A stretch of 64,000 nt of DNA, taken from Phycisphaerae bacterium. Lineage in GTDB: Bacteria > Planctomycetota > Phycisphaerae > Sedimentisphaerales > Anaerobacaceae. The DNA lies in contig JAUXAB010000004.1 of NCBI GenBank assembly GCA_030615025.1, forward strand, positions 1-64,000, given 5' to 3'. A model generated the notes under the pieces. The model saw nothing but the letters and a program-made list of their open reading frames with translations, was not told where the DNA came from and did not search any database. Below are positions 1-64,000 of this stretch, one piece after another (positions within the stretch are counted from its first letter, which is position 1; each line of letters begins with the position of its first letter). The translations under genes were made by a program, and so were the position numbers.

Positions 1-52
1 CCATTATGAATTTTACTCTTTGCTCCATAACACAGGTCTCTTTCCAGGGCAT
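1..52 (-). mobile_element. 5' end of a probable IS481-type transposase gene (runs off the window)
   Basis: On the minus strand an ATG at 52-50 is preceded by a strong ribosome binding site, AAAGGAGG (plus-strand 59-66), with 6 nt spacing. The 17 codons in the window read M-P-W-K-E-T-C-V-M-E-Q-R-V-K-F-I-M, which resembles the N-terminus of IS481/IS3-group integrase-core transposases. Only the start is visible, so integrity cannot be judged. The adjacent 90-146 holds three TGTwACC-like words, as expected of an IS end. Confidence 0.6.
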
Positions 53-89
53 AATTAGCCTCCTTTCGAAGGCCATTATAACTGCCTAC

Positions 90-146
90 TGTTACCCATG
101 TTCTTAGCATAATCTGTAACCTATCTTACCGGTTTGTACCATGTTT
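90..146. repeat. Probable IS terminal region with three TGTwACC-like motifs
   Basis: TGTTACCCATGT (90-101), TGTAACCTATCT (115-126) and TGTACCATGT (135-144) are three related words spaced 20-25 nt apart between the transposase start and the flanking DNA. IS481-type elements commonly carry repeated TGTtACC words at their ends, so these may be transposase binding sites. The exact outer boundary cannot be fixed without the other end of the element. Confidence 0.4.
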
Positions 147-148
147 AG

Positions 149-168
149 CCCCCCAATTTATTGGGGGG
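149..168. repeat. C/G hairpin repeat with TGTTTAGC flank
   Basis: The run CCCCCCAATTTATTGGGGGG is a perfect hairpin stem preceded directly by TGTTTAG (142-148). The same unit recurs at 3961-4012, 2441-2486, 40635-40661 and 55172-55199. It lies between the IS end and the tRNA gene. Confidence 0.75.
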
Positions 169-241
169 TTGTTTACCTAATGGCGTTTTGCGCTAATATC
201 CTTGACGAACTGGCCGAAATCCTTGATAATTAGGATTGACC

Positions 242-325
242 GCGGATGTGGCGGAATTGGCAGACGCGCAGGCTTCAGGTGCCTGTGGGCTTCGGCTCGT
301 GGAGGTTCGACTCCTCTCATCCGCA
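242..325 (+). tRNA. tRNA-Leu (anticodon CAG)
   Basis: The acceptor stem GCGGATG (242-248) pairs with CATCCGC (318-324), followed by discriminator A325. The anticodon stem CAGGC/GCCTG (269-273/281-285) encloses the loop TTCAGGT with anticodon CAG at 276-278. A long variable arm (about 286-300) fits a class II tRNA, and the T arm is 301-317 with loop TTCGACT. The 3' CCA is not encoded. It reads CUG leucine codons. Confidence 0.95.
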
Positions 326-502
326 TTGCCCCCGCCCTATTGGCCATAAGTAGCCTTTTCGACCTCATCCACTCAAATCATTCAACTATTTAACGGAAAT
401 CGTGCAAAAAGGCCGATAATAAATTTAGTTGTTGCTATTTAGTCAGTAGTGAATCGTAAATAGTGAAACGAGCCACGAGTCACGAACGACGAGCCACGAA
501 TT

Positions 503-1312
503 ATGTTTGAAATTCTCCAGGATTTTGAACAAATGGCCGCATGGTTCAGCCCCATAGTTTTAGTCGGCCCAGGCTTGACAGCTGTTATAGTCGGACTCTT
601 TGTCTGGCTCGGCGGCCTTGGTTTCCGAAAGGTTTTAGTCACAGTTTTAGGCGCGGTCAGCGGAGGTATTTGTGGATTTTTCATAATCGGCCGAAATATT
701 GTGGCCACAGCCCTTTTGGCGGTAGTGGCGGCGCTCATCGCGATAATACTTCAAAGGATATTTATCACAATACTGGCAGCCTGTTTAGCAGCAGTTTTGG
801 GCTTTGCCGTTCTGGCCAGGCTGTACGTTGGAATTCCGGAAGAAGCAATCCCGACAAATCAGAGTAGAATGTCGATTCAGGGCCCAGCTCTCAGCGTCGA
901 CGAAAGCGTACAACTAATGAAAGCCTATATAATTGCTCTCGGCGATAAGATAAAACAGGCCTGCTCACAGATGCCGCTATATAACTGGGCAATAATAGCG
1001 GTGCTTGTGGTAATTTCCATAACGGGTGGATTTTACTTCTGGCGTTTAACTTCGGCGTTGTGCTGTGCGGTCTTGGGCGCGGTGCTCATCTTTGCCGGGA
1101 TGATTTTGCTGTTATTGTATAAGGGCGCTATGCCTGTTACCGGCATTTATCGCAGCCCCTCACTTTATGCTGCCGTCTTTATAACAATGGCAGCTTTCGG
1201 CACGGTTGAGCAGCTATTACTTTGTCCGTGGCTGAAGAGTAAAGCGATAAGAAGAAAAGAAGCGAAAAGGGATAAGGCGGCGCGCCGCAAGCACAAATGG
1301 CGGACTACATAA
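503..1312 (+). CDS. Multi-span membrane protein, function unknown
   Basis: A 269-residue protein with about seven hydrophobic segments (near residues 15-37, 42-62, 65-85, 88-108, 160-180, 185-207 and 222-240) and a strongly basic C-terminal tail rich in Arg and Lys. The Gly/Ala-rich helices resemble those of the next gene, and both recall DUF4203/TMEM198-like multi-span proteins, but I do not recognise a catalytic motif. The ribosome binding site before the ATG is weak. The gene is 176 nt upstream of a similar gene in the same direction, so the two may be diverged duplicates. Confidence 0.65.
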   Translation: MFEILQDFEQMAAWFSPIVLVGPGLTAVIVGLFVWLGGLGFRKVLVTVLGAVSGGICGFFIIGRNIVATALLAVVAALIAIILQRIFITILAACLAAVLGFAVLARLYVGIPEEAIPTNQSRMSIQGPALSVDESVQLMKAYIIALGDKIKQACSQMPLYNWAIIAVLVVISITGGFYFWRLTSALCCAVLGAVLIFAGMILLLLYKGAMPVTGIYRSPSLYAAVFITMAAFGTVEQLLLCPWLKSKAIRRKEAKRDKAARRKHKWRTT

Positions 1313-1487
1313 ACACTAACCGCTGGATTGAGACATTTTTAGTAAAAGGATTAACGCGGATAAGATTGAGAATTAAGGATTGAGAATACCTGATTTTAAA
1401 TTCTACATTCTTAAAATTTGTGGCTGAAATTGAAAATCACTCCCGAGTTATCGGGAAAAACCAAAAGCAAAATTAAGGAGATCAATA

Positions 1488-2177
1488 ATGGATTGTGTCA
1501 CTATCCTTGCACGGACAGTTGAATCCTCAGGCCGAACACCGGAAGCCGTAGAAGGAGCAGTTGTCCCAGTAGACGTGATTTGGGAAAGAATTACTTCCCT
1601 CGATTTACTCGAAGCGTTGACCTTTATATCTTTTGGCGTGGTTTGTCTTTTCTACGGCTGGCGCATCTTCAAAATTCTTGTCACCATTTCCTTTGCTCTG
1701 CTCGGTTTACTTGTTGGTGTATGGACGAATAGACTGCTTATTGGGGGAAATGTGATCTGGCTTGCTGCTATAACTACGGTCGTTTTTGCGTTCCTCTCCG
1801 TACCGTTGATGCGATGGGGAGTAAGCATCTTGGGGGCCGTAGCGGGAGGAGTTCTGACCGGCGGCGCCTGGCTCGCATTAGAGCTGCCTGAGAAATACAT
1901 CTGGGCGGGGGGACTTATCGGCTTCATCGCCGGCGGTATGATTTCATTTATTGTCTTCAAAGCTGCCGTTATGCTATTTACCAGCTTAGGCGGCAGCGGA
2001 CTAATTGTGGTTGGAACATTGGCGATATTGTACAACTATATGGGAGCATCCGAGAAACTACAACTACTGGTTTTTGACCAGAAGTGGTTTCTTCCCGTGG
2101 TGCTCGTGGTGCCGATGGCAATAGGAATGTTACTCCAAAATAAATTCATTAAGGGCACCAAAGACTGGAACATTTAG
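1488..2177 (+). CDS. Multi-span membrane protein related to the upstream gene
   Basis: A 229-residue protein with a soluble N-terminus of about 35 residues and then about seven hydrophobic helices. The start is supported by AAGGAG about 8 nt before the ATG. The G-W-R-I-F-K-I-L-V-T segment and the Gly-rich second helix match the style of the 503-1312 product, suggesting a paralogue pair. No enzyme or transporter signature is visible. A short inverted repeat (TCCCGAGTTATCGGGA) lies 30-50 nt upstream. Confidence 0.65.
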   Translation: MDCVTILARTVESSGRTPEAVEGAVVPVDVIWERITSLDLLEALTFISFGVVCLFYGWRIFKILVTISFALLGLLVGVWTNRLLIGGNVIWLAAITTVVFAFLSVPLMRWGVSILGAVAGGVLTGGAWLALELPEKYIWAGGLIGFIAGGMISFIVFKAAVMLFTSLGGSGLIVVGTLAILYNYMGASEKLQLLVFDQKWFLPVVLVVPMAIGMLLQNKFIKGTKDWNI

Positions 2178-2206
2178 TGTTTTGTCACTGCTCACATGAT
2201 GCTTTA

Positions 2207-2255
2207 TCATTCCCGCGAAACTTGTCCTCGACCCCGATCGGGGAGCGGGAATCCA
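2207..2255 (-). repeat. Dispersed GGATTCC...GGAATGA palindromic repeat (long form)
   Basis: In minus orientation the unit starts GGATTCC, contains CCCCGATCGGGG and TCGAGGACAAG, and ends GGGAATGA. The same long form occurs at 28463-28512, and a short form without the inner palindrome occurs at 22679-22704, 27156-27182 and 29955-29982. Confidence 0.7.
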
Positions 2256-2440
2256 TATCTTGACACTGTCAATTTATGCCTTGCCTAATCCACCAGCTCA
2301 GATATGACTAAGCATTAGTCTCCTCCCGGATTTTCTCCTTGCAAAATCGCTTTAATTGCTTTACAATCCTTCGTCATAAGGTCATCCTGAGCAAAAGGGA
2401 GATTCTTCACTGGTCTTTGGCTGCCTCAGAATGATATTTG

Positions 2441-2486
2441 GCCCCCAAATTTATTTGGGTTTAGCCGTCACCGGCACGGCGATGGC
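2441..2486. repeat. Composite hairpin repeat (C/G hairpin plus GC-rich hairpin)
   Basis: CCCAAATTTATTTGGG (about 2443-2459) is followed by TTTAGCC and then a second stem GCCGTC/GATGGC (2464-2486). Both modules occur elsewhere in the window beside the same TTTAGC/GCTAAA joint. Confidence 0.65.
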
Positions 2487-2508
2487 ATCGAGTATCGAGT
2501 ATCGAGCT

Positions 2509-3936
2509 ATGTTTGAGTCGTTAACCGAAAAGTTCAATTCAGTCTTCAGGTCGCTGGCCGGCCGAGGCAGAATCACCGAAGCAAACGTCTCCGGCGCTAT
2601 GCGAGATGTCCGCAAAGCCCTTCTCGAAGCCGACGTCAGCTACAATGTCGTAAAGAAGTTCTGCAAAGATGTCATGCAGGCCGCCATCGGTGCTGAGGTG
2701 ATAAAGAGTCTTCATCCCAGCCAGGTCCTCGTCAAAATCATCAACGATGAGCTGACGAAGCTGATGGGGCCGGTCGACACCCGAATCTATTTTGTCTCGC
2801 CCGGACCTACCGTAATTATGTTAGCCGGGCTCCAGGGTGGCGGCAAAACCACCACCGCCGCAAAACTCGGCAAATACCTCGTTGCTAAGGGCAAGAGACC
2901 GCTTTTAGTGGCTGACGACCTGCGAAGGCCCGCCGCTGTTGAGCAATTGGTTGTTCTGGGCCGGCAGATAAATATCGATGTTTACAGTGAGGACAGCACA
3001 AATTCCGTAAAGGTCGCAAAAAACTCCGTAAAGCACGCAAAGGAAAACGCCTACGATGTCATCGTGCTCGATACCGCGGGCCGACTGCACATAGATGAAG
3101 GAATGATGGCCGAGGTAGCCGATGTCGCAAAAGCGGTTAATCCCCACCAGATTTACCTGGTCTGTGATGCGATGACAGGCCAGGACGCCGTAAATTCAGC
3201 CAAAGAGTTCAACGAGCGCCTTGAGCTTGATGGTGTCATCCTTACAAAACTGGACGGCGATGCCCGCGGCGGTGCCGCGCTGAGCGTAAAGGCCGTAACC
3301 GGAAAGCCCATCAAGTTTATCGGCGTCGGTGAAAAACTCGACAAGCTGGAAGAATTCCACCCCGAACGTATGGCCGGCAGAATCCTCGGTATGGGTGATG
3401 TGGTGACACTCGTGGAAAAAGCCCAGGAGCATCTCGAAGCCGAAGAGGCAGAGAAACTGCAAAAGAAAATGGCCAAAGGTACATTCGGCTTCGACGATTT
3501 TCTAAAACAAATGCAGGCCGTCAAAAAAATGGGCGGAATCAAGGATATGCTAAAAATGATGCCCGGAATGGGTGGACAGCTTGCTGATATGGATATCGAT
3601 GACGGCGAGATTCGCAGAATGGAGGCAATTGTCTATTCGATGACGCAGACCGAACGTCGCGAGCCGGATATTATAGATGCATCGAGAAGAAGACGGGTCG
3701 CCGCAGGCGCCGGCGTACAAGTTAATGATGTCTCCGGTCTCGTAAAGACCTTTAAGCGAAGCCGTGATATGATGAAAGCGATTAGCGGCGGAAGCTTAGG
3801 CGGCCTCAAGAGTTTATTCAGAGGCGGATTGAATATGGATACGTTAGGTGCTGCTATGACAGGCGGAAGAAAAATAAAGCAGCGCTCAAAGCGAAAAAGA
3901 ATCATGAAGCGAAAAGGCAAAATAAAACGCCGATAA
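2509..3936 (+). CDS. ffh: Signal recognition particle GTPase Ffh
   Basis: This is the protein subunit of the SRP; with SRP RNA and FtsY it delivers nascent membrane and secreted proteins to the translocon. The N domain starts M-F-E-S-L-T-E-K-F. The GTPase P-loop G-L-Q-G-G-G-K-T lies at residues 107-114, D-T-A-G-R near 190 and T-K-L-D-G-D near 248. A Met-rich M domain with M-M-P-G-M-G fills the C-terminal third, followed by a very basic tail. The product is 475 residues. I chose ATG 2509 because it gives the family N-terminus; the in-frame extension upstream to 2431 is repeat DNA. It heads the gene order ffh, rpsP, trmD, rplS. Confidence 0.95.
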   Translation: MFESLTEKFNSVFRSLAGRGRITEANVSGAMRDVRKALLEADVSYNVVKKFCKDVMQAAIGAEVIKSLHPSQVLVKIINDELTKLMGPVDTRIYFVSPGPTVIMLAGLQGGGKTTTAAKLGKYLVAKGKRPLLVADDLRRPAAVEQLVVLGRQINIDVYSEDSTNSVKVAKNSVKHAKENAYDVIVLDTAGRLHIDEGMMAEVADVAKAVNPHQIYLVCDAMTGQDAVNSAKEFNERLELDGVILTKLDGDARGGAALSVKAVTGKPIKFIGVGEKLDKLEEFHPERMAGRILGMGDVVTLVEKAQEHLEAEEAEKLQKKMAKGTFGFDDFLKQMQAVKKMGGIKDMLKMMPGMGGQLADMDIDDGEIRRMEAIVYSMTQTERREPDIIDASRRRRVAAGAGVQVNDVSGLVKTFKRSRDMMKAISGGSLGGLKSLFRGGLNMDTLGAAMTGGRKIKQRSKRKRIMKRKGKIKRR

Positions 3937-3960
3937 ATATTTAGCGGCGACACAATTATA

Positions 3961-4012
3961 TTTAGCCCCCAGTTTCACTGGGGGTTTGTTTAGCCCCCCA
4001 ATTTATTGGGGG
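3961..4012. repeat. Tandem pair of TTTAGC-CCCCC hairpins after ffh
   Basis: Two consecutive units, TTTAG + CCCCCAGTTTCACTGGGGG (3961-3984) and TGTTTAG + CCCCCCAATTTATTGGGGG (3987-4012), lie between ffh and the first sulfatase. They could act as transcription terminators, but there is no T-tract longer than three after either stem. The loops differ while the stems stay complementary. Confidence 0.75.
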
Positions 4013-4040
4013 ATCGACAAATTGGCGAAGGATACTTGTT

Positions 4041-5495
4041 ATGATGAAAAACCTAAATCGTCGTGATTTTTTGAAAGTTGCGGGCTTCGGTGCAGCATCA
4101 CTGACCATACCGGGATGTCTCAGCGATTCTCAGAAATTTGCTGGTAGTGTAAACAGTGGTCGGCCGCCGAACTTTATTATTATCTTCTGTGACGACTTGG
4201 GCTATGGTGACATCGGCTGCTTCGGCTCAACGAAGCACCGCACGCCGAACCTCAACCAAATGGCCGAAGAGGGCATGTGCTTTACCAGCTTCTATGTAAC
4301 CAGCGGTGTATGCACGCCGTCTCGGTCCAGTTTGATGACCGGCTGCTACCCTCGCCGCGTCAACATGCACGCCAACGACACCGGCCTGTGCGTCCTCTTC
4401 CCCGTCAATAAAAAGGGCCTAAATCCGAATGAAATCACCATCGCTGACCTGCTCAAGAAACAGCACTACGCCACAGCCTGCATCGGAAAATGGCACCTCG
4501 GCGACCAGCCCCAGTTTCTCCCCACGCGGCAGGGCTTCGATTTCTACTATGGTATTCCCTACAGCAACGATATGGGCGGAAGACCAAATACTAATCGCCC
4601 ACCGCTGCCTTTATTGCGGAATGAAAAGGTCATCGAAGCGCCGGCCAATCAGGACACCCTCACAAAACGCTACACAGAAGAGGCAATCAAATTCATAGCG
4701 GCAAATAAGGATAAACCATTCTTCATTTACCTGCCGCACACAATGCCGCACAACCCGGTACACGCCAGCGAAAAGTTCCGCGGCAAAAGCGCCAATGGCA
4801 GATATGGTGACACGGTAGAAGAAATCGACTTCTCGACCGGCCAAATCCTCGCCACCCTCAAGAACTTTGGTATCGACGACCGCACGCTGGTTGTGTTTAC
4901 GTCCGACAACGGTGCGTCCAATCGTTTCGGCGGCGGCAACGGCCCGCTTCGCGGCCACAAAGGAAGCACCTGGGAAGGCGGTATGCGAGAGCCGTGCATT
5001 GTTCGCTGGCCCGGAAAAATACCCGCAGGCAAAACCTGCGACCAGCCGGCTTCGACAATGGACTTGCTGCCTACTTTTGCCCGACTGGCCGGTACAAAAC
5101 CGCCGAGTGACCGCGTCATTGATGGCAGGGACATCTGGCCGCTTATGGCCGGCAAAAAAGGGGCAAAGTCACCGCACGAGGCCTTCTATTATTACCAGAT
5201 GGACCAGTTACAGGCGGTCCGGTCGGGCAGGTGGAAGCTGCATCTGCAGCTTGCCGTCAAAAAACGAAACTGGGGAAAACCCATACCCAACAGCCCACTT
5301 CAGTTGTATAATCTCGACGCGGATATCGGCGAAAAGAATAACGTAGCAGATAAGAATCCTGACGTGGTCGAGCGTCTTCTCGCTCTTGCCGAAAAGGCCC
5401 GCGACGACCTCGGAGACGTCAATCGCAAAGGCAAACACCAGCGCCCGGCCGGTTGGGTCGAAAATCCGAAGCCGCTGCTGCTCGCCTCAATGTAA
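4041..5495 (+). CDS. Sulfatase (S1 family), Tat/lipoprotein signal
   Basis: A predicted exported sulfatase that hydrolyses sulfate esters, probably on polysaccharides. The N-terminus has a Tat-type motif N-R-R-D-F-L (6-11), and the signal ends in I-P-G-C (Cys26), so it may be a lipoprotein. The metal ligands are D51-D52, and the sulfatase signature C-T-P-S-R starts at Cys91, the residue converted to formylglycine. The later T-S-D-N-G-A motif is also present. At 484 residues it is normal length. ATG 4044 is an alternative start. It sits between ffh and a small unknown gene; substrate cannot be read from the sequence. Confidence 0.9.
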   Translation: MMKNLNRRDFLKVAGFGAASLTIPGCLSDSQKFAGSVNSGRPPNFIIIFCDDLGYGDIGCFGSTKHRTPNLNQMAEEGMCFTSFYVTSGVCTPSRSSLMTGCYPRRVNMHANDTGLCVLFPVNKKGLNPNEITIADLLKKQHYATACIGKWHLGDQPQFLPTRQGFDFYYGIPYSNDMGGRPNTNRPPLPLLRNEKVIEAPANQDTLTKRYTEEAIKFIAANKDKPFFIYLPHTMPHNPVHASEKFRGKSANGRYGDTVEEIDFSTGQILATLKNFGIDDRTLVVFTSDNGASNRFGGGNGPLRGHKGSTWEGGMREPCIVRWPGKIPAGKTCDQPASTMDLLPTFARLAGTKPPSDRVIDGRDIWPLMAGKKGAKSPHEAFYYYQMDQLQAVRSGRWKLHLQLAVKKRNWGKPIPNSPLQLYNLDADIGEKNNVADKNPDVVERLLALAEKARDDLGDVNRKGKHQRPAGWVENPKPLLLASM

Positions 5496-5523
5496 GGATA
5501 CGCTCAAAGCTAAAGAAAGTCTG

Positions 5524-5868
5524 ATGACGAAAAGAGAAAATAAAACGACAATACAAGCTAAAATTTCGATCGAGCAATACTTGAAGAAATTAGCTCGGTT
5601 TTCTGACAGCGAATACGGCAAGCTGATAAGAGACCAGTTCAAGGATATTCATGGCACCAGTGAATTGGCAATGCTGGCCGCTCCCAATGCCGAGGAATTG
5701 GAGCAGCTCAAAAAGGCAATCGCGATAATGACCCCGGATGAAAAAGGCAGCGCTGATAGTTTAACTGACGAACAGGTACAAAGAATTGCAGCCGACGCCC
5801 GGATTGACCCCGCAATTTTAGCGATTTTTATAAACGGTTACGCTTTACTTTGTAAGCGAGTTTCGTGA
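5524..5868 (+). CDS. Small protein with an SRP M-domain-like C-terminus
   Basis: A 114-residue protein starting M-T-K-R-E-N-K at ATG 5524. The N-terminal half is charged and helical. The C-terminal half (L-K-K-A-I-A-I-M-T-P-D-E ... R-I-A-A-D-A-R-I-D-P) recalls the end of the Ffh M domain (I-V-Y-S-M-T-Q-T-E-R ... R-V-A-A-G-A-G-V-Q-V) in the spacing of the M-T, the R-x-A and the following hydrophobic helix. That resemblance is by eye only. It lies between ffh (with a sulfatase intervening) and rpsP. No function is assigned. Confidence 0.55.
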   Translation: MTKRENKTTIQAKISIEQYLKKLARFSDSEYGKLIRDQFKDIHGTSELAMLAAPNAEELEQLKKAIAIMTPDEKGSADSLTDEQVQRIAADARIDPAILAIFINGYALLCKRVS

Positions 5869-6031
5869 TTCTCACTTGAGGTTAAGAGAAAAATTAGGGA
5901 CTTAGAAAGGGATTAACAAGATAAACTATCAGGTTCATCCTGTTATCCTGTCAAAAAGTAAACGTGTTTCATGATTCACAGTGTGCAAATCATGGAAATT
6001 GATTATAAACTACTAACGAAAGGAAGAAATT

Positions 6032-7480
6032 ATGGCAGTAAAGTTAAGACTTATGAGGATGGGAAGGCGGCATCGCCCGTTTTTCAGAATCAATGCCGTC
6101 GAATCACGCACGCCGCGCGACGGAAAAGTAATTGAAAAGCTCGGCCATTACGACCCCATTGAAAAAGACCCGGCAAAGCAGGTTGTCCTAAATCTCGAGC
6201 GCGTTCGGTATTGGCTCGATAAGGGGGCAATACCCTCCGATACCGTCTCGCAAATCCTGCTTCGCCACGGCATCAAGCACCAATATGCCGAGGAAAAGGC
6301 CGCTCGTCGCGCACGCGCTAAAGCTATGGCTCGTGCCAAAGGCAGACCCTTCACAAAAGCTGAGCGGATAGCCCTCGAAAAGCCAGCCGAGCCAGCCAAA
6401 GAACCCAAGCCCGAACCTGAGCCAAAACCAAAAGCAGAAGTTGAAGAAAAACCAAAGCCCGAACCCGAGGCAAAGGTCGAGGCCGCTGAAGAGAAGCCGC
6501 AAGCCCCCGAAGAAAAAGCCGAGCCTGAACCTAAAGCAGAAGAAAAACCTGAACCCGAAGCAAAGCCCGAGGTAGAAGCAGAGGCAAAGCCCAGGACCGA
6601 AGAAGCTAAAGCCCCCGAAGAAAAGCCCGAACCCGAGCCAAAACTAAAAGCAGAAGTTGAAGAAAAACCCAAGCCCGAACCTGAGCCAAAACCAAAAGCA
6701 GAAGTTGAAGAAAAACCTGAGCCCGAACCCGAGGCAAAGGTCGAGGCCGCTGAGGAGAAGCCGCAAGCCCCTGAAGAAAAAGCCGAGCCTGAACCTAAAG
6801 CAGAAGAAAAACCTGAACCCGAAGCAAAGCCCGAGGTAGAAGCTGAGGCAAAGCCCAGGACCGAAGAAGCTAAAGCCCCCGAAGAAAAGCCCGAACCTGA
6901 GCCAAAAGTCGAGGCCGCTGAGGAGAAGCCAGAAGCTCCTGTCAAGAAAAAACCCGAGGCTGTGCCGGAAGCCAAAGAACAAGTAGCTGAAGAACCTAAG
7001 CCTGAAGCCGAACCTGAAGCCGAGCCGGTAGTTGAAGAAAAAGCTCAGGTCGAACCTCAAGCCGCGGCGGAACCTGAGGAAAAGCCCAAGGCAAAGGGCA
7101 AAAAGAAAACGACTAAAAAGGCCAAAACCAAAGTTGAGCCGCAAGCCCCTGCAGAACCCAGAGAAAAAACCGAGCCCGAGGTAAAAGCCGAGGCTTCTGA
7201 GGAAAAACCCGAAGCTGAGCCGCAGGCCGAAGAAAAAAGTCTTGAGGAACCTAAAGCCGAAGCCGAACCTGAAAAGGTAGAAGAAAAGCCAAAACCTAAG
7301 AGAAGGAAAAAAGCAAAGGTCAAGCCGAAAGCCGAAGAGAAGCCGGTAGAAGAAGAAGCAGAAGCCAAAGAAAAATCAAAGCCGGTACGTAAAAAGAAAA
7401 CCGCTAAAAAGGCCAAAACCGAAGCCGAAACCAAAGAAGAAGAGCAAACGCCTTCCAGCGAAAATGAAAAACAAGAGTAA
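6032..7480 (+). CDS. rpsP: Ribosomal protein S16 with a long Lys/Glu/Pro-rich C-terminal extension
   Basis: Residues 1 to about 85 are a normal S16 ([20 protein letters not shown]), a 30S subunit assembly protein usually 80-100 residues long. Here the frame continues to 482 residues. The extra 390 residues consist almost wholly of Glu, Lys, Pro and Ala with alternating E-x-K-P motifs, so they are probably disordered. Two copies of an 88-codon unit (264 nt apart, for example 6476 and 6740) are nearly identical. The start has AAAGGAAG as ribosome binding site. The stop overlaps the trmD start (TAATG). The C-terminal part is more Lys-rich, with K-K-K-T-A/T-K-K blocks. Confidence 0.9.
6413..6908 (+). 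repeat. Tandem 264-nt direct repeat inside the S16 tail
   Basis: The stretch from about 6413 recurs from about 6677 with an exact offset of 264 nt (88 codons) and only a few, mostly silent, differences. It is an in-frame recent duplication within low-complexity coding DNA and so is prone to copy-number change. Confidence 0.85.
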
Positions 7481-8199
7481 TGCGAATTGATATCCTAACG
7501 CTCTTCCCGGAGATGTTTGAATCACCCCTGGGCCACTCGATATTAAAAAGAGCTCAGGACTCCGGGATTGTCGATATCGCTCTTACAAATATAAGGGATT
7601 TCGCCACTGATAATTACAGAAAGGTTGATGATAAGCCGTATGGCGGCGGGCCGGGTATGGTTATGATGCCCGGCCCGGTCTTTGATTGCTTCGAATATGT
7701 TCAGAAGCTCTCTCCCGAAAAAGGCCACACCATCCTGCTGACCCCACAGGGACAACGATTCGACCAGGTAAAAGCAGCCGAATTAAGCGCCGAGAAACGG
7801 CTGATTTTAATCGCCGGCAGATACGAAGGCATCGACGAGCGAATTCGCATCGGTCTCGGAGCCGAGCAAATCTCTATCGGCGATTATGTTCTCAGTGGCG
7901 GCGAGCTCGCCGCTATGATAATCGTCGACGCCGTCGTCAGGTTATTAGCCGGTGCCCTTGGCGATGAGGACTCGCCCAAAGACGATTCCTTCAGCGAGTC
8001 CGCCCGTGGCGGACTGGAGTATCCCCAATATACCAGGCCGGAAGTCTTTCGCGGAATGAAGGTCCCTGACATTCTTTTAAGTGGTGACCACGCTAAGATA
8101 GCCGAATGGCGGCGTCAGCAGGCCATCGAGAGAACAAAAAAATGGCGACCAGACTTACTCAAAGACAACAACAATAAAAATGAAAAGAGCGAAGGCTAA
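7480..8199 (+). CDS. trmD: tRNA (guanine-N1)-methyltransferase TrmD
   Basis: Methylates G37 of tRNAs that read CNN codons, using S-adenosylmethionine. The 239-residue protein begins [13 protein letters not shown] and has the trefoil-knot motifs Y-G-G-G-P-G-M (near residue 54), G-R-Y-E-G-I-D-E-R (near 112) and G-D-Y-V-L-S-G-G-E (near 133). Its ATG overlaps the rpsP stop codon, so translation is probably coupled. rimM, which usually lies between rpsP and trmD, is missing here. The next gene follows after 2 nt. Confidence 0.97.
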
Positions 8200-8201
8200 A
8201 A

Positions 8202-9833
8202 ATGGAAAACCTTTGCCCCGTTAGAAATTCCAAAGCGCACAAGAACACAGAACAGTCCTCGTTAGAACTCAGTCGTCAACTCCCCAAACACAAAACCAAG
8301 ATTTCTAACGGGGTGAATAGGCGCCAATTTCTCAGTCTCGTCGCTGGCGGAGCCGCCGCGGCACTGACTCCTCTCTCCGGCTGTGAGAGCCAGCTTGCCG
8401 GAGCCGGAGTCCCGGCAGCAAAGCGGCCCAACATTATCTTCATGATGGCCGACGACCAGCGGTGGGATGCTATGGGCTGCATGGGCAATCCCGTAATCAA
8501 GACGCCGAACATGGACCGTCTGGCTTCGGATGGAGTACTTTTCGAAAACGCCCTTCTAACCACTTCCATTTGCATGGCCAGCCGCGCCGGTATCATGTTA
8601 GGCCAGTTCGAGAGTCGCCACCAATGCAATTTCGAACGCCCAAGCAACAAGACGATATCCTTCGCCGAATTTGAAAACAGTTACCCCCGCCTCTTACAAA
8701 AAGCCGGATACCGGACCGGCTTCATCGGCAAGTTCGGCTTCGCCGTCTCCAAAGACAAAGTCCTCAACTGCCCCCTCAATCCCGACGGCACCCGTGCCGG
8801 CAAAGGCCATTTATGGAAAAAGCCCGAGTACATGCCCAGCGACAAATTTGACGCCTGGTATGGCTTCCCCGGACAGGGCACCTACTTCACGAAGGGCAAA
8901 TCCGGCAAACATCTCACCCGCATTATGGGCGAACAAGCCGCCGAGTTCTTCCAAAGCGGTGACCCCGCTCAGCCCTTCTGTCTTTCGATAAGTTTCAAAG
9001 CCCCGCACGGCCCCACACAACCGGACCCTGCCTACAACGGTATGTACAAAGATGTCAAAATCCCCCGCCAGCCAAATGAGGGCGACCAATATTTCGAAAA
9101 ACTGCCCAAAGTCGTCCGCGAGCATTGGCGTGGACGCAGAGTTTACCGAAGCCAGGCCGGCCTCGACACCTATCAGCCCTTTATGGAGCGCTACTACCAA
9201 TGTATCACCGGAATTGACACCGTCATTGGCCACATACGTGCCGAACTAAAGCGTCTGAAATTAGATGACAATACCATTATTATCTATACCTCCGACAACG
9301 GCTATTTTTGCGGCTCAAAAGGCCTCGGCGGTAAGTGCCTGCTCTACGAGGAATCCATACGCACGCCGCTAATCATATTCGACCCCCGCCTCGACGTATC
9401 AAAACGGGCAGCTCGACGTCCGCAGTTGGTGATGAGCGTCGACTTTGCCCCCACCATGCTCGATATGGCAGGCCTAAAAACACCGCCGACAATGCAGGGG
9501 CTGAGCTTGCTCCCGCTTCTCACCGGCCCAAAGACGAAGTGGCGTGACTCGACTTTTCACGAAAACAACTTCACCTCCCACTTTATGCCGGCTTTATCCA
9601 ACGCCGGCGACCAGCGCGAAAAGGTCCTCGAGCGAAGTGTTCGCAGCAAAGCCGTTCGAACAAAACGCTTCAAGTATATTCGCTATTTTGAGCAGCAGCC
9701 CATAATCGAAGAGCTGTTCGATCTTCAAAACGACCCTATAGAAGCCTTCAACCTCGCTGAAAAACCGCAATATGCTGACATCCTCGTCTCGCTGCGCAAA
9801 CAATGTGACAACTGGATTCGCAAAGCCAAATAA
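8202..9833 (+). CDS. Sulfatase (S1 family) with an interrupted Tat signal
   Basis: Exported sulfatase, 543 residues. Metal ligands D84-D85 and catalytic motif C-M-A-S-R at Cys124 (Ala instead of the usual Pro). A lipobox-like L-S-G-C ends at Cys61. The Tat motif N-R-R-Q-F-L is at residues 39-44, unusually far in. Residues 1-4 (M-E-N-L) and then N-R-R-Q-F align with M-K-N-L-N-R-R-Q-F of the related sulfatase at 13822, so 34 codons (8214-8315) look inserted. GAAGG 6 nt before ATG 8202 supports that start; GTG 8313 is the alternative and would give a clean Tat signal. Confidence 0.9.
   Translation: MENLCPVRNSKAHKNTEQSSLELSRQLPKHKTKISNGVNRRQFLSLVAGGAAAALTPLSGCESQLAGAGVPAAKRPNIIFMMADDQRWDAMGCMGNPVIKTPNMDRLASDGVLFENALLTTSICMASRAGIMLGQFESRHQCNFERPSNKTISFAEFENSYPRLLQKAGYRTGFIGKFGFAVSKDKVLNCPLNPDGTRAGKGHLWKKPEYMPSDKFDAWYGFPGQGTYFTKGKSGKHLTRIMGEQAAEFFQSGDPAQPFCLSISFKAPHGPTQPDPAYNGMYKDVKIPRQPNEGDQYFEKLPKVVREHWRGRRVYRSQAGLDTYQPFMERYYQCITGIDTVIGHIRAELKRLKLDDNTIIIYTSDNGYFCGSKGLGGKCLLYEESIRTPLIIFDPRLDVSKRAARRPQLVMSVDFAPTMLDMAGLKTPPTMQGLSLLPLLTGPKTKWRDSTFHENNFTSHFMPALSNAGDQREKVLERSVRSKAVRTKRFKYIRYFEQQPIIEELFDLQNDPIEAFNLAEKPQYADILVSLRKQCDNWIRKAK
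8214..8315 (+). repeat. In-frame palindromic-ended insertion in a Tat signal
   Basis: The segment has perfect 13-bp inverted ends, CCCCGTTAGAAAT (8216-8228) and ATTTCTAACGGGG (8301-8313). It separates codons for M-E-N-L from N-R-R-Q-F. Its length, 102 nt, is exactly 34 codons and no stop is introduced. It behaves like an in-frame palindromic element. Confidence 0.7.
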
Positions 9834-9857
9834 CACTTTCCAGAAAGGCTAAAAGTA

Positions 9858-11285
9858 ATGATCGGAGATTGCCCAATCAACAGAAACCTGAATCGACGCC
9901 AATTTCTTACTCTCGCAGCCGGCGGCGCTGTCGCAGCTGTAACGTCTTTCGGTGGTTGCAGTAGCGAGCGGGTGGCAGCCTCAAAGCCGAAGGCTTTGGG
10001 GATGGCCCAGCCGAACATCATCTTCATAATGGCCGACGACCTCGGCTACGCCGACCTCTGCTGTTACGGACAAAAGAACATACAAACCCCGAACATTGAC
10101 CAGCTCGCCGCAGAAGGCACGCGCTTCACACAATGCTACGCCGGCTCCACCGTCTGCGCACCATCCCGCAGCGTCCTTATGACCGGACAGCACACCGGCC
10201 ACACTCGTGTCCGAGGCAATTTCGGAAATGTCGGAGGCGTCCTCGTCCTCGGCAGTGGTAGCTCACAAAGACGCATCCCGCTCGAACCCGAAGATGTCAC
10301 CGTCGCCGAAGTCCTAAAACAAGCTGGATACGCCACCGGCATCACCGGCAAATGGGGACTCGGCGAACCGGACACTACAGGCCTACCCAACCGACAGGGC
10401 TTCGACGAATGGTTCGGCTACCTGAATCAGCGAAATGCCCACAGCTATTACCCGCCATACCTCTGGCACAACGAGCAAAAAGTAATCCTTGAAGGCAACA
10501 AGGACGGTCGGCGCCGGCAGTACTCCCACGACCTCGTCACCGACTTTGCCCTCGACTTTATCCGCCGCCGCAGCGATGGGCCCTTTTTCCTGTACCTGCC
10601 CTTTACCATCCCGCACGCAAAGTACGAAATCCCCACCACCGAACCCTACACCGACAAGCCCTGGCCGAAGGACGCAAAGGTCCACGCTGCTATGATTACA
10701 AGAATGGACCGTGACGTCGGCTCTATTATGGCCCTCTTAAAGCAGCTCGACATCGACCGCCACACAATCGTCTTTTTCTGCTCCGACAACGGAGCCGCCC
10801 AACGCTGGGAAGGCATCTTCGACAGCTCCGGCCCGCTTCGGGGACGCAAGCGTGACATGTATGAAGGCGGCCTCCGCACACCGATGATTGTCCGCTGGCC
10901 GGCAATGGTCCCCGCCGCCAGGCTAAACACCACCGCCGTGTGGTACTTTGCCGACCTCCTGCCGACACTGGCTGAACTCGCAGACGTAAAACCGCCTCCG
11001 GGAATTGACGGAATCAGCATCCTGCCCACACTGCTCGGCAAAAAACAGAACACAAGCGACCGCTTTTTGTACTGGGAATTCCCCTCAGGCGGCTTTAAGC
11101 AGGCTATCCGCTGGCGTAGCTACAAGGCAGTGCGCCTCGCCCCGGACAAGCCGCTCGAGCTTTACAACCTCGACAAAGACCTCGCCGAGCAGAACAACAT
11201 CGCCGCCCGGTACCCTGACGTGGTTGCAAAAATCCAGAACTATCTAAAAACCGCCCGAACCGACTCGCCAAACTGGCCCATTTAA
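9858..11285 (+). CDS. Sulfatase (arylsulfatase A-like), Tat/lipoprotein signal
   Basis: A 475-residue exported sulfatase. The Tat motif N-R-R-Q-F-L is near residue 12 and a lipobox-like F-G-G-C ends at Cys34. Metal ligands are D60-D61 and the formylglycine site is C-A-P-S-R at Cys100, followed by the L-M-T-G-Q-H-T-G-H-T segment typical of arylsulfatase A-like members. It lies 24 nt after the previous sulfatase in the same direction, so the two are probably co-transcribed. It is less similar to the 8202 and 13822 products than those two are to each other. Confidence 0.9.
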   Translation: MIGDCPINRNLNRRQFLTLAAGGAVAAVTSFGGCSSERVAASKPKALGMAQPNIIFIMADDLGYADLCCYGQKNIQTPNIDQLAAEGTRFTQCYAGSTVCAPSRSVLMTGQHTGHTRVRGNFGNVGGVLVLGSGSSQRRIPLEPEDVTVAEVLKQAGYATGITGKWGLGEPDTTGLPNRQGFDEWFGYLNQRNAHSYYPPYLWHNEQKVILEGNKDGRRRQYSHDLVTDFALDFIRRRSDGPFFLYLPFTIPHAKYEIPTTEPYTDKPWPKDAKVHAAMITRMDRDVGSIMALLKQLDIDRHTIVFFCSDNGAAQRWEGIFDSSGPLRGRKRDMYEGGLRTPMIVRWPAMVPAARLNTTAVWYFADLLPTLAELADVKPPPGIDGISILPTLLGKKQNTSDRFLYWEFPSGGFKQAIRWRSYKAVRLAPDKPLELYNLDKDLAEQNNIAARYPDVVAKIQNYLKTARTDSPNWPI

Positions 11286-11438
11286 CGGGCAAAAAGAAGA
11301 CCTGGCCACTGGAATTTCTGCCCGCTCGCTTGTATAATAATAAGGATTGCAGCAGCACCGGAACGGGCACGAACACGCACCCACTGAACTGCTGAAAAAG
11401 ACAGCGGAAAATAACAAGAAAAAATACGGGGGACAAAA

Positions 11439-12590
11439 ATGAACTGTCCAAAATGCGGCCAACAAAACCCGGACGATGTTCAGGTTTGCACTTCCTGCGG
11501 TTCAGAATTGACACAGCCCCCCACACCTGCAGAATCCGTAAATGTCAGAACCAGCCGTCTCGCTATCGCGTCACTCATACTTGGCATTCTGACCATTTTT
11601 ACCTTCTCCTTGGCGGTAACACTTAAAAGCGACATTCTTGCCCTTATCTGTTTGGGCGTAGTAATATCCGCTATGGTCCTTGGTATTATCAGTCTTGCCC
11701 TAATCGGCTTAAGTGCCGGCAGGCTGATTGGCAAAGGAATTGCTGTCACGGGCATTTTGATTCCGGTGCTTTTTTACGCCGCATTCACCATAAGCGCATT
11801 TTTGTACGGACCCAGGTCATTCGCCTATCGTGCGGTCTGCGGCTCCAACCTCTCCGGCATAGGCAGGGCGATGCTCATCTATAACAGTGATTTCGGCGAC
11901 CTGAGATTCCAAGAGGCAGGTGGACCCGGCACGATCTGGCAGCCCAGGATAAACAACTGGCAGGCTAAGGATCGGATCACAGCATTCAACCTAAAACCAG
12001 ACGGCACCGGCGGCTCCGCAACAATCTCCTCAAGCTTTTATCTTCTCGTCAAGTATAGCGCAATGTCTCCAAAGTCCTTTTGCTGTCCGGCTGACAGAAA
12101 GACCAGGCCATTCAAGGCATCTGATTACACATCAGGGATGGACGACGAGGATGCCTGGGATTTCGGCCCCGATCCGACAAAGCACTACAGCTACTCATAT
12201 CATATACCTTATAGCCAATATGCTCTGTTGGATACTTTCGACCCCAGTATGGCTGTAGCAGCCGATAGAAACCCCTGGCTCGACCCTTATACCGATACAA
12301 CCGGCTTCAAATGGGACAGCCAAACAAAGTCCAGAAGACGTGAGAATATTAAAAGGTACCTGAAGGGAAATTCCGGCCTTCACAAAAGAGAGGGTCAGAA
12401 CATATTGTTCCTTGACAACCACGTCTATTTCGAGAAACGCTCTTTCTGTGCCTTTAACGATGATAACATCTACACCTATTGGAACGGCTCGGATATCCGG
12501 CAGGGCGCCCCACCCACATTGACCAGCCAGCCCGCAGACAAACTCGACTCACTACTCGTTAATGAACCACCAACGAGGGATCAAAAATGA
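11439..12590 (+). CDS. Zinc-ribbon membrane protein with a pilin-like C-terminal region (copy 1)
   Basis: A 383-residue protein. The N-terminus is a zinc ribbon with C3, C6, C17 and C20. It is followed by a DUF4190-like pair of long hydrophobic segments (about 45-125) with a G-I-x-L-I-x-x-x repeat character. The C-terminal half has C-G-S-N-L-S-G-I-G-R-A-M-L-I-Y and ends with G-L-H-x-R-E-G-Q-N-I-L-F-L-D-N-H, like the H-x9-DG end of planctomycete pilin-like (DUF1559) proteins, but there is no prepilin leader. It overlaps the next gene by ATGA. Role unknown; a membrane-anchored surface or assembly protein is plausible. Confidence 0.75.
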   Translation: MNCPKCGQQNPDDVQVCTSCGSELTQPPTPAESVNVRTSRLAIASLILGILTIFTFSLAVTLKSDILALICLGVVISAMVLGIISLALIGLSAGRLIGKGIAVTGILIPVLFYAAFTISAFLYGPRSFAYRAVCGSNLSGIGRAMLIYNSDFGDLRFQEAGGPGTIWQPRINNWQAKDRITAFNLKPDGTGGSATISSSFYLLVKYSAMSPKSFCCPADRKTRPFKASDYTSGMDDEDAWDFGPDPTKHYSYSYHIPYSQYALLDTFDPSMAVAADRNPWLDPYTDTTGFKWDSQTKSRRRENIKRYLKGNSGLHKREGQNILFLDNHVYFEKRSFCAFNDDNIYTYWNGSDIRQGAPPTLTSQPADKLDSLLVNEPPTRDQK

Positions 12591-13741
12591 ATTGCCCAAA
12601 ATGCGGAACCCAAAATCCAGATGATATCCAGGTTTGCAACTCCTGTGGCTCGGATTTGACACAGCCTTCTGAAGCAACCGAATCCGTAAATGTCAAAACC
12701 AGCCGCCTCGCCATCACAACGCTGGTACTCGGTATTCTAATTCCTTTAGTATTTTTCCTCGCGGTGATGTTTAAAAGCTTCGTTCTTGCAATTACTTGTA
12801 TGGCTGCGACAATATTAGCCGTAATCCTCGGCATCATCGGTCTTGTCCAGATTGCTATAAGTGCCGGCAGGATAACCGGCAAAGGCTTTGCTGCAATAGG
12901 AATCGCAATCCCTGTGGTCTTATTCTCTATGATATTTCTGGCCGCACTTTTTTTATACAGACCTCCGACTGCCTATCGAATGGTCTGTGGCTCCAATCTG
13001 TCCGGCATCGGCAGGGCAATGCTCATCTACGCCAACGATTGGGATAACTGTTTTCCCCGTGCAGGTGGAACGGACACAATCTGGCAGACGAAGTTAAACA
13101 ACTGGCAGGCAGACAATCGAATCGACGCCTTCGGTTTAAGACCCGATGGCACTGGCGGCTCCGCAACAATCTCTTCGAGCTTGTATCTTCTGGTCAAATA
13201 TGCCGAGGTTATGCCGAAGTCCTTTATTTGCAACAAGGATACCAAAAGCACCGAGTTCAAACCTGCTAAATATGGCGCACGTCGAAAAAAGCTGACCGAC
13301 TTTTGGGACTTCGGTCCCAATCCCACAAAACACTGCAGCTACTCTTATCATATGTGTTATGGCCCCTATCCTTTGAACACAACATCCTCCGACGCCGGTA
13401 TGGCTGTAGCCGCGGACAGAAACCCTTGGCTCGATCCTTATACCGATACAACCGGCTTTAGGTGGGACGACAAAACAAAGACCGGAGGACGTGAAAATAT
13501 AAGAAGATACCAGAAAGGAAACTCCGGGCTTCACCAAAGAGAGGGGCAGAACGTATTGTTTGTGGACACCCACGTCTATTTCGAGAAACAACCTTTTTGC
13601 GGCGTCAACCAGGACAATATCTATACCTATTGGAACGGCTCAGACGTCCGCCAGGGCGCCCCACCCACCCTCAAAAGTCAGCCCGCTGACAGACTCGACT
13701 CACTCCTCGTAAACGACCCACCGAAAGCCGCTCAGAAATAA
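12587..13741 (+). CDS. Zinc-ribbon membrane protein with a pilin-like C-terminal region (copy 2)
   Basis: A 384-residue tandem paralogue of the preceding gene with the same architecture: zinc ribbon C3, C6, C17, C20, hydrophobic middle, C-G-S-N-L-S-G-I-G-R-A-M-L-I-Y, and the C-terminal G-L-H-Q-R-E-G-Q-N-V-L-F-V-D-T-H. The two copies are close to identical over the N-terminal ribbon and the last 100 residues and differ most in the membrane segment and around residues 200-250. The ATGA overlap with copy 1 implies coupled translation. The tandem pair sits between two sulfatase genes. Confidence 0.75.
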   Translation: MNCPKCGTQNPDDIQVCNSCGSDLTQPSEATESVNVKTSRLAITTLVLGILIPLVFFLAVMFKSFVLAITCMAATILAVILGIIGLVQIAISAGRITGKGFAAIGIAIPVVLFSMIFLAALFLYRPPTAYRMVCGSNLSGIGRAMLIYANDWDNCFPRAGGTDTIWQTKLNNWQADNRIDAFGLRPDGTGGSATISSSLYLLVKYAEVMPKSFICNKDTKSTEFKPAKYGARRKKLTDFWDFGPNPTKHCSYSYHMCYGPYPLNTTSSDAGMAVAADRNPWLDPYTDTTGFRWDDKTKTGGRENIRRYQKGNSGLHQREGQNVLFVDTHVYFEKQPFCGVNQDNIYTYWNGSDVRQGAPPTLKSQPADRLDSLLVNDPPKAAQK

Positions 13742-13821
13742 AACCTTTTCAAGCACCGACCTCAACTGTAATAATAGTGTGACAGTTACAAAAAACCAGA
13801 TGACCTTGAAAGGTTGAGAAC

Positions 13822-15240
13822 ATGAAGAATCTTAATCGACGCCAATTCGTAAAGCTCGTTGCAGGAAGTGCCGCAGCGCTCTTACCTGCGCCTGGCTGCA
13901 AAAGTGAACTTGCAAGAGCCAGAAACGCGGCAGCAAAGCGCCCAAACATCATTTTCTTATTAACTGATGACCAGCGATGGGACACTATGGGCTGCATGGG
14001 CAATCCCATCATCCATACTCCGAATATGGATGATATGGCAAAAAATGGGGTCCTGTTCACAAATGCTTTTATCACGACCTCTATATGTGCATCCAGCCGC
14101 GCCAGCATCCTTTCCGGACAATACGTCCGCCGACACGGTATCAACAACTTCTCCACCAGCTTCTCTGAGCAAGCGTTAGCCCAGACATACCCGCTGCTCC
14201 TTCGCAGCGCAGGCTATCGCATCGGCTGCGTAGGAAAACACGGCGTCGGAAGAGGACGCGACTTCCCTGTTGACAAATACGACATCTGGTTCGGCTGCGC
14301 CGGCCAATGCTCACCATACGAACGCAAGGACAAAAACGGTAACTACAAACATCTCACCCAAATCTTCGGCGAACAGATAATCGAATTCTTGGACGGCTGC
14401 TCCAAAGATAAACCCTTCTGTCTCTCCGTAAATTTCAAGGCCCCGCACGTCCAGGATAATGACCCGCGCCAGTTCATCCCCGACCGCGCATACAAGGATT
14501 TGTACAAGGATGTCACCATTCCAACCCCGAAAACCGCTGACCCGCGTTACTTCCAGGCCCTACCCGAATTCCTCCGAACCTCCGAAGCCCGCCGCCGGTG
14601 GAACATACGTTTCTCCACTCCCGAAAAATTCCAGGAATCTGTTAAAAACTATTACCGCCTGATTTACGGCGTCGACGTCGTCATTGGAAAAATCCGGGAT
14701 GAGCTTAAACGCCTCAACCTCGATAACAACACAATCATAATGCTGACCGGAGACAACGGCTTTTATCTTGGAGAGCACGGACTTGCTGGAAAATGGTTTC
14801 CACACGAGGAATCCATCCGCGTGCCGCTGGTTGTCTTCGACCCCAGGGCACCGAAGAGACTGCGTGGTGTCACTATCGAGCAGATGGTACTTAACGTTGA
14901 CATCGCGCCGACGATTCTTCAGCTCGCCAGCCTAAATGTCCCAGAGCAGATACAGGGCCGAAGCCTCGTCCCTCTACTGACCGGCCAAAGACCAAAGTGG
15001 CGAACCGACTTCTTTTACGAGCACCTCTTTAACCATCCGAAAATCCCAAAGACCGAGGCCCTCCGCACACAGCGCTTCAAATACGCCCGCTATATTGACT
15101 TTGACTACGAAGAGCTTTACGACCTCAAATCCGACCCGCAGGAGACAGTGAACCTGGCAAAAAATGAAAAATACCGGCGGACCTTAAAATCTCTGCGAAA
15201 ACGCTGCGACGAGCTACTCCAAATGGCAAAAGGCACCTGA
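13822..15240 (+). CDS. Sulfatase (S1 family), Tat/lipoprotein signal
   Basis: A 472-residue exported sulfatase with the clean N-terminus M-K-N-L-N-R-R-Q-F and a lipobox-like P-A-P-G-C at Cys26. Metal ligands D49-D50; the catalytic Cys89 sits in C-A-S-S-R, with Ser where most S1 sulfatases have Pro or Ala. It is clearly the nearest relative of the 8202 product (shared D-D-Q-R-W-D-x-M-G-C-M-G-N-P). Maturation would need a formylglycine-generating or anSME enzyme, which is not in this window. Substrate unknown. Confidence 0.9.
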   Translation: MKNLNRRQFVKLVAGSAAALLPAPGCKSELARARNAAAKRPNIIFLLTDDQRWDTMGCMGNPIIHTPNMDDMAKNGVLFTNAFITTSICASSRASILSGQYVRRHGINNFSTSFSEQALAQTYPLLLRSAGYRIGCVGKHGVGRGRDFPVDKYDIWFGCAGQCSPYERKDKNGNYKHLTQIFGEQIIEFLDGCSKDKPFCLSVNFKAPHVQDNDPRQFIPDRAYKDLYKDVTIPTPKTADPRYFQALPEFLRTSEARRRWNIRFSTPEKFQESVKNYYRLIYGVDVVIGKIRDELKRLNLDNNTIIMLTGDNGFYLGEHGLAGKWFPHEESIRVPLVVFDPRAPKRLRGVTIEQMVLNVDIAPTILQLASLNVPEQIQGRSLVPLLTGQRPKWRTDFFYEHLFNHPKIPKTEALRTQRFKYARYIDFDYEELYDLKSDPQETVNLAKNEKYRRTLKSLRKRCDELLQMAKGT

Positions 15241-15298
15241 ATCCGCAAAATTTGAAAAAGTTCTTGCCTTGCATAGAAAAATATATATACTTTTCTGT

Positions 15299-15316
15299 TT
15301 ATCTCGATCGAGATAA
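15299..15316. promoter_or_regulatory. 18-bp perfect palindrome in the rplS leader
   Basis: TTATCTCGATCGAGATAA is a perfect palindrome 20 nt upstream of the rplS start, just after an AT-rich stretch (15275-15290) that could hold the promoter. It could be an operator or, in RNA, a hairpin near the ribosome binding site. Confidence 0.5.
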
Positions 15317-15336
15317 GAGTTTGATTAGGAAACAAT

Positions 15337-15735
15337 ATGGCAAAGAAAGAAAAAACTTCTACGGCCTCAAAAACCGACTTGCTCGACGCCGTTGAAAACA
15401 AGAGTCTAAAGAAAAAGATACCGCATTTCGAAATAGGCGATACCGTCGATGTCCGTTGCAGCATCAAGGAAGGCGACAAAGAGCGTATACAGGTATTCAC
15501 CGGCACAGTAATCGCCCGTAGAGGCCGCGGAATCAATGAAACCTTCACAGTGCGGCGAATCGTCGATAACGAGGGTGTCGAACGAATATTCCCCCTGCAT
15601 TCCCCGAACGTCGTCAATATCAGGCCGGTCCGAAGTGGCAAAACGAGACGTGCAAAACTCTATTTCCTCCGCAAGCGAACCGGCAAAGCCGTCCGCCTCG
15701 CTCATCGCCACAGCGCACACACCGTTTCCAAATGA
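15337..15735 (+). CDS. rplS: Ribosomal protein L19
   Basis: A 132-residue 50S subunit protein located at the 30S-50S interface. The core motifs are F-E-I-G-D-T-V-D-V, the G-R-G-I-N-E-T-F-T-V-R-R-I segment and the C-terminal R-R-A-K-L-Y-F-L-R-K-R-T-G-K-A. It carries about 25 extra residues at the N-terminus compared with common L19. The gene follows the sulfatase cluster and completes the rpsP-trmD-rplS order. Its own promoter is likely in the 96-nt AT-rich leader. Confidence 0.95.
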   Translation: MAKKEKTSTASKTDLLDAVENKSLKKKIPHFEIGDTVDVRCSIKEGDKERIQVFTGTVIARRGRGINETFTVRRIVDNEGVERIFPLHSPNVVNIRPVRSGKTRRAKLYFLRKRTGKAVRLAHRHSAHTVSK

Positions 15736-15816
15736 TTATGAACTATTTTCTATTGATTATTTTTAATACCTTTTTCCAATATTCATTAATCATTAATCAC
15801 TAATCATTTATCATTT

Positions 15817-16215
15817 ATGTTGGGTTTGTTGTTGAAAAGACAAAAGCTATTGGCCGACCGCAAACTCCTTGGCCAATGGGGCGAAAAACGCTGCGAGAAG
15901 TACCTAAAAGGCAAAGGCCTAAAAAAGCTCGCCCGCAACTTCTCCTGCAAGACCGGCGAAATCGATTTGGTTATGGTTGACAGCGACGGCTCCATCGTCT
16001 TTGTCGAGGTAAAAGCGAGGGCCGATGAAAGTTTCGGGCCGGCCGAGTCCGTCATCACACCTGCTAAGAAAAACAGATTGTTCCGGACTGCACGCTATTT
16101 TCTCGCAACCAACAATATAGAGAACCGCCCTTATCGTTTTGATGTCGTTACGATAGTATTAGGCCAAACCGGCCAACCAACAATAAAACATTACAAAAAC
16201 GCTTTTGTACCATAA
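15817..16215 (+). CDS. yraN: YraN family (UPF0102) endonuclease-like protein
   Basis: A 132-residue member of the UPF0102 family, which has a PD-(D/E)xK nuclease fold related to Holliday-junction resolvases; its cellular role is not settled. Visible are G-E-K-R-C-E-K-Y near residue 24, the catalytic-type pattern G-E-I-D-L-V ... V-F-V-E-V-K-A-R (about 48-69) and the C-terminal R-F-D-V-V-T. Its position after rplS is the conserved one. Confidence 0.92.
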   Translation: MLGLLLKRQKLLADRKLLGQWGEKRCEKYLKGKGLKKLARNFSCKTGEIDLVMVDSDGSIVFVEVKARADESFGPAESVITPAKKNRLFRTARYFLATNNIENRPYRFDVVTIVLGQTGQPTIKHYKNAFVP

Positions 16216-16309
16216 CTTGATAGTATAGGAATTTGTAATAATAGCAAAACTGGGCAATATAGCTAAAAAAGTCCCGCCGAAGGCGGTTAATTTAATTAGG
16301 AAATTTAAC

Positions 16310-17404
16310 ATGCGAAAGATAATCTTGAGTATTTTGTTGGGTTTGTTTTTGTGCTTATTGCCTGGGTGCTCGATTCAACCTCTTCAAGTGGTTTTAGTAA
16401 AAGGCAAGAGTCTGGAGGGTAGAGCTGGTATCCGTTTGATAGATCCGAATAATGGACCGTATTCGATAAAAGTTACACGAGATGATAATGGAAGCCGACA
16501 TTACAAATTCCGAATAGATGCAGATATAAAGCAGGAAAATCGCTGGCGAATCAAATACCACTGGTTATATTATCCGCTAACCCATATTGCGGTGGTTGAA
16601 GGCCAAGTAGGAAGTGGCAGAAAATACCCGGTTATGCTGGATTCAGGGGGAGCACTACCTGTTATTCTTGTTCACGATATTCATGTTCTGGAGAACAAGC
16701 TTGCAATTTATCCATTCCAAACGAATAAAGGGCATCGGGGAAGTTGGGGATTGTGTCATCTTCCCAAACTGCACATAGGCGAAATGACATTGGTTAACTG
16801 GCCATGTATGTATCGAGAGAAACACGCGGAACTTCAGGTATTTGGATTACCAATTGCTCATGATGAAATGATTATTGTGGGACTACCGGTGCTGCGAAGA
16901 TTTAAATATATTGTATTTGACAACACAAGGAAAGAAGTGGAATTCTCGGCCAAAGAAGTGTTTGAGCCTGACAAGCCGGAATTGTGGGGACAATACCCGT
17001 TTTCGATTGAGGTAGATTCTGATAATAACGCTTTCCTTTTTGTCAAGATTCCCATTGCGGGGGAAGAGATGGAACTGCAACTTGATACCGGCAGCGGAGG
17101 AGGACTACTAATACGGGAAGAGCTATGGGATAAGATAGGTGAGAAAATCCACAGTCCGAAGCTGAAGGACGGAACATCCTTTTCATTTTGCGGCAGATTA
17201 TCTTGCAAAAAGGGAGCGATTAAGAAAATTCAGGTGGGACACAGGATAGTTAAGAACGCAATAATTGAAGTTTTCCCAAGCGATTGTCCGCTATTTGGAA
17301 AGCGTGACCAAGAATTATTAGGGATGCAGTGTTTTCGAGATACTGTGATGGTTCTTGACTTCGAACGGAATTTGATGTGGGTTAAGAACAATGCAACTGA
17401 TTGA
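16310..17404 (+). CDS. Lipoprotein with two retropepsin-like aspartic protease motifs
   Basis: A 364-residue protein with a signal peptide ending in L-L-P-G-C (Cys20), a good lipobox. Two aspartic-protease-type motifs are present: L-D-S-G-G-A near residue 108 and L-D-T-G-S-G-G-G near 260. Each is followed by a hydrophobic strand, which suggests two retropepsin-like half-domains in one chain (PF13650-type). The first motif has Ser instead of Thr. If active, it would cleave peptides at the cell envelope. The last 14 nt overlap tatD. The base composition is more AT-rich than the upstream ribosomal genes. Confidence 0.7.
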   Translation: MRKIILSILLGLFLCLLPGCSIQPLQVVLVKGKSLEGRAGIRLIDPNNGPYSIKVTRDDNGSRHYKFRIDADIKQENRWRIKYHWLYYPLTHIAVVEGQVGSGRKYPVMLDSGGALPVILVHDIHVLENKLAIYPFQTNKGHRGSWGLCHLPKLHIGEMTLVNWPCMYREKHAELQVFGLPIAHDEMIIVGLPVLRRFKYIVFDNTRKEVEFSAKEVFEPDKPELWGQYPFSIEVDSDNNAFLFVKIPIAGEEMELQLDTGSGGGLLIREELWDKIGEKIHSPKLKDGTSFSFCGRLSCKKGAIKKIQVGHRIVKNAIIEVFPSDCPLFGKRDQELLGMQCFRDTVMVLDFERNLMWVKNNATD

Positions 17405-18167
17405 TACGCATTGTCATTTGACCTTTGATGAATTAGCTGGTGATGTCGAGGCTGTTATTGCACGCAGCAGAGACGCTGGCGTTACCGGCTGGATAACAGT
17501 AGGCACAGACACCCACCATAACAGAAAAGCCATCGAACTCGCCCACAAATACGAGAATATGTATGCCACCGTCGGAATCCATCCCCACGACGCCAAAGAA
17601 GTAACCGACCAGGCAATAAGGCAGTTACATGCCCTTGCTCAAAACAAAAAAGTCGTCGCCATCGGCGAAACAGGCCTCGATTTTCATTATGACCATTCAC
17701 CCCGCGACCGCCAGGCTGATGTTTTCACCGCTCATTTGCAGCTTGCCCAGGAATTGAATCTGCCCGTCATAATACACAGCAGAGAGGCCTTTGACGAAAC
17801 TATGGACGTTTTGCAGCGATGCGCCCCCGACCTCAAAAAAGTGGTCTTTCACTGTTTCAGTGGCTCAGCAGACCGGGCAACGATTGTGCTCGACAGAGGT
17901 TTCTACATCTCATTTACCGGCGTAGTTACTTTCAAAAATGCCGAGGTCATTCGACAGGCCGCTAAAATTGTCCCGGTAGATAGATTGATGCTTGAGACAG
18001 ATTCTCCCTATATGTCGCCGGAGCCGATGCGTAAGCAGAAGATAAACGAGCCGGCCCTTATGCTCCACACCGCAAAATTCCTCGCCGAACTAAAAGGCAT
18101 GGACCTGCCCGATTTCGCCGCCGCCGTAACCGCCATCTCCAAATCCTTCTTCAACTTGCCAGATTAA
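17391..18167 (+). CDS. tatD: TatD family metal-dependent hydrolase/DNase
   Basis: A 258-residue TIM-barrel metal-dependent hydrolase. The metal-binding start is I-D-T-H-C-H (His7 and His9), followed by G-E-T-G-L-D-F-H near residue 90, I-H-S-R near 125, H-C-F-S-G near 153 and L-E-T-D-S-P-Y near 203. Family members remove nucleotides from DNA 3' ends or act in quality control. Its start codon lies inside the end of the upstream lipoprotein gene. Confidence 0.95.
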   Translation: MQLIDTHCHLTFDELAGDVEAVIARSRDAGVTGWITVGTDTHHNRKAIELAHKYENMYATVGIHPHDAKEVTDQAIRQLHALAQNKKVVAIGETGLDFHYDHSPRDRQADVFTAHLQLAQELNLPVIIHSREAFDETMDVLQRCAPDLKKVVFHCFSGSADRATIVLDRGFYISFTGVVTFKNAEVIRQAAKIVPVDRLMLETDSPYMSPEPMRKQKINEPALMLHTAKFLAELKGMDLPDFAAAVTAISKSFFNLPD

Positions 18168-18495
18168 AACCTTCGACATTCGGCGTTCCTTGTTCGATAT
18201 TCGATATTCCCAGGGTTGTCTCTCGTCTGTCCTCCATCGTCCGTCATCTGTCCCATTCCCCCAAGTGTCCAATCTCGAAAAAACGCCTTTAACAATACTA
18301 AAAGCGGTGTTCTACGACCCAACTTGACTTTTCGCCCTCTTCACCTATATTTAGGTAGCAAATCTTCATAAGCCGGCTGATAGCCGAAGCAGGATGAATC
18401 TTTCGCCAACTGAGGGGTTGAGGATAGCAGATGTTTATACCGCTTCACTGAGACTATATGCAAACGCTGTTTATTAACGATTTGCGAGAGTATCT
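18168..18495. other. Spacer between tatD and dnaG
   Basis: The first half is low-complexity sequence (TTCGATATTCGATATTCC and pyrimidine-rich TCTGTCC words) with no coding signal. The second half holds the probable promoter of the dnaG-rpoD operon at 18324-18351. Confidence 0.6.
18324..18351 (+). promoter_or_regulatory. Probable sigma-70 promoter for dnaG-rpoD
   Basis: TTGACT (18324-18329) and TATATT (18346-18351) are separated by 16 nt. They lie about 145 nt before the dnaG start in otherwise non-coding DNA. Confidence 0.55.
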
Positions 18496-20307
18496 ATGGC
18501 TGGAGTTTTTGACCAAACAATAGTTAATCAGATTCAGCAGGCAAACGACATTGTTGACGTCATAAGCGAGCACGTGAGCCTGAAGAAAAAAGGTAGGGAG
18601 ATGGTCGGCCTATGTCCCTTCCACGACGACCATCGGCCGAGCATGTATGTCAACGCCGCAAAGCAGATATTCAAGTGTTTTGCCTGCGGTGCCGGAGGCA
18701 GTGTCTTCACCTTTGTTCAGATGCGGGAGAGCTTGACCTTTCCGCAGACGCTCCAGAGGTTAGCCGAGCGGGCGGGCATAAAGCTAAAACCGCTCAAAAC
18801 TAAGGACTCAAAACCAAAAACTGATGATGTTGACCCTAATGAGCTGGCGAGGGTCAACGCCTGGGCCGCCAAATACTTCCAGCAAAATCTCCACGACGCC
18901 AACAAGGGCAAACACACCCGCGACTATATCGCCGAAAGACAAATAACCCCCGAAAGCATCAAGGAATGGCAGCTTGGCCTCGCCGTTTCACAAAATGATT
19001 TGGTCAGGGCGGCAAAAGCCAAAAACATTCCGAGCAAGTTGCTCCAGCACGCAGGCCTCGTTGTAACACAAACCGGCAGCTTCGCCGATAAGTTTGTAAA
19101 TCGCCTGATGTTTCCTATTACTGATGTAACCGGCAGAGTAATTGGCTTCGGTGGTCGAACGCTCGATGAGACCGGCGCTAAATACATAAATTCGCCGACA
19201 ACAGCTCTATTTGATAAAAGCAATGCGCTCTACGGACTCCAGCACGCCCGGCTCCAGATTGCCTCGACAGGCGTAGCCGTTGTTGTGGAAGGTTATACCG
19301 ACTGCATAATGGCACACCAGTTCGGATGCAGCAACGTCGTTGCAGCGTTGGGGACAAGTTTTACCACCGGTCAGGCACGCATCTTGCGCCGGTACGCAAA
19401 AAAAGTAGTCTTAATCTTTGATAGTGACACCGCAGGTATAGAAGCTGCCAATAGGGCCCTGGAGGTCTGCGTCTCGCAGCGTATAGATATCAAACTTGCT
19501 TCGGTGCCGCAGGGAAAAGACCCGTGTGATTTTCTTCTAAGCGCCGGAAAGCAGCGATTCGAACAATTGGTGGACGAGGCTGTCGACGTTTTGCAGTTCA
19601 AATGGAATAGATTGATAGAAAGTTTTGACAGTGGCGATACACTTGTCGACCACAAAGCGGCGATCGAAGAGTTTTTGCAGGCAATAGCGACCGCTGTCTG
19701 GGCAGGCAAAGTGCCGGCTATTGACAGAGGGTTGATAGTTAACCGGCTCTCGAAGATTATCGGCGCAGGCACCAAAGAGATAAATACCGAGCTGGGCAGA
19801 AGAATCGCAAGAGTGGCAAGGGCTGCAAGCTACCCCGACACGGCTGGGACGCAAAACAAAAAACTGCAGCCACGCCACGCCGAGATGGGGCAGGGCCTTT
19901 TTGCCACAGCTCAACGAGAGGTCCTGGAAGTATTACTAAATGAGCCGAAGCTCTTTGATATTGTAAAACAAAAAATTACACCCGAGGCTTTCGATGTACC
20001 GATACTGAGGCACGTAGCAGATATACTGTTCGAAACGCTAAGCACCGGGACCGATCCTTCGCTGAAAGAAATTTTGGCCAAAGCCGAATCCGTAGAAGCG
20101 GGTAACGTTATTGTGGAATTAGCCGAGGCCGGAGAGGAAAAAGCCAATTTCCAATCTCGCTTGGCCGGGGCCCTGGATGCAATACAGCGGCTGGCCAGAC
20201 AAAGAAAAAAGAGCGAAATCAAAGCAGCCCAAGACCAGACCCAGTTTCTCCGGTGTTTCTCCGAAAATACTGTAAAAGAAAATCCACATAACGTGGGAAT
20301 GGTATAG
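18496..20307 (+). CDS. dnaG: DNA primase DnaG
   Basis: Synthesises RNA primers for replication. The 603-residue protein has the N-terminal zinc-binding set C40-x2-H43 ... C61-x2-C64, the catalytic core, and a TOPRIM domain with V-V-E-G-Y-T-D near residue 263 and F-D-S-D-T-A-G near 308. The C-terminal 180 residues form the helicase-binding region. ATG 18496 gives the family start M-A-G-V-F-D-Q-T-I-V. It is followed by rpoD, the conserved macromolecular-synthesis operon order; rpsU is absent. Confidence 0.96.
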   Translation: MAGVFDQTIVNQIQQANDIVDVISEHVSLKKKGREMVGLCPFHDDHRPSMYVNAAKQIFKCFACGAGGSVFTFVQMRESLTFPQTLQRLAERAGIKLKPLKTKDSKPKTDDVDPNELARVNAWAAKYFQQNLHDANKGKHTRDYIAERQITPESIKEWQLGLAVSQNDLVRAAKAKNIPSKLLQHAGLVVTQTGSFADKFVNRLMFPITDVTGRVIGFGGRTLDETGAKYINSPTTALFDKSNALYGLQHARLQIASTGVAVVVEGYTDCIMAHQFGCSNVVAALGTSFTTGQARILRRYAKKVVLIFDSDTAGIEAANRALEVCVSQRIDIKLASVPQGKDPCDFLLSAGKQRFEQLVDEAVDVLQFKWNRLIESFDSGDTLVDHKAAIEEFLQAIATAVWAGKVPAIDRGLIVNRLSKIIGAGTKEINTELGRRIARVARAASYPDTAGTQNKKLQPRHAEMGQGLFATAQREVLEVLLNEPKLFDIVKQKITPEAFDVPILRHVADILFETLSTGTDPSLKEILAKAESVEAGNVIVELAEAGEEKANFQSRLAGALDAIQRLARQRKKSEIKAAQDQTQFLRCFSENTVKENPHNVGMV

Positions 20308-20437
20308 TGAAATTGACAATTGCTATTGACTATTGAAAAGTAAAAAGTAATCAGGAGTAATGAACCGCAGGTAGTAATCGGTAGTAAATAGTCAATAGAA
20401 AGTAGTAAATTGAAAATAGTCACTGAGGATGCTAATT

Positions 20438-22216
20438 GTGGCAAAAAAAGAAATAAAGACAGACAAAATAAACGCTTCCGATAAAGTCAGCGATGATGCC
20501 AGCTCCTCAAAGAGCGCCGACATCAAAGACGCTGAACAGCAGATAAAAACGCTTATTGAAAAAGGCGGAAAAAAAGGATTTCTCACCTACGATGAGATGA
20601 ACAAAGGCCTTCCCGAAGAGGCCGTTAGCCCCGCTCATCTCGACGGTCTGCTCGCGACGCTGGATGAAATGGGAATCGATGTGCTTGACGAAGCTGACGT
20701 CCAGAGGCAGCAAGAAGAGGAATTTGAAGAAGCCGAAGAGCCGTTAGGGGAGGGAGGAACCGCCAGAGAAGGGCGGGTGCAAGTCGATAAGATGCTCGAA
20801 AAAGAGCTGCTCGAGCCGGAAACTACAAGAAGAATCGACGATCCGATCCGCATGTATCTGACTCAGATGGGCCAAATACCTCTGCTGAATAGAAAAGCCG
20901 AAATCACGCTCGCTCGAAAAATCGAAATTGCCAGAATGGACTTCAGAAGAAAAATGCTGCAGTGCGATTATTGTGCACGAAACGCTCTCGATTTACTACA
21001 GCAGATACACCAGGGGACGCTGTCGTTTGACAGAACAATTAGAACTTCCCCGGCCGAAAACCTCGTAAAAAGCATAATAAAGAAACGGCTGCCGGTGAAC
21101 TGCGGGACCGTAAACAAACTGCTTAAAATGAACCAGGGCCTGTTTAAGAAGGCTGTCAAGTCACAGGACGGCAACAAGCCCGACAAGGCCGCACTAAAAC
21201 GAGTACACAAAAACAGACGAAAAATCGCAACGCTGCTCGAAGAGCTTAGCCTGCGAACAAGCAGAATTCAACCAATGAAAAATAAACTGCACGGTATCAG
21301 CCAGAAGATGCACCAGCTTCAGCAGATTATCGACGACGGAGTCAATCTGGATTACACCAGCGAAGATATTGAGGCAGTAAAGCAGGAATTGGCTGGCCTG
21401 CAGGAATTGGTGAACGAGACTCCAAAACTGCTCGATAAGAGACTGCGTACGATGGACAGAGTCTTCACCCAATACGAGCAAGCCAAACGCTTGCTCTCAA
21501 GCGCAAACCTTAGATTGGTCGTTTCAATTGCCAAGAAATATCGCAACCGGGGCTTGAGCTTTCTGGATATAATCCAGGAGGGCAATACCGGCCTGATGAG
21601 GGCGGTGGACAAATATGAGTACCGCAGGGGATATAAATTCAGCACCTATGCCACCTGGTGGATTCGGCAGGCGATTACCCGTGCGATTGCCGACCACGCA
21701 AGAACGATTCGCATTCCCGTGCATATGATAGAGACGATGAGCCGACTGCGGGCCGCCAGCAAAATCCTTCATCAGAGATTTGGCAGAGAGGCTACCGTTG
21801 AAGAGATCGCCGAGGAAGCTGAGATGAGCGTAGAGGAGACTCGCAGGGTACTGAAGATTTCCAGGCATCCGGTCAGTCTTGACAGGCCTATCGGCGATAG
21901 TGAAGACAGCCTCTTCGGCGATTTCATTGAAGATGACGGCGTCGATTCACCGGTGGCCTCGGCTACTCAGGAAATGCTCAAGGAGAGAATCGATATAGTC
22001 CTGAAAACACTTTCATATCGCGAACGCGAGATTATAAAGCTGCGATACGGAATTGGTGACGGCTACACCTATACGCTCGAAGAAGTCGGCAGAATCTTCA
22101 AAGTCACCCGTGAGCGCGTCAGGCAGGTTGAGGCCAAAGCGATAAGGAAACTGCAGCATCCCGTCCGTGCCCGCAAGCTCGAAGGATTCCTCGACCATAA
22201 GACGGTAGCCTTATAA
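20438..22216 (+). CDS. rpoD: Primary sigma factor RpoD
   Basis: Housekeeping sigma-70 that directs RNA polymerase to -10/-35 promoters. Region 1.1 is acidic (about 40-100). Region 2 contains [12 protein letters not shown] and the aromatic [12 protein letters not shown]; region 4 contains [13 protein letters not shown]. The product is 592 residues from GTG 20438. I prefer GTG because GAGG at 20425-20428 is 9 nt upstream of it, whereas the ATG at 20429 directly abuts that site. It follows dnaG. Confidence 0.95.
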
Positions 22217-22770
22217 ACAAGACAGAAGACAGAGGACAGAGGGCAGAAGACAGAGGACAGAAAACGCAAAACACAAGACTCAAGACACAAGACACAAGAC
22301 ATTCTTTTGGACCCCCGACGACGAAATTCGAGGGCAGGCAGGATAACAGGATTTTTTTGCCACAGAGGGCGCGGGTAGTTCAATAACATTTAGCCACGAA
22401 TTGGCACGAAATTCTTTTGGACAGGATAACAGGATTAACCTGTTGTTAGAAAAGAAGTTATAATTTTTTCGAAAATTCCGATTTTTGCTTTTAAGTATGT
22501 GCGGATTTGATTGAAAATTGCTCGATGCCGGATGCTTGATACTCGATGGTTGTTGTCATTGCGAGACCACAGGATGCGGCCGTGACTCGTGGCTCTTGTG
22601 TGGATTCCTGCTCCTTCGACTCCGCTCAGGACAGGTTTCGCAGGGGTGACAACCTTGCTCAGGAATGACAATTATTAGTGGATTCCTGCTTGCGCAGGAA
22701 TGACAAGCATTTGCGCCTGTGGTTCGTAGGATTTTTGCGGGCTTTGGCAATATTTTTTTATTTATTTTTA
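22217..22770. other. Repeat-rich non-coding spacer after rpoD
   Basis: It starts with simple purine repeats built on GACAGAGGACAGA and AAGACACAAGACAC (22222-22300). GACAGGATAACAGGATT words follow near 22338 and 22420; the same word occurs reversed near 5940. Two GGATTCC...GGAATGACA repeats lie at 22601-22650 and 22679-22704. No gene is supported here. Confidence 0.65.
22601..22704 (+). repeat. Two dispersed GGATTCCTGC...GGAATGACA repeats
   Basis: A degenerate long unit (22601-22650) with an internal TCGACTCCGCTCAGGACAGG is followed by a clean short unit (22679-22704), in which TTCCTGC and GCAGGAA form a hairpin. Copies occur at 27156, 28463 and 29955, and in minus orientation at 2207. Confidence 0.75.
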
Positions 22771-22800
22771 TTGCCCACTGGCGATTGTTTCCGGTATAAT
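22771..22800 (+). promoter_or_regulatory. Probable promoter of the cold-shock gene
   Basis: TTGCCC (22771-22776) and a consensus TATAAT (22795-22800) are separated by 18 nt. This leaves a leader of about 100 nt before the csp start, as is usual for cold-shock genes. Confidence 0.65.
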
Positions 22801-22812
22801 GCGGCATTTGTG

Positions 22813-22844
22813 GGATATATTCCTTTCGTCTCTCAGGAATATCC
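22813..22844 (+). promoter_or_regulatory. Hairpin in the cold-shock gene leader
   Basis: GGATATATTCCT (22813-22824) pairs with AGGAATATCC (22835-22844), with a small bulge, shortly after the predicted transcription start. Leader structures of this kind often control csp mRNA stability or translation; a role here is inferred. Confidence 0.4.
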
Positions 22845-22906
22845 TCCTGAAGAAAGTGAGAGACAGGTTAATTTACGGCCAGTTGTAAGGCCAAAGGAGC
22901 ACAGTA

Positions 22907-23113
22907 GTGAGTGCAGGTACAGTAAAATGGTTTAGTGGAAAAAAGGGCTTTGGATTTATCACCCCCGACGATGGCGGCGATGACTTGTTCGTACACCACT
23001 CGGAAATCAAGACAACCGGCTACGCCACTCTTTACGAGGGCCAGAAGGTTGAGTTCGAGGTCGGCGAAGGCAAAAAAGGCCGGCCATGTGCGACCAATGT
23101 AATCCCAAGCTAA
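22907..23113 (+). CDS. Cold-shock protein, CspA family
   Basis: A 68-residue single OB-fold RNA/ssDNA-binding protein starting at GTG 22907. RNP1-type K-G-F-G-F-I (residues 13-18) and RNP2-type D-L-F-V-H-H (about 26-31) are present, along with the family start G-T-V-K-W-F. It acts as an RNA chaperone. It is monocistronic, with its own promoter, a structured leader and a clear terminator. Confidence 0.95.
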
Positions 23114-23136
23114 TGCAACCCAAGATGACGCCAAAG

Positions 23137-23169
23137 AAAAGGCTCCACAGATAGACGGAGCCTTTTTCT
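23137..23169 (+). terminator. Intrinsic terminator after csp
   Basis: Stem AAAAGGCTCC (23137-23146) and GGAGCCTTTTT (23157-23167), with a 10-nt loop and a T-rich 3' side. It lies 24 nt after the csp stop codon. Confidence 0.85.
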
Positions 23170-23216
23170 TTTGTTCTTTAAGCCGGCAGATAAATAGCCT
23201 CAGCGCCCCATCTTTG

Positions 23217-23282
23217 CTGTGCCAGCGGTTCGTAGAATTGTCGTGGCCTTTGGCCGAGCGTGTTTCTAAGCGTGCCGGCTTC
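23217..23282 (-). pseudogene. Remnant of a second FAH-family gene (3' end)
   Basis: The minus strand reads E-A-G-T-L-R-N-T-L-G-Q-R-P-R-Q-F-Y-E-P-L, matching the C-terminal end of the intact gene at 23659-24609 (E-K-L-G-T-L-R-N-T-L-G-E-R-P-E-K-F-Y-E-P-L). Nothing upstream of this stretch resembles the rest of the gene and the stop codon position is lost. It is about 440 nt downstream of the intact copy's end. Confidence 0.75.
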
Positions 23283-23296
23283 GAATCATTTTTTCA

Positions 23297-23602
23297 TTAC
23301 ACAAAGACCATCCTGAGACCGACAGTCGCAAGGGTTCCGAGGCCCCAAGCTACGACAACCATAAGGGCGGCATCGGGCCAAATCTCCGCAGTTGTCCATC
23401 TTGAAATCAGGACCAACAGAACAATGAACGACAGCAAGCCCCCCACATAGGGTACGATGTCGAACAGTGCTGCTATGGAAGCCGCCCCCAAAAGGGCAGG
23501 GAAACCTCCTTCTTCTTTTGTGAGTTTCATCGCAAACCACAACGAGACGGCTGAAACCAGCACCTGGACTAAGAACGCAATGATAGAAATTCCAATTTCC
23601 AT
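23297..23602 (-). CDS. Small membrane protein, function unknown
   Basis: A 101-residue protein with three hydrophobic segments (about 5-25, 33-62 and 75-95). AAAGGAGA directly before the ATG supports the start. D-I-V-P-Y-V-G-G-L-L is the most distinctive stretch. The gene sits between the FAH remnant and the intact FAH gene, on the same strand. Confidence 0.6.
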   Translation of the reverse strand: MEIGISIIAFLVQVLVSAVSLWFAMKLTKEEGGFPALLGAASIAALFDIVPYVGGLLSFIVLLVLISRWTTAEIWPDAALMVVVAWGLGTLATVGLRMVFV

Positions 23603-23658
23603 TCTCCTTTCCTCCCTCCTATGCTCTTATGTTCTTATGCTCTCGTGGCCTTGTGCTC

Positions 23659-24609
23659 CTATCCTGTCAGTGGTTCGTAGAACTTCTCAGGCCTTTCGCC
23701 CAACGTATTTCTCAAAGTACCGAGTTTTTCGATGGTGCATTCGATACGGTCGCCGGGCTGGAGGAATTTGCCGGTAGCCATAGCTACGCCGGCCGGCGTG
23801 CCGGTAGCTATAACGTCGCCCGGCTCAAGCGTCATTATGTGGCTCAGGAACGATACAATATCCGCCACAGGGTAAATCATCTGTGAGGTATTAGCTTTCT
23901 GGCGGCCCTGGCCGTTTACCTTCAAAATCATTTCAAGATTTTGAACATTTTCGACCTCATCTACGGTCAGCAGGTAAGGTCCCATGGGCAGGAAGCCGTT
24001 CGCCCATTTGCCGTTTAGCCAGTCGTAGAATTCGTCCCAGGGCCGCTTGGCCCTGTCTTTAGCGAAAGTTACGCTGCGGGCGGACACATCGTTGCAGATA
24101 GTGTAGCCGGCAACTGCATCGAGGGCATCGGCGGGCTTTATGCACGTGGCTGTTTTGCCGATTACCACTGCAAGCTCGATTTCATAATCTATTTGTTCGC
24201 TGTAAGCCGGCCAGGGTATTTGAACATCGGGCCCGATTACGACTGTCGAGGGCATAAGGAACGGCCTCGGTACGGTCGTCTGGCGAGGAGAGGCCGAGAG
24301 GCCAAGCGCAAGACCGGCCTCCTTAATGTGCTCGCTGTAGTTACCCGCAAGGGCGATTACTTTGGTCGGCCGAGGGATGGGTGCAAGGAGCCTGACCGAA
24401 TCGAGTCCCGATTTCATCGGGATTAAAATATCAGCCGAGTCAGCCAGCTCGGCCAGCTTCGCAAGGCAGGATGGGCCCCTCTGCAGGATTTCACTTACGC
24501 TGCGCGGTGAATTTGGGCCGGGCCAGACCGATGGGATATCGATTAGGCCCTCGCCAGCCAGGATGCCGATCGATATCGAATCGGCTCTGGAATATGTAAT
24601 TAGTTTCAT
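23659..24609 (-). CDS. Fumarylacetoacetate hydrolase family protein
   Basis: A 316-residue member of the FAH superfamily (2-keto-acid hydrolases, isomerases and decarboxylases acting on aromatic or sugar catabolites). Visible are D-Y-E-I-E-L-A-V-V-I-G near residue 143 (metal-binding Glu pair), the central Y-T-I-C-N-D-V-S-A-R-S near 170, and G-D-V-I-A-T-G-T-P-A-G-V near 270. The N-terminal 70 residues form the usual variable cap. Substrate cannot be told from sequence. A decayed copy of its 3' end lies downstream. Confidence 0.9.
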   Translation of the reverse strand: MKLITYSRADSISIGILAGEGLIDIPSVWPGPNSPRSVSEILQRGPSCLAKLAELADSADILIPMKSGLDSVRLLAPIPRPTKVIALAGNYSEHIKEAGLALGLSASPRQTTVPRPFLMPSTVVIGPDVQIPWPAYSEQIDYEIELAVVIGKTATCIKPADALDAVAGYTICNDVSARSVTFAKDRAKRPWDEFYDWLNGKWANGFLPMGPYLLTVDEVENVQNLEMILKVNGQGRQKANTSQMIYPVADIVSFLSHIMTLEPGDVIATGTPAGVAMATGKFLQPGDRIECTIEKLGTLRNTLGERPEKFYEPLTG

Positions 24610-25074
24610 TTGCTAATCCCTATTAGAAAGACACGAAGGCCCATTTTAGCCGCAGATTGTACATATTACACGGACTTTTTTAGACAGGATAGCAGGGATT
24701 AAGACGGATTTTCGCTTGGCAGAAATTTTGTTTTTAGGTATGGCAACCAGTGTCGGCGTCTGAGAGTCAAGTTTTTCAGCAACTGTCCACAACTGAAGAC
24801 GGACCTGATTATCAAGAAAATCTGCACAGCAATTTAGGTGCGATTCATCGCACCCTACCCAACCAGAACGCCCACAACCATGTAGGGTGCGATATTTCGC
24901 ACCTCTTTGACTTGCAATTTTAAGATGGATTTGGTAGCCTATGACGCTCAAACGGCGAAAAGATAAAAAAAGGCGTGTAAATGGGAAATTTTGTGTAACC
25001 TTTCTATCGGATAAAGCCTGCTATCAGAGGAAGATTTTATTGGGACCAGTCCAGATACAGTAAGGATCAAGGAA
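24610..25074. other. Spacer with a GGTGCGAT inverted repeat pair
   Basis: 465 nt without a gene. It holds the repeat at 24836-24904 and a GACAGGATAGCAGGGAT word near 24683. The last 60 nt before the lipoprotein gene probably carry its promoter, but no clear -10/-35 pair stands out. Confidence 0.55.
24836..24904. repeat. Inverted pair of palindromic GGTGCGAT...CGCACC repeats
   Basis: Arm 1 (24836-24858) contains GGTGCGATTCATCGCACC and arm 2 (24882-24904) contains GGTGCGATATTTCGCACC. Each arm is itself palindromic, and the two arms are inverted to one another with flanking CCCTAC/GTAGGG. The RNA could form either one long or two short hairpins. Confidence 0.8.
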
Positions 25075-25632
25075 ATGAAAAAGATAATTCTATGTGGGTT
25101 GTTAACTGTGATTGCTTGTTATTGCTGCTCATGTGCCACAATTGTTGGTGGCATTATCGGCCATCAATCCGGCGAGATGGTCGCGGGCATGGCGATCGGG
25201 GCTGCGATTGATTTTGGCGATGACCTGGTGAGGGGTATCTGTTATATGACTGCCGATATCCCAAAAGAGTTTAAGAATAATTCTCAGTTAAATGCTGATG
25301 CAGGCACGATTCAGCTTCCGGGAATTGCTTTTAATGTTGGGCGGATGGGGACGGTAAAGCAAATGCTCAAAGGCAAAATGTCGGAAAACGGCTGGGAATA
25401 TGCGGTCGTTGAAAAAACCGCCAAAACACATCTTTTCGCAAGAGATCGGTATAGTGAAAACTGGAACTGCCTTACACAGCAGGGGGATGCGTTTGAGCTT
25501 AAGATTTGTTATAAGCAGGATGAAGATGCGCACCTGACGGTTACAATCGGGCCGGACAGCACCGGCGGTAAGGTCGCAATCACCTCACAGATATATGACT
25601 GGCTGGAAGAAATCTCATATTCTTTAGCATAA
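25075..25632 (+). CDS. Putative lipoprotein, function unknown
   Basis: A 185-residue protein with a hydrophobic, Cys-rich signal peptide (K-K-I-I-L ... C-C-S-C-A); Cys20 could be lipidated. A Gly/Ala-rich segment (about 25-48) may form a second membrane contact. The rest is soluble with no recognised motif. The start has AAGGA within a good distance. It stands alone between two long spacers. Confidence 0.6.
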   Translation: MKKIILCGLLTVIACYCCSCATIVGGIIGHQSGEMVAGMAIGAAIDFGDDLVRGICYMTADIPKEFKNNSQLNADAGTIQLPGIAFNVGRMGTVKQMLKGKMSENGWEYAVVEKTAKTHLFARDRYSENWNCLTQQGDAFELKICYKQDEDAHLTVTIGPDSTGGKVAITSQIYDWLEEISYSLA

Positions 25633-26222
25633 GCCTATCCTGCCGAATGGCCGGTTATCCCTGGTTCGAAATAATAGTGCCATTAGTCATCCGGCGGGGG
25701 TCTTCTACTTTCCCGGTTTGACAACATCTGGAAAAGCTCAGGGTTTTGCGGTTGTGTGAGTATCTCTGTTTCAAATCTTCCCATTAGGCAATCAGAAAGC
25801 TGACCACCTCTGGCCACTAAGAATTCTTTTGTTTGTCGCTCTTGCTAATTCCTTGACATATCTGCAGAAACCCTGAACAAGCAAGCCTGCTTCTGTTCTA
25901 ATCTTACCTGTCGGCGTCGATTGCTGTCTTAATCAAGGTTTTAATTGCCTGCATTATATGCTCTGGTAGTTCCGACCGGACAGTTTTTGTGTAACTTTTT
26001 GTGTACAAACCAGCCTGAAAAATATACCTACAGATATGACAGGCACCCCTGTTGGTTACCGTAGCAAAAAATAACTTGAATTTGAGACAGGAAAAGATTT
26101 TAATGTGATTTGAGCTTGGCAGGTGTACAAAAGGACTGGCCGCGGAGAACGCAGCTAAAATAAAAAATCGAAAAGTAAAAAGCCACGGATTGATATCTGT
26201 GGTTAATGAAGGGGCTTTGAAA
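25633..26222. other. Long spacer without a supported feature
   Basis: About 590 nt. I see no RNA gene, no repeat of the classes found elsewhere, and no frame with a convincing ribosome binding site. The minus frame at 25904-26284 lacks protein-like composition and overlaps the next gene. Confidence 0.5.
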
Positions 26223-26990
26223 ATGACCTTAAAGGATTTTTGGGAGAAGACAAGCAGCTGGCTGGGGACTAATAAATTATCCAAGGGTTCAAATTATCAG
26301 CCGCAGGTAAATAACGAAGGTCTAATCAGCCCAAATGGCGAGCCGGCTGGGAATGAATCCCTGCCCACCGGGACACAAAGCGATAAGATTGTAGTAAAAA
26401 CGGTTCAGCCGATAGAAAAACGTGAGTCGCTTGAAAAGCTGCAGGCCGGTTTCGATAAACTCATTGGGCAATTACAGGGCATCAACCAGCATCTGAACCG
26501 TCAGGTCACCCAGAATGAAGATTTGATGAGCCGAATTGAACAACTGCCGAAATTGCTGGAGAGCTTTCCGGATGTGGTACAAAATCAAAAGCAGATAACC
26601 GAGCAGTTGATTGAGCAGCTAAAAACGGCGGCGGCCAAGGACCAGCAGTTTATAGATACGGTTGAAAAGATACCGACGGAGACAGCCAAACAAACCGATG
26701 CTCTGGTGGATATCGACCATCAGCTTGCGGCCGCCGCCGATACCGATGTGCAAATGGCGGAGAGCCTTAACAAATTTAACGAGACATTGGACAAACTAAA
26801 CCGGAGTACTGTCAGCCAGACCGACGGTATTATCCAGATGAGCAAGACCTTCGCCACGAGCGATAGGTACCTCAAATACATCCTCTCGAAACAAAACAGA
26901 CGCTTTATGTGGGTATTTATAGCCGCTATAGGTGTGTGCGTGCTGGCGATTTTGATACTGGCGGGCATCGTTATTTATCTAAGGCGTTAA
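26223..26990 (+). CDS. Coiled-coil protein with a C-terminal membrane anchor
   Basis: A 255-residue protein starting M-T-L-K-D-F-W-E-K at ATG 26223, supported by GAAGGGG 8 nt upstream. The centre (about 85-215) is Gln/Glu/Lys-rich with heptad character (Q-L-P-K-L-L-E-S, Q-I-T-E-Q-L-I-E-Q). The last 25 residues form one hydrophobic helix followed by Y-L-R-R, so it is tail-anchored with the bulk in the cytoplasm. No enzymatic motif is visible; a scaffold or chemoreceptor-like signalling role is possible but unproven. Confidence 0.65.
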   Translation: MTLKDFWEKTSSWLGTNKLSKGSNYQPQVNNEGLISPNGEPAGNESLPTGTQSDKIVVKTVQPIEKRESLEKLQAGFDKLIGQLQGINQHLNRQVTQNEDLMSRIEQLPKLLESFPDVVQNQKQITEQLIEQLKTAAAKDQQFIDTVEKIPTETAKQTDALVDIDHQLAAAADTDVQMAESLNKFNETLDKLNRSTVSQTDGIIQMSKTFATSDRYLKYILSKQNRRFMWVFIAAIGVCVLAILILAGIVIYLRR

Positions 26991-27635
26991 CTCTAACCAC
27001 CGGGGCAGGGGCTGCACAAGTGCACAAGGCATAAGAACATAAGGCACAAGTACATAAGTGCAGATCGAATATCGAAATCCGAAACAAATCCGAATTTTCA
27101 AAATTCAAAATTCAAAACGAGATTCTTCGCTTCGCTCAGAATGATAGTGATGCGATGGATTCCTGTTTGCGCAGGAATGACAGTGAAATGATAAATCCCT
27201 CGGCAAGCTCGGGATGACAAGGGCTTGGCGTTCGCGACTGGTGAAGTGTATCTCGTGAAGCGTGAAGCGTATGTCGTATAAACCCGAAATTCGAAGCACG
27301 AAATCCGAAATGGCGTGAGATAATCCGTTTGAGGTCTGCCACAGAACTTTATAGGACGGTTTTTTCGAGCAATCTGGGCCGGCAAAATGGGCGCTCCGGC
27401 CTGTCCCGAGTCGTACGGCTGAAGGTCGGCTAACGGCCAAATTAATACTGATAATGCAGTTTTCGCGGTATTTTTGTTAGAGGCGTTAGGTAAATATATT
27501 TTTTTGTGAAGAATATATCTGAGTATTTTATTCATAGAATATTAAAGTAACGTAAGAAAATAGTCCGAATAAAGTCTTATAACGTGACGTTCGTAGTTTT
27601 ATAAGTTTTTATAGTTTTGATTAGGAGAGTAAAAA
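26991..27635. other. Repeat-rich spacer
   Basis: 645 nt holding low-complexity ACATAAGGCACAAG words (27015-27060), an AGATTCTTCGCT...CTCAGAATGATA repeat (27119-27146), a GGATTCC...GGAATGACA repeat (27156-27182) and CGAAATCCGAAAT words (27060-27320). Frames through these are repeat-derived, not genes. Confidence 0.65.
27119..27182 (+). repeat. Two adjacent dispersed repeats
   Basis: GAGATTCTTCGCTTCGCTCAGAATGATA (27119-27146, shared with 2396-2436 in degenerate form) is followed 9 nt later by the TGGATTCCTG...GGAATGACA hairpin (27156-27182). The same two classes also lie close together in front of ffh. Confidence 0.7.
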
Positions 27636-27881
27636 ATGCAGTTTCTGGAGCAAGTAAAAAGATGGCTTGGTGAGATTACGGAAATCTTCTTACTGCTGGT
27701 TGCCTTAGGGATTGTAATTCAGATCCTTTTTGGCAGTCCAGGCACTACAATTCCTTTTTTCGGAGGAGTTGTTTACAATCTCACCGCACTAATTGACGGT
27801 CTGGGCGAAAATGGGCTTGTTGGCTTGATCGCCTTGAGTATTATTATGTTCCTGTTCTACAGAAAGAAAGCCGTTGTATAG
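27636..27881 (+). CDS. Small membrane protein, function unknown
   Basis: An 81-residue protein with AGGAG before the ATG. There are two hydrophobic helices (about 15-36 and 60-76) separated by a Gly/Pro-rich loop F-G-S-P-G-T-T-I-P-F-F-G-G, and a basic C-terminus Y-R-K-K. No family recognised. Confidence 0.6.
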   Translation: MQFLEQVKRWLGEITEIFLLLVALGIVIQILFGSPGTTIPFFGGVVYNLTALIDGLGENGLVGLIALSIIMFLFYRKKAVV

Positions 27882-27889
27882 AGTCACAC

Positions 27890-28090
27890 CGGCTGCTGTG
27901 CTGGGAGATGTGAGAGGTTATAGCTTCTGGTCAGGGCAGAGCACCAGGTAGTTTGCTGGATGTGGGAAACTGGCTGACGTAGGTGCATAATGTGGGCCGT
28001 TTGCCGCAGGAAGGCGGCCAAGAGGTGCCAGGACGAAAAGAACTGTGTAGAATAGAGCACAGAGTCCACCAGAAGTAAGGATTTTGCAAC
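27890..28090. other. GC-rich spacer with several possible stems
   Basis: Between the small membrane gene and the next coding region there is a 200-nt stretch with several potential helices: CCAG/CTGG near 27940-27960, GGCCG...CGGCC near 27997-28020 and CTGTG/CACAG near 28045-28065. It does not match RNase P RNA, SRP RNA, tmRNA or 6S RNA consensus as far as I can check by eye. Confidence 0.25.
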
Positions 28091-28118
28091 AGTGAAGAGC
28101 AGCGTCGTACTTCAGGGC

Positions 28119-28358
28119 TTAATTAGCGCCAGTGACTCTTATCATGGCCCAGACGGCCAAAAGAACGAGGACGAGGAGTGCGGCTCTGAACACGCGCATA
28201 AGCTGTGTTCGGGGCTTCACAAACCGCCAGACAAAGAGCCAAAGCGCCGCGATAAGCGATATGCGCAAAACAAAGGATATAATATCTCCAATCACGGAGA
28301 TATTATATCCTATTTTAACAGGCAAAGTCAAGCATAAAATGCCTATTTTAACAGGCAA
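28119..28358 (-). CDS. Small membrane protein, function unknown
   Basis: Up to 79 residues from ATG 28358; a GTG at 28295 would give 58 residues. The strong part is a two-helix region, I-A-A-L-W-L-F-V-W-R-F-V and A-A-L-L-V-L-V-L-L-A-V-W, joined by a basic K-P-R-T-Q-L-M-R loop, which looks genuine. The longer form would translate the repeats at 28274-28358, giving P-V-K-I-G twice, so the shorter start is more likely. Confidence 0.45.
   Translation of the reverse strand: MPVKIGILCLTLPVKIGYNISVIGDIISFVLRISLIAALWLFVWRFVKPRTQLMRVFRAALLVLVLLAVWAMIRVTGAN
28274..28311. repeat. Perfect 16-bp inverted repeat
   Basis: AGGATATAATATCTCC (28274-28289) and GGAGATATTATATCCT (28296-28311) with a 6-nt spacer. 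Each arm contains a TATAAT-like -10 word. It overlaps the likely start of the minus-strand membrane gene, so it may be an operator or promoter element. Confidence 0.6.
28309..28358. repeat. 17-bp direct repeat pair
   Basis: CCTATTTTAACAGGCAA occurs at 28309-28325 and again at 28342-28358, an offset of 33 nt, beside the perfect inverted repeat. Confidence 0.7.
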
Positions 28359-28462
28359 TCTCCAGTAAGAGAGGTGGGAGTCCCCAATATAGTGGTCTGT
28401 CGCTCGTGATTTGAAGGGCTGTTACCCCGCACTTGATGCAGAATCCAGAACATTGTTAATGC

Positions 28463-28512
28463 TGGATTCCTGCTCCCCATCGGGGTCGAGGACAAGCTTC
28501 GCAGGAGTGGCA
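28463..28512 (+). repeat. Dispersed GGATTCC...GGAGTGGCA repeat (long form)
   Basis: Long form with inner CCCCATCGGGG and TCGAGGACAAGC; it is the counterpart in opposite orientation of 2207-2255. Confidence 0.7.
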
Positions 28513-28639
28513 TTAGGGTCATGGCAGTTGTTCATTGTGCAAAAACTTTTAATAATGGGTAAGAAATTTTATTTTTTGCTTGAAGTGTGGTAGATAAATT
28601 GATAGAAACACAACAGATTGCTCTTTGAAAAGGATATAA

Positions 28640-28885
28640 CCTGACTGCAGGTCCGAAAGCTTCGTGCTTTTGGATAATCAAACGGGAACGCGGTTGAAAG
28701 CCGCGACGGTCGCGCCGCTGTGTGCGTCTGCTCCGATTGCCAAATCGGAAATCCGAGAGACATTTTTGAGAGCTGCCAAACGGGAAAGAACCGTTTGGGG
28801 CTCATCCACTGTCCATTACTAAATTAGTGCGGGATGGGAAGGAGTCTCGAGGTAAGGCGCAAGTCAGAAAACCTGCCTGTAGTTA
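28640..28885 (+). promoter_or_regulatory. Cobalamin (B12) riboswitch
   Basis: The core ACGGGAA-CGCGGTTGAAAGCCGCG (28682-28705) followed by ACGGTCGCGCCGCTGTG matches the conserved receptor region of cobalamin riboswitches. The B12 box AGTCAGAAAACCTGCC lies at 28862-28877. Length and order of elements fit the class. It senses adenosyl- or other cobalamins and normally switches off transcription or translation of the downstream genes. A strong terminator at 28999-29034 follows, so control by attenuation is likely. The genes downstream encode surface proteins. Confidence 0.9.
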
Positions 28886-28998
28886 GCTGCACATTGTTAG
28901 TGTTCTCGCGAGCTGGAACACAAGTGTTTCTCTGCGCTGGGTAAACTTGCTGTTAAGTATATTGCAGGCCGGCTGAGAGTTTGGTTTATTGGTAATCG

Positions 28999-29034
28999 AA
29001 CCGCTGTTCCTCTCGTGGGAACGGCGGTTTTTTT
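28999..29034 (+). terminator. Intrinsic terminator downstream of the B12 riboswitch
   Basis: Stem CCGCTGTTCC (29001-29010) / GGAACGGCGG (29018-29027), extended by AA/TT, followed by a run of seven T (29028-29034). It is placed 115 nt after the B12 box and 139 nt before the first gene, as expected for an attenuator expression platform. Confidence 0.85.
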
Positions 29035-29172
29035 ATTGGCTTTTCGAGTGCCCTCGCGATAAGGGCAAAGAACCGCAGAAAGGAGGTAAATTTAGCGTAT
29101 AGCGTTTAGCTTGAAGAGAGAAGTAGTTTTGAAGAGCAAATTGTGATTTTTTGAGATAGAGGAGATAGAATC

Positions 29173-29949
29173 ATGGCTTCGAGGAGATTAGTGAGTTTAA
29201 TTCTTGTGTTAGTGATAAGCGGCGTATCAACTGCGACGATAGCTACTTTTGATGATTTGAGCCTGGCGCCTGAATCCTACTGGAACGGCTCAGACGGCTC
29301 AGGCGGCTTTAGCAGCGGCAGTGCATACTTTAACAATAACTATAATGCTACGTACATGTCGTGGGATGGATTTGCATATTCGAATATTACCGATACGACT
29401 TCATCAGGATGGACAGCACAGTATAACGCCATTACCGGCGGCGGGCAGAGCGGTTCCGCAAATTACGGTATCAGCTACGTTGGGTGGGCTGAGCTACCTA
29501 CTATCACACTGAATACAGCCGGCATTGTTGACGGTTTGTACGTTACAAACAACAACTATGCATACTATTCGATGCTTAATGGGGATGCGTACGCCAAAAA
29601 GTTCGGCGGTGATAACGGGGACGAGGCGGACTGGTTCCTGCTTACTATTATGGGCAAAGATGTAGACGGTGCGGCAACTGGGAGCGTTGATTTCTACTTA
29701 GCTGATTACCGGTTCGAAGACAACAGTCAGGATTACATCGTTAACGTGTGGCAGTACGTTGATTTGACATCCTTAGGAATGGTTAAGAGCTTGGAGTTTA
29801 ACCTCAACTCCAGTGATGTCGGAGCTTTTGGGATGAACACGCCGGCGTATTTTGCGATGGATAGCGTCGTGCCCGAGCCGGGTACGCTGGTGTTGCTGGC
29901 GCTTGGTGGTGTGTTACTTAGAAGGAAGCCCCGAAATAGATTGGGGTGA
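29173..29949 (+). CDS. PEP-CTERM surface protein, DUF4465-like
   Basis: A 258-residue exported protein with a signal peptide (about 1-21), an aromatic Gly/Ser-rich body and a C-terminal V-P-E-P-G-T-L-V-L-L-A-L ... R-R-K sorting signal, recognised in Planctomycetes by an exosortase/archaeosortase system. Y-W-N-G-S-D-G-S-G-G-F, Y-N-A-I-T-G-G-G-Q-S-G-S-A-N-Y and A-K-K-F-G-G-D-N-G resemble DUF4465 proteins, which I recall from cobalamin-uptake loci of Bacteroidetes. Being first after a B12 riboswitch, it is a candidate extracellular corrinoid-binding protein (inference). GAGG precedes the ATG. Confidence 0.75.
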   Translation: MASRRLVSLILVLVISGVSTATIATFDDLSLAPESYWNGSDGSGGFSSGSAYFNNNYNATYMSWDGFAYSNITDTTSSGWTAQYNAITGGGQSGSANYGISYVGWAELPTITLNTAGIVDGLYVTNNNYAYYSMLNGDAYAKKFGGDNGDEADWFLLTIMGKDVDGAATGSVDFYLADYRFEDNSQDYIVNVWQYVDLTSLGMVKSLEFNLNSSDVGAFGMNTPAYFAMDSVVPEPGTLVLLALGGVLLRRKPRNRLG

Positions 29950-29954
29950 TAAAT

Positions 29955-29982
29955 ATGGATTCCTGCTTTCGCAGGAATGACA
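29955..29982 (+). repeat. Dispersed GGATTCCTGC...GGAATGACA repeat between two surface genes
   Basis: A clean short-form hairpin lies in the 48-nt gap between the PEP-CTERM gene and the next gene. Its GGAATGACAGGG end runs straight into the ribosome binding site AGGGAGGA of the downstream gene. Confidence 0.75.
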
Positions 29983-29997
29983 GGGAGGATTTCGGTT

Positions 29998-31059
29998 GTG
30001 CAGGTAATCGTGCTGGTTATATCAGTGATGGCGTACGGCGGGCCTTATACCGAGCCGGGAGTGAACGGTTATGTCGGCGAGGACGGGCGTCACGCTGACC
30101 CTGCAGACGACGATGCGGTAATAAACCCGATATTCCGATGCTGGGCCACTGATTGGGTGCGTGAACAATATCAGCCAGCGCCTGGAGTGGCTGCTCAATG
30201 GGCTGATCCTAATAAGGCCTTAGGGCCGGCTACGGGAAACAATTTCGATATTGTCAGCCTGGGCGATGTAAACTCAACGCAGATCGGCCAGGGTGTGCAG
30301 CCAGGTCAAATAACTCTGTCATTTAGCGAACCTATTCGCGACTGCAGTGGCTACGATTTTGTTGTTTTCGAAAACGGTTTGGTTTCAATCTATAACACAT
30401 CCGGTGGTTCTGTTGTGGGGCAAATGTTCACTGAATTAGGATACGTGGAAGTGTCATCCAACGGTGAAGATTTTGTCAGATTTGCATCTGTATCGCTTAC
30501 GGGCGGACTTGTGGGCATGTACGGCACTATTGAGATTAGCAACGTCTATAACCTTGCGGGTAAGCACCCCAATGCCGATGGTGTGTGTACGGGTACACCA
30601 TTCGATTTGAGTGAAATCGCTGATGAGCCGAATGTTGTATCAGGCCTTGTGGATATCAACAATATAAACTACGTTCGGATAGTTGATATTCCCGGCAGTG
30701 GGGATTTTGAGGACGAGGCAGTAAAGCACATCGATCCGAATATGTGGCCTGATTGGGACTACTATGCAAATAATCATCCGATTTACGATGCGTGGGTTAC
30801 GTTTGATTCGGGCGGTGTGGATTTGGAGGCGGTCGGCGTTCTCGAAGAACAAGAGTATTCGGCTGATATCAACCTGGACGGCGTGGTCGATATGTTTGAT
30901 TTTGCGCTGTTTGCGTCGGCGTGGGGGAGCTGTTTCGGGGATGTGTACTGGATAGGAAGATGTGACCTGGCGGAGCCAAGAGATTACGTTGTCAATGTTT
31001 TAGATTTGGCTGTGTTTGCCGGTCAATGGCTGAAAGTGGAAAGTTGGTGGAGTAAGTAA
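29998..31059 (+). CDS. Secreted protein with a dockerin-like C-terminus
   Basis: A 353-residue secreted protein. Start GTG 29998 is chosen because AGGGAGGA lies 8 nt upstream; ATG 29977 would begin inside the repeat. The N-terminal helix is a short signal peptide. The body contains D-I-V-S-L-G-D-V, I-T-L-S-F and Y-D-F-V-V-F-E-N-G, then N-V-Y-N-L-A-G-K-H, G-T-P-F-D-L and N-Y-V-R-I-V-D-I-P-G, a family common in planctomycete surface proteins. The end (A-D-I-N-L-D-G-V-V-D-M-F-D-F ... V-L-D-L-A-V-F-A-G-Q-W-L) is a dockerin-type calcium-loop repeat pair. It probably shares the B12-controlled transcript. Confidence 0.75.
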   Translation: MQVIVLVISVMAYGGPYTEPGVNGYVGEDGRHADPADDDAVINPIFRCWATDWVREQYQPAPGVAAQWADPNKALGPATGNNFDIVSLGDVNSTQIGQGVQPGQITLSFSEPIRDCSGYDFVVFENGLVSIYNTSGGSVVGQMFTELGYVEVSSNGEDFVRFASVSLTGGLVGMYGTIEISNVYNLAGKHPNADGVCTGTPFDLSEIADEPNVVSGLVDINNINYVRIVDIPGSGDFEDEAVKHIDPNMWPDWDYYANNHPIYDAWVTFDSGGVDLEAVGVLEEQEYSADINLDGVVDMFDFALFASAWGSCFGDVYWIGRCDLAEPRDYVVNVLDLAVFAGQWLKVESWWSK

Positions 31060-31060
31060 A

Positions 31061-32515
31061 ATGAGGACAAAAGTTTTTGCCATAAAGTACGTTTTGCCGG
31101 TTGTCGCCGTATTTGTTTGTGTTGGGCTATTCTATTGGCGATTTGTGGAGCGCAGTGAGAAAAAAGAGCCAGCTCGCGGGGTAGACTTCACCGCACAATA
31201 TTTAGAGAAGTTAGCCGGCAGGGCCGCACCCGAGCTGCGAAAAATCAGAGGCTGGAAGAACAGCGGGCCGATGACATTAGCTGGGCTGCGCGGTAAATAT
31301 GTCTTGCTTGATTTCTGGGGATACTGGTGTGGGCCCTGCCTGCGGGACATTCCACATTTAATGGCCATTTATGACGCCTTTTCGGACCGTGGATTGATGG
31401 TCATTGGTATTCATGATGATTCTTTGGAATCCATCGATGAACTGGATGAGAAACTGGCGACGGCACGGGAGAAGATTTGGATGGGGCGTGATTTGAATTT
31501 TCCCATTGCTCTGGATGGCGGTGGTGAGACAAAAATCCACGGAACTGATCGAACTGCGCGAGGTGCGACAACAGCAGCTTATGGAATTACGTCATTTCCA
31601 ACCACTGTATTAATTGGTCGTGATGGCGAGGTGATAGAAGAGTTTCACGCCCCAAGCTTAGACGAAAAGATTGCCAAGCTGGAAAAACTGCTCGGTGTTG
31701 AAGCAAAGAAACCGGAATGGAGATTACGATTCGACAAAGTCTATCGATTGGACGGAGGAGAAGTTCTCCGGCATATTGTTGAGCCTTACATACCGGAACG
31801 GGGTGACTTTTTCTATTACCAGTTTAACCGGTGGGGTTGGTTTTTGGGATCAATGAAGTACATGCCCCGCATCCCGGAAAGTGCCGTGTTGACCTGGGAC
31901 GATAAGAAAAATCAGGTAAAAGGCGGAATGCGTGCCGGGCGTAAAGACCTGCGTGCTCTTCTCTGGGAATTGGGTTTCTATGAAAGGGAGTTTGAGGGTG
32001 ATCCCATATTATTTGGACAACTTGTACCCGGAGACTGGATCAAACGTGATGGTGCAACGCGTGAGGAGCTTTTGGGGGCATTTGAAAAAATCCTGAACGA
32101 CAAGTTGAATTTGAGAATTAGTTTCGTTCCAAATGAAGTGGAACGGGATGTATTCATTTGCAGTGGAACGTTCGATGTTCATCCATTAGGAGGCGAATAC
32201 GGCAATAACCAAATTCATTTGTTTGTTGAAAAGCCTGATCCTGCGGACAATATCCGGGGTGGAGGTGGAAGCGGAGATCTTGACAACTTCCTGGATTATG
32301 TAGGACGGCTGGGAAAAAAACGGATCATAAATGCTGATAAAACGGTTGTGGAAAACCTTACCTGGCGTCAACACAGTTCAACCAGAGGTGGGCGGTTGAA
32401 AAAGGATCCTGCTCTTTTCGAAATGCTTCTGAAAAACGTCGGCAGGCAAACATCTTTGCGATTTAACAAGGAACGCCATAAGGAGAGAATATGGGTTGTA
32501 GAAAGCGCAGAGTAG
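31061..32515 (+). CDS. Membrane-anchored TlpA-like thioredoxin with an extra C-terminal domain
   Basis: A 484-residue protein starting 2 nt after the previous stop. One N-terminal membrane helix (about 8-27) anchors a thioredoxin domain with W-C-G-P-C at 89-93 and the cis-Pro motif S-F-P-T-T. The domain ends near residue 215; the remaining 270 residues do not resemble thioredoxin. They end with a segment (L-L-K-N-V-G-R-Q-T-S-L-R-F ... R-I-W-V-V-E-S) that recalls DUF3738-type C-termini. It would act as an extracytoplasmic disulfide reductase or sensor. It is probably part of the B12-controlled operon. Confidence 0.75.
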   Translation: MRTKVFAIKYVLPVVAVFVCVGLFYWRFVERSEKKEPARGVDFTAQYLEKLAGRAAPELRKIRGWKNSGPMTLAGLRGKYVLLDFWGYWCGPCLRDIPHLMAIYDAFSDRGLMVIGIHDDSLESIDELDEKLATAREKIWMGRDLNFPIALDGGGETKIHGTDRTARGATTAAYGITSFPTTVLIGRDGEVIEEFHAPSLDEKIAKLEKLLGVEAKKPEWRLRFDKVYRLDGGEVLRHIVEPYIPERGDFFYYQFNRWGWFLGSMKYMPRIPESAVLTWDDKKNQVKGGMRAGRKDLRALLWELGFYEREFEGDPILFGQLVPGDWIKRDGATREELLGAFEKILNDKLNLRISFVPNEVERDVFICSGTFDVHPLGGEYGNNQIHLFVEKPDPADNIRGGGGSGDLDNFLDYVGRLGKKRIINADKTVVENLTWRQHSSTRGGRLKKDPALFEMLLKNVGRQTSLRFNKERHKERIWVVESAE

Positions 32516-32570
32516 GTTTGCAGCACAGCAATGGCTCGGAGTTAAACCATGGCGGGGCAAGTGAATGGAA

Positions 32571-32597
32571 AGTCGTCGTACCGGCGACTGCTAAACA
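32571..32597. repeat. GC-rich hairpin with GCTAAACA flank
   Basis: AGTCGTCGTACCGGCGACT is followed by GCTAAACA; this is the inverted version of the TGTTTAGC flank. The same unit, with a better stem, is at 55172-55199. It lies just upstream of the pilin-like gene. Confidence 0.65.
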
Positions 32598-32614
32598 ATT
32601 TTGAATTTATTCTT

Positions 32615-33439
32615 ATGTTTGGCAAAAAACGAAAAGCGTTTAGTCTGATTGAGCTGCTGGTAGTGATGTCAGTGATTTCGCTGCTTATGGCAATATTGGT
32701 GCCGGTGTTAGCTACGGTGAGGTCGCAGGCGTGCAGTGCGATCTGCCAATCTAATCTTCGCCAGCTTTTCTTAGCTAACACTGGGTACACGATTGAAAAT
32801 GACGGCTATTATGTGCCGGCGGCACCTGATATTACTTCGGAAAAGGGAGGCAAATACCGGTGGCACGGTGTTCGGGACAGTGCCGATGAGCCGTTCGAGG
32901 CGCTGAGAGGTCCTCTGGCGGCATATCTGGTCGACGGCAAGGTCAAGGAATGTCCGGAGGGGGTTGATTTTGCCAAGGGCGGCTCGTGGAATGAAAACTT
33001 TGAGCAGGGCTGCGGCGGATACGGATATAACCATATATACCTTGGCTCGCGAAACTGGCAGGACCGACAATTCGAGACAATCGAACAAATGGAACGTGCG
33101 GGGTGGGAGACGACAAGGACTACAGAAGTTGGCAGGCCAAGCGAGACTTTGATGTTCGCTGATACGGCGATGTGTGTTGAGAAGCCGGATTTGATAGAGT
33201 ATTCGTTTGCGGAGCCGCCTTTTTATGTCTATAAGGGCAAGCCAATGACGAGCTTTTACCTCTCTTCGTCCATACATTTTCGGCACCGGGACTGGGCCAA
33301 GGTTGGATGGGCTGACGGCCACAGCGATTCGCGGGGGATGGCGGGCTTCGGTGACATGAACGTTTATGATGTTGATTCTGCGGAGATGAAATTAGGCTGG
33401 TTCGAGCCGATAGATAACACGCCGTTTGATTTGGAATGA
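32615..33439 (+). CDS. Pilin-like protein (type IV/type II pseudopilin N-terminus)
   Basis: A 274-residue protein from ATG 32615. The N-terminus is a prepilin leader K-K-R-K-A followed by F-S-L-I-E-L-L-V-V-M-S-V-I-S-L-L, the processing and helix motif of type IV pilins, with Ala rather than Gly before the cleavage site. The body contains N-L-R-Q-L-F-L-A-N-x-G-Y near residue 55 and ends with an H-x-D-G-like W-A-D-G-H-S-D-S, as in planctomycete DUF1559 proteins. I reject the longer start at 32549 because it would begin upstream of the hairpin repeat. It may belong to the B12-controlled group, though a 99-nt gap precedes it. Confidence 0.8.
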   Translation: MFGKKRKAFSLIELLVVMSVISLLMAILVPVLATVRSQACSAICQSNLRQLFLANTGYTIENDGYYVPAAPDITSEKGGKYRWHGVRDSADEPFEALRGPLAAYLVDGKVKECPEGVDFAKGGSWNENFEQGCGGYGYNHIYLGSRNWQDRQFETIEQMERAGWETTRTTEVGRPSETLMFADTAMCVEKPDLIEYSFAEPPFYVYKGKPMTSFYLSSSIHFRHRDWAKVGWADGHSDSRGMAGFGDMNVYDVDSAEMKLGWFEPIDNTPFDLE

Positions 33440-33608
33440 AATTGGGTTACTTACCGCCGAGTGCGCCATCTCTGTTTTGCCACAAAGGCACCAAGACACT
33501 AAGATTGTAATATATTTATTTTTTAACTTCGCGACTTCGTGTCCTTGCGGCTAAAATTCTTTGTGTTCTCGGTGGTTAGTTTCCATATCTCTTTGTATAA
33601 TTGGCGGC
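33440..33608 (+). promoter_or_regulatory. Spacer with a -10 like element for comF
   Basis: The gap contains low-complexity sequence (CCACAAAGGCACCAAGACACTAAGATT, here as spaced words) and TATAAT at 33596-33601, directly before the GTG chosen for comF. A matching -35 is not clear. Confidence 0.3.
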
Positions 33609-34367
33609 GTGGAGAAGGTAAAGCGAAAACGAATTGTTTCTTTTGGTTTGCAGAGTTTTAATCAGCTTCTCTGGCCTGCGGTCTGCGCCAGCTGCGGCGA
33701 AAGCGTTTGTGAGACTGACAAAACTTTGTGCAAAGATTGCTGGGGCGAGCTTCAGGCCTGTGCGGGCGGTGATTACTGTCCGCGATGTGGGCGAGATGCC
33801 AGCAGATACGGCCTGGTTGGCGGCGCCTGTCCCGATTGTCAGGGTAGACAAATTCATTTCGACGAAATAGCTCGAAGCGGAGTTTATGAAGATGCTTTAA
33901 GTAAAATGATATTGTCCTTTAAGAAAGGCCGCACAGAATTGGATTCGATGCTGGGCTTTTTGGCTAATTCTGCGCTTGAGGGCAGCAGCTTTGTGAACGA
34001 AATAGAATTTTTTGTCCCCGTCCCGCTGCACTGGTCGAGGCGATTGGTTCGCGGCTACAATCAATCTTTAGTTTTAGCAAAGAAATTGAAGCACCCGACG
34101 GCGAAAATCAATACCGGGTTGGTTCGGATACGGTACACCAAGACACAACCAGGAGGAATGGCAAACGTAGTTGCCCGTACTAAAAATGTTGCCGGTGCCT
34201 TTGCGGTGCGTTATGGGCACAAATTTACCGGCAAAAAGATTTGTCTCGTCGATGATATTAAAACAACCGGTGCGACGTTAAACGAGTGTGCGAAGACATT
34301 GAAGGAGGCTGGTGCTTCAAAAGTCTTTGCATTGGTTTTAGCCGTTGCCGGGCAAAAGACCAGCTAA
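33609..34367 (+). CDS. comF: ComF family phosphoribosyltransferase-like protein
   Basis: About 252 residues from GTG 33609. An N-terminal zinc-finger region with C-A-S-C-G ... C-K-D-C-W ... C-P-R-C-G ... C-P-D-C is followed by a type I phosphoribosyltransferase fold with V-P-L-H-W-S-R-R-L-V-R-G-Y-N-Q and the PRPP-loop I-C-L-V-D-D-I-K-T-T-G-A-T. ComF is needed for DNA uptake in transformable bacteria, probably helping ssDNA cross the membrane. The stop is adjacent to the nagA start. Confidence 0.88.
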   Translation: MEKVKRKRIVSFGLQSFNQLLWPAVCASCGESVCETDKTLCKDCWGELQACAGGDYCPRCGRDASRYGLVGGACPDCQGRQIHFDEIARSGVYEDALSKMILSFKKGRTELDSMLGFLANSALEGSSFVNEIEFFVPVPLHWSRRLVRGYNQSLVLAKKLKHPTAKINTGLVRIRYTKTQPGGMANVVARTKNVAGAFAVRYGHKFTGKKICLVDDIKTTGATLNECAKTLKEAGASKVFALVLAVAGQKTS

Positions 34368-35546
34368 GTGCAAAACACTGACAGAGCTGATATGGGAGAA
34401 AAACTTCTTATAACCAATTGCAGACTGTTCGATGCCGCCAGCGATAAACAAACCGTTTGCATACTTATCGAAGATGGTGTCATCACGCAAATCGGTGATA
34501 TCGAAGCTGACGCCGGCTGCGATATACTCGACGCGCAGGGGCGAATAGTCGCTCCCGGCTTTATCGATGTGCATATCCAGGGGGCGGGCGGGGCTGATAT
34601 ACTCGACGGGACACCAGAAGCACTAAAGACAATTGCACAGACCTGTGCGCGGTTTGGGACCACGAGCTTTCTGGCGACTACGGTATTCAAGGTGAACGGG
34701 GAGAATGAACACATCGCATTGGCGGCTGAATACGTAAACCGTGACCTCGGCGGCGCCAATTTGGTTGGTATTCATCTGGAAGGGCCATTTATATCGGCGA
34801 ATAAAAGAGGTATGATTCAGCCGGAATGTGTATGCCCGCCATCGGTGCAAATTCTCGATGAAATCCTGGACGTGACGGGCGGCCAGCTCAAGGTGATGAC
34901 AATCGCGCCGGAGCTGGCCGGCAGCTTAGAGATAATTCGGTCGCTCGTGGATTCTAATATCGTGGCCTCTTTCGCGCACTCGGAGGCGAATTACGAGCAG
35001 ACGCTGGAAGGCCTGGCGGCCGGTATCTCACACGTAACACATCTTTTCAACGCAATGTCACCCATTCACCATCGCTGCCCGGGGCCGCTCGTTGCAATTT
35101 TTGAGAATGAAAAAGTAACGGCCCAGCTTATTGCCGACGGGGTGCATATACATCCATCCGTTTTAAGAATGGCTTTCGAGATATTAGGGCCGAATCGAAT
35201 TGTACTAATTACGGATGGGATGCAGGCGATGGGGAAGCCAGACGGCAAATACATCTACAACGGTGTCGAATACGAATCCAAAAATGGAGCTGCAAGATAT
35301 AAAGACGGCACGTTAATTGGGACTGCTCTGGGTCTGAGCGAACTGGTAAAAAGACTTATGACGTTCACAAATTGCAGTCTTGATGTCGCTATCAAGACCG
35401 TCACGGAAAATCCAGCCAGACTATTGGGCATCGAGGACAGGAAAGGTTCGATAGCTGTCGGCAAAGATGGTGATTTGGTTCTGTTGGACGACGACCTTTC
35501 GGTGCATGCGACGATTGTCGGCGGCAGGGTCGTGTTTGGAAAATGA
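34368..35546 (+). CDS. nagA: N-acetylglucosamine-6-phosphate deacetylase
   Basis: Removes acetate from GlcNAc-6-phosphate in amino-sugar and cell-wall recycling. The 392-residue amidohydrolase has G-F-I-D-V-H-I-Q-G near residue 62, H-L-E-G-P-F near 138, F-A-H-S-E-A near 203, H-L-F-N-A-M near 227 and the catalytic-Asp segment L-I-T-D-G-M-Q-A near 282. The GTG start follows the comF stop directly; ATG 34392 is an alternative giving M-G-E-K-L-L-I-T-N. It probably shares a transcript with comF. Confidence 0.92.
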   Translation: MQNTDRADMGEKLLITNCRLFDAASDKQTVCILIEDGVITQIGDIEADAGCDILDAQGRIVAPGFIDVHIQGAGGADILDGTPEALKTIAQTCARFGTTSFLATTVFKVNGENEHIALAAEYVNRDLGGANLVGIHLEGPFISANKRGMIQPECVCPPSVQILDEILDVTGGQLKVMTIAPELAGSLEIIRSLVDSNIVASFAHSEANYEQTLEGLAAGISHVTHLFNAMSPIHHRCPGPLVAIFENEKVTAQLIADGVHIHPSVLRMAFEILGPNRIVLITDGMQAMGKPDGKYIYNGVEYESKNGAARYKDGTLIGTALGLSELVKRLMTFTNCSLDVAIKTVTENPARLLGIEDRKGSIAVGKDGDLVLLDDDLSVHATIVGGRVVFGK

Positions 35547-35582
35547 TTTTTTAGGGATAGTTGGCAAAACCGGACTTTTCAG

Positions 35583-37061
35583 TTAATTGACGCGGACATG
35601 CAGGTGCCCAACTGCCTCGTACCCATGCTCATCACTGCGTCTAACCGTAACAATGTAATTCCCGGCCTTGTCATACCGATGTCGTGTCAGGGCATAGCCG
35701 GCCGGGTTATGCTGATTCGCATTGCCATCCGATTGCACCTTAACCGGGGCGCTTCCATCCCCCAAATCCCACACCTCCTCGCCATGCTGTGTTCCGAAGG
35801 ACCGCACCTTGAATGTCACTTCATCGCCCGCTCTCAGGCCGAACGTAGGATAATAATTCGCATGTATCGCCGGTGGCACGCGTTCGGGATGCTTGCGGTC
35901 GATTACATAAACCACCGCAAAATCGTATGCGAAATTCCCCGCCGAATCCGTCACCTTCACAATCTCGCTGTACTCACCCGCTCGCTTATACACCCGCTTG
36001 ATCTTACTGCCTCTGGCTTTGGTTCCATCGCAGAATGTCCATTCGCAGGTGGCAATCCGCCCCGTTCTGGACCAGCTCTTCGAAGCGTCAAGCTGGACTG
36101 TTTCACCGGTGTAGACCAAATGATGAGGTCTGGCCACCGCGATAATCTCAGGGCTGTATTGCTGCTGATATGCCTGCCAGATGAATGCGTAGCCGTTCTG
36201 CGTCCCCCACATGCCCGAAGGCTGACGGCACTTGATATCGAAATGCAAATGCGACCAGCCGCCGCTGCCGCCTTCCTTGCCGACAAGCCCGATTCGCTGA
36301 CCCATCTTCACGCGCTTGCCCGGAATCACCGGGGTGGCAATCATCTGGAGATGGCTATAGCGATAGTACCAGCCGCGATCATCGAGAGTGTAAACCACAT
36401 CGTAGCGCGGTGCGACCGGTGTGTCTTTATGGCCTTCGAGTACGCGCTCAGCTACCGAAACGACCAATCCGTCGGTGGCCGCGACGACCTCTACCACCCC
36501 TTCGGAACCGCCGAAGTCCAGGCCGTAGTGATAGTAGATGCTCTTCTGGCCAGGTATGTCACAGGCGTTGACATAGCAGGGGACATTGGCCATCTGGGTA
36601 TCGTTAGCGAACCACTTCTGCTTTACGGGGTAGACGAATGTGCCGGGGCGAATCCATGGCGAGCCGGCGGGCCAGAGTCGAAAGCGAGCGTCTTTAACGA
36701 TGCCCCAGGTGTTGGCTTTGCTGCTGTTTTGCACATAACCCTTTGTGACCGGACAATCAATCTGGACACCGCCTATGGCCGTCGGCAGATGATATGTCGA
36801 AGAGACCAGGGACACCGTTTGGCCGTTGACTTTAATTTTGACCTGCGCCCTGCGCACTGCGTTACGGACAGAGTCGCGCTTTTCGGTTAACTCCAGAAGC
36901 GTCACCGTTGCCTTGGTGCCGTCGTGGAGCGTAACCTGGCGCGTTTGGCCCACATCCAGATCGACTGTACGCACAAGCGGGGCGATTGTCGCCGCGTCAA
37001 GGGCAGAGGGTGCTAAAAAGCAGGCCAATATGAAGACTGTGATTCTGTGGTTCGCGTGCAT
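35583..37061 (-). CDS. Secreted M23 peptidase with PKD-like modules
   Basis: A 492-residue exported protein. AAGGAGAA before ATG 37061 and a signal peptide (M-H-A-N-H-R-I-T-V-F-I-L-A-C-F) decide the start over the longer frame. The M23 (LytM) peptidase domain has H-Y-G-L-D-F-G-G and W-S-H-L-H-F-D, the zinc-ligand motifs, with G-S-G-G between. Two PKD-like modules follow (W-T-F-C-D-G-T ... W-D-L-G-D-G-S). It is a candidate peptidoglycan or protein hydrolase at the cell surface. It is convergent with nagA. Confidence 0.85.
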   Translation of the reverse strand: MHANHRITVFILACFLAPSALDAATIAPLVRTVDLDVGQTRQVTLHDGTKATVTLLELTEKRDSVRNAVRRAQVKIKVNGQTVSLVSSTYHLPTAIGGVQIDCPVTKGYVQNSSKANTWGIVKDARFRLWPAGSPWIRPGTFVYPVKQKWFANDTQMANVPCYVNACDIPGQKSIYYHYGLDFGGSEGVVEVVAATDGLVVSVAERVLEGHKDTPVAPRYDVVYTLDDRGWYYRYSHLQMIATPVIPGKRVKMGQRIGLVGKEGGSGGWSHLHFDIKCRQPSGMWGTQNGYAFIWQAYQQQYSPEIIAVARPHHLVYTGETVQLDASKSWSRTGRIATCEWTFCDGTKARGSKIKRVYKRAGEYSEIVKVTDSAGNFAYDFAVVYVIDRKHPERVPPAIHANYYPTFGLRAGDEVTFKVRSFGTQHGEEVWDLGDGSAPVKVQSDGNANQHNPAGYALTRHRYDKAGNYIVTVRRSDEHGYEAVGHLHVRVN

Positions 37062-37152
37062 TTTTTTTGTTCTCCTTTGGGAATTCTGGAATTCACTCCT
37101 CCCACCAACCTGATATGGAGATGTCTTATTGCCGGCCTTATCCTTCACCCGT

Positions 37153-37163
37153 GCCTGCTAAAC
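37153..37163. repeat. Isolated GCTAAACA repeat flank
   Basis: GCTAAACA with a preceding CCT lies between the M23 peptidase and the repressor gene. It looks like a truncated copy of the hairpin repeat family without its stem. Confidence 0.35.
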
Positions 37164-37170
37164 AATAAAG

Positions 37171-37947
37171 CTATAGTTTTTCGTATTTAATGACGGCGCG
37201 GTATAGGCCGTTGATTCGTTTTCCGCCGACGACGGTAGGGGGATATTTTTCGTTTCTCGGCTGGAGTCGGATTTTGTCATCGGGCTCGAAAAAGACCCTC
37301 TTGAAAGTTGTTTCGTGGGGCATTTCAAAACGGATGAAGCAATCATCGCCGCTGTGTACCTCGGTTGCGGGAGAGAAGACGACAATGTCACCTTCGTGGA
37401 ATTTCGGCTCCATGGAATCTCCGACGACGCGGACAGCGAAGGTGTTTGGGTCGTGCAAATCTGGACAGCGGACATAGTCATCGGCAATGCCGACGGGGTA
37501 GTCGAGGTCGTTGAAATCAGTGGGGTATCCTGCGGAGACTTTGTTTATGATGGGTACCATTAGGCCTGCCGACAAAGGTGCGAGCCCCTTTTTGGTGTCC
37601 AGCTCGCTTTTTGCAAGGAGTTTATTGAGGTTTGTCACCTTGGTCTTTTTACTCATGAGGTTCTTTACGAACTGTCGCCATTTCTGATTCTCGGCCTCGG
37701 ACGATTCGTATTTTTTGCGGATGTCAGACGGCATGCTTTCCATATGAGCGATGTGCAGCAGCAGGCCTGACTTAAACTTGAGAATCTTTTCGAGCTTTCT
37801 GAGAAGCTTGTCGCCGGGCGGATTGTTGACCTTGCAGGTCTCGATGGTAGACAGGTACGGTTTGGAAAAGCCGATGTGAGAACTGACCTCATCGAGCGTC
37901 AGATTCAGCTCCTCACGCTTCTTTCTTATTATATGGCCTAATGACAT
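37171..37947 (-). CDS. HTH repressor with S24 autoprotease domain (LexA/CI-like)
   Basis: A 258-residue regulator. The N-terminal helix-turn-helix (about 6-60; L-T-L-D-E-V-S-S-H-I-G-F-S-K-P-Y-L-S) is of XRE type. A charged linker precedes an S24 peptidase domain with the candidate cleavage site A139-G140 and the catalytic pair S178 (G-D-S-M-E-P) and K216 (F-K-R-V). Such proteins self-cleave on RecA* and derepress SOS or prophage genes. No phage genes are nearby, so it may be a chromosomal SOS-type regulator. The target is not visible. Confidence 0.85.
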   Translation of the reverse strand: MSLGHIIRKKREELNLTLDEVSSHIGFSKPYLSTIETCKVNNPPGDKLLRKLEKILKFKSGLLLHIAHMESMPSDIRKKYESSEAENQKWRQFVKNLMSKKTKVTNLNKLLAKSELDTKKGLAPLSAGLMVPIINKVSAGYPTDFNDLDYPVGIADDYVRCPDLHDPNTFAVRVVGDSMEPKFHEGDIVVFSPATEVHSGDDCFIRFEMPHETTFKRVFFEPDDKIRLQPRNEKYPPTVVGGKRINGLYRAVIKYEKL

Positions 37948-37954
37948 AATGGCA

Positions 37955-37982
37955 ATTTTACCATCATATATTCCAAATGCAA
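37955..37982 (-). promoter_or_regulatory. Possible promoter of the S24 repressor gene
   Basis: On the minus strand TTGCAT (37982-37977) and TAAAAT (37960-37955) are separated by 16 nt, with transcription starting close to the ATG. Overlapping TAwAT words make the exact -10 uncertain. Confidence 0.35.
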
Positions 37983-38021
37983 GCTAAAGTTGGATAAAAA
38001 TTTAACAAAAACCTTTTTTTT

Positions 38022-38582
38022 TCATGAAATCAAGTGCCCGATGAGAATTTTTATGCCGAGGGCGATGAGAACCAGGCCTCCGATGGCCTGGATTTTGTTT
38101 TCGAAGAAATGGCCGGCCTTCTTTCCGATGTAAACGCCAAGATATGAGAGCACGAAGGTTACCAGGCCAATGATTACCACGGCTTTTGCGATTGAGACTT
38201 GCAGAAACGAAAGCGTTATGCCGACGGCGAGGGCATCGATGCTTGTGGCAACCGAAAGGAGAAGTAAGACCACGACATTCGCCGGATTAAAATTTTTCCT
38301 GAGCGGTTTGATTTTGAACGATTCGTAAATCATTTTGCCGCCGATGGCAGCTAAGAGTCCAAAGGCTGCCCAATGGTCGTAATCTGCGATGTAGTCTTTT
38401 ATAGTGAGTCCTGCCAGCGAGCCGATTAAGGGCATCAAGGCCTGAAAGCCGCCGAAGGAAAGGGCCATTCGCAGGGCGTGCTTTACCTTTAACCGCCTGT
38501 ACGCAGCGCCGCTGACAATGGAGACGGCAAAGGCGTCCATTGCAAGTGCGAAAGCAACAAGTATGATTGTGATTAAACCCAT
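38022..38582 (-). CDS. mntP: Manganese efflux pump MntP
   Basis: A 186-residue, six-helix membrane protein that exports Mn2+. The duplicated motif pair, A-M-D-A-F-A-V-S near residue 14 and S-I-D-A-L-A-V-G near 114, contains the acidic residues typical of the family. No yybP-ykoY type riboswitch is seen upstream; the gene lies 9 nt after a membrane-protein gene, suggesting co-transcription. Confidence 0.92.
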   Translation of the reverse strand: MGLITIILVAFALAMDAFAVSIVSGAAYRRLKVKHALRMALSFGGFQALMPLIGSLAGLTIKDYIADYDHWAAFGLLAAIGGKMIYESFKIKPLRKNFNPANVVVLLLLSVATSIDALAVGITLSFLQVSIAKAVVIIGLVTFVLSYLGVYIGKKAGHFFENKIQAIGGLVLIALGIKILIGHLIS

Positions 38583-38591
38583 AACCGCCGG

Positions 38592-39158
38592 CTAAGTAGC
38601 TTTGTTTGGAGTATACAGGAGCTTTCTCCACTGGTCACCATCTTCGACGCCAAATCCTAATCGCCACTTATCAGAAACCGTATCAGGCACTTTAAGTTTG
38701 AAGAATACGGTTGTGCCCAAATATGGACGACCATTATACCAGTGATGTTCAGTTATGGCAATGATTTGGTTGAGGGGAACCGTAATTTGTCCGCCCATAA
38801 GAGGTCGGATAATCAACTGGTCACGATTTATCTGTGCAAGGCCGGCTGATTCCAGGATGCCGTGGATTAATATGCAATGCGAGCGGAGTAATGCGCCTTC
38901 GGGCAGCTTTTTGCTGAGGTTTTCGACCAGCAGACCAACAATCCGAAATGTCAAAACAAAGAATGCTGAAAAGGCGACCAGGAAAAGGAGCCACCACGAA
39001 GGAATCGAAGGGACTTGGCCCGACGCGAGATAGTTAACGACCCAAATCTGAGCAAAGATCAGAGATGTCCCTACGAGTATGTAAAAGCCAAATCTGAGCG
39101 TGTTTTTGGGTCGCCAGGGAAACACAAAAACTGCCCAAAAATTTGTTTTGTCAGCCAT
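38592..39158 (-). CDS. Membrane protein with a PH-like C-terminal part
   Basis: A 188-residue protein with two membrane helices (about 22-45 and 55-78) followed by a beta-rich region (I-T-V-P-L-N-Q-I-I-A-I-T-E-H-H-W-Y) resembling bacterial PH-like domains. It lies between mntP and another protein of similar layout and is probably part of the same transcript. Function unknown. Confidence 0.65.
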   Translation of the reverse strand: MADKTNFWAVFVFPWRPKNTLRFGFYILVGTSLIFAQIWVVNYLASGQVPSIPSWWLLFLVAFSAFFVLTFRIVGLLVENLSKKLPEGALLRSHCILIHGILESAGLAQINRDQLIIRPLMGGQITVPLNQIIAITEHHWYNGRPYLGTTVFFKLKVPDTVSDKWRLGFGVEDGDQWRKLLYTPNKAT

Positions 39159-39182
39159 AATAGCGTCCTTTCAAGTTTGTCA

Positions 39183-39701
39183 CTATTTTTTCAGCATCTG
39201 GTCGATTGCCGCAACGAGCTCGTCCGGCCTTTGGGAGCCGATGAGTAATTTCCTGCCGTTTGTTAATACGAGCTGGACGCCTTTGTCGCCGCTTATGTTG
39301 TACGCCTTACCTTTTTTGGTGAAGCTATATCTTATACCCCAGCCGCCATATTCCAGGATCGGCCGGTACCGGCGGGTATAATATTGCTGCAAGTTGTCGG
39401 CGGTAAATCTTTTATAGCGGATGTGAATCGGATAAAAACGGACATATAAGCCGTCGGAGCGGACTTCGGTTTCCAATTTAATTATAAAGAAGAAAATTGC
39501 AGCTGCTATTGGTATAGCCATTGCGACGGCTGTGAGCAAGATTGGCACAAATACGTTGGGTGTCTTTGGTTGGGTAATCGTTTCCCTGAGGGCAAAGCCT
39601 GAGATGGCGACAGCAAGGGCCATCGAAAGAACGAGCAGCAGACGAAGCCATGAGCTGAACGTTTGTACTTCGCGAAAGATTAAATCATTTTCTTCAGACA
39701 T
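39183..39701 (-). CDS. Membrane protein, DUF6141/PH-like
   Basis: A 172-residue protein with two hydrophobic helices (about 17-37 and 50-74) and a beta-rich C-terminus (G-L-Y-V-R-F-Y-P, G-G-W-G-I-R-Y, G-V-Q-L-V-L-T-N-G-R-K-L-L-I-G-S-Q). This layout is common in DUF6141-type proteins of unknown function. It is upstream of the 38592 gene on the same strand, 24 nt apart. Confidence 0.6.
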   Translation of the reverse strand: MSEENDLIFREVQTFSSWLRLLLVLSMALAVAISGFALRETITQPKTPNVFVPILLTAVAMAIPIAAAIFFFIIKLETEVRSDGLYVRFYPIHIRYKRFTADNLQQYYTRRYRPILEYGGWGIRYSFTKKGKAYNISGDKGVQLVLTNGRKLLIGSQRPDELVAAIDQMLKK

Positions 39702-39722
39702 TGCCGTCCTTTAAGTATTATT

Positions 39723-40574
39723 CTACGGCTTGCACAGCTTGCAGGGTCTTTTTCCGGCTTCGATTGCTTTGTTCCTGGTGCTGTAAGTTACGAGATTCTT
39801 CGGCTTTATTCTCTTTACCCAACGACAGTCGGCTTTGTGAAAGACCTTGCTGTTCTTTGATGCCACGTACTTGTGTTCGGCTGTTGTCGGTTTGACAGTC
39901 GGTTTGACAGTCGGTTTGGTCTGCTTGCCGGTGACGGCCGGCAAAACAGCGGCAATATCATTGGCGTCAGCGGCGCGCTTGCCCGGTGGATTAGCGATAC
40001 GGTAATCTGCGATGAATGAATCGACCTGCTCCAGAACTACCTTAGTAATTGTGGGAGGCATATTCTGGATTGATACCGTCTGCATCTGTGAGGCCTTTTT
40101 CCAGACATCGGCGTGGAAATGAAGGTTCGGCTGGGCCTGTAAAGCTACAGTTCGTGCCAGGGAGGTTTGAATGCGGAATATGCACTGTTGCGAATCATTG
40201 AGCTTGAGCATATCTATATCAACTCTAAGCTCACTGAGTTCCGAAATATTGAGTCCAACTGTGAGCACTGTCTTGATATTGCCGACTACTTTTATGCCGG
40301 TTTCGAGAAGCCTATTCATTACCCTTGTTTCAAGTTCTTTCCAGACCAAACCATTTTTTTGGGGATCGTCTATGTCGGGTGTAACACCAACATACTGTTT
40401 GTTTATAGCAATACCAACATACAGTTTATCTATGCCTGCGAGCTCGGGGTGAGCACGGCCAATCAATGGGCGGGGTAGGTCTTCAGGCAGCGAGGGGGCC
40501 TGTTTTGCGAGGGCCGGGGCAGATAAGATGGTAGTGATAACGGCCAGAATGAGATAATGCTCTTTGGTTTTCAT
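39723..40574 (-). CDS. Secreted protein with an Ada-like metal-binding C-terminus
   Basis: About 283 residues from ATG 40574 (AAAGGAA upstream), which gives a clean signal peptide K-T-K-E-H-Y-L-I-L-A-V-I-T-T-I-L ending A-L-A. The middle is an unrecognised alpha/beta domain. After a K-P-T-V repeat linker, the end S-K-V-F-H-K-A-D-C-R-W-V-K-R ... R-P-C-K-L-C-K-P matches the Cys-rich metal-binding fold known from the Ada N-terminus and many secreted nuclease-like proteins. The longer start upstream is rejected. Confidence 0.7.
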   Translation of the reverse strand: MKTKEHYLILAVITTILSAPALAKQAPSLPEDLPRPLIGRAHPELAGIDKLYVGIAINKQYVGVTPDIDDPQKNGLVWKELETRVMNRLLETGIKVVGNIKTVLTVGLNISELSELRVDIDMLKLNDSQQCIFRIQTSLARTVALQAQPNLHFHADVWKKASQMQTVSIQNMPPTITKVVLEQVDSFIADYRIANPPGKRAADANDIAAVLPAVTGKQTKPTVKPTVKPTTAEHKYVASKNSKVFHKADCRWVKRIKPKNLVTYSTRNKAIEAGKRPCKLCKP

Positions 40575-40634
40575 AATATTCGTTCCTTTGCGATACATTA
40601 GTTGTTGATTTCTATTTTTCCAAAGACCAGGCAA

Positions 40635-40661
40635 AGCCCCCAATAAATTTGGGTGCTAAAC
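40635..40661. repeat. C/G hairpin with GCTAAACA flank
   Basis: CCCCCAATAAATTTGGG followed by T and GCTAAACA (inverse orientation of the TGTTTAGC type). It lies between two minus-strand genes. Confidence 0.65.
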
Positions 40662-40673
40662 AGTTTTGATACC

Positions 40674-41624
40674 TTACCTAATACCTAATGTTTTGTTTAC
40701 GGCGGCTTTCATTTTTGCAATGCCGGTCTTTGCTACAGCCAGTGGGTCTTGTTTCCAGTAGCTGGGGTTGAACAGTTCCAGTGACAGTACAGCGCGGTTT
40801 CCGGTGGCGCATAGGTCTCGGAGGATTTGTGTCAGCGGCGCGATACCATCGCCGGGCATGACGCGGTCACGGTCGCCAATCCTGTCACGCGGCGGGTCGG
40901 CTGGATAGTCATTTAAGTGAAAAACCTGTATTGCTTGCGCACTTAGCTGCTTTAGGCCTGTGAAGTCCGAGCCGCCCTTGTAGATGTGATAGACATCGGG
41001 CAAGAGACATGCTTTGGGGTGGCCGCTCTCGATGACGACGAACATGCACTGTCCCAATCTGTGCAGGTTCTTTGAAGAGCCCCATAGCTCAATCTGGGGG
41101 ACGACGCCGATTTTGTCACCGAGTTCCAGGAGCGCGCGATATCGCTCGGCTGCTTTCATAAGGTCGAGTCCCGGTTCTCTTGTTGCACCGGCTGGTGCTG
41201 CTGCGATGCGTTTGCCGCCAATCTGAGCTAATATGTCCATATCACGCTTTGCCTGTTCGAAGCCTTTGGCTCGCTCGGTGGCGTCGTCTATAATCCATCG
41301 GAAAAAGCTGATGGCACTTTCGACGGTGAGTCCGAGGTCTGTAATGCGTTTTCGCAGGTCTTTTAGGTTTCCGCCGGCCTCGGTGTATTCGTGGATTTTA
41401 TGGACCCAGGGCTCGATGGCGCGATAGCCGGCCTTGGCGGTGATTTCGATCTCTTTATCCAAACTGAGCTTCTGGCCGCGGATAGTGCTGGTGTTGAGAC
41501 AGTATGTGAAAGGCACTGCGGCAAAGGCGTTAGCTCTGGTTGTTCTGTCGGTGACGGCGGCGGCAGTCACGGCGGCGCCGGTAGCAGCAAGCAGTTGGCG
41601 TCGTGAAAAGCAGCGTTTGGTCAT
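40674..41624 (-). CDS. Tat-exported sugar-phosphate isomerase/epimerase-like TIM barrel
   Basis: A 316-residue protein with the Tat motif S-R-R-Q-L-L and an Ala-rich signal (about 1-35). The mature part is an AP-endonuclease/xylose-isomerase-type TIM barrel: G-Y-R-A-I-E-P-W near residue 70, Q-I-E-L-W-G near 187, L-L-P-D-V-Y-H near 215, V-F-H-L-N-D-Y-P near 243 and P-G-D-G near 267, which supply the usual metal ligands Glu, Asp, His and Glu. Such planctomycete proteins are thought to act on unusual sugars. Substrate unknown. Confidence 0.82.
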   Translation of the reverse strand: MTKRCFSRRQLLAATGAAVTAAAVTDRTTRANAFAAVPFTYCLNTSTIRGQKLSLDKEIEITAKAGYRAIEPWVHKIHEYTEAGGNLKDLRKRITDLGLTVESAISFFRWIIDDATERAKGFEQAKRDMDILAQIGGKRIAAAPAGATREPGLDLMKAAERYRALLELGDKIGVVPQIELWGSSKNLHRLGQCMFVVIESGHPKACLLPDVYHIYKGGSDFTGLKQLSAQAIQVFHLNDYPADPPRDRIGDRDRVMPGDGIAPLTQILRDLCATGNRAVLSLELFNPSYWKQDPLAVAKTGIAKMKAAVNKTLGIR

Positions 41625-41669
41625 AAGTAACTCCTCCTTTCGTAAATTTTAGATTGCGTTGACATAAGT

Positions 41670-41978
41670 TCAGGCTATAAGTGCAAAAGCGCCGGTGACA
41701 TCCATACCCTGTTTGATGCCGAGGTCTTTGGCTTTTGCGTTCGCCTTTGTTACCTTGCGGTCCGGGAAACGGTCGAGTGTGCCAATGGGGTTGTCCGGAG
41801 TGCTTTCGACTATTGCTGTGGCGACACCGTAACTCTGACAGGCTTCGACATCAATAGCGGGGCAAGCCAAAAAGCCTTTAGGGCCGGTCACAAGCAGAAT
41901 ATTGAACCCGGGCCACTTGGCCTGTATACCTTCAACCAGACCATTCGGGGTCTGATATGTCATTGTGCTTATTTGCAT
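41670..41978 (-). CDS. DUF1805 (YunC-like) protein
   Basis: A 102-residue protein of the DUF1805 family, which is known in structure but not in function. Motifs visible are G-F-L-A-C-P-A-I-D-V near residue 35 and G-V-A-T-A-I-V near 50. The gene is placed between the isomerase-like gene and the phosphomannomutase, all on the minus strand. Confidence 0.7.
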   Translation of the reverse strand: MQISTMTYQTPNGLVEGIQAKWPGFNILLVTGPKGFLACPAIDVEACQSYGVATAIVESTPDNPIGTLDRFPDRKVTKANAKAKDLGIKQGMDVTGAFALIA

Positions 41979-42045
41979 TGTTGTCTCCTGGAAAAATGCT
42001 GCTTTGCAGCAGGACCGAATTGCTCGTCAGTGAGCGATGTTCATA

Positions 42046-43416
42046 TCATAGCGGTGTTCCGAGCTGTGCTTTGATTTCAGCAAGTTTTTCATCGAGCAGG
42101 TCTTTGGTTTTTGCCTCGACATTTAGCCGCAACAATGGTTCGGTATTGCTCGGGCGACAATTGAGCCACCAGTCTTTATACCCAATACTAACCCCATCCA
42201 AATAGTCGATCTGGCCGTCCCTGTATCTTCTCTCCAATTCATCCATTTTGGCTTGTTTATCCTCTACCTTGAAGTTTATCTCTCCGCTGTGGTAGTACCT
42301 TCGCAAGGGCTTCACCAGCTCACTTATCGGCAGGTCGGCTTCACTGACGATGTTCAATACGTGGACGAGGGTAATAAGTCCTGAATCGGTGCAGTAGTTG
42401 TCGCGATAATAGAAGTGGCCGGAAAGCTCGCCGCCGAATACGGCGTGCGAGTCGCGCATGGCCTTCTTCATGAAGACGTGTCCGACCCTTTCTCTGCGCG
42501 GCGTGCCGCCATTTTTGATAATTTCCTCGACGACAGCCCAACTGCTGCGCAAGTCATAAACGACCGTTGCCCTGGGGTTGACCTTAAGAAAATAGGGCAC
42601 CATTAAAGCGGTCATCAAGTCGCAGGCAATGGTCTCACCGTTCTCATCAACCATCATCAGCCTGTCGGCGTCAGCATCGAAGCAAATCCCGAAATCGCAC
42701 TTTTCCCTTTTTACGGCTCTTTTTACCTGAGCCAGATTTTTTTCAATGAGGGGATTCGGCGGGTGTTTGAATTTGCCGGCATGCTCGAAGTTAAGCGGTA
42801 TTATTTCTATTGGCAGGTCGCTGAAGATGGCCGGCACCATTTTGCCTGCCATTCCGTTTGAAGCATCAACGGCGATTTTGAGCTTTTTTTTGCTCGGCCG
42901 GCGAAACTTCAGCACATGATTTTTGTATTCGTCGGTCAAATCGCGTTTCTTTACTGAGCCGGTCTTTCTGGCTTTGGTGTGAGGCAAAGCAGTTGCGATA
43001 TGCTGTATATCTTTTAAGCCGGTGTCTGTACCGATGGGCTTGGCACCGAGGCCTGATATCTTAAAGCCGTTATACTTGGCCGGGTTGTGCGAAGCGGTAA
43101 CCTGGACGCCGCCGCAGGTGCCGAGATGATTGATTGCAAAATACATCTGAGGCGTATCAACCATTCCTATATCAATGACGTTTGCCCCGGCGGCATTCAT
43201 ACCTTCAATAAGGGCCTGCGCTACCGGTTCGCTGTGCGTTCTCATGTCACGTCCGACACACAAGGACTGAGCATTTGCCTGGCCTCTCTCGTAACCGCGA
43301 AGCAGGGACCGCAAAAATCGGGCTGAGGCATAGCCGATTTTCCACGCAGCCTCTTCATCGAGCTGGTCGGGATAAACGCCCCTTATATCGTATGCCTTGA
43401 AGATTGCGGGATCCAT
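42046..43416 (-). CDS. Phosphomannomutase/phosphoglucomutase
   Basis: A 456-residue alpha-D-phosphohexomutase that interconverts hexose 1- and 6-phosphates for polysaccharide precursors. The phosphoserine motif T-A-S-H-N-P is at residues 107-112 (Ser109), the Mg2+ loop D-A-D-A-D-R near 250, the sugar loop G-G-E-L-S-G-H near 330 and the phosphate-binding R-P-S-N-T-E-P near 418. ManB-type sequence. It likely has its own promoter in the long upstream spacer. Confidence 0.92.
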   Translation of the reverse strand: MDPAIFKAYDIRGVYPDQLDEEAAWKIGYASARFLRSLLRGYERGQANAQSLCVGRDMRTHSEPVAQALIEGMNAAGANVIDIGMVDTPQMYFAINHLGTCGGVQVTASHNPAKYNGFKISGLGAKPIGTDTGLKDIQHIATALPHTKARKTGSVKKRDLTDEYKNHVLKFRRPSKKKLKIAVDASNGMAGKMVPAIFSDLPIEIIPLNFEHAGKFKHPPNPLIEKNLAQVKRAVKREKCDFGICFDADADRLMMVDENGETIACDLMTALMVPYFLKVNPRATVVYDLRSSWAVVEEIIKNGGTPRRERVGHVFMKKAMRDSHAVFGGELSGHFYYRDNYCTDSGLITLVHVLNIVSEADLPISELVKPLRRYYHSGEINFKVEDKQAKMDELERRYRDGQIDYLDGVSIGYKDWWLNCRPSNTEPLLRLNVEAKTKDLLDEKLAEIKAQLGTPL

Positions 43417-43953
43417 TTTTTAGAATCCTATAACACTACGCGTATGCGTTTATGAGCAAGTGAGTATATGCGTTTACTTTGTCCCGAGGTGTACTTACTC
43501 ATTTACCGTTTGTTACTATACAAACGCTCAGCTGGAATTGTCAATAATGAATGTGCAAAGTCCGGAGATGACCTTAATTGGCGATGTAAATCAGGTAAAG
43601 GCCGGCTATTAAGACAAGGACACCGCAGATTTTCTTAATGATTACTGTACCTTTGGATTTTTCATTCCAGTTCATATATTGCCCGACAGCGTAATGCGCA
43701 GACAAAATTCGTCGCGGTCAGTCGATAATTCACGTTGCACCAGTATTTTCTATTTTTGTGACTAAAGAATCTTCAGGTTGATTGTTTCCAACTATAATTA
43801 CATCCAGGGTTTTCATTTTTTTTAATTACTTCTTTTTATAACTATTGTTTTTTATAAAATATTATTCATGATAGCCACAGAGCCAATTATCTGCTTGAAT
43901 AGTAGGTACTCTTAAAATTCCTTCTAATGAAGATTCTGGCATTTTTATTTTAC
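43417..43953. other. Spacer with a decayed ccdA end
   Basis: 537 nt. The left part (43440-43570) is non-coding; 43574-43690 is the pseudogene fragment described separately; the right part (43740-43950) is AT-rich with no coding signal and no recognised repeat. Confidence 0.6.
43574..43690 (-). pseudogene. Remnant 1 of a ccdA-like 3' end
   Basis: The minus strand reads Y-M-N-W-N-E-K-S-K-G-T-V-I-I-K-K-I-C-G, then V-L-V-L-I-A-G-L-Y-L-I-Y-I-A-N and stop. The intact gene at 46305-47006 ends Y-M-N-W-N-E-K-S-R-G-T-V-I-I-K-R-I-C-G and then V-L-V-L-L-G-G-V-Y-L-I-Y-T-A-P and stop. The stop is at the same position. Upstream of this the match is lost. Confidence 0.85.
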
Positions 43954-45588
43954 TTATTGTTCATACAATATATTTTGTTCCAGCCAATACTTAGTGAAAA
44001 CAGCAAGGTCACGCTCATTAATAACCTTATCCTTTGGTTCTGAGATGTCACACAGTTGATTCCAGTTAGGACCATTGAGTTGACTTCTCCACGCTTTGGC
44101 AAAAATTGCAAAATCAATGAAATTGACCATCCAATCATTGCTGAAGTCACCAATCTCCGGATACAAGCTATGGTGATAGCCCATATCAACTATACCTATG
44201 TCAGTTGCCTTATCAGTGCGTGTGGTAAGGCTATCCATTCCAAGATAGGCTGCCAGGTCAATCCCGGCATCCACACAAGGACTATTGCTCTTCTGTCCTG
44301 CGGCAATTTGACTCAAGAAGTAATCACCTATTGTCCCGCTAACAAAGTAGGGATCAGCATCAATGTTGCCATCACTCCAATTTAATGTACAATTTGAATC
44401 TATGTAAACATCGGCAGATCCAAACTGAATGTCGCTATAGCTGACTATGATTGAAGAAGGATAATAATCACACCCAAACGATCCACAAACAATATATTGG
44501 ACTAGGGCAATTTCATTTCCCATGGGAGCTATATCACTCCACAAAATGCAGTTGTTAACTTCAGCATCAGCGCCGCTACAGTAAATCCCCCCTCCCTTTT
44601 CGTTTGCCCTATTATCACTAACTGTGCAGTTTGTCAGCATCGCGGAGCTTTCCCGCCAGTTCCGCATACCACCACCGCAGTGTCTAGCTAAATTACCACT
44701 CAAAATACAGTTGATAATTGTCAGGGCAGTTCCCTCATCGTTGTCCATTCCACCACCGTAATCTGCCGAGTTCTCATTGAAGACGCAGTTGGCAATCGTC
44801 GCACTGCTGTTTATATTGCTCATCCCGCCTCCACGCCATCCGACAGAGTTCCTACTGAGCGTGCAGTTAGTCAGTGTGGGACTGTTGCGGTAGTTGTGCA
44901 TCCCACCACCCGAATCATTTGCCGAGTTTCCACTAAAGACACAGTTGGTCAAAGACGGAGTGCTGTAGGAATAATTGGCCATCCCACCACCAGCGTTTGC
45001 TGAATTTCCACTGAATGTGCAGTTCGTCAATTTTGGATTGCTACTGTAAGTAGACAATCCACCACCACCACTCGCTGAGTTTCCACTGAAGACGCAGTTG
45101 ATAATCGTTGGGCTGCTACCTCCACGGATGGTCATCCCACCCCCGGACCATTCTGCCAAGTTTTGATTAAAGATACAGTTGTCAATCGTTGGACTGCTTG
45201 CATTACAATAAACTCCACCACCACGAGCTTCCTCATAAACACAACACGCATAACCATTGGTAATAGTAAATCCACTCAAAACAGAATTAGCATCCTCACC
45301 AGAATGGAAATAAAAGCCCCTCCTAGCCCCTTCACAGTCGATTATACAATTTTCTGGGCCATTTTCACTGCGCAGCGTGATCGCCTTATCGAGAAAGTCA
45401 ATATCCCGATTGCCGTGCCCCGTATATATTCCATCAGCTACAATAACTGTATCGCCATCGTTTGAATCATCGATTGCCGCCTGAATTGTATTGAAATCGG
45501 CGGGGGCATCTGCATGCACGTAGATAATTCTTGCGGTGCATGTGACTGCAGCCGACAGGCACATAAGAATAAAGATTAAACATCTCAT
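43954..45588 (-). CDS. Secreted right-handed beta-helix protein with dockerin-like C-terminus
   Basis: A 544-residue protein with a signal peptide (about 1-19). Y-V-H-A-D-A-P-A-D-F-N-T-I-Q-A-A-I-D is the usual start of parallel beta-helix proteins. About eight repeats of roughly 28-32 residues with the pattern L-T-N-C-x-F-S-G-N-S-A-x-x-G-G-G-M follow. The C-terminus (D-W-M-V-N-F-I-D-F-A-I-F-A-K-A-W ... E-R-D-L-A-V-F-T-K-Y-W-L) is a dockerin-type pair like that of the 29998 gene. It is probably a surface or polysaccharide-binding protein. The gene is bracketed by two ccdA remnants. Confidence 0.85.
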   Translation of the reverse strand: MRCLIFILMCLSAAVTCTARIIYVHADAPADFNTIQAAIDDSNDGDTVIVADGIYTGHGNRDIDFLDKAITLRSENGPENCIIDCEGARRGFYFHSGEDANSVLSGFTITNGYACCVYEEARGGGVYCNASSPTIDNCIFNQNLAEWSGGGMTIRGGSSPTIINCVFSGNSASGGGGLSTYSSNPKLTNCTFSGNSANAGGGMANYSYSTPSLTNCVFSGNSANDSGGGMHNYRNSPTLTNCTLSRNSVGWRGGGMSNINSSATIANCVFNENSADYGGGMDNDEGTALTIINCILSGNLARHCGGGMRNWRESSAMLTNCTVSDNRANEKGGGIYCSGADAEVNNCILWSDIAPMGNEIALVQYIVCGSFGCDYYPSSIIVSYSDIQFGSADVYIDSNCTLNWSDGNIDADPYFVSGTIGDYFLSQIAAGQKSNSPCVDAGIDLAAYLGMDSLTTRTDKATDIGIVDMGYHHSLYPEIGDFSNDWMVNFIDFAIFAKAWRSQLNGPNWNQLCDISEPKDKVINERDLAVFTKYWLEQNILYEQ

Positions 45589-45713
45589 TTTTTACTCCGC
45601 TATCGCGCAACAGGCCGATAAAAATCTGCTTTAATTATAGCAAATCGGGAGGGATTTTCCCTGAAGTTGTGCAAATTTTCCCAGAAATTATGAAAAACAG
45701 GGTGGAAATTGGG

Positions 45714-45752
45714 CTAAACGGCGGTGTAAATGAGGTAAAGGCCGGCGAAAGA
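45714..45752 (-). pseudogene. Remnant 2 of a ccdA-like 3' end
   Basis: The minus strand reads F-A-G-L-Y-L-I-Y-T-A-V and stop, again matching the last residues and stop position of the intact ccdA-like gene at 46305. Only about 12 codons are recognisable. It lies on the far side of the beta-helix gene from remnant 1. Confidence 0.6.
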
Positions 45753-45771
45753 ACAAGTATAATGCAAATCT

Positions 45772-46236
45772 TCATCCAAAAAGAGATAGTTTTTCGGGTC
45801 TTTGTGTCGGGAATTCGGGCATTTCATGCCGGCGCCGGCCGGGTCCCCTTCCGAGCTCGCGCTCCCGGACATCGGGGTTGGCGAAAAAAGAAAAAGTTAA
45901 GAGAAGAATCGTCAAACAAATCAAGAGTATCGTGATGATGCAGCGTACGAAACCGTTGGGGAGCAGCTTGCGGTAAATGCCGACAATGATACCCCAGTGC
46001 AGAACGACGTGGAGCACAAGCAAAGCAAGGAAAATAAATCCGATGACAAGATGAATGGCTCCCCACTCGTGGCGGTCGAGGCCCCAGAAGGACAAGTCGA
46101 CATTTCGCTCGTAAATTTCCCATTGACGATAGCCGGGAAGCAGCACGTATTTCATTAAAAGGCCGATTCCGGCGATGGCGGCAATGCACAATAACAGCAA
46201 TGCGTCAATGACCAGGTTAAGCTTCGACTTTTTCAT
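45772..46236 (-). CDS. DUF4405 membrane protein (cytochrome b561-like)
   Basis: A 154-residue protein from ATG 46236, supported by AGGGGAAAA upstream. Three to four hydrophobic helices with H-E-W-G-A-I-H near residue 62 and V-L-H-V-V-L-H-W near 82, His patterns expected of haem-binding b-type cytochromes. DUF4405 proteins often partner redox enzymes. The C-terminus is Arg/Pro-rich (R-G-P-G-R-R-R-H-E-M-P). It follows the ccdA-like gene in the redox operon. Confidence 0.75.
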   Translation of the reverse strand: MKKSKLNLVIDALLLLCIAAIAGIGLLMKYVLLPGYRQWEIYERNVDLSFWGLDRHEWGAIHLVIGFIFLALLVLHVVLHWGIIVGIYRKLLPNGFVRCIITILLICLTILLLTFSFFANPDVRERELGRGPGRRRHEMPEFPTQRPEKLSLFG

Positions 46237-46304
46237 AAATTTTCCCCTGTTAACCAATCAAATGAAGAACCATTTATTAGACGTTCCGAGTAATCGGTCC
46301 ACTG

Positions 46305-47006
46305 TCATGGGGCCGTGTAAATGAGGTAAACTCCTCCCAGCAAAACAAGCACACCACATATTCTCTTAATGATTACGGTACCCCTGGACTTTTCATTCCA
46401 GTTCATATATCGCTGCACAAGCTCAGTACAAGTACCGGCCAGAACGATAATTGAGCAATGGCCCAGGCCATAGGCCATAAGCAGAGAAACTCCAAATAAA
46501 AGGTTTGTTGAAGCCAGTCTGAAGGTAACTGCAAGCATCGGAGCCATATATGCAAAAGTACAAGGCCCCAAAGCGATACCGAAGACTAAGCCGATAATAA
46601 AGGCAGCCAGCATTCCTTTGCGTTTGGTACCGATGCGGCCTGGTCCGGACCAGGGCATCGGGATTACATCCAACAGGTGCAGTCCGACCACAAAGAAGAT
46701 TACCGCGACAAGATAGTTTCCGTATCGGCCCACGTTACCCATCATTCGACCGGCAGCTGCAGTAATCGCACCGACGGCTGCAATGGTAATCAATATGCCT
46801 ACCGCAAACAGTGTCGAGATGACAAATGCGCGTTTGGTTGAAATGCGGCCTTGCTCATCAATGAAACCGACAATCAAAGGGATGCTCGCCAAGTGGCAGG
46901 GGCTAAGAATAATGCTAAGTATTCCCCATGCGAACGCTGCCCCAAAAGCGATTGCAGATGAACCCTCGACCGCACGCGTTAACGTTGTAAAAAGCTGCTG
47001 TATCAT
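46305..47006 (-). CDS. CcdA-like thiol-disulfide transmembrane transporter
   Basis: A 233-residue six-helix membrane protein of the CcdA/DsbD-transmembrane family, carrying reducing equivalents from cytoplasmic thioredoxin to extracytoplasmic thioredoxin-like proteins. The two redox cysteines are in L-S-P-C-H-L (Cys37) and L-G-P-C-T-F (Cys149). It overlaps the upstream thioredoxin gene by ATGA, so the pair is translationally coupled. Two decayed copies of its 3' end lie downstream. Confidence 0.9.
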   Translation of the reverse strand: MIQQLFTTLTRAVEGSSAIAFGAAFAWGILSIILSPCHLASIPLIVGFIDEQGRISTKRAFVISTLFAVGILITIAAVGAITAAAGRMMGNVGRYGNYLVAVIFFVVGLHLLDVIPMPWSGPGRIGTKRKGMLAAFIIGLVFGIALGPCTFAYMAPMLAVTFRLASTNLLFGVSLLMAYGLGHCSIIVLAGTCTELVQRYMNWNEKSRGTVIIKRICGVLVLLGGVYLIYTAP

Positions 47007-47410
47007 TTTGTTTTTTTAAGTTCCACGCCGAGTTCCTTCCACTTGGCCAGGATATCCTCCTTGGAAAAGAACCCTTCGTGGCGAAATAGCTCCTTGCCCG
47101 ATGCGTCAAAAAATATCTGCGTGGGAAAAATTTGAACTCCGTACTCAGTTGCGATATCGGGATTCTCCAGAGAGTCGAAAACATCTACACGAAGTCGGCC
47201 AGCGTATTCCCTTTTCAATTCTTCCAAAATCGGCTGCATCATTTTGCACAGTATGCACTTGCCACCCAATTCCACAAGTCGCGGCATTGCTTTGGTGTGA
47301 ACATCGTCCTGCGTGACCAAGGCTGGTGACATTCTTTGCTTTAGAATAATTACGATGCAGACAGCGAGCACTAACACTGCAACAGTAATGATTTTTGCTA
47401 CCTTACTCAT
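47003..47410 (-). CDS. Membrane-anchored thioredoxin-like protein
   Basis: A 135-residue protein from ATG 47410. One N-terminal helix (about 7-23) leads to a thioredoxin fold with C52-I-L-C55 as the active-site pair, V-D-V-F-D-S near 75 and the cis-Pro motif I-F-P-T-Q. The C-x-x-C sequence is not the usual C-G-P-C. It probably exchanges electrons with the overlapping CcdA-like protein. The longer start at 47485 lacks a good ribosome binding site. Confidence 0.85.
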   Translation of the reverse strand: MSKVAKIITVAVLVLAVCIVIILKQRMSPALVTQDDVHTKAMPRLVELGGKCILCKMMQPILEELKREYAGRLRVDVFDSLENPDIATEYGVQIFPTQIFFDASGKELFRHEGFFSKEDILAKWKELGVELKKTK

Positions 47411-47459
47411 ATTTAACTGAACCTCTAAATTTTTGCTTTTCTGTGAAAACAGCCTGAGA

Positions 47460-47693
47460 CTACGCGAGCATCTTCTTGATTTCATCCGGCGATGGCACTT
47501 TTCCTACCACTTTGACCTGGCCATCAACAGCGAGGGCTGGCGTCATCATCACGCCGAATTTCATAATGTCATTTATGTCCGTTACCTTTTCTATCTCATA
47601 GTCAAGTTCGAGCTCCCGGGCGGCGGCCTCGGCATTTTCCGCCAGCTTTTTGCACTTGGGACACCCCGGGCCGAGAATCTGTAATTTCTTCAT
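47460..47693 (-). CDS. Small thioredoxin-like protein (MTH895/TM0996 family)
   Basis: A 77-residue minimal thioredoxin fold with G-P-G-C11-P-K-C14 and the G-V-M-M-T-P-A-L-A-V-D-G motif near residue 47. Members of this family are common in arsenic or metal-related operons beside ArsR-type regulators and permeases. The cytoplasmic form has no signal. It lies between the Tat flavodoxin and the membrane-bound thioredoxin. Confidence 0.88.
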   Translation of the reverse strand: MKKLQILGPGCPKCKKLAENAEAAARELELDYEIEKVTDINDIMKFGVMMTPALAVDGQVKVVGKVPSPDEIKKMLA

Positions 47694-47800
47694 TTTTCAC
47701 CTTTTCTTTAAGAGTGTTCCAAAGATCATCCAGCCCTGTCGACAGCGATTCGAAACCCTTGCCAGCCCATATTTAACCGTTGGCTTTTGCCATGTTCCTT

Positions 47801-48505
47801 TTAAGCAAGGCCGGCCAGGCGCAGAGCAGTCTCAGCAACTCGACGGCCAAGATTCCTGGCGGTGGTCATACCAAACTGGTCTCTGGTTACGTCTGGCTTG
47901 CCGTCATTCCATACAGTCGCCCCGATACGTGCGCTCGGTCTTGCGTCGCCTACGATGAGCATCTCCTGGCAAAGCAAGGCCGCCTGGACCGATTGAATGG
48001 TCAACTCTTGTCCGCCGTTACGGGCGCTACCCACCGCGAGCACCCCTGCAACCTTGTTGCTAAGTGCGAAGCTGTTTTTGCGAAAGGCAATGCACCGGTC
48101 GAGAAACGCCTTGCAAAGCGATGTCATGTTGGCAAAGTAAACCGGGGTGCCTATGATGATGCCCTTGACTTTCGGGTCGCTGAGTTTCGGGACGAGCTTT
48201 TGAAAATCATCCTTCTGCCCTGGTGCGGGCGGCAATCCGGCGGCCAGCGAGCCATCGATTTTCATTCCGGCCAGTTCGATAAGCTCGACCTCGATTCTGC
48301 GATCGACCTTGGCTGCGGCCTGCAGACAGACCTGCAGTGAAGCCGCTGTGGTCTTACCCTTGCGTGGACTGCAGGCGATACCAATAATCCGGATCTTGCC
48401 GGGTTTTTGTCGCGGGCCTGCATAGACCGTGTTGGCTGCGGCGTCGATTGCAACCGCTACGCCCGCAACTGCCATGAATTTCCTTCGACTTAATTTCTGT
48501 GCCAT
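47801..48505 (-). CDS. Tat-exported flavodoxin/NAD(P)H-dependent FMN reductase-like protein
   Basis: About 234 residues from ATG 48505 (AGGAGA 8 nt upstream). The Tat motif S-R-R-K-F-M and hydrophobic signal (A-V-A-G-V-A-V) are followed by a flavodoxin-like domain: G-I-A-C-S-P-R-K-G-K-T-T near residue 43 for FMN phosphate and G-T-P-V-Y-F-A-N-M-T near 120. The C-P-R-type Fe-S ligands of iron-sulfur flavoproteins are absent. An exported FMN protein would need cytoplasmic loading, consistent with Tat. It is part of the ArsR-led operon. Confidence 0.82.
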   Translation of the reverse strand: MAQKLSRRKFMAVAGVAVAIDAAANTVYAGPRQKPGKIRIIGIACSPRKGKTTAASLQVCLQAAAKVDRRIEVELIELAGMKIDGSLAAGLPPAPGQKDDFQKLVPKLSDPKVKGIIIGTPVYFANMTSLCKAFLDRCIAFRKNSFALSNKVAGVLAVGSARNGGQELTIQSVQAALLCQEMLIVGDARPSARIGATVWNDGKPDVTRDQFGMTTARNLGRRVAETALRLAGLA

Positions 48506-48582
48506 CCTTTTTCTCCTACACATTGTTAATTTTTTGCCGAGCTTTATAGTATACAGTGTACAAGACTTCTTATTCTCATAAT

Positions 48583-49899
48583 TTACTTCGAGACGGCCCC
48601 GAATAATGTCCCAACGATTGTGGACATGACAATCACCAGGGAAATAAAAACGAGCGTTCTCCGGGTACCCATAACCTTTCGTATGACAAGGATGTTTGGC
48701 AGCGACAGAGCGGGTCCGGCCAGCAGTAGTGCCAGGACAGGCCCGTTGTGCATGCCGAGCTTCATCAAGGCCTGGGTGATGGGAATCTCGGTCAGCGTGG
48801 CGAAGTACCAGAAAGTGCCGATGACGCTGGCTACGAGATTGGCTCGCAGACTATTATCGCCTACCCAGTGTGCTACTTGCTTTTCGGGCAGCAAAACGCT
48901 CACGAAGCCGACGACGAACACCCCGCCGTAGAGCAGCGGTACGAGCAGCTTGGTAAACTGCCACGTGTTGTGCAACCATTCGCGAATTTCATCGCGCTGG
49001 AACCATCGCCATGCCATAATGAGCACAGCAAGTCCGCACAGAGCCGCCAGATACCAGCGGACGTGGTAGACGGTAAGTACCCAGGTCTTGCGATCCTGCA
49101 TTTCGGCAATCTCGGTTTTAGTCAACATTATCTTATCGCCGGACTTTTTTGAGCCGAGGTCTTGTTCGAGTTGAAAGCGGATGGCGTCCTTGGTTTCATG
49201 AATGACGACGGCCTTGAACTTTCGGCCGTCATTTGTTTTCACGACGACGTTACCGGGGTTGAACCAGTCGCTGAAGACGAGAAACAAAATCATACAGGTG
49301 AGATAGAGGGCCGTCTTGGCAATGTGGCGACGGGGCTTTTCGGGCTCGGGCATCTGGAGGGCGGCTTCGACCTTTGCCCGCTCACTTTTGCGAAACACTG
49401 TCGCCATAAGCAGGCCGATCACCACTGCAAAAACTATAGCGCCGACGGCCCGTGCGACACCGATGGAGAGCCCCAAAACCCGCGCGCTTAAGAAAAGGGC
49501 AAGAACGTTTATTGCCGGGCCTGAGTACAAGAAGGCCGAGGCCGGCCCGAGACCGGCGCCAAGCTGATAGATGCCCGCAAACATGGGCAGCACGCTGCAC
49601 GAGCAAACCGCCAGAACACAGCCGGAGACCGATGCCACGGCGTATGCCAGGGCTGGGTTAGCGTTCGGCCCCAGATAGCGCATGACCGAGGCTTTAGATA
49701 AAAACGTAATGATGGCCCCCGCGATAAACAGGGCGGGTACTACGCAGGCCAAAGTATGATTACGCGCATACCACTGAAGCAGACGGAACGCCTCCTGAAT
49801 CGCCTGCTGAATCTTAGGGTTACCCAATGGCAGAGCATAAGCGACAAGAAAGATTGTGATGAGCGCAGCAAATATTTTCAATTCCGTTTTCCAGCTCAC
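48583..49899 (-). CDS. Membrane permease (ArsP/SO_0444-type) with a soluble insert
   Basis: A 438-residue protein with about eight to ten membrane helices. The helical halves each contain the family-type Gly/Pro segments, and V-C-S-C-S-V-L-P near residue 98 supplies a Cys pair. A soluble insert of about 80 residues (near 215-295; V-V-V-K-T-N-D-G-R-K-F-K and Lys-rich strands) separates the halves. Such permeases export organoarsenicals or metals in characterised cases. It is the second gene after the ArsR regulator, so it is probably induced by the same metal/metalloid signal. Confidence 0.78.
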   Translation of the reverse strand: MSWKTELKIFAALITIFLVAYALPLGNPKIQQAIQEAFRLLQWYARNHTLACVVPALFIAGAIITFLSKASVMRYLGPNANPALAYAVASVSGCVLAVCSCSVLPMFAGIYQLGAGLGPASAFLYSGPAINVLALFLSARVLGLSIGVARAVGAIVFAVVIGLLMATVFRKSERAKVEAALQMPEPEKPRRHIAKTALYLTCMILFLVFSDWFNPGNVVVKTNDGRKFKAVVIHETKDAIRFQLEQDLGSKKSGDKIMLTKTEIAEMQDRKTWVLTVYHVRWYLAALCGLAVLIMAWRWFQRDEIREWLHNTWQFTKLLVPLLYGGVFVVGFVSVLLPEKQVAHWVGDNSLRANLVASVIGTFWYFATLTEIPITQALMKLGMHNGPVLALLLAGPALSLPNILVIRKVMGTRRTLVFISLVIVMSTIVGTLFGAVSK

Positions 49900-49914
49900 A
49901 ACACAACTCCCAAA

Positions 49915-50244
49915 CTATAGAGCGGCGAGCAGCCTTTCGTTATCTTTGGCCTGCTGCTTCAAAACGCCGGCTATGCAGGCGAAGAAATCGAGAATACAAG
50001 GTGTTTTGAGTTTGTAAATGACCTTGAGCCCCTCTTTGTGATACTCCAGTATGCCGGCACTAACCATCACGGAAAGATGCCGGGAAACGTTCGACCGTTC
50101 GGAGCCGACATACTCTGCAATATCACAGACACACTGCTCACTGTCTTTTAGAAAATCCACGATTGCAATTCTCAATGGATGAGCTATCGCCTTGGCGATT
50201 TCCGCCTGCTTTTGGAATAAAAGCTGTTTTTTCTCGGTTAACAT
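49915..50244 (-). CDS. ArsR family metal-sensing repressor
   Basis: A 109-residue winged-helix regulator from ATG 50244. The E-Q-C38-V-C40-D motif in the recognition-preceding helix is the classic ArsR metalloid/metal-binding site, followed by S-N-V-S-R-H-L-S-V-M in the DNA-reading helix. The longer start at 50286 would run through the operator. It heads an operon with a permease, a flavodoxin and thioredoxin-like proteins. Repression is probably relieved by arsenite or a related thiophilic metal. Confidence 0.88.
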   Translation of the reverse strand: MLTEKKQLLFQKQAEIAKAIAHPLRIAIVDFLKDSEQCVCDIAEYVGSERSNVSRHLSVMVSAGILEYHKEGLKVIYKLKTPCILDFFACIAGVLKQQAKDNERLLAAL

Positions 50245-50266
50245 CACAAAACTCCAAACTAATTGA

Positions 50267-50290
50267 CTATGTGATAATATACTCATATAG
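50267..50290. promoter_or_regulatory. Operator-like inverted repeat for the ArsR regulator
   Basis: CTATGTGA (50267-50274) and TCATATAG (50283-50290) form an 8-bp inverted repeat with one mismatch and an 8-nt spacer TAATATAC. It lies 22 nt upstream of the arsR ATG, where ArsR-type operators usually overlap the promoter. Confidence 0.65.
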
Positions 50291-50344
50291 AAACATAGGG
50301 TTCTGAGAAAATCAAATATTTTTTAAAAAATTTTCTTTTTTTAT

Positions 50345-50372
50345 TTTGCAAGGGGGAAAGATAAGGTATAAT
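50345..50372 (+). promoter_or_regulatory. Probable promoter for the membrane/winged-helix unit
   Basis: TTTGCA (50345-50350) and a consensus TATAAT (50367-50372) with 16-nt spacing point away from arsR toward the 50412 gene. Confidence 0.5.
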
Positions 50373-50411
50373 AGGTTTGTGGTAAAAACTGGTTTTTGGG
50401 AGATAATAGAA

Positions 50412-51122
50412 ATGTCGGATGATATTGAGAAAGAGAAAAAGAAGGCAGATCTGGAGAATTTAGGCCGCTTGGTAGACCGCTATGCCCAGAGCCGGTCGCT
50501 GCCCCTTTTGATTCCCCTGGCAATGATGATCTTTAATGTTGTTCTACTGGTATCCGTAGTAAAATTGGGCTTGGCCTACGGTACGCGGATTGGTCGAAAT
50601 GGGATATTAATCATTGTGATTTTGGTGGTTCTCTGGACGTTTTTTTCGTCGATCTGGGTGGTTGGTAAGCTATTGGCCAGATACGGTGGTTGTTTCTATA
50701 AAAGAGAAGGGATTATAGAGCTCCAGCGAGAAAGAGTTCCAATATGGGCGTGGGTGGCATATGCAATAACGTTTGCTGGTCCGGTCTTGCTAAACGCATT
50801 CTGGATAATGCCGGCTCGGTGGGGTCTGACAATCTCGCTGACCTCGTTCGGCATATTTATGCTTTACGGAGGCAAAAAGCATAAGGAGATAACATTAGGC
50901 GTTGTGTATGGGGTGTTGTCTTTAGCTGAGGCAGCAGCAACAGCGATAGGTGTTCGGGCTCCTTTTGTTAGCGAACACTCATATTTTGTGCCGTTAATGA
51001 TTTATTTAGTCGGAGCTGGATTGATTACGGCAGTAGTGGTTCATATATATAACCGCAGAATTTTGCGGAAGATAAAAGAAGTGAGGCCGTTCGGTGAGCA
51101 GCAAACAAGCAAATCAGATTAA
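50412..51122 (+). CDS. Membrane protein of the duplicated unit (copy 1)
   Basis: A 236-residue protein starting at ATG 50412. The N-terminus L-G-R-L-V-D-R-Y-A-Q-S-R-S-L is followed by six hydrophobic helices and a basic cytosolic end I-Y-N-R-R-I-L-R-K-I-K-E-V-R-P-F-G-E-Q. The leader sequence GGGAGATAATAGAAATG is the same as in copy 2. The last codons carry the remains of a winged-helix gene start in another frame. No recognised function. Confidence 0.65.
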   Translation: MSDDIEKEKKKADLENLGRLVDRYAQSRSLPLLIPLAMMIFNVVLLVSVVKLGLAYGTRIGRNGILIIVILVVLWTFFSSIWVVGKLLARYGGCFYKREGIIELQRERVPIWAWVAYAITFAGPVLLNAFWIMPARWGLTISLTSFGIFMLYGGKKHKEITLGVVYGVLSLAEAAATAIGVRAPFVSEHSYFVPLMIYLVGAGLITAVVVHIYNRRILRKIKEVRPFGEQQTSKSD

Positions 51123-51144
51123 TAAAACTTTTTTTGGGAGATAA
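51094..51144 (+). pseudogene. Remnant of a winged-helix gene start
   Basis: Reading GTG 51094 gives M-S-S-K-Q-A-N-Q-I-N-K-T-F and a stop after 16 codons, matching the start of the intact winged-helix gene at 51832 (M-S-K-K-Q-V-N-Q-I-H-N-S-I). It overlaps the end of copy 1, as the intact gene overlaps copy 2, and then breaks off into the leader of copy 2. Confidence 0.75.
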
Positions 51145-51149
51145 CAGAA

Positions 51150-51863
51150 ATGTCAGGTGATATTAAAAATCACGAGGCAGAAGTTGAGAAGTTGAACCGG
51201 CTGGGGCGGCTGGTGGATAAGTATGCGCAGAGCCGGGCGTTAGGGCTTCTGTTGTTGATGGTGCTAATAGTCATAGGCACGGTTTTAATGGTGATGTTGA
51301 TGGAATTAGTGTTATGGAAGCCAGCGTGGTGGTTGCTTGGTGTGGTGATGTTATTGATGGCCGGTGTGTGTATTGTGGGGCTGTGGCTGATAGTTAAGGT
51401 GTTTCCGAGGTATGAGCGGCGCTTGTACAGCAAGGAGGGCCAAATAGAGCTGGAACAGAAAAAGGTCCCAATCTGGGCGTTCGTTGCGTACGTGGTTGGA
51501 TTTTTAGGTCCGGTAGCGCTAAACGCATTTGAGATAATGCCGATTCGCTGGGCCTTACCACTGACATTAGTGAGCTTAGGGGGTTTTATATTCTATGCAA
51601 GTGGCAAAGAAAAAAATAGACCATTGGGTGTGGTGTTTTGCGTGGTGTTGCTGCTGGAGGCAGCGGTAACAGCGGCGGGCGTGTCAACTCCATTTTCCGG
51701 TAAAGGTTGGCTGTATTCATGTTTTGTAGCTTTAATGATCTACATAGCAGGAGCTAGTTTGATTACGGCGGTGGTGGTTCATATATATAACCGCAGGATT
51801 TTGCGCAAGATAAAAGAAGTGAGGCCTTTCGGTGAGCAAGAAGCAGGTAAACCAGATACATAA
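51150..51863 (+). CDS. Membrane protein of the duplicated unit (copy 2)
   Basis: A 237-residue paralogue of copy 1 with the same L-G-R-L-V-D-K-Y-A-Q-S-R-A-L start, about six hydrophobic helices and the same basic end I-Y-N-R-R-I-L-R-K-I-K-E-V-R-P-F-G-E-Q. The helices have diverged most. The 3' end overlaps the winged-helix gene by 32 nt, so these two are translated together. It may be a membrane partner of that regulator. Confidence 0.7.
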   Translation: MSGDIKNHEAEVEKLNRLGRLVDKYAQSRALGLLLLMVLIVIGTVLMVMLMELVLWKPAWWLLGVVMLLMAGVCIVGLWLIVKVFPRYERRLYSKEGQIELEQKKVPIWAFVAYVVGFLGPVALNAFEIMPIRWALPLTLVSLGGFIFYASGKEKNRPLGVVFCVVLLLEAAVTAAGVSTPFSGKGWLYSCFVALMIYIAGASLITAVVVHIYNRRILRKIKEVRPFGEQEAGKPDT

Positions 51864-52140
51864 CAGCATCAACCGGGTTGTGCACGAGCCGGTGCGATTA
51901 GCGATTTTGAAGATTCTGACCTCAGCGAAAGAGGTTGATTTTAACTTTCTGCTGACTACATTAGGCGTGACGAAGGGTAACTTAGCGACTCATATAAATA
52001 AGCTCGAAACAACCGGCCTTATTGAGGTCAAAAAAGAATTTCGGGGGAAGGTGCCGCACACCTCATATAAGATTACAAAGACCGGCCGGCGACAGTTTCA
52101 GAAATACTGGGAGAATATGAAGGCACTGGCACCTGAATAA
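51832..52140 (+). CDS. Winged-helix DNA-binding regulator (HTH_34-like)
   Basis: A 102-residue protein starting at GTG 51832. It has the winged-helix pattern V-R-L-A-I-L-K-I-L-T ... F-N-F-L-L-T-T-L-G-V-T-K-G-N-L-A-T-H-I-N-K-L-E and a wing with T-S-Y-K-I-T-K-T-G-R-R-Q-F, as in PF13601-type transcription regulators. It is coupled to the preceding membrane protein by the overlap. Confidence 0.82.
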   Translation: MSKKQVNQIHNSINRVVHEPVRLAILKILTSAKEVDFNFLLTTLGVTKGNLATHINKLETTGLIEVKKEFRGKVPHTSYKITKTGRRQFQKYWENMKALAPE

Positions 52141-52202
52141 GGTCTTTATGAAACAATAAACAAGTTGGTTGAAAGAAAATCTAAAATATGGAGGTATGTA
52201 AA

Positions 52203-53177
52203 ATGAGAAGGTCTCTTATAGTGTTGGCTGCATTGTTTTTGGCGGCTTTGGCCGTGGCGGCGGGTACAGAGAGATTTGAGAAAGTTGTCAACGAAATGGT
52301 CGAGGCCATCAATGAGAAAGATTACGCAGGCACCGGAAAAGATTTTGACCAGAGTATGGAGGATTTCTTCCCGTTAGAGAAGAGAAAGCCGTTCTTTGAA
52401 AACATATCAACACAATATGGCAAAATCGAAAAACTTGATAAGCCGCGGCTGACTCCGCCCTATCAGGCAATCTTTGTTGCGCACTGCGAACGTGGGAAGC
52501 TGGACATACAAGTTTGGCTGGACGAGAAAGACAAGATTATAGGGTTATTGTTCCTGCCACATAAGCCGGCTATACCGGTACCGGAGAAAAATGAGACCAG
52601 GCTTTCGCTGCCTTTCAGTGGCAGGTGGCTGGTTGCCTGGGGCGGTGACACAAAAGAGCTCAATCAGCACCATGACGTTCCCAATCAAAGATTCGCTTTC
52701 GACTTTCTTGGTGCGAACGAAGAAGGAGAAACGCATAAGGGCGAAGGCAGAGTAAACGAAGACTACCTTGCGTTCGGCAGAGAGGTATTAGCACCGGCAG
52801 ATGGAAAAGTCACGGACGTCATCAATGGGGTTCGAGATAACGCACCCGGCTCTATGAATCCGTATTCGGGATTGGGCAATGCGGTATTTATCCAGCACCG
52901 CGAATATGAGGTGTCGGTCCTTGCTCATCTGAAACTTGACAGTATAACGGTTGAGGTCGGCGATAAGGTCAAAACCGGGCAAGTCGTAGGTCTATGCGGA
53001 AATTCGGGGAATTCTTCGGAGGCACACCTGCACTATCATTTGCAGAATACACCCATAATTCAGGATGGGACAGGAATCAAGTGCTATTTTGAAAAGGTTG
53101 TAGTGACGGATAAAGGTGGCAGAAAAATAAAGACGAATTATTCACCGATAAAAGGCGAAGTTTTGATTGCCGAGTAG
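52203..53177 (+). CDS. Secreted M23 peptidase with DUF3887-like N-terminal domain
   Basis: A 324-residue protein from ATG 52203, supported by GGAGG 9 nt upstream. Signal peptide R-R-S-L-I-V-L-A-A-L-F-L-A-A-L, a DUF3887-like domain (about 25-125), then an M23 peptidase domain: the first zinc ligand pair in N-Q-H-H-D-V ... F-D-F and the second in E-A-H-L-H-Y-H-L near residue 280, with G-N-S-G-N-S before it. It probably cleaves peptidoglycan cross-links. It is placed after the winged-helix gene with a 62-nt gap. Confidence 0.88.
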   Translation: MRRSLIVLAALFLAALAVAAGTERFEKVVNEMVEAINEKDYAGTGKDFDQSMEDFFPLEKRKPFFENISTQYGKIEKLDKPRLTPPYQAIFVAHCERGKLDIQVWLDEKDKIIGLLFLPHKPAIPVPEKNETRLSLPFSGRWLVAWGGDTKELNQHHDVPNQRFAFDFLGANEEGETHKGEGRVNEDYLAFGREVLAPADGKVTDVINGVRDNAPGSMNPYSGLGNAVFIQHREYEVSVLAHLKLDSITVEVGDKVKTGQVVGLCGNSGNSSEAHLHYHLQNTPIIQDGTGIKCYFEKVVVTDKGGRKIKTNYSPIKGEVLIAE

Positions 53178-53201
53178 ATTTTGGCGGCGGGGGAGAGAAA
53201 G

Positions 53202-54674
53202 TCAGTATTTTTTTCTGAATCTGGCGGTGGGGATGTTTAAGAGCTTGCGATACTTTGCAACGGTTCGTCTGGCCAGTTTGTTAATGCCGGCCTCCGCTAA
53301 CTTCCTGCGTATCTGGTCGTCACTTAACGGCTTTGCTTTGTCTTCTGCATCGATAATCCGGCGTAATTTGGCCCTTATGGCCTCCCAGCTATATAGGTCG
53401 CCGTTATCATCTTTGGTGCCGCCGCTAAAGAATTTTCTCAGCGGCAGTATTCCCTGGGAGCACTGGACGTATTTGCCGGCAACGGCCCTGGAGACTGTGG
53501 CCAGATGCACGCCGACATCATCGGCAACCTTTGACATCGGCAGTGGGCGAAGATGCAGCTGGCCCTTTTCGAAAAAGTCCCTCTGGTATTTGACGACGGC
53601 CCTGGTTACTTTCAGCAGGGTATTCTTTCGCTGCTCTATTGCATCCATAATCCACTGAGCGGAACGGATGTTGTTTTGTAAAAACTTTTTTGTCTTTTCA
53701 GAGACCTTTGTATCTTTTGCCATTTTTGCATAGTATTTACTTACTCTGAGGTTCGGCAAATCAGAATCGGCCAACCGGACGGTGAAGTCGGCTGAATCAT
53801 CCAACTGCTCGACTATTACATCGGTGGTGATGGCGTGATTCCGGTTGGGCCCAATCTGCAGACCCGGTGAGGTGTCAAGCTTGCTCATGCGTTTGACGGC
53901 GAGATTGATTGCCTTAACGCTGCACTTCATTTTTTTTGCGATGTCGGGCAGACGATTTTCGAGCAGTGCGTCCATATGTTCGGCAATCAGGCGGGATTCG
54001 AAGGTCATGTCCTCGCTGCTCTGTGCCATCTGGATGAGCAGGCACTCCTTCAGGTCGCGTGCGCCGACACCTGAAGGCTCCAAGTTCTGGACAAGATCCA
54101 GGGCGTGTTTCAAATCGTCGATAGTGAAATCGGCCCTGTCCTTGTTGTGCAGCTGTTCCAGTCTTACGGTCAGATATCCCCTATTGTCGAGGTAATCTAT
54201 TATCATACCGCCGGCTTTTTTGACCGGCTTTTCGGCCTCGACCAGCCGCCACTGCTCTTCGAGATGGTCGTGGAGGGACTGCGGCGGCGCAGCGGTGTTT
54301 TTTATCGCCTGCAGTTTGGCGTCGGGCCCGTCAGTTCGAGTGCGTTTATGAAAGGAGCCTGCCTGGCCCATATAGTCCTTAAAACCGTCACCGAGACTGT
54401 CAAGGCGCTGGAAGTCTTCAACCTTGTTGTTGTCTGTACTAACGACTAAATCCTTTTCGCCAATATTGTCCTGGGGCTGCTCGCCGTCAGAATCGGGGGC
54501 TTCGGGATTTGAGGGTTCGGCCATTTCCAGAACAGGATTGCTATTTAGCTCCTGCTCTATCCTTTCCTGAAGCGCAAGGATTGGAAGCTGGAGGATCTCC
54601 ATCGATTGAATCATATGCGGAGCGAGCTTCATTCTCTGCTCCATCCGCATCTGTGTGCTCATCTCCAGCTTCAT
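53202..54674 (-). CDS. rpoN: RNA polymerase sigma-54 factor RpoN
   Basis: A 490-residue alternative sigma factor for -24/-12 promoters needing an enhancer-binding ATPase. The N-terminal activator-interacting region I is Gln/Leu-rich (residues 1-48, M-K-L-A-P-H-M-I-Q-S-M-E-I-L-Q-L-P). An acidic region II is followed by a core-binding region, the HTH, and the RpoN box A-R-R-T-V-A-K-Y-R at the C-terminus. No enhancer-binding protein lies in the window. Confidence 0.95.
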   Translation of the reverse strand: MKLEMSTQMRMEQRMKLAPHMIQSMEILQLPILALQERIEQELNSNPVLEMAEPSNPEAPDSDGEQPQDNIGEKDLVVSTDNNKVEDFQRLDSLGDGFKDYMGQAGSFHKRTRTDGPDAKLQAIKNTAAPPQSLHDHLEEQWRLVEAEKPVKKAGGMIIDYLDNRGYLTVRLEQLHNKDRADFTIDDLKHALDLVQNLEPSGVGARDLKECLLIQMAQSSEDMTFESRLIAEHMDALLENRLPDIAKKMKCSVKAINLAVKRMSKLDTSPGLQIGPNRNHAITTDVIVEQLDDSADFTVRLADSDLPNLRVSKYYAKMAKDTKVSEKTKKFLQNNIRSAQWIMDAIEQRKNTLLKVTRAVVKYQRDFFEKGQLHLRPLPMSKVADDVGVHLATVSRAVAGKYVQCSQGILPLRKFFSGGTKDDNGDLYSWEAIRAKLRRIIDAEDKAKPLSDDQIRRKLAEAGINKLARRTVAKYRKLLNIPTARFRKKY

Positions 54675-54985
54675 AATGATACCTGAAAAAGTTCCTTAGT
54701 CATTGTGACTTATCGGAATTATGAGATACCGAGTTCTCTATTTATAAAGTATATGCGATTATGGCCTTAAAGGTCCGGCCAATTACAAAATCTTTTATGG
54801 TTAGTATTATACCATAGAGGAGTTTAAAATCTAAGATATTAGTTGGAAAAAGATGAGTTTCTTCTTGTGTTGTCCTTTGTTTCACATTATTATAGGCCAT
54901 TGGTAGGAGGCTGTCTCCGCCAATGTAGCAGTGCAGTTTTTAGTGCGCCGGGAAATATTAACATTTTTTTTCAGGAGGATTTGCA
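54675..54985. other. Spacer between rpoN and the small membrane peptide
   Basis: 311 nt. It should hold the rpoN promoter and the promoter of the 54986 gene; a TATAGG word near 54892 is the best -10 candidate for the latter. No repeat or RNA gene recognised. Confidence 0.45.
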
Positions 54986-55078
54986 ATGTCCGGAAGCAAC
55001 GAAAACAAAAGATGGTTTCTGCTGATGGTGGCTATCATCGTGTGTTTGGCCTTTGTGGTCGTGGCGCATACTGCGTGA
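54986..55078 (+). CDS. 30-residue single-span membrane peptide
   Basis: ATG 54986 has an optimal AGGAGG (54973-54978) 7 nt upstream. The peptide starts M-S-G-S-N-E-N-K-R, continues with one hydrophobic helix (about residues 11-27) and ends A-H-T-A before TGA at 55076-55078. Positive residues before the helix suggest N-in topology. It is too short to assign a family. There is no neighbouring gene within 300 nt on either side in the same frame or operon. Confidence 0.6.
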   Translation: MSGSNENKRWFLLMVAIIVCLAFVVVAHTA

Positions 55079-55412
55079 GGGGTTAGCTGATATTTTGGCC
55101 GGTGGTGGTGAGGGTAAAACCCCGAAATAAATATTTTTGAGCATATTGTGTCGTCGTGCCGGGGGGTGGGTCGTCGCCGTGCCGGCGACGGCTAAACAGC
55201 TTTGTTGTTATATTCAGGCAGGATTTTGGCTGGCCTGGCGAGCCTTTCTTCTTTATCTATGAAATAAACCACGGATACCCGCTTTTCCGAAGAGTTTTGA
55301 CAAAAATATGCGAATAGGCAGATTGTTCTTGATTAGGGCCCGGGCAAAAAGTAATTTGGCCAGAGTATTTTGAACACATAAATTTAATTTTGATAAAAGG
55401 AAGCAGGTTACC
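55079..55412. other. Spacer with a GC-rich hairpin repeat
   Basis: 334 nt. The hairpin repeat at 55172-55199 is the only feature. The region just before the oxidoreductase start has AAGGAAG for that gene. Confidence 0.55.
55172..55199. repeat. GC-rich hairpin with GCTAAACA flank
   Basis: CGTCGCCG-TGC-CGGCGACG (55172-55190) is a perfect 8-bp stem followed by GCTAAACA. It is the best copy of the GC-rich module seen also at 32571 and 2464. Confidence 0.75.
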
Positions 55413-56654
55413 ATGGAAACACTTAAATTGGGTTTCATTGGTGCAGGTTTCGTCGCTAACTTCCACGCTGCGGCGCTTAAACAGGTACGCGCCGCTGAGC
55501 TGGTGGGTGTCTATGCGCTCAAGTGGGCGGAAGAATTAGCTAAATTTGCAAAAGCAAACGGATTAGGTGACTGCAAGGTATATCCGAACGTGGCGGAACT
55601 ATGTAAGAGATGCGATGCGGTGGCGGTGTTTGCACCGAACTTTGTGCGCATCGAACTTGTCGAGCAGATAGTCGAGGCGATGAAAGCCGGTGCGGAACTG
55701 AGGGGTATTATCTGCGAAAAACCTCTTGCGCGGACGGTTGCGGAGGGCAGGAGACTTGTGGCTCTGGCGAGGGAAGCAAAAGTGGCCACGGCTTACTTCG
55801 AGAATCAAATCCATATGAAAGCCATAAGAGGCGCGCTGGCGCAGCTTGGTCCGGTGCAGAAGAGTATGGGGCCTATCTCACTTGCTCGCAGCGCGGAGGA
55901 GCATGCAGGTCCGCACGAGCCGTGGTTCTGGGACCCGACGCGACAGGGCGGCGGCGTGCTGTGCGATATGGGCTGCCACAGCATCGCGGCTTCCTGGTTT
56001 GTGCTCACGCCCATCGGCAAACCGGTTACCTTCCTCGAACCGGTCTCCATCAACGCCGAGACGGCGCTGCTGAAGTGGGGGCAGCCTAAATACCGGCAAG
56101 AGCTTCTCGACCGCACGGGTGTGGATTACGCGCAGACACCGGCAGAGGATTTCTGTACCGGCATCATCACGTTCCGCAATCCCGAGACGGGGCAGCTGGT
56201 CAAGGCGCAGTTCAGCAACTCGTGGATGTATGACAAGCAGGGTCTGCGTCTGCTAATGGAGGCTCTTGGGCCGGGCTACGCCTTCGAGGTCAACTCGCTG
56301 AGGTCGCCGCTGGAGGTTTTCATCAGCGATTCCGCGGCTGAGGCTGTGGCCGACGCTGAAACCGCACTGGAGAAGGCGACTGCCTCTCGGGGCTTGCTGG
56401 CCGTGCAGCCGAATGAGGCGGACCTCTACGGTTACGTCGATGAGCTTAAAGATGCGCGCAGTGCATTTGTAGGCGGTAAGGATGCGTTTCTGAACTGGGA
56501 GTACGGGCTTGAGATTACCAAGCTGGTGCAGGCAGGGTATCTGTCGGCTGAGCGTCGCAAAACTCTCGACCTTACCGACCCGGCTGTCCAGCAGGAGCTC
56601 GATTCGTATACGTCCCTTATCGCGCAGGGCAAAGGCGCTGAAATCCTCATGTAA
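55413..56654 (+). CDS. Gfo/Idh/MocA family oxidoreductase (cytoplasmic)
   Basis: A 413-residue NAD(P)-dependent oxidoreductase without a signal peptide. The Rossmann motif G-F-I-G-A-G-F-V-A near residue 8, the E-K-P-L motif at about 103 and the conserved D-P-T-R-Q-G-G-G-V-L-C-D-M-G-C-H-S region near 180-195. Enzymes of this family oxidise or reduce sugars, inositols or related compounds. Unlike the other two members here it faces the plus strand and is cytoplasmic. Substrate unknown. Confidence 0.88.
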   Translation: METLKLGFIGAGFVANFHAAALKQVRAAELVGVYALKWAEELAKFAKANGLGDCKVYPNVAELCKRCDAVAVFAPNFVRIELVEQIVEAMKAGAELRGIICEKPLARTVAEGRRLVALAREAKVATAYFENQIHMKAIRGALAQLGPVQKSMGPISLARSAEEHAGPHEPWFWDPTRQGGGVLCDMGCHSIAASWFVLTPIGKPVTFLEPVSINAETALLKWGQPKYRQELLDRTGVDYAQTPAEDFCTGIITFRNPETGQLVKAQFSNSWMYDKQGLRLLMEALGPGYAFEVNSLRSPLEVFISDSAAEAVADAETALEKATASRGLLAVQPNEADLYGYVDELKDARSAFVGGKDAFLNWEYGLEITKLVQAGYLSAERRKTLDLTDPAVQQELDSYTSLIAQGKGAEILM

Positions 56655-56674
56655 ACAGTCGCAAAATGTTAGCT

Positions 56675-58075
56675 CTACAAGGACCAGGGCCGGCGATAGT
56701 CCTGGTGGATGTATTTATTGGCCTCAGGGAGGTTTGTGACCTTCAACTTCGGGCCGTCCCAATACAATTTCCTGCGGGTGCGCAAAGCGACGTTGCCGAG
56801 CAGCAGGGCCTGTGTTACAAGGCCGGAATATTCGAAATTGGCGCCGGCGGCTTCGCCGCCTTTGCAGGCCCGGAGCCATTCATCATGATGGCCAATTGAC
56901 CTTGGCAGCGTTTTCGGCGGCGGTTTGTAAGCCTTCATCCTGGACTCAGGTATCAACCTTGGGTTTGCACCGGCAAAGCCGCAGAGGATTTTACCTTTGT
57001 CGCCTACGAAGAGCAGGCCTTCTCTGGTAAGTTCGCGGTCTTTGAGTTCGTCCGGCTTTGGAGGGAACATGCCGCCGTCGTACCATGTCACGGTGACGGG
57101 CGGCATATCCGGTCTTGCGGGGAACTGCCAGCGAATTACTGAGGCCCTGGGGTAAGTTTCCGAATTTACCTCTAACTGGTTCCACATCTTGGGCGCATAG
57201 GCTGAGCCGCTGGCTTCGACGCTTGTTGGGTGGGCGAGCTTCAAAACGCGGAAGATGGTATCGAAACTGTAACAGCCCATATCACCGAGGGCGCCGGTCC
57301 CGAAGTCCAACCAGCCTCGCCAGACCAACGGCAGATAAGCGGGATGATAAGGTCGATGTGGGGCCGGGCCGAGCCAGCGGTCCCAGTCGAGGGTTGCGGG
57401 GACGGGCGGGGTTTCGGTCGGGCGGTCAATACCCTGAGGCCAGATGGGCCTGTTGGACCAGTTGTGGACTTCGCGGACGGGGCCTATAGCTCCGGCCCAT
57501 ATCCATTCGCGGAGCAGGCGCGAATCTTCGGAGGCCTGATTGACGGTTCCAAGTTGCGTGGCGACCTTGTACTTTCGGGCGGTCTCGGCCATCTTGCGAG
57601 CTTCAAAGACGGTATGTGTAAGCGGTTTCTGGCAGTAGACGTGCTTGCCCATCTTCATTGCTGTTATCGAGACCAGGGCGTGTGAATGGTCCGGCGTAAC
57701 CACGAGCACGGCCTCAATATCTTTGTGCTTTTGCAGCATCTTGCGGAAATCGGTGTGCGCGGTGCAATCGCTATTGCCGTACTTTTCGTTAACGATATGC
57801 CTAACTCTATCGCGATTGTTTGCATCGACATCGCAGACGGCAGCAATCCGCACGTCGGGCTTGTTCAGAAAACTTTTCATGTCACGCGTACCCTGGTCGC
57901 CGACGCCGATAGATGCGATAGTGATTTTTTCGCTGGGTGGGATACGACGGGGACCTGCTAAAACATAGCTGGGGACAATCGTAAAGGCTGTCGCAATAGC
58001 GGCAGCGCCGCCCATAAAATCACGCCGGGATATGTTTCCGTCTTTCTTGTTGGTAATTTTAGTCTGGTTTTTCAT
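56675..58075 (-). CDS. Tat-exported Gfo/Idh/MocA oxidoreductase (copy 1)
   Basis: A 466-residue protein. The Tat motif S-R-R-D-F-M (about 16-21) and A-A-I-A-T-A-F-T-I-V-P-S-Y-V-L precede the mature N-terminus P-S-E-K-I-T-I-A-S-I-G-V-G-D-Q-G. Q-K-P-L (E of E-K-P replaced by Q) is near residue 148; D-F-G-T-G-A-L-G-D-M-G near 255. The planctomycete-type C-terminal domain ends Y-I-H-Q-D-Y-R-R-P-W-S-L. It is closely related to the 59977 gene; the two probably act on extracellular or periplasmic sugars. Confidence 0.88.
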   Translation of the reverse strand: MKNQTKITNKKDGNISRRDFMGGAAAIATAFTIVPSYVLAGPRRIPPSEKITIASIGVGDQGTRDMKSFLNKPDVRIAAVCDVDANNRDRVRHIVNEKYGNSDCTAHTDFRKMLQKHKDIEAVLVVTPDHSHALVSITAMKMGKHVYCQKPLTHTVFEARKMAETARKYKVATQLGTVNQASEDSRLLREWIWAGAIGPVREVHNWSNRPIWPQGIDRPTETPPVPATLDWDRWLGPAPHRPYHPAYLPLVWRGWLDFGTGALGDMGCYSFDTIFRVLKLAHPTSVEASGSAYAPKMWNQLEVNSETYPRASVIRWQFPARPDMPPVTVTWYDGGMFPPKPDELKDRELTREGLLFVGDKGKILCGFAGANPRLIPESRMKAYKPPPKTLPRSIGHHDEWLRACKGGEAAGANFEYSGLVTQALLLGNVALRTRRKLYWDGPKLKVTNLPEANKYIHQDYRRPWSL

Positions 58076-58310
58076 ATTAGCATCTCCTCAACAAAAGTAA
58101 GATTCCTGTACACCAGCCTAATAACGGATTGGCTGGTGAAGAACATTTTCAACTACAGTTTCTTGTTACTATTCAGGCCTTTTTGGAACTCTGCATTTTG
58201 CTTAATGGTACCACGTCCTTGACCAAATAACAACAGGCTCGGTCGATTAAGACAATATCAGAAAAACATCCGAACACCTTCGAGGCCAGGTGACCAAATT
58301 ATTGGAGAGA

Positions 58311-59747
58311 CTATTCTATCTGGCGTTTTGCGCATTCTACTATGCGGTCAACTTCCTGCGCCAGGGCTTCATCCATCGGTTCCGGCTTGTGTGTGGCCAG
58401 GATGCGATTTACCTCGTCTAAAGCGCGGTCGGCCATTGAGCTGCGTCCGTCGCTTTGCCAGAGTTCCCAGCTCTGCCTTGTCCAGGCTGGCCCAGGGAGC
58501 CAAAGCTCGCGGCGGAAGTGTTTGACGGTATGCTCCTCAGCCAGGTAATTACCGCCTGGCCCAACCATGTCCACCACCTTCGTGGCGAGAGTATCAGCGT
58601 CGACTTCAAAGCCGCGCACAATTCGTTTGACATAGTTCACCAGTTCGTTGTCGATATACAGCCAGGTAAGGCTGGCAGCGTGGTCTGTTCCACAGATGCC
58701 GCAATGTCCGAACGTATCCGCCCCGGCCAGTGCACCCAAAACCATTGTGCCGGCTTTCTCGATGCCCGCCTGGGCGTCTGGGACCTTCGCATCAGTGAGG
58801 CCTACATTGATGTACACCGGAAAGCCATAGGAGCGTGCTATCTGCACCATGGCTACAGCCATTAGCGCTTGCTCGGGAGAGCCAAATGAGCAGATGCTCG
58901 TACGCGGGTCCATTATATGCGGAATCCCACCATAAGTTACCGGCGTACCGGGCGACAACAATTGGGTGACAACAACGCCCGCAAGTATTTCCGCATTTTC
59001 CTGAGCTAACGTGCCTGCGAGGGTCGCCGGAGCAGTTGCAGATGTCATTGCCATCGGGCCAATGCTGACAGGCTGGCCTGCCCGTACAAACTCCATTAAA
59101 ATGTCCAGCCCGTCTTTGGGCAATTGCAATGGACTTATAGGTTCCAGAAACGCTTCCACCATCGGATGAGCACGCAGGGCGGCATCACCTCCGGCGATGG
59201 TGCGGTAAATCTGCAAAACATAGCGGGCCGTTTGGCCATTGCAAACCCAACAGCGTGTCGGCTTGCTTGTTCCCTTTAGCAGTTCGCCGGTCAGGAACAC
59301 GTCCCGATAAGTTGCAGGTATCTCTTCTGGTTGAGCCATTGAGCCTACTATGTTGATATTGGCCAGAGCATCACCGAGGCGAATCGCATCGCGTGCGTCC
59401 TGTATTGTGGCTGGACGAAGCCGGCTGGTCTGGGAATCTATCCAGCCGAACTGGCCGGGGCTGGACATCAACACAAAATCACCATAGCCAAAACGTGCCG
59501 TGCGCTCCGCATTCCGGCCATGCAGAATATACCGCTTACCGGCGCGGGCCACACTATCCATAACCAGCTGCTCAGACAGACGTGCTATCTTACTATCCTG
59601 GTCCACCTTGGCACCGCCTTCTTCCAGCAGTTTCAGCACCTTATCGTGGTGCACCATAATGCCCGTATCCCGGAGAATGAGAATGCTGCCGTCTCGGATA
59701 GATTGTATTTCCCGCTCAGTCAAAACTTGTATGTGGATGTTTGCCAT
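58311..59747 (-). CDS. MttB family (trimethylamine-type) methyltransferase, no pyrrolysine
   Basis: A 478-residue corrinoid-dependent methyltransferase of the trimethylamine methyltransferase superfamily. The frame is uninterrupted and has no in-frame UAG, so this is a non-pyrrolysine member, as in the glycine-betaine or other quaternary-amine demethylases. Visible: G-S-M-A-Q-P-E-E-I near 116, T-P-V-T-Y-G-G-I-P-H near 268 and V-G-P-G-G-N-Y-L-A-E-E-H-T near 395. The usual partners (a corrinoid protein, a second methyltransferase) are not adjacent. It lies between two Tat oxidoreductase genes. Confidence 0.88.
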   Translation of the reverse strand: MANIHIQVLTEREIQSIRDGSILILRDTGIMVHHDKVLKLLEEGGAKVDQDSKIARLSEQLVMDSVARAGKRYILHGRNAERTARFGYGDFVLMSSPGQFGWIDSQTSRLRPATIQDARDAIRLGDALANINIVGSMAQPEEIPATYRDVFLTGELLKGTSKPTRCWVCNGQTARYVLQIYRTIAGGDAALRAHPMVEAFLEPISPLQLPKDGLDILMEFVRAGQPVSIGPMAMTSATAPATLAGTLAQENAEILAGVVVTQLLSPGTPVTYGGIPHIMDPRTSICSFGSPEQALMAVAMVQIARSYGFPVYINVGLTDAKVPDAQAGIEKAGTMVLGALAGADTFGHCGICGTDHAASLTWLYIDNELVNYVKRIVRGFEVDADTLATKVVDMVGPGGNYLAEEHTVKHFRRELWLPGPAWTRQSWELWQSDGRSSMADRALDEVNRILATHKPEPMDEALAQEVDRIVECAKRQIE

Positions 59748-59976
59748 ATCTAATTACCTCAGTGGGGACAGCACTTATCAGCGAGCAAGCCATACTGCTT
59801 TGAGCAGCCATCGATGGCGCAGCGCACGACTGCACCCCTGCCGGTTTGCATTGAGTCATAATTCAAAGGGGGCCCTTGACACCTTGGAGTCGTAATGGCA
59901 ATTCGACCCCTCACGTTCCGGCTGATTGATAACAGGGTTAGAGAATCTACTTTTTCGTTAATCAGCCGCTGGACTG

Positions 59977-61377
59977 CTACAACGACCATCCTTTGCGATA
60001 TCGGCAGTGGATATACCTATTGGCCTCAGATACGTTGGTACAGACCATGTTCGGCCCATCCCAATTCAACTTCTCGCCCGTGCGGATAGCAATATTACCC
60101 GACAGCATTACTTCTGTGAGCGGCCCGGAGAAATCAAAACCGGCAGCCGGCGGTTTGCCGCCCTTGCAGGCCTGGAGCCACTCTTTGTGGTGTCCGGTCG
60201 ACCGTGGGATAGTTTTTGGTGGCCGCTTGTACGCCTTCATCTTCGTTTCAGGTATCAGCCGGGGACTTGCAGCACACCAGCCTGGCGCCAGTATCTTGCC
60301 TTTGTCACCCACAAAGACTGTGCCGCCATCGTTATCGCCAAACTGTCGACCCTGCTCGAGTTCTTCCGGACGCGGTGGCTTATTGCCACCGTCATACCAC
60401 ATCAGTGTCACGGGCGGAATATCGCCGCGCTGTGGAAATTCGTATCGGAGTATCGATTTAGTAGGCCCTGTTTCTTCATTGTTACCTTCCTGGGAGACAA
60501 CTTCGATAGTCGTTGGGTATCCGAGCTTCAAGGCCCAGAAGATGGGAGAACAATTGTGGATACCCATATCGCCTAAAGCGCCCGTTCCGAAATCCCACCA
60601 TCCTCGCCACTTAAAGGGGACATAAGCCGGATGATACGGCCGATACGGTGCCGGGCCCAGCCAGAGGTCCCAATCCAGTGTGGCGGGCGGTGGCGGTTCT
60701 TCTGTCGGTTGGGGGATGCCCTGAGGCCACCAACCCTTAGGTCTGTCGGTCCACGTGTGGACCTCGCGTACGGCACCGATGGCACCGTCCCAAATCCATT
60801 CACATAATAATCGTATACCCTCACCCGCATGTCCCTGGATGCCCATTTGAGTAGCGACCTTGTGCTCACGGGCCGCCTCAGCAAGCTTGCGGGCTTCGTA
60901 GATCGAATGTGTCAGCGGTTTTTCACAGTAAACATTTTTGCCCATCTTGATAGCCATCATAGTGGCGACAGCGTGTGTATGGTCAGGTGTAGATACTACC
61001 ACCGCGTCGATGCCCTTTTCTTTTTCCAACATTCTGCGGAAATCGCGGTACTTCTTAGCATGCCGGTAACGTTTGAATGCGGGCGCTGCTTGCCTCCAAT
61101 CCACATCGCACAGTGCTACAATGTTTTCACTGCTGAGAGCTGCGAGGTTCGCGGCTCCACGGCCGCCCACGCCGATAGCGGCTATATTGAGCTTCTCGCT
61201 CGGCAGGGTACGACCGGGACCTCCCAGGACGTAGCTGGGGACAATCGTAAATGCCGCAGCCGCTGCGCCGCCGATAAAGTCGCGTCGGGACAGTCTCCCT
61301 CCTTTACCGGTGCTTGCTGCTGGGTGGCTTTTGGAGAGTTCTTTGTCGCGCTGCTTGGTATTCTGATTGTCATTCAT
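59977..61377 (-). CDS. Tat-exported Gfo/Idh/MocA oxidoreductase (copy 2)
   Basis: A 466-residue paralogue of the 56675 product. Tat motif S-R-R-D-F-I near residue 30, then A-A-A-A-F-T-I-V-P-S-Y-V-L, Rossmann G-V-G-G-R-G near 75 and E-K-P-L near 147. It ends Y-I-H-C-R-Y-R-K-G-W-S-L, like copy 1. The two genes share the whole layout and length, so they derive from one duplication with an MttB gene between them. Confidence 0.88.
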   Translation of the reverse strand: MNDNQNTKQRDKELSKSHPAASTGKGGRLSRRDFIGGAAAAAFTIVPSYVLGGPGRTLPSEKLNIAAIGVGGRGAANLAALSSENIVALCDVDWRQAAPAFKRYRHAKKYRDFRRMLEKEKGIDAVVVSTPDHTHAVATMMAIKMGKNVYCEKPLTHSIYEARKLAEAAREHKVATQMGIQGHAGEGIRLLCEWIWDGAIGAVREVHTWTDRPKGWWPQGIPQPTEEPPPPATLDWDLWLGPAPYRPYHPAYVPFKWRGWWDFGTGALGDMGIHNCSPIFWALKLGYPTTIEVVSQEGNNEETGPTKSILRYEFPQRGDIPPVTLMWYDGGNKPPRPEELEQGRQFGDNDGGTVFVGDKGKILAPGWCAASPRLIPETKMKAYKRPPKTIPRSTGHHKEWLQACKGGKPPAAGFDFSGPLTEVMLSGNIAIRTGEKLNWDGPNMVCTNVSEANRYIHCRYRKGWSL

Positions 61378-61439
61378 TTTATTACCCCGCTACAAATCTG
61401 TGTCTGTTAGGTTTTTTCTATTTTATGTCGGGTGGAAAA

Positions 61440-62045
61440 TTACTCTAATTTCTGTCGGCCGATGATGGCATCGGTGAGCATTTTGCCGCTTGCATATTCG
61501 ATGGTGCTGCCGGTGGGCAGTCCCCTCGCCAGGCGGGTGATTTTGACGCCGGTCGGCCTAAGCAGCGAGCTTATATAAAGCGTTGTTCCGTCGCCGGCCA
61601 AATTGGGATTGGTCGCCATTATTATTTCTTTTACATCACCTTCGCGCACCCTCTCGATGAGCCTGTCGATGGTCAGGTCGCTTGGCTCGATTCCGTCGAG
61701 CGGTGCGATGTGGCCGCCGAGGACGTGATAGAGCCACTTGCAGGCGCCGGTTTTTTCGAGGGCGATGACGTCCTTTGGCTGTTCGACAACACAAATTAGC
61801 GTTTTGTCGCGGCTCTGGTCGGAGCAGATTTGGCAAACCGGCTGTTCGGATAGATTGTAGCAGATTTCGCAGCGTTTGGTTTTGTTCTTCACATCTCGAA
61901 TAGCATCGGCAAGAGCCATAGCTTCAGCCGGCTCGGCTTTTAGTATATGAAAAGCCAGCCGTTCCGCCGTCTTAGGCCCAACCCCCGGCAGCTTCCCAAG
62001 CTCCTCGATAAGTTTATTCAAACTTTCTGTATAAACGGCGCTCAT
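61440..62045 (-). CDS. recR: Recombination protein RecR
   Basis: A 201-residue RecFOR-pathway protein that clamps DNA during gap repair. N-terminal helix-hairpin-helix L-P-G-V-G-P-K-T-A-E-R (about 18-28), the four-Cys zinc finger C-E-I-C ... C-Q-I-C (about 57-72) and the TOPRIM region with V-V-E-Q-P near 85. Start M-S-A-V-Y-T-E. No dnaX neighbour is visible. Confidence 0.95.
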   Translation of the reverse strand: MSAVYTESLNKLIEELGKLPGVGPKTAERLAFHILKAEPAEAMALADAIRDVKNKTKRCEICYNLSEQPVCQICSDQSRDKTLICVVEQPKDVIALEKTGACKWLYHVLGGHIAPLDGIEPSDLTIDRLIERVREGDVKEIIMATNPNLAGDGTTLYISSLLRPTGVKITRLARGLPTGSTIEYASGKMLTDAIIGRQKLE

Positions 62046-62244
62046 CTTATGTATACACGATTTTAGATGCGAAAAACCTGTACTATTTCAAAAGGTAGTG
62101 TATACTATCGAAAGCGGTGATGTCAACCAGCGATGAACCGAGTTTAAGAATCAGGGGAAAAATTATCTTGCCGTCTGTGTGGCACAGGATTAATATCATA
62201 CATATTACAGGGCTGGAGTTGAAATGAGTTAAGAAGGAATGGGC
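62046..62244 (+). promoter_or_regulatory. Spacer between recR and the nucleotide-metabolism pair
   Basis: 199 nt of divergent spacer. GAAGGA at 62233-62238 is the ribosome binding site for the ATG at 62245 (6 nt spacing) and argues against the ATG at 62239, which abuts it. Confidence 0.4.
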
Positions 62245-62943
62245 ATGGACAAACACTCATATAGAATTTACTGCGCAGGGCCTTTGTTTAATCCGAAGGA
62301 ACGTGAAGAAATGGCGGCTATTGCATCCGTCTTGAAAGACGCTGGTTATTCTGTGTTCTTGCCGCAAGAGGATGGACTCAAATTTGCCGAACTGTTGCCA
62401 ACTCTTACTAAGAAAGAGATCCCAGTGGAGGATGGGATGGTGATGCTTAGCATGGCCATTTTTTCTCTCGACGTCTTTGAAGTTGTGAATAGCGATGGAC
62501 TTGTACTGAATATGAATGGACGTGTGCCGGACGAGGGAGCAATGGTAGAATCCGGTATCGCGTGGTCTCATAATAAGACTGTAGTAATCTTTAAGAATGA
62601 TGATCGGTCGTTAATTCTCGGAAATTGCAATCCCTTGGTAATGGGTTTGTCTGATTTTGAATTTGTCGATAAGTATGAAGATATTCCAGTAGCATTTGAT
62701 CGCAGACTAACTGAGCCTCGCAAGCTTGTCGCTTCCGCATTTCCATTGAACTGTGAAACAACGAAGAAAAACGGACAGAAGATTAGTGATTACTTGGCTC
62801 AAAGAAGAACGAAAGATGAAATCACAGACCTTCTATTCAGGCTTTTTGGGGAGATATCATGTCAGATTTCAAGAGGTCCGAAAAAGAACTTTTCCCAGAC
62901 GCTCGGGCGACCATTGGTACCAAAGGAAGGTATGGACAGTTAG
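62245..62943 (+). CDS. Nucleoside 2-deoxyribosyltransferase-like protein
   Basis: A 232-residue protein from ATG 62245. The first 140 residues follow the nucleoside 2-deoxyribosyltransferase fold: Y-C-A-G-P-L-F near residue 9, S-V-F-L-P-Q-E near 37 and the catalytic-region D-E-G-A-M-V-E-S-G-I-A near 93-103. Family members transfer deoxyribose between bases or hydrolyse deoxynucleotides. The last 28 codons overlap the start of the dGTPase gene in another frame. The AT content is higher than in the neighbours. Confidence 0.78.
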   Translation: MDKHSYRIYCAGPLFNPKEREEMAAIASVLKDAGYSVFLPQEDGLKFAELLPTLTKKEIPVEDGMVMLSMAIFSLDVFEVVNSDGLVLNMNGRVPDEGAMVESGIAWSHNKTVVIFKNDDRSLILGNCNPLVMGLSDFEFVDKYEDIPVAFDRRLTEPRKLVASAFPLNCETTKKNGQKISDYLAQRRTKDEITDLLFRLFGEISCQISRGPKKNFSQTLGRPLVPKEGMDS

Positions 62944-64000
62944 AACCAAACGGAATTCGTTTGGATTTCCAACGAGATGTACACCGAATAATATACTCAC
63001 AAGCGTTTAGTCGTTTGAGGCATAAGGCTCAAGTCTTCCATTTTCCTCGAAATGACCACGTTACTACTCGCATGGGTCATGTTCTGTTCGTGGCCTCTGC
63101 GGCGCGTACTATTGCTCGGTCCTTGAGACTGAACGAGGATTTGGCAGAGGCTATTGGCCTTGCTCATGATATTGGACACGCTCCGTTTGGACACCAAGGT
63201 GAAAGGTTTCTAACAGGTATCATCAAGGGAATAATTAGTAAGAACAGCAACTTCAAAAAAATTATGCCGGTTTTCCACCATGAGGTATATGGCCTAAGGG
63301 TTGTTGACAAGTTAGCCAAATTAGACAGCGAGCGTCCGGGCCTGAAATTGACCTGGGAAGTCAGAGACGGAATAATTTCCCACTGCGGTGAGGACTTTGG
63401 AACTTGTAAGCTTGAACCAGGAGATAAAAACAAGAACTTGGAAGCGATAAGAAGAAAAGAGGAGGCTGGTAACCCTGCTACTTTGGAGGGATGTATTGTT
63501 CGTCTGATAGATAAGATAGCCTATTGTGGAAAAGACATAGAAGATGCTATTGAGGTGAATATTATAAATAAGAGTGAAATACCTCATAAAATTCATGAAG
63601 AGCTGGGTAGCAACAATGGACAGATAATTGGAACTTTCGTAGAAGACATGATCCAGAATAGCTATAATAGAGACTATGTAGCCATTTCCCAAGAGAGAAG
63701 TGAGTTGTTACACAGTATGATAGAGTTTAATAAGGAACATATCTATCAAAGTAAAAAGGCTGAAAAGTATAGGCAACAGGCAGAGGAGAACATAAGTTTA
63801 CTTTTTCAAAAACTCCTCGAAAAACTGCAAGAAAACCAACGCTTCAAGTCGTGTGATAAGGACGAACCAGATGAGTATAATGTTTACAGGGTATTTCGTA
63901 AGTTTGTATATAAGGATATGAAAAGCATTTATGACGATTCCACACCTGATGAACTTATCGTTTTGGATTTTGTTGCTGGTATGACTGATGGATTCGTTTT
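62859..64000 (+). CDS. HD-type dGTP triphosphohydrolase (3' end beyond the window)
   Basis: The frame from ATG 62859 (GGGGAG 6-11 nt upstream) is open to the window end, giving 380 residues. The start S-D-F-K-R-S-E-K-E and the R-L-R-H-K-A-Q-V-F region, then H-V-T-T-R-M-G-H, and the HD motif A-H-D-I-G-H-A-P-F-G-H-Q-G, identify a dGTPase-type (EC 3.1.5.1) HD phosphohydrolase, releasing deoxyguanosine and triphosphate. C-I-V-R-L-I-D-K-I-A-Y follows. It overlaps the upstream gene by 85 nt. Such enzymes lower dNTP pools and some protect against phages. Confidence 0.85.
   Translation, partial: MSDFKRSEKELFPDARATIGTKGRYGQLEPNGIRLDFQRDVHRIIYSQAFSRLRHKAQVFHFPRNDHVTTRMGHVLFVASAARTIARSLRLNEDLAEAIGLAHDIGHAPFGHQGERFLTGIIKGIISKNSNFKKIMPVFHHEVYGLRVVDKLAKLDSERPGLKLTWEVRDGIISHCGEDFGTCKLEPGDKNKNLEAIRRKEEAGNPATLEGCIVRLIDKIAYCGKDIEDAIEVNIINKSEIPHKIHEELGSNNGQIIGTFVEDMIQNSYNRDYVAISQERSELLHSMIEFNKEHIYQSKKAEKYRQQAEENISLLFQKLLEKLQENQRFKSCDKDEPDEYNVYRVFRKFVYKDMKSIYDDSTPDELIVLDFVAGMTDGFV

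Follow-up and report, generated by a model that had tools for sequence, protein, structure and literature searches.

The window, by which we mean the whole 64,000-nucleotide stretch of Phycisphaerae DNA analysed here, contains a sulfatase gene interrupted close to its start by a palindromic insert. This insert is very probably a MITE-like element that was mobilised in trans and that, as its sequence reads, would be translated in frame as a 34-residue extension of the sulfatase.

The palindromic insert in the sulfatase gene

The sulfatase ORF (8202–9833, forward strand) encodes 543 amino acids, with Pfam matches to Sulfatase at residues 76–424 and to SGSH_C at residues 373–537. Its N-terminus reads M-E-N-L-C-PVRN...ISNGV-N-R-R-Q-F, in which residues 5–38 derive from the element and its flanks. 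The sequence-only reading had described a palindromic-ended, stop-free insert of 102 nt that keeps the frame, and this description held. The element proper measures 98 bp (8216–8313), and the remaining 4 nt correspond to the size of the target duplication of the family. The terminal inverted repeats, CCCCGTTAGAAAT on the left (8216–8228, forward strand) and its counterpart on the right (8301–8313, reverse strand), are 13 bp each, 100% complementary and spaced by 72 nt, and the reading frame stays open across both arms. The flanking tetranucleotides, TTTG (8212–8215) and TGAA (8314–8317), both on the forward strand, each fit YNNR but differ from one another, and no identical target duplication was found at the window copy. 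This inequality possibly reflects later mutation, gene conversion or the replacement of an older insert; an empty site carrying TGAA would give back M-E-N-L-N-R-R.

When aligned to the 62-bp members of the family, the window element was resolved into an outer element of the 62-bp type and 36 extra nucleotides. Within these extra nucleotides, a decayed nested copy of a sister mini-element (CCCCGTTAGAAGT type) was identified at 8257–8281 (forward strand), where 21 of 25 bases match and the local score is 34, against a best of 22 among 2000 shuffles. The outer insertion (98+4) and the nested 36 nt alike preserve the frame. The outer element would have entered between codons 4 and 5, just before the twin-arginine lipoprotein signal, and the nested sister element would have been acquired later, again in frame. 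Immediately after the element lies NRRQFLSLVAGGAAAALTPLSGC (8316–8384, forward strand), which we take to be a Tat/lipoprotein-type signal. The sulfatase copy is the only family member in the window, in which matches to the 12-base core with two mismatches were at chance level (7 observed, 6.15 expected).

A sibling sulfatase in the window (13822–15240, forward strand) is free of the element and served as comparison sequence. It starts M-K-N-L-N-R-R-Q-F and agrees with the codons on both sides of the insert, as had been noticed from the sequence alone. The same reading had suggested that the insert may move translation to the in-frame GTG at 8313–8315 (forward strand); the segment would then be untranslated and the open frame upstream of the true start accidental. 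The N-terminal position of the insert would suit this alternative, and the accessible part of one study describes REPs at N-termini that may be extragenic through misannotation (PMC3733652). However, a putative ribosome-binding site, GAAGG (8191–8195, forward strand), lies 6 nt 5' of ATG 8202, and none was evident on reading the sequence before the GTG. The sibling's uninterrupted N-terminus and the preservation of frame by both insertions also argue against an untranslated segment, as do the many other family copies located mid-protein. A shift to the GTG thus found no support, and an untranslated segment appears unlikely. Most likely, the sulfatase would still be translated from ATG 8202 with the 34-residue extension at its N-terminus. 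Since this extension sits before the cleaved signal, the mature sulfatase would be unchanged; during Tat and lipoprotein processing, the extension would leave together with the signal peptide.

Other features were also observed in the window. The ORF at 6032–7480 (482 aa), which we take to be ribosomal protein S16-like, carries a very long C-terminal repeat extension rich in Lys, Glu and Pro. From 7480 to 15735, sulfatases and paired zinc-ribbon-type proteins separate two genes that, by reading, are presumably TrmD-like and L19-like, as if this block had been inserted into the usual rpsP-trmD-rplS cluster. At 24836–24904, a 23-bp inverted repeat (87% complementary, spacing 23 nt) is possibly another dispersed repeat.

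Copies and distribution of the family

In the host genome (3.92 Mb), the exact 13-mer end was found at 58 sites, compared with 0 for the reversed control, so further copies exist; with one mismatch allowed, the counts were 140 and 10, respectively. The family consists of dispersed palindromes with CCCCGTTAGAART ends, mostly 46–74 bp long. Being short, bounded by terminal inverted repeats and devoid of a transposase gene, they show the features by which MITEs are recognised. A single end was present in 16 of 61 genomes and paired ends in 7 of 37, whereas sampling across the phylum yielded paired ends in 2 of 149 genomes (own genome included in all three counts). Among 116 genomes from the phylum of the Patescibacteria genome G066, paired ends occurred in 2, G066 included. 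A few genomes are rich in the family and most are without it, and the distribution is therefore patchy. In an Omnitrophica UBA1562 genome of 1.4 Mb (G061), 222 CCCCGTTAGAA sites were counted with at most one mismatch; the control gave 36.

A scan of genome contigs identified at least 114 stretches with the element. By hand count of their titles, these included at least 43 from Patescibacteria, 20 from Omnitrophota, 18 from Planctomycetota, 9 from Elusimicrobia and 8 from Deltaproteobacteria/Syntrophaceae. At least 2 were titled Nitrospirae, at least 1 Clostridia and at least 13 only "bacterium"; the titles of MAGs may be wrong, which makes groups with a single match weak. Spread by phages was considered and set aside, as a pair of ends occurred in only 1 of 2.9 million viral contigs. 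A three-way-junction DNA fold was likewise dropped as a general feature because its strength is uneven between elements: two elements from the contig scan fold strongly (z of −8.9 and −7.6), a 62-bp planctomycete element more weakly (−4.1), and the window element reaches −2.3 through its end stem only. Additionally, the Patescibacteria genome Bin_050 (G063) harbours an abundant sister family with CCCCGTTAGAT ends and units of about 40 bp, and at G000:C90:10667-10734 and similar places a further nested palindrome of the TCCCGATACATCGGGA type was observed inside the element.

Target duplication and empty site

Duplications were sampled in 150 distinct exact-end elements from loci L001–L189, of which 149 had both flanks present. 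All counted copies were selected by exact ends, which biases the sample against decayed elements; it also includes a few orthologues. Identical 4-bp flanks were found in 87 of the 149 copies, whereas 2000 shuffles gave a mean of 8.5 and a maximum of 17. Matching flanks of 3 bp (3 copies) and 5 bp (2 copies) were rare compared with those of 4 bp. The pattern YNNR fits 86 of the 87 duplications and, among the 62 copies without identical flanks, is found on both sides in 50, including the window copy.

An empty site was recovered in the tRNA-modification gene truA. A TruA protein search covered 41 genomes, 32 of which matched; 25 loci were fetched and 12 rows aligned. The insert is present in one of the 12 rows, that of the own genome, where the DNA reads CATCTG CCCG, the 59-bp insert, and CCCG CAAAACTT. 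In G003, a genome of the same genus, CATCTG CCGC AAAAACTT stands in its place; the site is there once, with a slight local divergence. At another TruA site, in L284, L288 and L298 (G008, G013 and G023, respectively), an unrelated insert, likewise in frame, was observed. Its G008 and G013 versions resemble SSCVVRDAYCEKG...NTQYE and look, by eye, like an imperfect palindrome; the insert may represent another protein-coding palindrome family. Its motif is absent from the 64-kb window.

Preservation of the reading frame

The in-frame, stop-free state of the window copy proved to be a trait of the whole family. Elements were counted as in-gene when a stop-free frame crossed them with at least 100 flanking codons, and 76 qualified. 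Their lengths are 2 mod 3 in 75 cases and 1 mod 3 in one, compared with a 29/24/21 split among the other 74 elements (Fisher p 2.5e-17). A slightly different rule gave 78 elements in genes (76, 1, 1) and 72 outside (28/24/20). Sizes of 46–74 bp account for 75 of the 76 in-gene elements, and the window copy measures 98 bp. Because the in-gene rule itself favours in-frame copies, an upstream-only test was added, in which elements were classed solely by an open frame of 120 codons or more leading into them; 51 qualified. Reading leaves the element in frame in 38 of these and out of frame in none; in the other 13 it ends within the element, 7 times at the TAG of the terminal repeat. This rule picks the longest frame on either strand, and for the window an antisense frame was chosen.

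In-gene elements are read in phase A in 56 cases, in phase C in 20 and in phase B in none. The TAG within the ends is confined to one of the three phases, and outside genes none of 148 strand readings has that phase open. The two readable phases give xPVR(N/S)...(I/T)SNG(V/A) in 56 cases and xPLE...(F/L)LTG in 20. This distribution is more skewed than stop codons alone would give (45 and 31 of 58 open), a small comparison that hints at phase A being favoured over C beyond the stop-codon effect.

Given the observed ends, duplications, dispersion and single empty site, we infer an enzyme acting in trans, which would recognise the CCCCGTTAGAART ends of the non-autonomous element, and a cut at YNNR sites that would duplicate 4 bp on insertion. 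With a length of 2 mod 3, the element plus these 4 bp would add a multiple of three, and either TAG-free phase would then yield a translated linker of about 20 residues. Purifying selection would remove frame-shifting copies, so that the intragenic survivors are in frame. Random insertion with loss of frame-breaking copies explains the pattern, and no beneficial role is needed.

Candidate mobilising enzymes

An autonomous parent was searched for in 189 loci (1.03 Mb) as inverted end pairs 0.6–4 kb apart with a duplication. No autonomous copy with family ends was found in this 1.03 Mb; two candidates emerged, and on reading neither looked like a transposase. MAGs often lack multi-copy transposons, which makes such absence weak evidence. 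Among known enzymes, the IS1380 transposase fits poorly as mobiliser, being present in only 2 of 12 element-bearing genomes (G000 and G004), and so does DDE_Tnp_1, with presence in only 4 of 10. Seven DDE_Tnp_1 loci (L249–L255) were collected as well; the check for family ends covered 35 IS1380 and Y1 loci, 1 of which has them.

The elements might alternatively be of the REP type, moved by Y1 tyrosine transposases (RAYT or TIRYT). Nine of 11 genomes with the element carry Y1 genes, and the accessible part of one study records intragenic REPs and TIR families (PMC3733652). However, the end sequence CCCCGTTAG lies within the roughly 3 kb of only 1 of 30 Y1 loci, and Y1 fits poorly as mobiliser. 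Furthermore, target duplication is not expected of IS200/605-type insertion, whereas variable 4-bp duplications flank 87 of the 149 copies sampled here. A REP-type origin is, on this evidence, improbable.

Relation to known palindromic elements

According to the accessible parts of three studies, Rickettsia palindromic elements (RPEs) are palindromes of 100–150 bp that occur in Rickettsia and Wolbachia and whose insertion leaves reading frames intact (PMC10969869, PMC3767692, PMC4316617). So far as these sources describe them, the Rickettsia and Wolbachia elements resemble the present family in being short, scattered palindromes found both between genes and in frame within unrelated functional genes, where the encoded peptides are tolerated. 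The sequence-only reading had likened the insert to them, and the likeness stands for the kind of element, an in-frame, stop-free palindrome in functional genes. The family itself appears to be a different one: its copies mostly fall below the RPE size range, as does the window copy, and it has defined ends, a 4-bp YNNR duplication and hosts among the uncultivated bacteria of several phyla. Because it works like RPEs, which were compared here by description, but has its own size, ends, duplication and hosts, it was filed as a separate MITE-like family. No Rickettsiales titles were seen among the matches listed for the at least 114 loci of the genome scan. Although in-frame palindromes in unrelated genes are the hallmark of RPEs in the parts of those papers that were available, it is very unlikely that the insert is an RPE proper or a direct descendant of one.

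REPs of the GTAG/CGTC type also occur within genes and may supply stop codons, as the accessible part of one study indicates (PMC3733652). From what that source gives, REPs and REPINs share with the present family the short palindromes, the occurrence in many phyla including Planctomycetes, the location of some copies in ORFs and the donation of TAG to some neighbours. They differ in that no GTAG/CGTC tag was recognised here, and the present family has two inverted ends, a target duplication and Y1 genes without its ends. MITEs share the terminal inverted repeats, the target duplication, the lack of a transposase and the occasional in-frame fusion. Unlike bacterial MITEs, in-gene copies of the present family are in frame as a rule, and its ends are common to several phyla. 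No account of this palindrome family was found in the open-licence text of PubMed Central, to which the search was confined.

Host proteins and retention of the inserts

Inserts of 19–25 extra residues were found in SecA, TopA, LipA, TruA, Tex, bL25, TGT and other proteins, essential ones among them. Compared with solved structures, LipA, TruA and bL25 show clean insertions. The LipA insert (L173) spans residues 373–394, with query residues 371 and 393 both meeting chain residue 132. The TruA insert (L033, 160–179) falls between chain residues of about 140 and 143, and bL25 (L143) is matched in two pieces, 19–68 and 97–239, around an insert at 76–100. Tex (L115) is matched over 14–756 with its insert at 255–278, and the aligner opens no single clean gap. 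Pfam matches were obtained for 19 of the 20 host proteins submitted. The domains RACo_C (L106), Topoisom_bac (L148), ETF (L104) and Rce1-like (L064) span the insert. TGT (L162) and a chorismate-binding enzyme (L070) show two Pfam stretches each, the best starting right after the insert. SecA (L082) carries its insert directly past the final domain, DNA polymerase I (L174) and FHIPEP (L189) carry theirs between or before domains, and the remaining inserts are near protein ends or without domain assignment.

In four orthologous or paralogous pairs of loci, and in a fifth pair (L114/L141), both members have an element at the corresponding position; the ends had been preselected as exact. The element is identical at 59 of 59 bases in L032/L267 (G000/G003; flanks 86% over 700), at 61 of 62 in L044/L273 (G000/G007; flanks 88%) and at 56 of 62 in L009/L107 (flanks 76%), the flank match being listed for one side in these three pairs. 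The values are 47 of 47 bases in L076/L091 (flanks 83–89%) and 56 of 65 in L114/L141, where only one flank was matched (68%). The identity in L032/L267 extends to the 33 interior bases, which the exact-end filter did not touch; at flank identity, the chance of this is about 0.8% by hand arithmetic. Such identity suggests slow change or conversion, and selection is not proven by it.

Twenty sulfatase loci were fetched for comparison, and the N-terminus was readable in 10 (the window's own and nine others); L230 had no readable N-terminus, and a further one, in L233, reads M-K-N-L-N-R-R-Q-F as in the sibling. The window's 34 residues are absent from all nine readable relatives, from L233 and from the sibling at 13822. 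At the matching position ahead of the twin-arginine motif, a G003 paralogue (L231) has a half-decayed copy of its own (SNPVRNSR...). Even though a few orthologous elements equal or exceed their flanks in conservation and some copies may be kept, this absence and the independent paralogue copy make it scarcely credible that these 34 residues belong to the sulfatase family as an ancient, conserved and functional part.

Significance

Protein palindromes inserted in frame have so far been regarded mainly as a feature of Rickettsia and Wolbachia, with scattered REP cases. Here the same is seen for a single family whose ends are fixed and whose duplication can be measured; it spans several phyla and, in the present sample alone, accounts for about 75 intragenic copies, many of them in core genes. 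We lean towards regarding it as one transposable peptide linker that shares the same 13-bp ends across at least five or six phyla of mostly uncultivated bacteria. In two readable phases, it would add about 20 residues to core proteins of secretion, topoisomerase function, DNA polymerase I, tRNA modification, lipoate synthesis and the ribosome; it would be moved by an unrecognised transposase, and some inserts would have been in frame since before genera diverged. For annotation, segments of the pattern PVR(N/S)...SNG(V/A) in MAG proteins probably stem from inserts, and masking them is an option in alignments and structural work. Two long-standing questions now become testable: how proteins come to tolerate and retain newly gained segments, and by which enzyme elements of this kind are carried between distant bacteria.

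Follow-up and report, generated by a model that had tools for sequence, protein, structure and literature searches.

The window, the whole stretch of 64,000 nucleotides analysed here, carries a cobalamin riboswitch, the only RF00174 element found by a search of the genome. Which task do the genes behind it serve? A sequence-only reading had recognised none of the known genes for B12 transport or synthesis here, which is true of the locus, but its first two genes fall in B12-binding families. One strand carries, in order, a cobalamin riboswitch, a terminator, a DUF4465 gene, a BtuH-type gene and a prepilin gene, and we consider it quite probable that they form an operon for scavenging vitamin B12. 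The features are:

28632 to 28894, plus strand: cobalamin riboswitch aptamer (RF00174; cmscan 60 bits, E 2.3e-12, full model)
28998 to 29030, plus strand: intrinsic terminator or attenuator of the riboswitch (14-pair stem and T-run; -24.9 kcal/mol, z -5.7)
29173 to 29949, plus strand: gene J, secreted DUF4465 (BtuJ-type) protein with PEP-CTERM anchor (PF14717, 184 bits)
29998 to 31059, plus strand: gene W, secreted protein with BtuH-type domain and C-terminal dockerin-like repeat (placed by profile, intermediate sequence and fold)
31061 to 32515, plus strand: TlpA-like thiol-disulfide protein, coded between genes W and PIL (AhpC-TSA, E 3.7e-13)
32549 to 33439, plus strand: gene PIL, type IV pilin-like protein of the B12 operon (N_methyl 30.6 bits; prepilin site KA^FSLIE; H-X9-DG motif)

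Riboswitch, attenuator and conserved gene order

Covariance search matched the complete RF00174 model (positions 1-189) with 60.0 bits, the gathering score being 31.5, and bears out the B12 riboswitch whose core had been placed at 28682-28725 and whose B12 box at 28862-28877. The strong attenuator proposed alongside it is equally well founded: a comparable leader terminator recurs in 11 of 19 related loci, whereas 0.2 were expected from mononucleotide shuffles. With the attenuator present, a response to corrinoids is predicted. Judging by known riboswitch behaviour, transcription would stop near 29030 when corrinoid is plentiful, and the terminator would be bypassed and the operon made when it is scarce. 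The distance of ~280 nt between the aptamer and gene J would also suit a switch that controls a short transcript, leaving the exported genes outside the regulon and J, W and the pilin as chance neighbours. This is highly improbable, as the same gene order recurs in many families and in other phyla, and given the few dozen prepilin genes that a genome carries, one would fall within 6 kb by chance in a few percent of cases.

The context survey covered 198 genomes of the class. The conserved unit in these genomes consists of the riboswitch, surface B12 binders and the pilin, sometimes followed by BtuF-BtuD-BtuC; one genome (G008) carries riboswitch, J, W, PIL, BtuF, BtuD and BtuC as a single gene string, and several genomes encode J and W as one fused protein. 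The expectation that the pair of exported genes recurs downstream of B12 riboswitches was borne out, since a riboswitch lies beside 24 of the 26 DUF4465 loci and the other two are at contig ends. Riboswitches of the class also have uses other than B12 capture: they accompany class III ribonucleotide reductase and MetE (L148, L150), and cobalamin salvage is found under a B12 riboswitch at two more loci (L162, L163). All four lack both W and the pilin. The TlpA-like gene does not share in the conservation. No homologue was found in the other riboswitch/W loci retrieved, bar one 108-aa match at E 2e-4, and by this comparison we judge the gene a local insertion outside the conserved system. The earlier proposal that the exported proteins handle corrinoids at the cell surface is upheld for two of the four genes (DUF4465 and BtuH-type), but not for the TlpA-like member of the set.

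The DUF4465 and BtuH-type proteins

DUF4465 is named in only four papers found, and experiments have established that proteins of this family bind B12 (PMC13398666, PMC12751083). Binding has been demonstrated for eight of its proteins, among them Pan of Mucisphaera calidilacus, a member of the Phycisphaerae (PMC13398666). Gene J had been described as coding for a DUF4465-like PEP-CTERM protein at 29173-29949, and the Pfam check found both: PF14717 matches its product (P0001) with 184 bits against a cut-off of 25, over profile positions 2-176 of 176 and residues 60-232 of the protein, and a PEP-CTERM element is present. The best PDB match is 9hmu, the complex of D5EK51 with B12 (E 1.4e-28). Residues 221-227 carry the HI-loop sequence MNTPAYF, which includes the NTPAY motif with the B12-contact tyrosine; the motif is conserved among 64 aligned homologues, with Tyr in 59 of them. 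The sequence YAYY (residues 129-132) lies in the putative equivalent of the stretch that holds the B12-contact tyrosine in the DE-loop helix. By analogy with the characterized proteins, the product of gene J very probably binds corrinoids.

The reading frame of gene W is open from an ATG at 29977, but this ATG sits inside a repeat copy (29960-29981), and AGGGAGG lies shortly upstream of a GTG at 29998. The GTG, already chosen as the start by the sequence-only reading, is therefore preferred. The same reading had called the protein dockerin-like, which stands to the extent of a weak dockerin match under the cut-off (15.5 bits, E 0.02), but it overlooked the main domain, which is of BtuH type and is coded by 30031-30843, with the dockerin-like repeat at ~30847-31035. 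A description as a dockerin protein alone was rejected: the dockerin is weak, 11 of 27 relatives have PEP-CTERM, and conservation lies in the large domain. Inspection of the product (P0002) by eye revealed no lipobox, the C-terminus being dockerin-like instead.

The main domain is placed with BtuH by profile, intermediate sequence, fold and genomic context. Run against the PDB at E<=10, a profile built from 94 W domains matches a single entry, 8blw_B, which is the BtuH domain of BtuG1; this direct E-value is modest (0.0019). The protein that takes the place of W in another genome (G065) matches BtuG1 at 1.4e-14 and BtuH2 at 2.2e-10. The top matches of the AF2 model of the domain (pLDDT 95.6) are BtuH2 (7biz; Z 12.5, rmsd 3.1, 162 aligned) and 8blw (Z 11.8), with the next row at 9.2, and 8blw is the only Foldseek match below 1e-3 (E 1.6e-5). 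Comparison of contacts with BtuH2 rests on Asn399 and Gln333, other contacts being unalignable. All 94 of the 94 W domains share the Asn of the FEN motif (Asn115) at the position of the nucleotide-loop contact Asn399. The Gln333-type contact is missing, as W of the window has PAPGV where BtuH2 has PAPGQ, with Val in place of the Gln that BtuH2 uses for the ribose; for this reason the protein is named BtuH-type and not BtuH. By analogy, it very probably binds corrinoids. No Pfam or NCBIfam model names W above its cut-off, and the only related one, for Leptospira lipoprotein LIC_13355, scores far under its 120-bit cut-off in the members looked at. The domain represents an uncurated family whose likely function is now assigned. 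A phage origin of W was considered and dropped, with no match in a phage collection.

The pilin and the route of import

The last gene had been called pilin-like, and an N_methyl prepilin cleavage/methylation motif was indeed found in the product of 32549-33439 (30.6 vs 21.2 bits), with Glu+5 present (Glu35, invariant in 92/92). Homologues begin near an internal ATG at 32615, the likely true start. All eight VIA-align rows for the AF2 model of the pilin are pilins, the best Z being only 5.3, and Foldseek returned no match below 1e-3. By its sequence the product is a prepilin, and it may assemble into a filament. What had been overlooked is that the pilin is, as judged from gene context, a conserved member of the regulon: of 20 genomes with a close orthologue, that of the window among them, 19 have it at a B12 riboswitch, and the pilin adjoins the riboswitch in 29/33 and in 33/42 loci.

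Corrin-ring synthesis appears to be mostly absent from the class, with CbiC in 2 of 61 genomes and none in this one, which has four B12-binding-domain matches. A FecCD importer is present in 81 of 81 class genomes; the sole FecCD-type ABC importer of this genome (BtuF/C/D-like) lies on contig C2. Taken with the CbiC counts and the B12-binding domains, this speaks for a need for B12. The class also seems usually to lack TonB receptors, the Plug domain being found in 30 of 81 genomes. No Plug match was found in this genome, whose 79% completeness means that the absence of BtuB is no proof, and a profile search found no TonB-dependent receptor among the operon genes. These genome-level absences rest on sequence-search results. 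In the proposed mechanism, the DUF4465 and BtuH-type proteins would be held at the surface by PEP-CTERM and dockerin-like elements and, going by the biochemistry of their families, would bind B12 with high affinity; captured B12 would reach the periplasm and be taken up by the importer on contig C2. The co-regulated pilin may help to capture B12 or to carry it across the outer membrane, the step of BtuB elsewhere, a role that rests on association.

Across phyla, loci of the W family hardly ever combine a pilin with a TonB receptor: of 80 W loci, 38 have the pilin only, 17 a TonB receptor only, 1 both and 24 neither (Fisher p 2e-5), a split confounded by phylogeny, with the pilin restricted among W loci to PVC phyla. 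This split, the pilin's position next to the riboswitch, the Plug counts and the presence of the PilT family in 61/61 class genomes are consistent with a B12-specific pilus or pseudopilus, in which type IV machinery and PilT retraction would bring B12-loaded surface proteins or B12 into the periplasm, replacing BtuB. Dextran-binding pili-like fibres and an unexplained route of large-molecule uptake in planctomycetes (PMC5394234) point the same way. As an extension of the scavenging explanation, such a pilus is possible, if doubtful. Against it stand the phylogenetic confounding and the TonB receptors of some class genomes, to which the Plug model could have missed additions, and we know of no case of pilus-borne small-ligand uptake. 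We hold unlikely the wider idea that in planctomycetes and other PVC bacteria BtuB has given way to a B12-dedicated type IV pilin, which would be made under B12 scarcity alone and would move the vitamin, or BtuJ/BtuH-type proteins loaded with it, across the outer membrane.

Other roles bear on the same gene. The pilin may belong to a type II secretion system, as a pseudopilin matched to the capture proteins that the system would export, and take no part in B12 import. Its position last in the operon after the exported proteins and the many prepilin paralogues of class genomes fit this role, and a lone pseudopilin gene next to exported proteins, with no further machinery nearby, would suit a secretion helper. 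We consider this possible, if doubtful; homologous J and W are exported without a pilin in non-PVC operons, and the pilin stays linked to the B12 riboswitch even where the exported proteins ahead of it are of very different kinds (propellers, other folds), propeller proteins also occurring beside W in some class loci. Rather improbable is a third role, in which the pilin would form an immobile scaffold or fibre on the surface that holds the B12-binding proteins out from the cell to enlarge the capture radius, with import through an unrecognised porin or receptor. The J-W fusions, whose parts probably act together, suit it, as does a locus (L098) where a single frame codes for both W and the pilin, but this is a single MAG contig whose fusion may be an assembly error, and no pilin-binding motif is known.

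Comparison with known systems

The capture of B12 by BtuJ and BtuH proteins is understood from work on gut Bacteroides, in which a TonB receptor takes over the vitamin. The scavenging operon described here joins the same two kinds of binder, otherwise anchored, through a riboswitch to a pilin, in hosts mostly without corrin synthesis and mostly without TonB receptors, and may serve to recognise B12 scavenging by its operon structure in a phylum that has received little study. In many loci the pilin occupies the place that the outer-membrane B12 importer has in other bacteria, and it may show the entry route of the vitamin; pilus-driven uptake, if true, would replace BtuB in planctomycetes and other PVC bacteria. 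Uptake of large nutrients through the planctomycete outer membrane was left open in 2017 (PMC5394234), and B12, a ligand of ~1.35 kDa, would be a defined probe for it. We found no literature joining planctomycetes, cobalamin riboswitches and TonB, or joining pseudopilins to cobalamin riboswitches in this sense.

Gene J shares its Pfam family, the HI-loop NTPAY and secretion with BtuJ1 and BtuJ2 of Bacteroides thetaiotaomicron, D5EK51 of Coraliomargarita and Pan of Mucisphaera (PMC12751083, PMC13398666), and riboswitch control with the B. theta proteins. It differs from the latter in having a PEP-CTERM instead of a lipid anchor and, unlike BtuJ systems, has no BtuB, BtuG or ABC genes beside it. 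W has the fold of, and detectable sequence homology to, BtuH2 (BT_1956, PDB 7biz) and the H domain of BtuG1 (PDB 8blw) (PMC8941943, PMC10404256), and has in common with them the conserved Asn of the nucleotide-loop site and B12 riboswitch control. In contrast to BtuH2, it is anchored by a dockerin-like or PEP-CTERM element, lacks Ig-like domains and has Gln333 replaced; its family, without a Pfam entry, spans Planctomycetota, Verrucomicrobiota, Cyanobacteria, Desulfobacterota and Betaproteobacteria. For the crateriform structures and pili-like fibres of planctomycetes, too, pilus-type surface fibres have been suggested as a means of bringing ligands, there macromolecules, across the outer membrane; those fibres were seen by microscopy with dextran, with neither genes identified nor a link to B12 (PMC5394234). 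With BtuB-BtuG import through TonB, the system shares riboswitch-controlled surface capture and a BtuCDF-type importer (PMC10404256), and it departs from that system in having a type IV pilin-like protein instead of a TonB receptor found in the operon or genome.

The riboswitch locus and its recurrence

On the evidence of its sequence, the locus is well supported as a B12 capture operon, with the following elements:

28632-28894, forward strand: cobalamin riboswitch (RF00174)
28998-29030: terminator with a T-run, downstream of the riboswitch (14-pair stem, -24.9 kcal/mol, z -5.7)
29173-29949: gene 1 (J), DUF4465 protein
29998-31059: gene 2 (W)
31061-32515: gene 3, TlpA-like
32549-33439: gene 4 (PIL), pilin-like

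Scanning the whole window with cmscan recovers a single cobalamin riboswitch, which matches the full model at 60.0 bits (gathering threshold 31.5, E 2.3e-12), and no second one was found in the rest of the 3.9 Mb genome (79% complete). The sequence-only reading had placed a B12 riboswitch here, to be checked against RF00174, with four genes downstream, and both are confirmed as described. In 11/19 related loci a like terminator separates the riboswitch from the first gene, against 0.2 expected from mononucleotide shuffles, which makes transcription attenuation the likely mode of the riboswitch.

The proposed assignment of gene 1 to DUF4465 holds, with PF14717 matched along its full profile (184 bits). 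Its best solved-structure match is 9hmu, the B12 complex of D5EK51 (E 1.4e-28), and its HI-loop motif reads MNTPAYF, the tyrosine being conserved in 59/64 aligned homologues. The family is no longer of unknown function: the motif has been named and B12 is bound by eight divergent members, among them Pan of Mucisphaera calidilacus, a Phycisphaerae (PMC13398666).

The arrangement recurs behind B12 riboswitches in other Phycisphaerae, as the earlier reading had proposed to check. DUF4465 is present in 26/198 genomes of the class, with a cobalamin riboswitch beside 24 of the 26 loci and the remaining two at contig ends; at nearly all of these loci, W and the pilin gene follow, as J-W-PIL or W-J-PIL. 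One genome (G008) carries the string riboswitch-J-W-PIL-BtuF-BtuD-BtuC, and J-W fusions occur in several genomes. A second set of 42 riboswitches, from loci without strong DUF4465, is followed by a W-family gene in 24 cases and by a pilin gene in 33. Six of the 42 have neither; the genes they control are those for class III ribonucleotide reductase/MetE, for cobalamin salvage or for other functions. Class III ribonucleotide reductase and MetE are B12-independent enzymes. By eye, loci L148 and L150 (genomes G042 and G049) have a B12 riboswitch before a class III ribonucleotide reductase-like gene, with MetE further on. The TlpA gene appears in no fetched locus other than this genome's, and its place as a system component is not borne out.

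Domain W of gene 2

A short palindromic repeat, TTCCTGCTTTCGCAGGAATGAC, has three copies in the window (22683-22704, 27160-27181, 29960-29981), where none is expected by chance. Since ATG 29977 lies within the third copy, it is probably a false start, and GTG 29998 is the better one for gene 2.

A Pfam search of the protein found no domain apart from a weak dockerin. Its conserved part, the first 290 residues, is here named domain W; 27 aligned class homologues share invariant G, D, EN, VS and F-L positions in it, while their C-termini vary, dockerin-like or PEP-CTERM. When a profile built from 94 W domains was run against 177,635 sequences of solved structures with an E cut-off of 10, only one match came back: the BtuH domain at the C-terminus of BtuG1 from Bacteroides (8blw_B, E 0.0019), a domain described as homologous to B12-binding BtuH2 (PMC10404256). 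By sequence, the gap between W and BtuG1/BtuH2 is closed by an intermediate from genome G065, which stands in W's place between DUF4465 and pilin behind a riboswitch, and matches the W profile, BtuG1 (1.4e-14) and BtuH2 (2.2e-10). For an AF2 model of the window's W domain (pLDDT 95.6), the top fold matches are BtuH2 (7biz, Z 12.5, rmsd 3.1, 162 aligned) and BtuG1 (Z 11.8), above a plateau of 9.2 or less of other folds, many CBM32/F5-8C-like; in Foldseek, 8blw is the only match below 1e-3. Asn399 of BtuH2 contacts the nucleotide-loop phosphate, and the aligned Asn is invariant in 94/94 W domains, but in the alignment the window protein lacks an equivalent of Gln333; W is therefore filed as BtuH-type, not as BtuH. 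With DUF4465 and BtuH-type domains behind a riboswitch, the suggested corrinoid capture by exported proteins appears to be right.

The NCBIfam model NF033170, for Leptospira LIC_13355, is matched by 67/94 W domains at E <= 0.01 (best 2.5e-18). This lipoprotein, reported as an adhesin (PMC11891782), may by its sequence be a BtuH-type B12-binding protein. A W-domain protein also occurs on a 3.5 kb contig that bears the name Methanosarcina spelaei (L194, 3-3474), perhaps through contamination.

B12 supply in the class

The corrin-ring enzyme CbiC occurs in 2/61 class genomes, which suggests that the class mostly scavenges B12; it was not found in this genome. Here there are four matches to B12-binding domains and a single FecCD permease with BtuF- and BtuD-like neighbours, FecCD being present in 81/81 class genomes. 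The TonB Plug domain is found in 30/81, with no match in this genome (79% complete). Ordinary porins have a limit of about 600 Da (PMC5394234), for which B12 is too large. Elsewhere in the window, an MttB-family corrinoid methyltransferase (58311-59747, reverse strand) contains a match to PYLIS_3, the Rfam pyrrolysine insertion family (58708-58799). It probably belongs to the non-pyrrolysine (betaine-type) branch, because CUC replaces the family's UAG codon.

The pilin and known uptake systems

The sequence-only reading listed the pilin-like gene but undervalued it. Distant paralogues abound in 81 class genomes, with a dozen or more matches in most; close orthologues stand apart from these (E below 1e-36, with the next match at 7e-22) and occur in 20 genomes including this one, and in 19/20 the gene stands at a cobalamin riboswitch. 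All 92 aligned pilins retain Glu+5 at the prepilin site, and 73 of them an H-X9-DG motif. The AF2 model (pLDDT 91) has a long N-terminal helix and weakly resembles type IV pilins (best Z 5.3). In four loci of Pirellulales and other Planctomycetota (L213, L227, L232, L206), a more distant pilin-like gene adjoins J/W (E 1e-18 to 1e-24), so the link may reach beyond the class.

A ComF-like phosphoribosyltransferase gene lies 3' of the pilin (33561-34367) and recurs there in other loci of the order (L110, 10245-11000; L149, 6323-7090). This may point to competence-type pili or simply reflect synteny.

At some other loci, W or the pilin adjoins beta-propeller proteins that carry a dockerin or PEP-CTERM, by analogy possible counterparts of BtuG. 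Secreted propeller-like proteins of this kind behind B12 riboswitches are:

L116, 2473-3645
L118, 9498-10970
L133, 7338-8846 (PQQ/BamB-type)
L157, 8237-9757

At J/W loci outside the PVC group (Desulfobacterota, Betaproteobacteria), likewise near B12 riboswitches, a TonB receptor stands beside or between J and W. Across 80 W loci, fetched by similarity and thus biased toward W proteins resembling the query, 38 have pilin only and 17 TonB receptor only, a single locus has both, and the other 24 have neither (p 2e-5 by Fisher's test, phylogeny ignored). PilT-family ATPases occur in 61/61 class genomes; planctomycetes take large molecules into the periplasm, and their pili-like fibres bind dextran (PMC5394234). 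One candidate role for the pilin is in the outer-membrane step of B12 uptake. The B12 binders and the riboswitch were already known; what is new is the partner, a pilin, and the anchoring.
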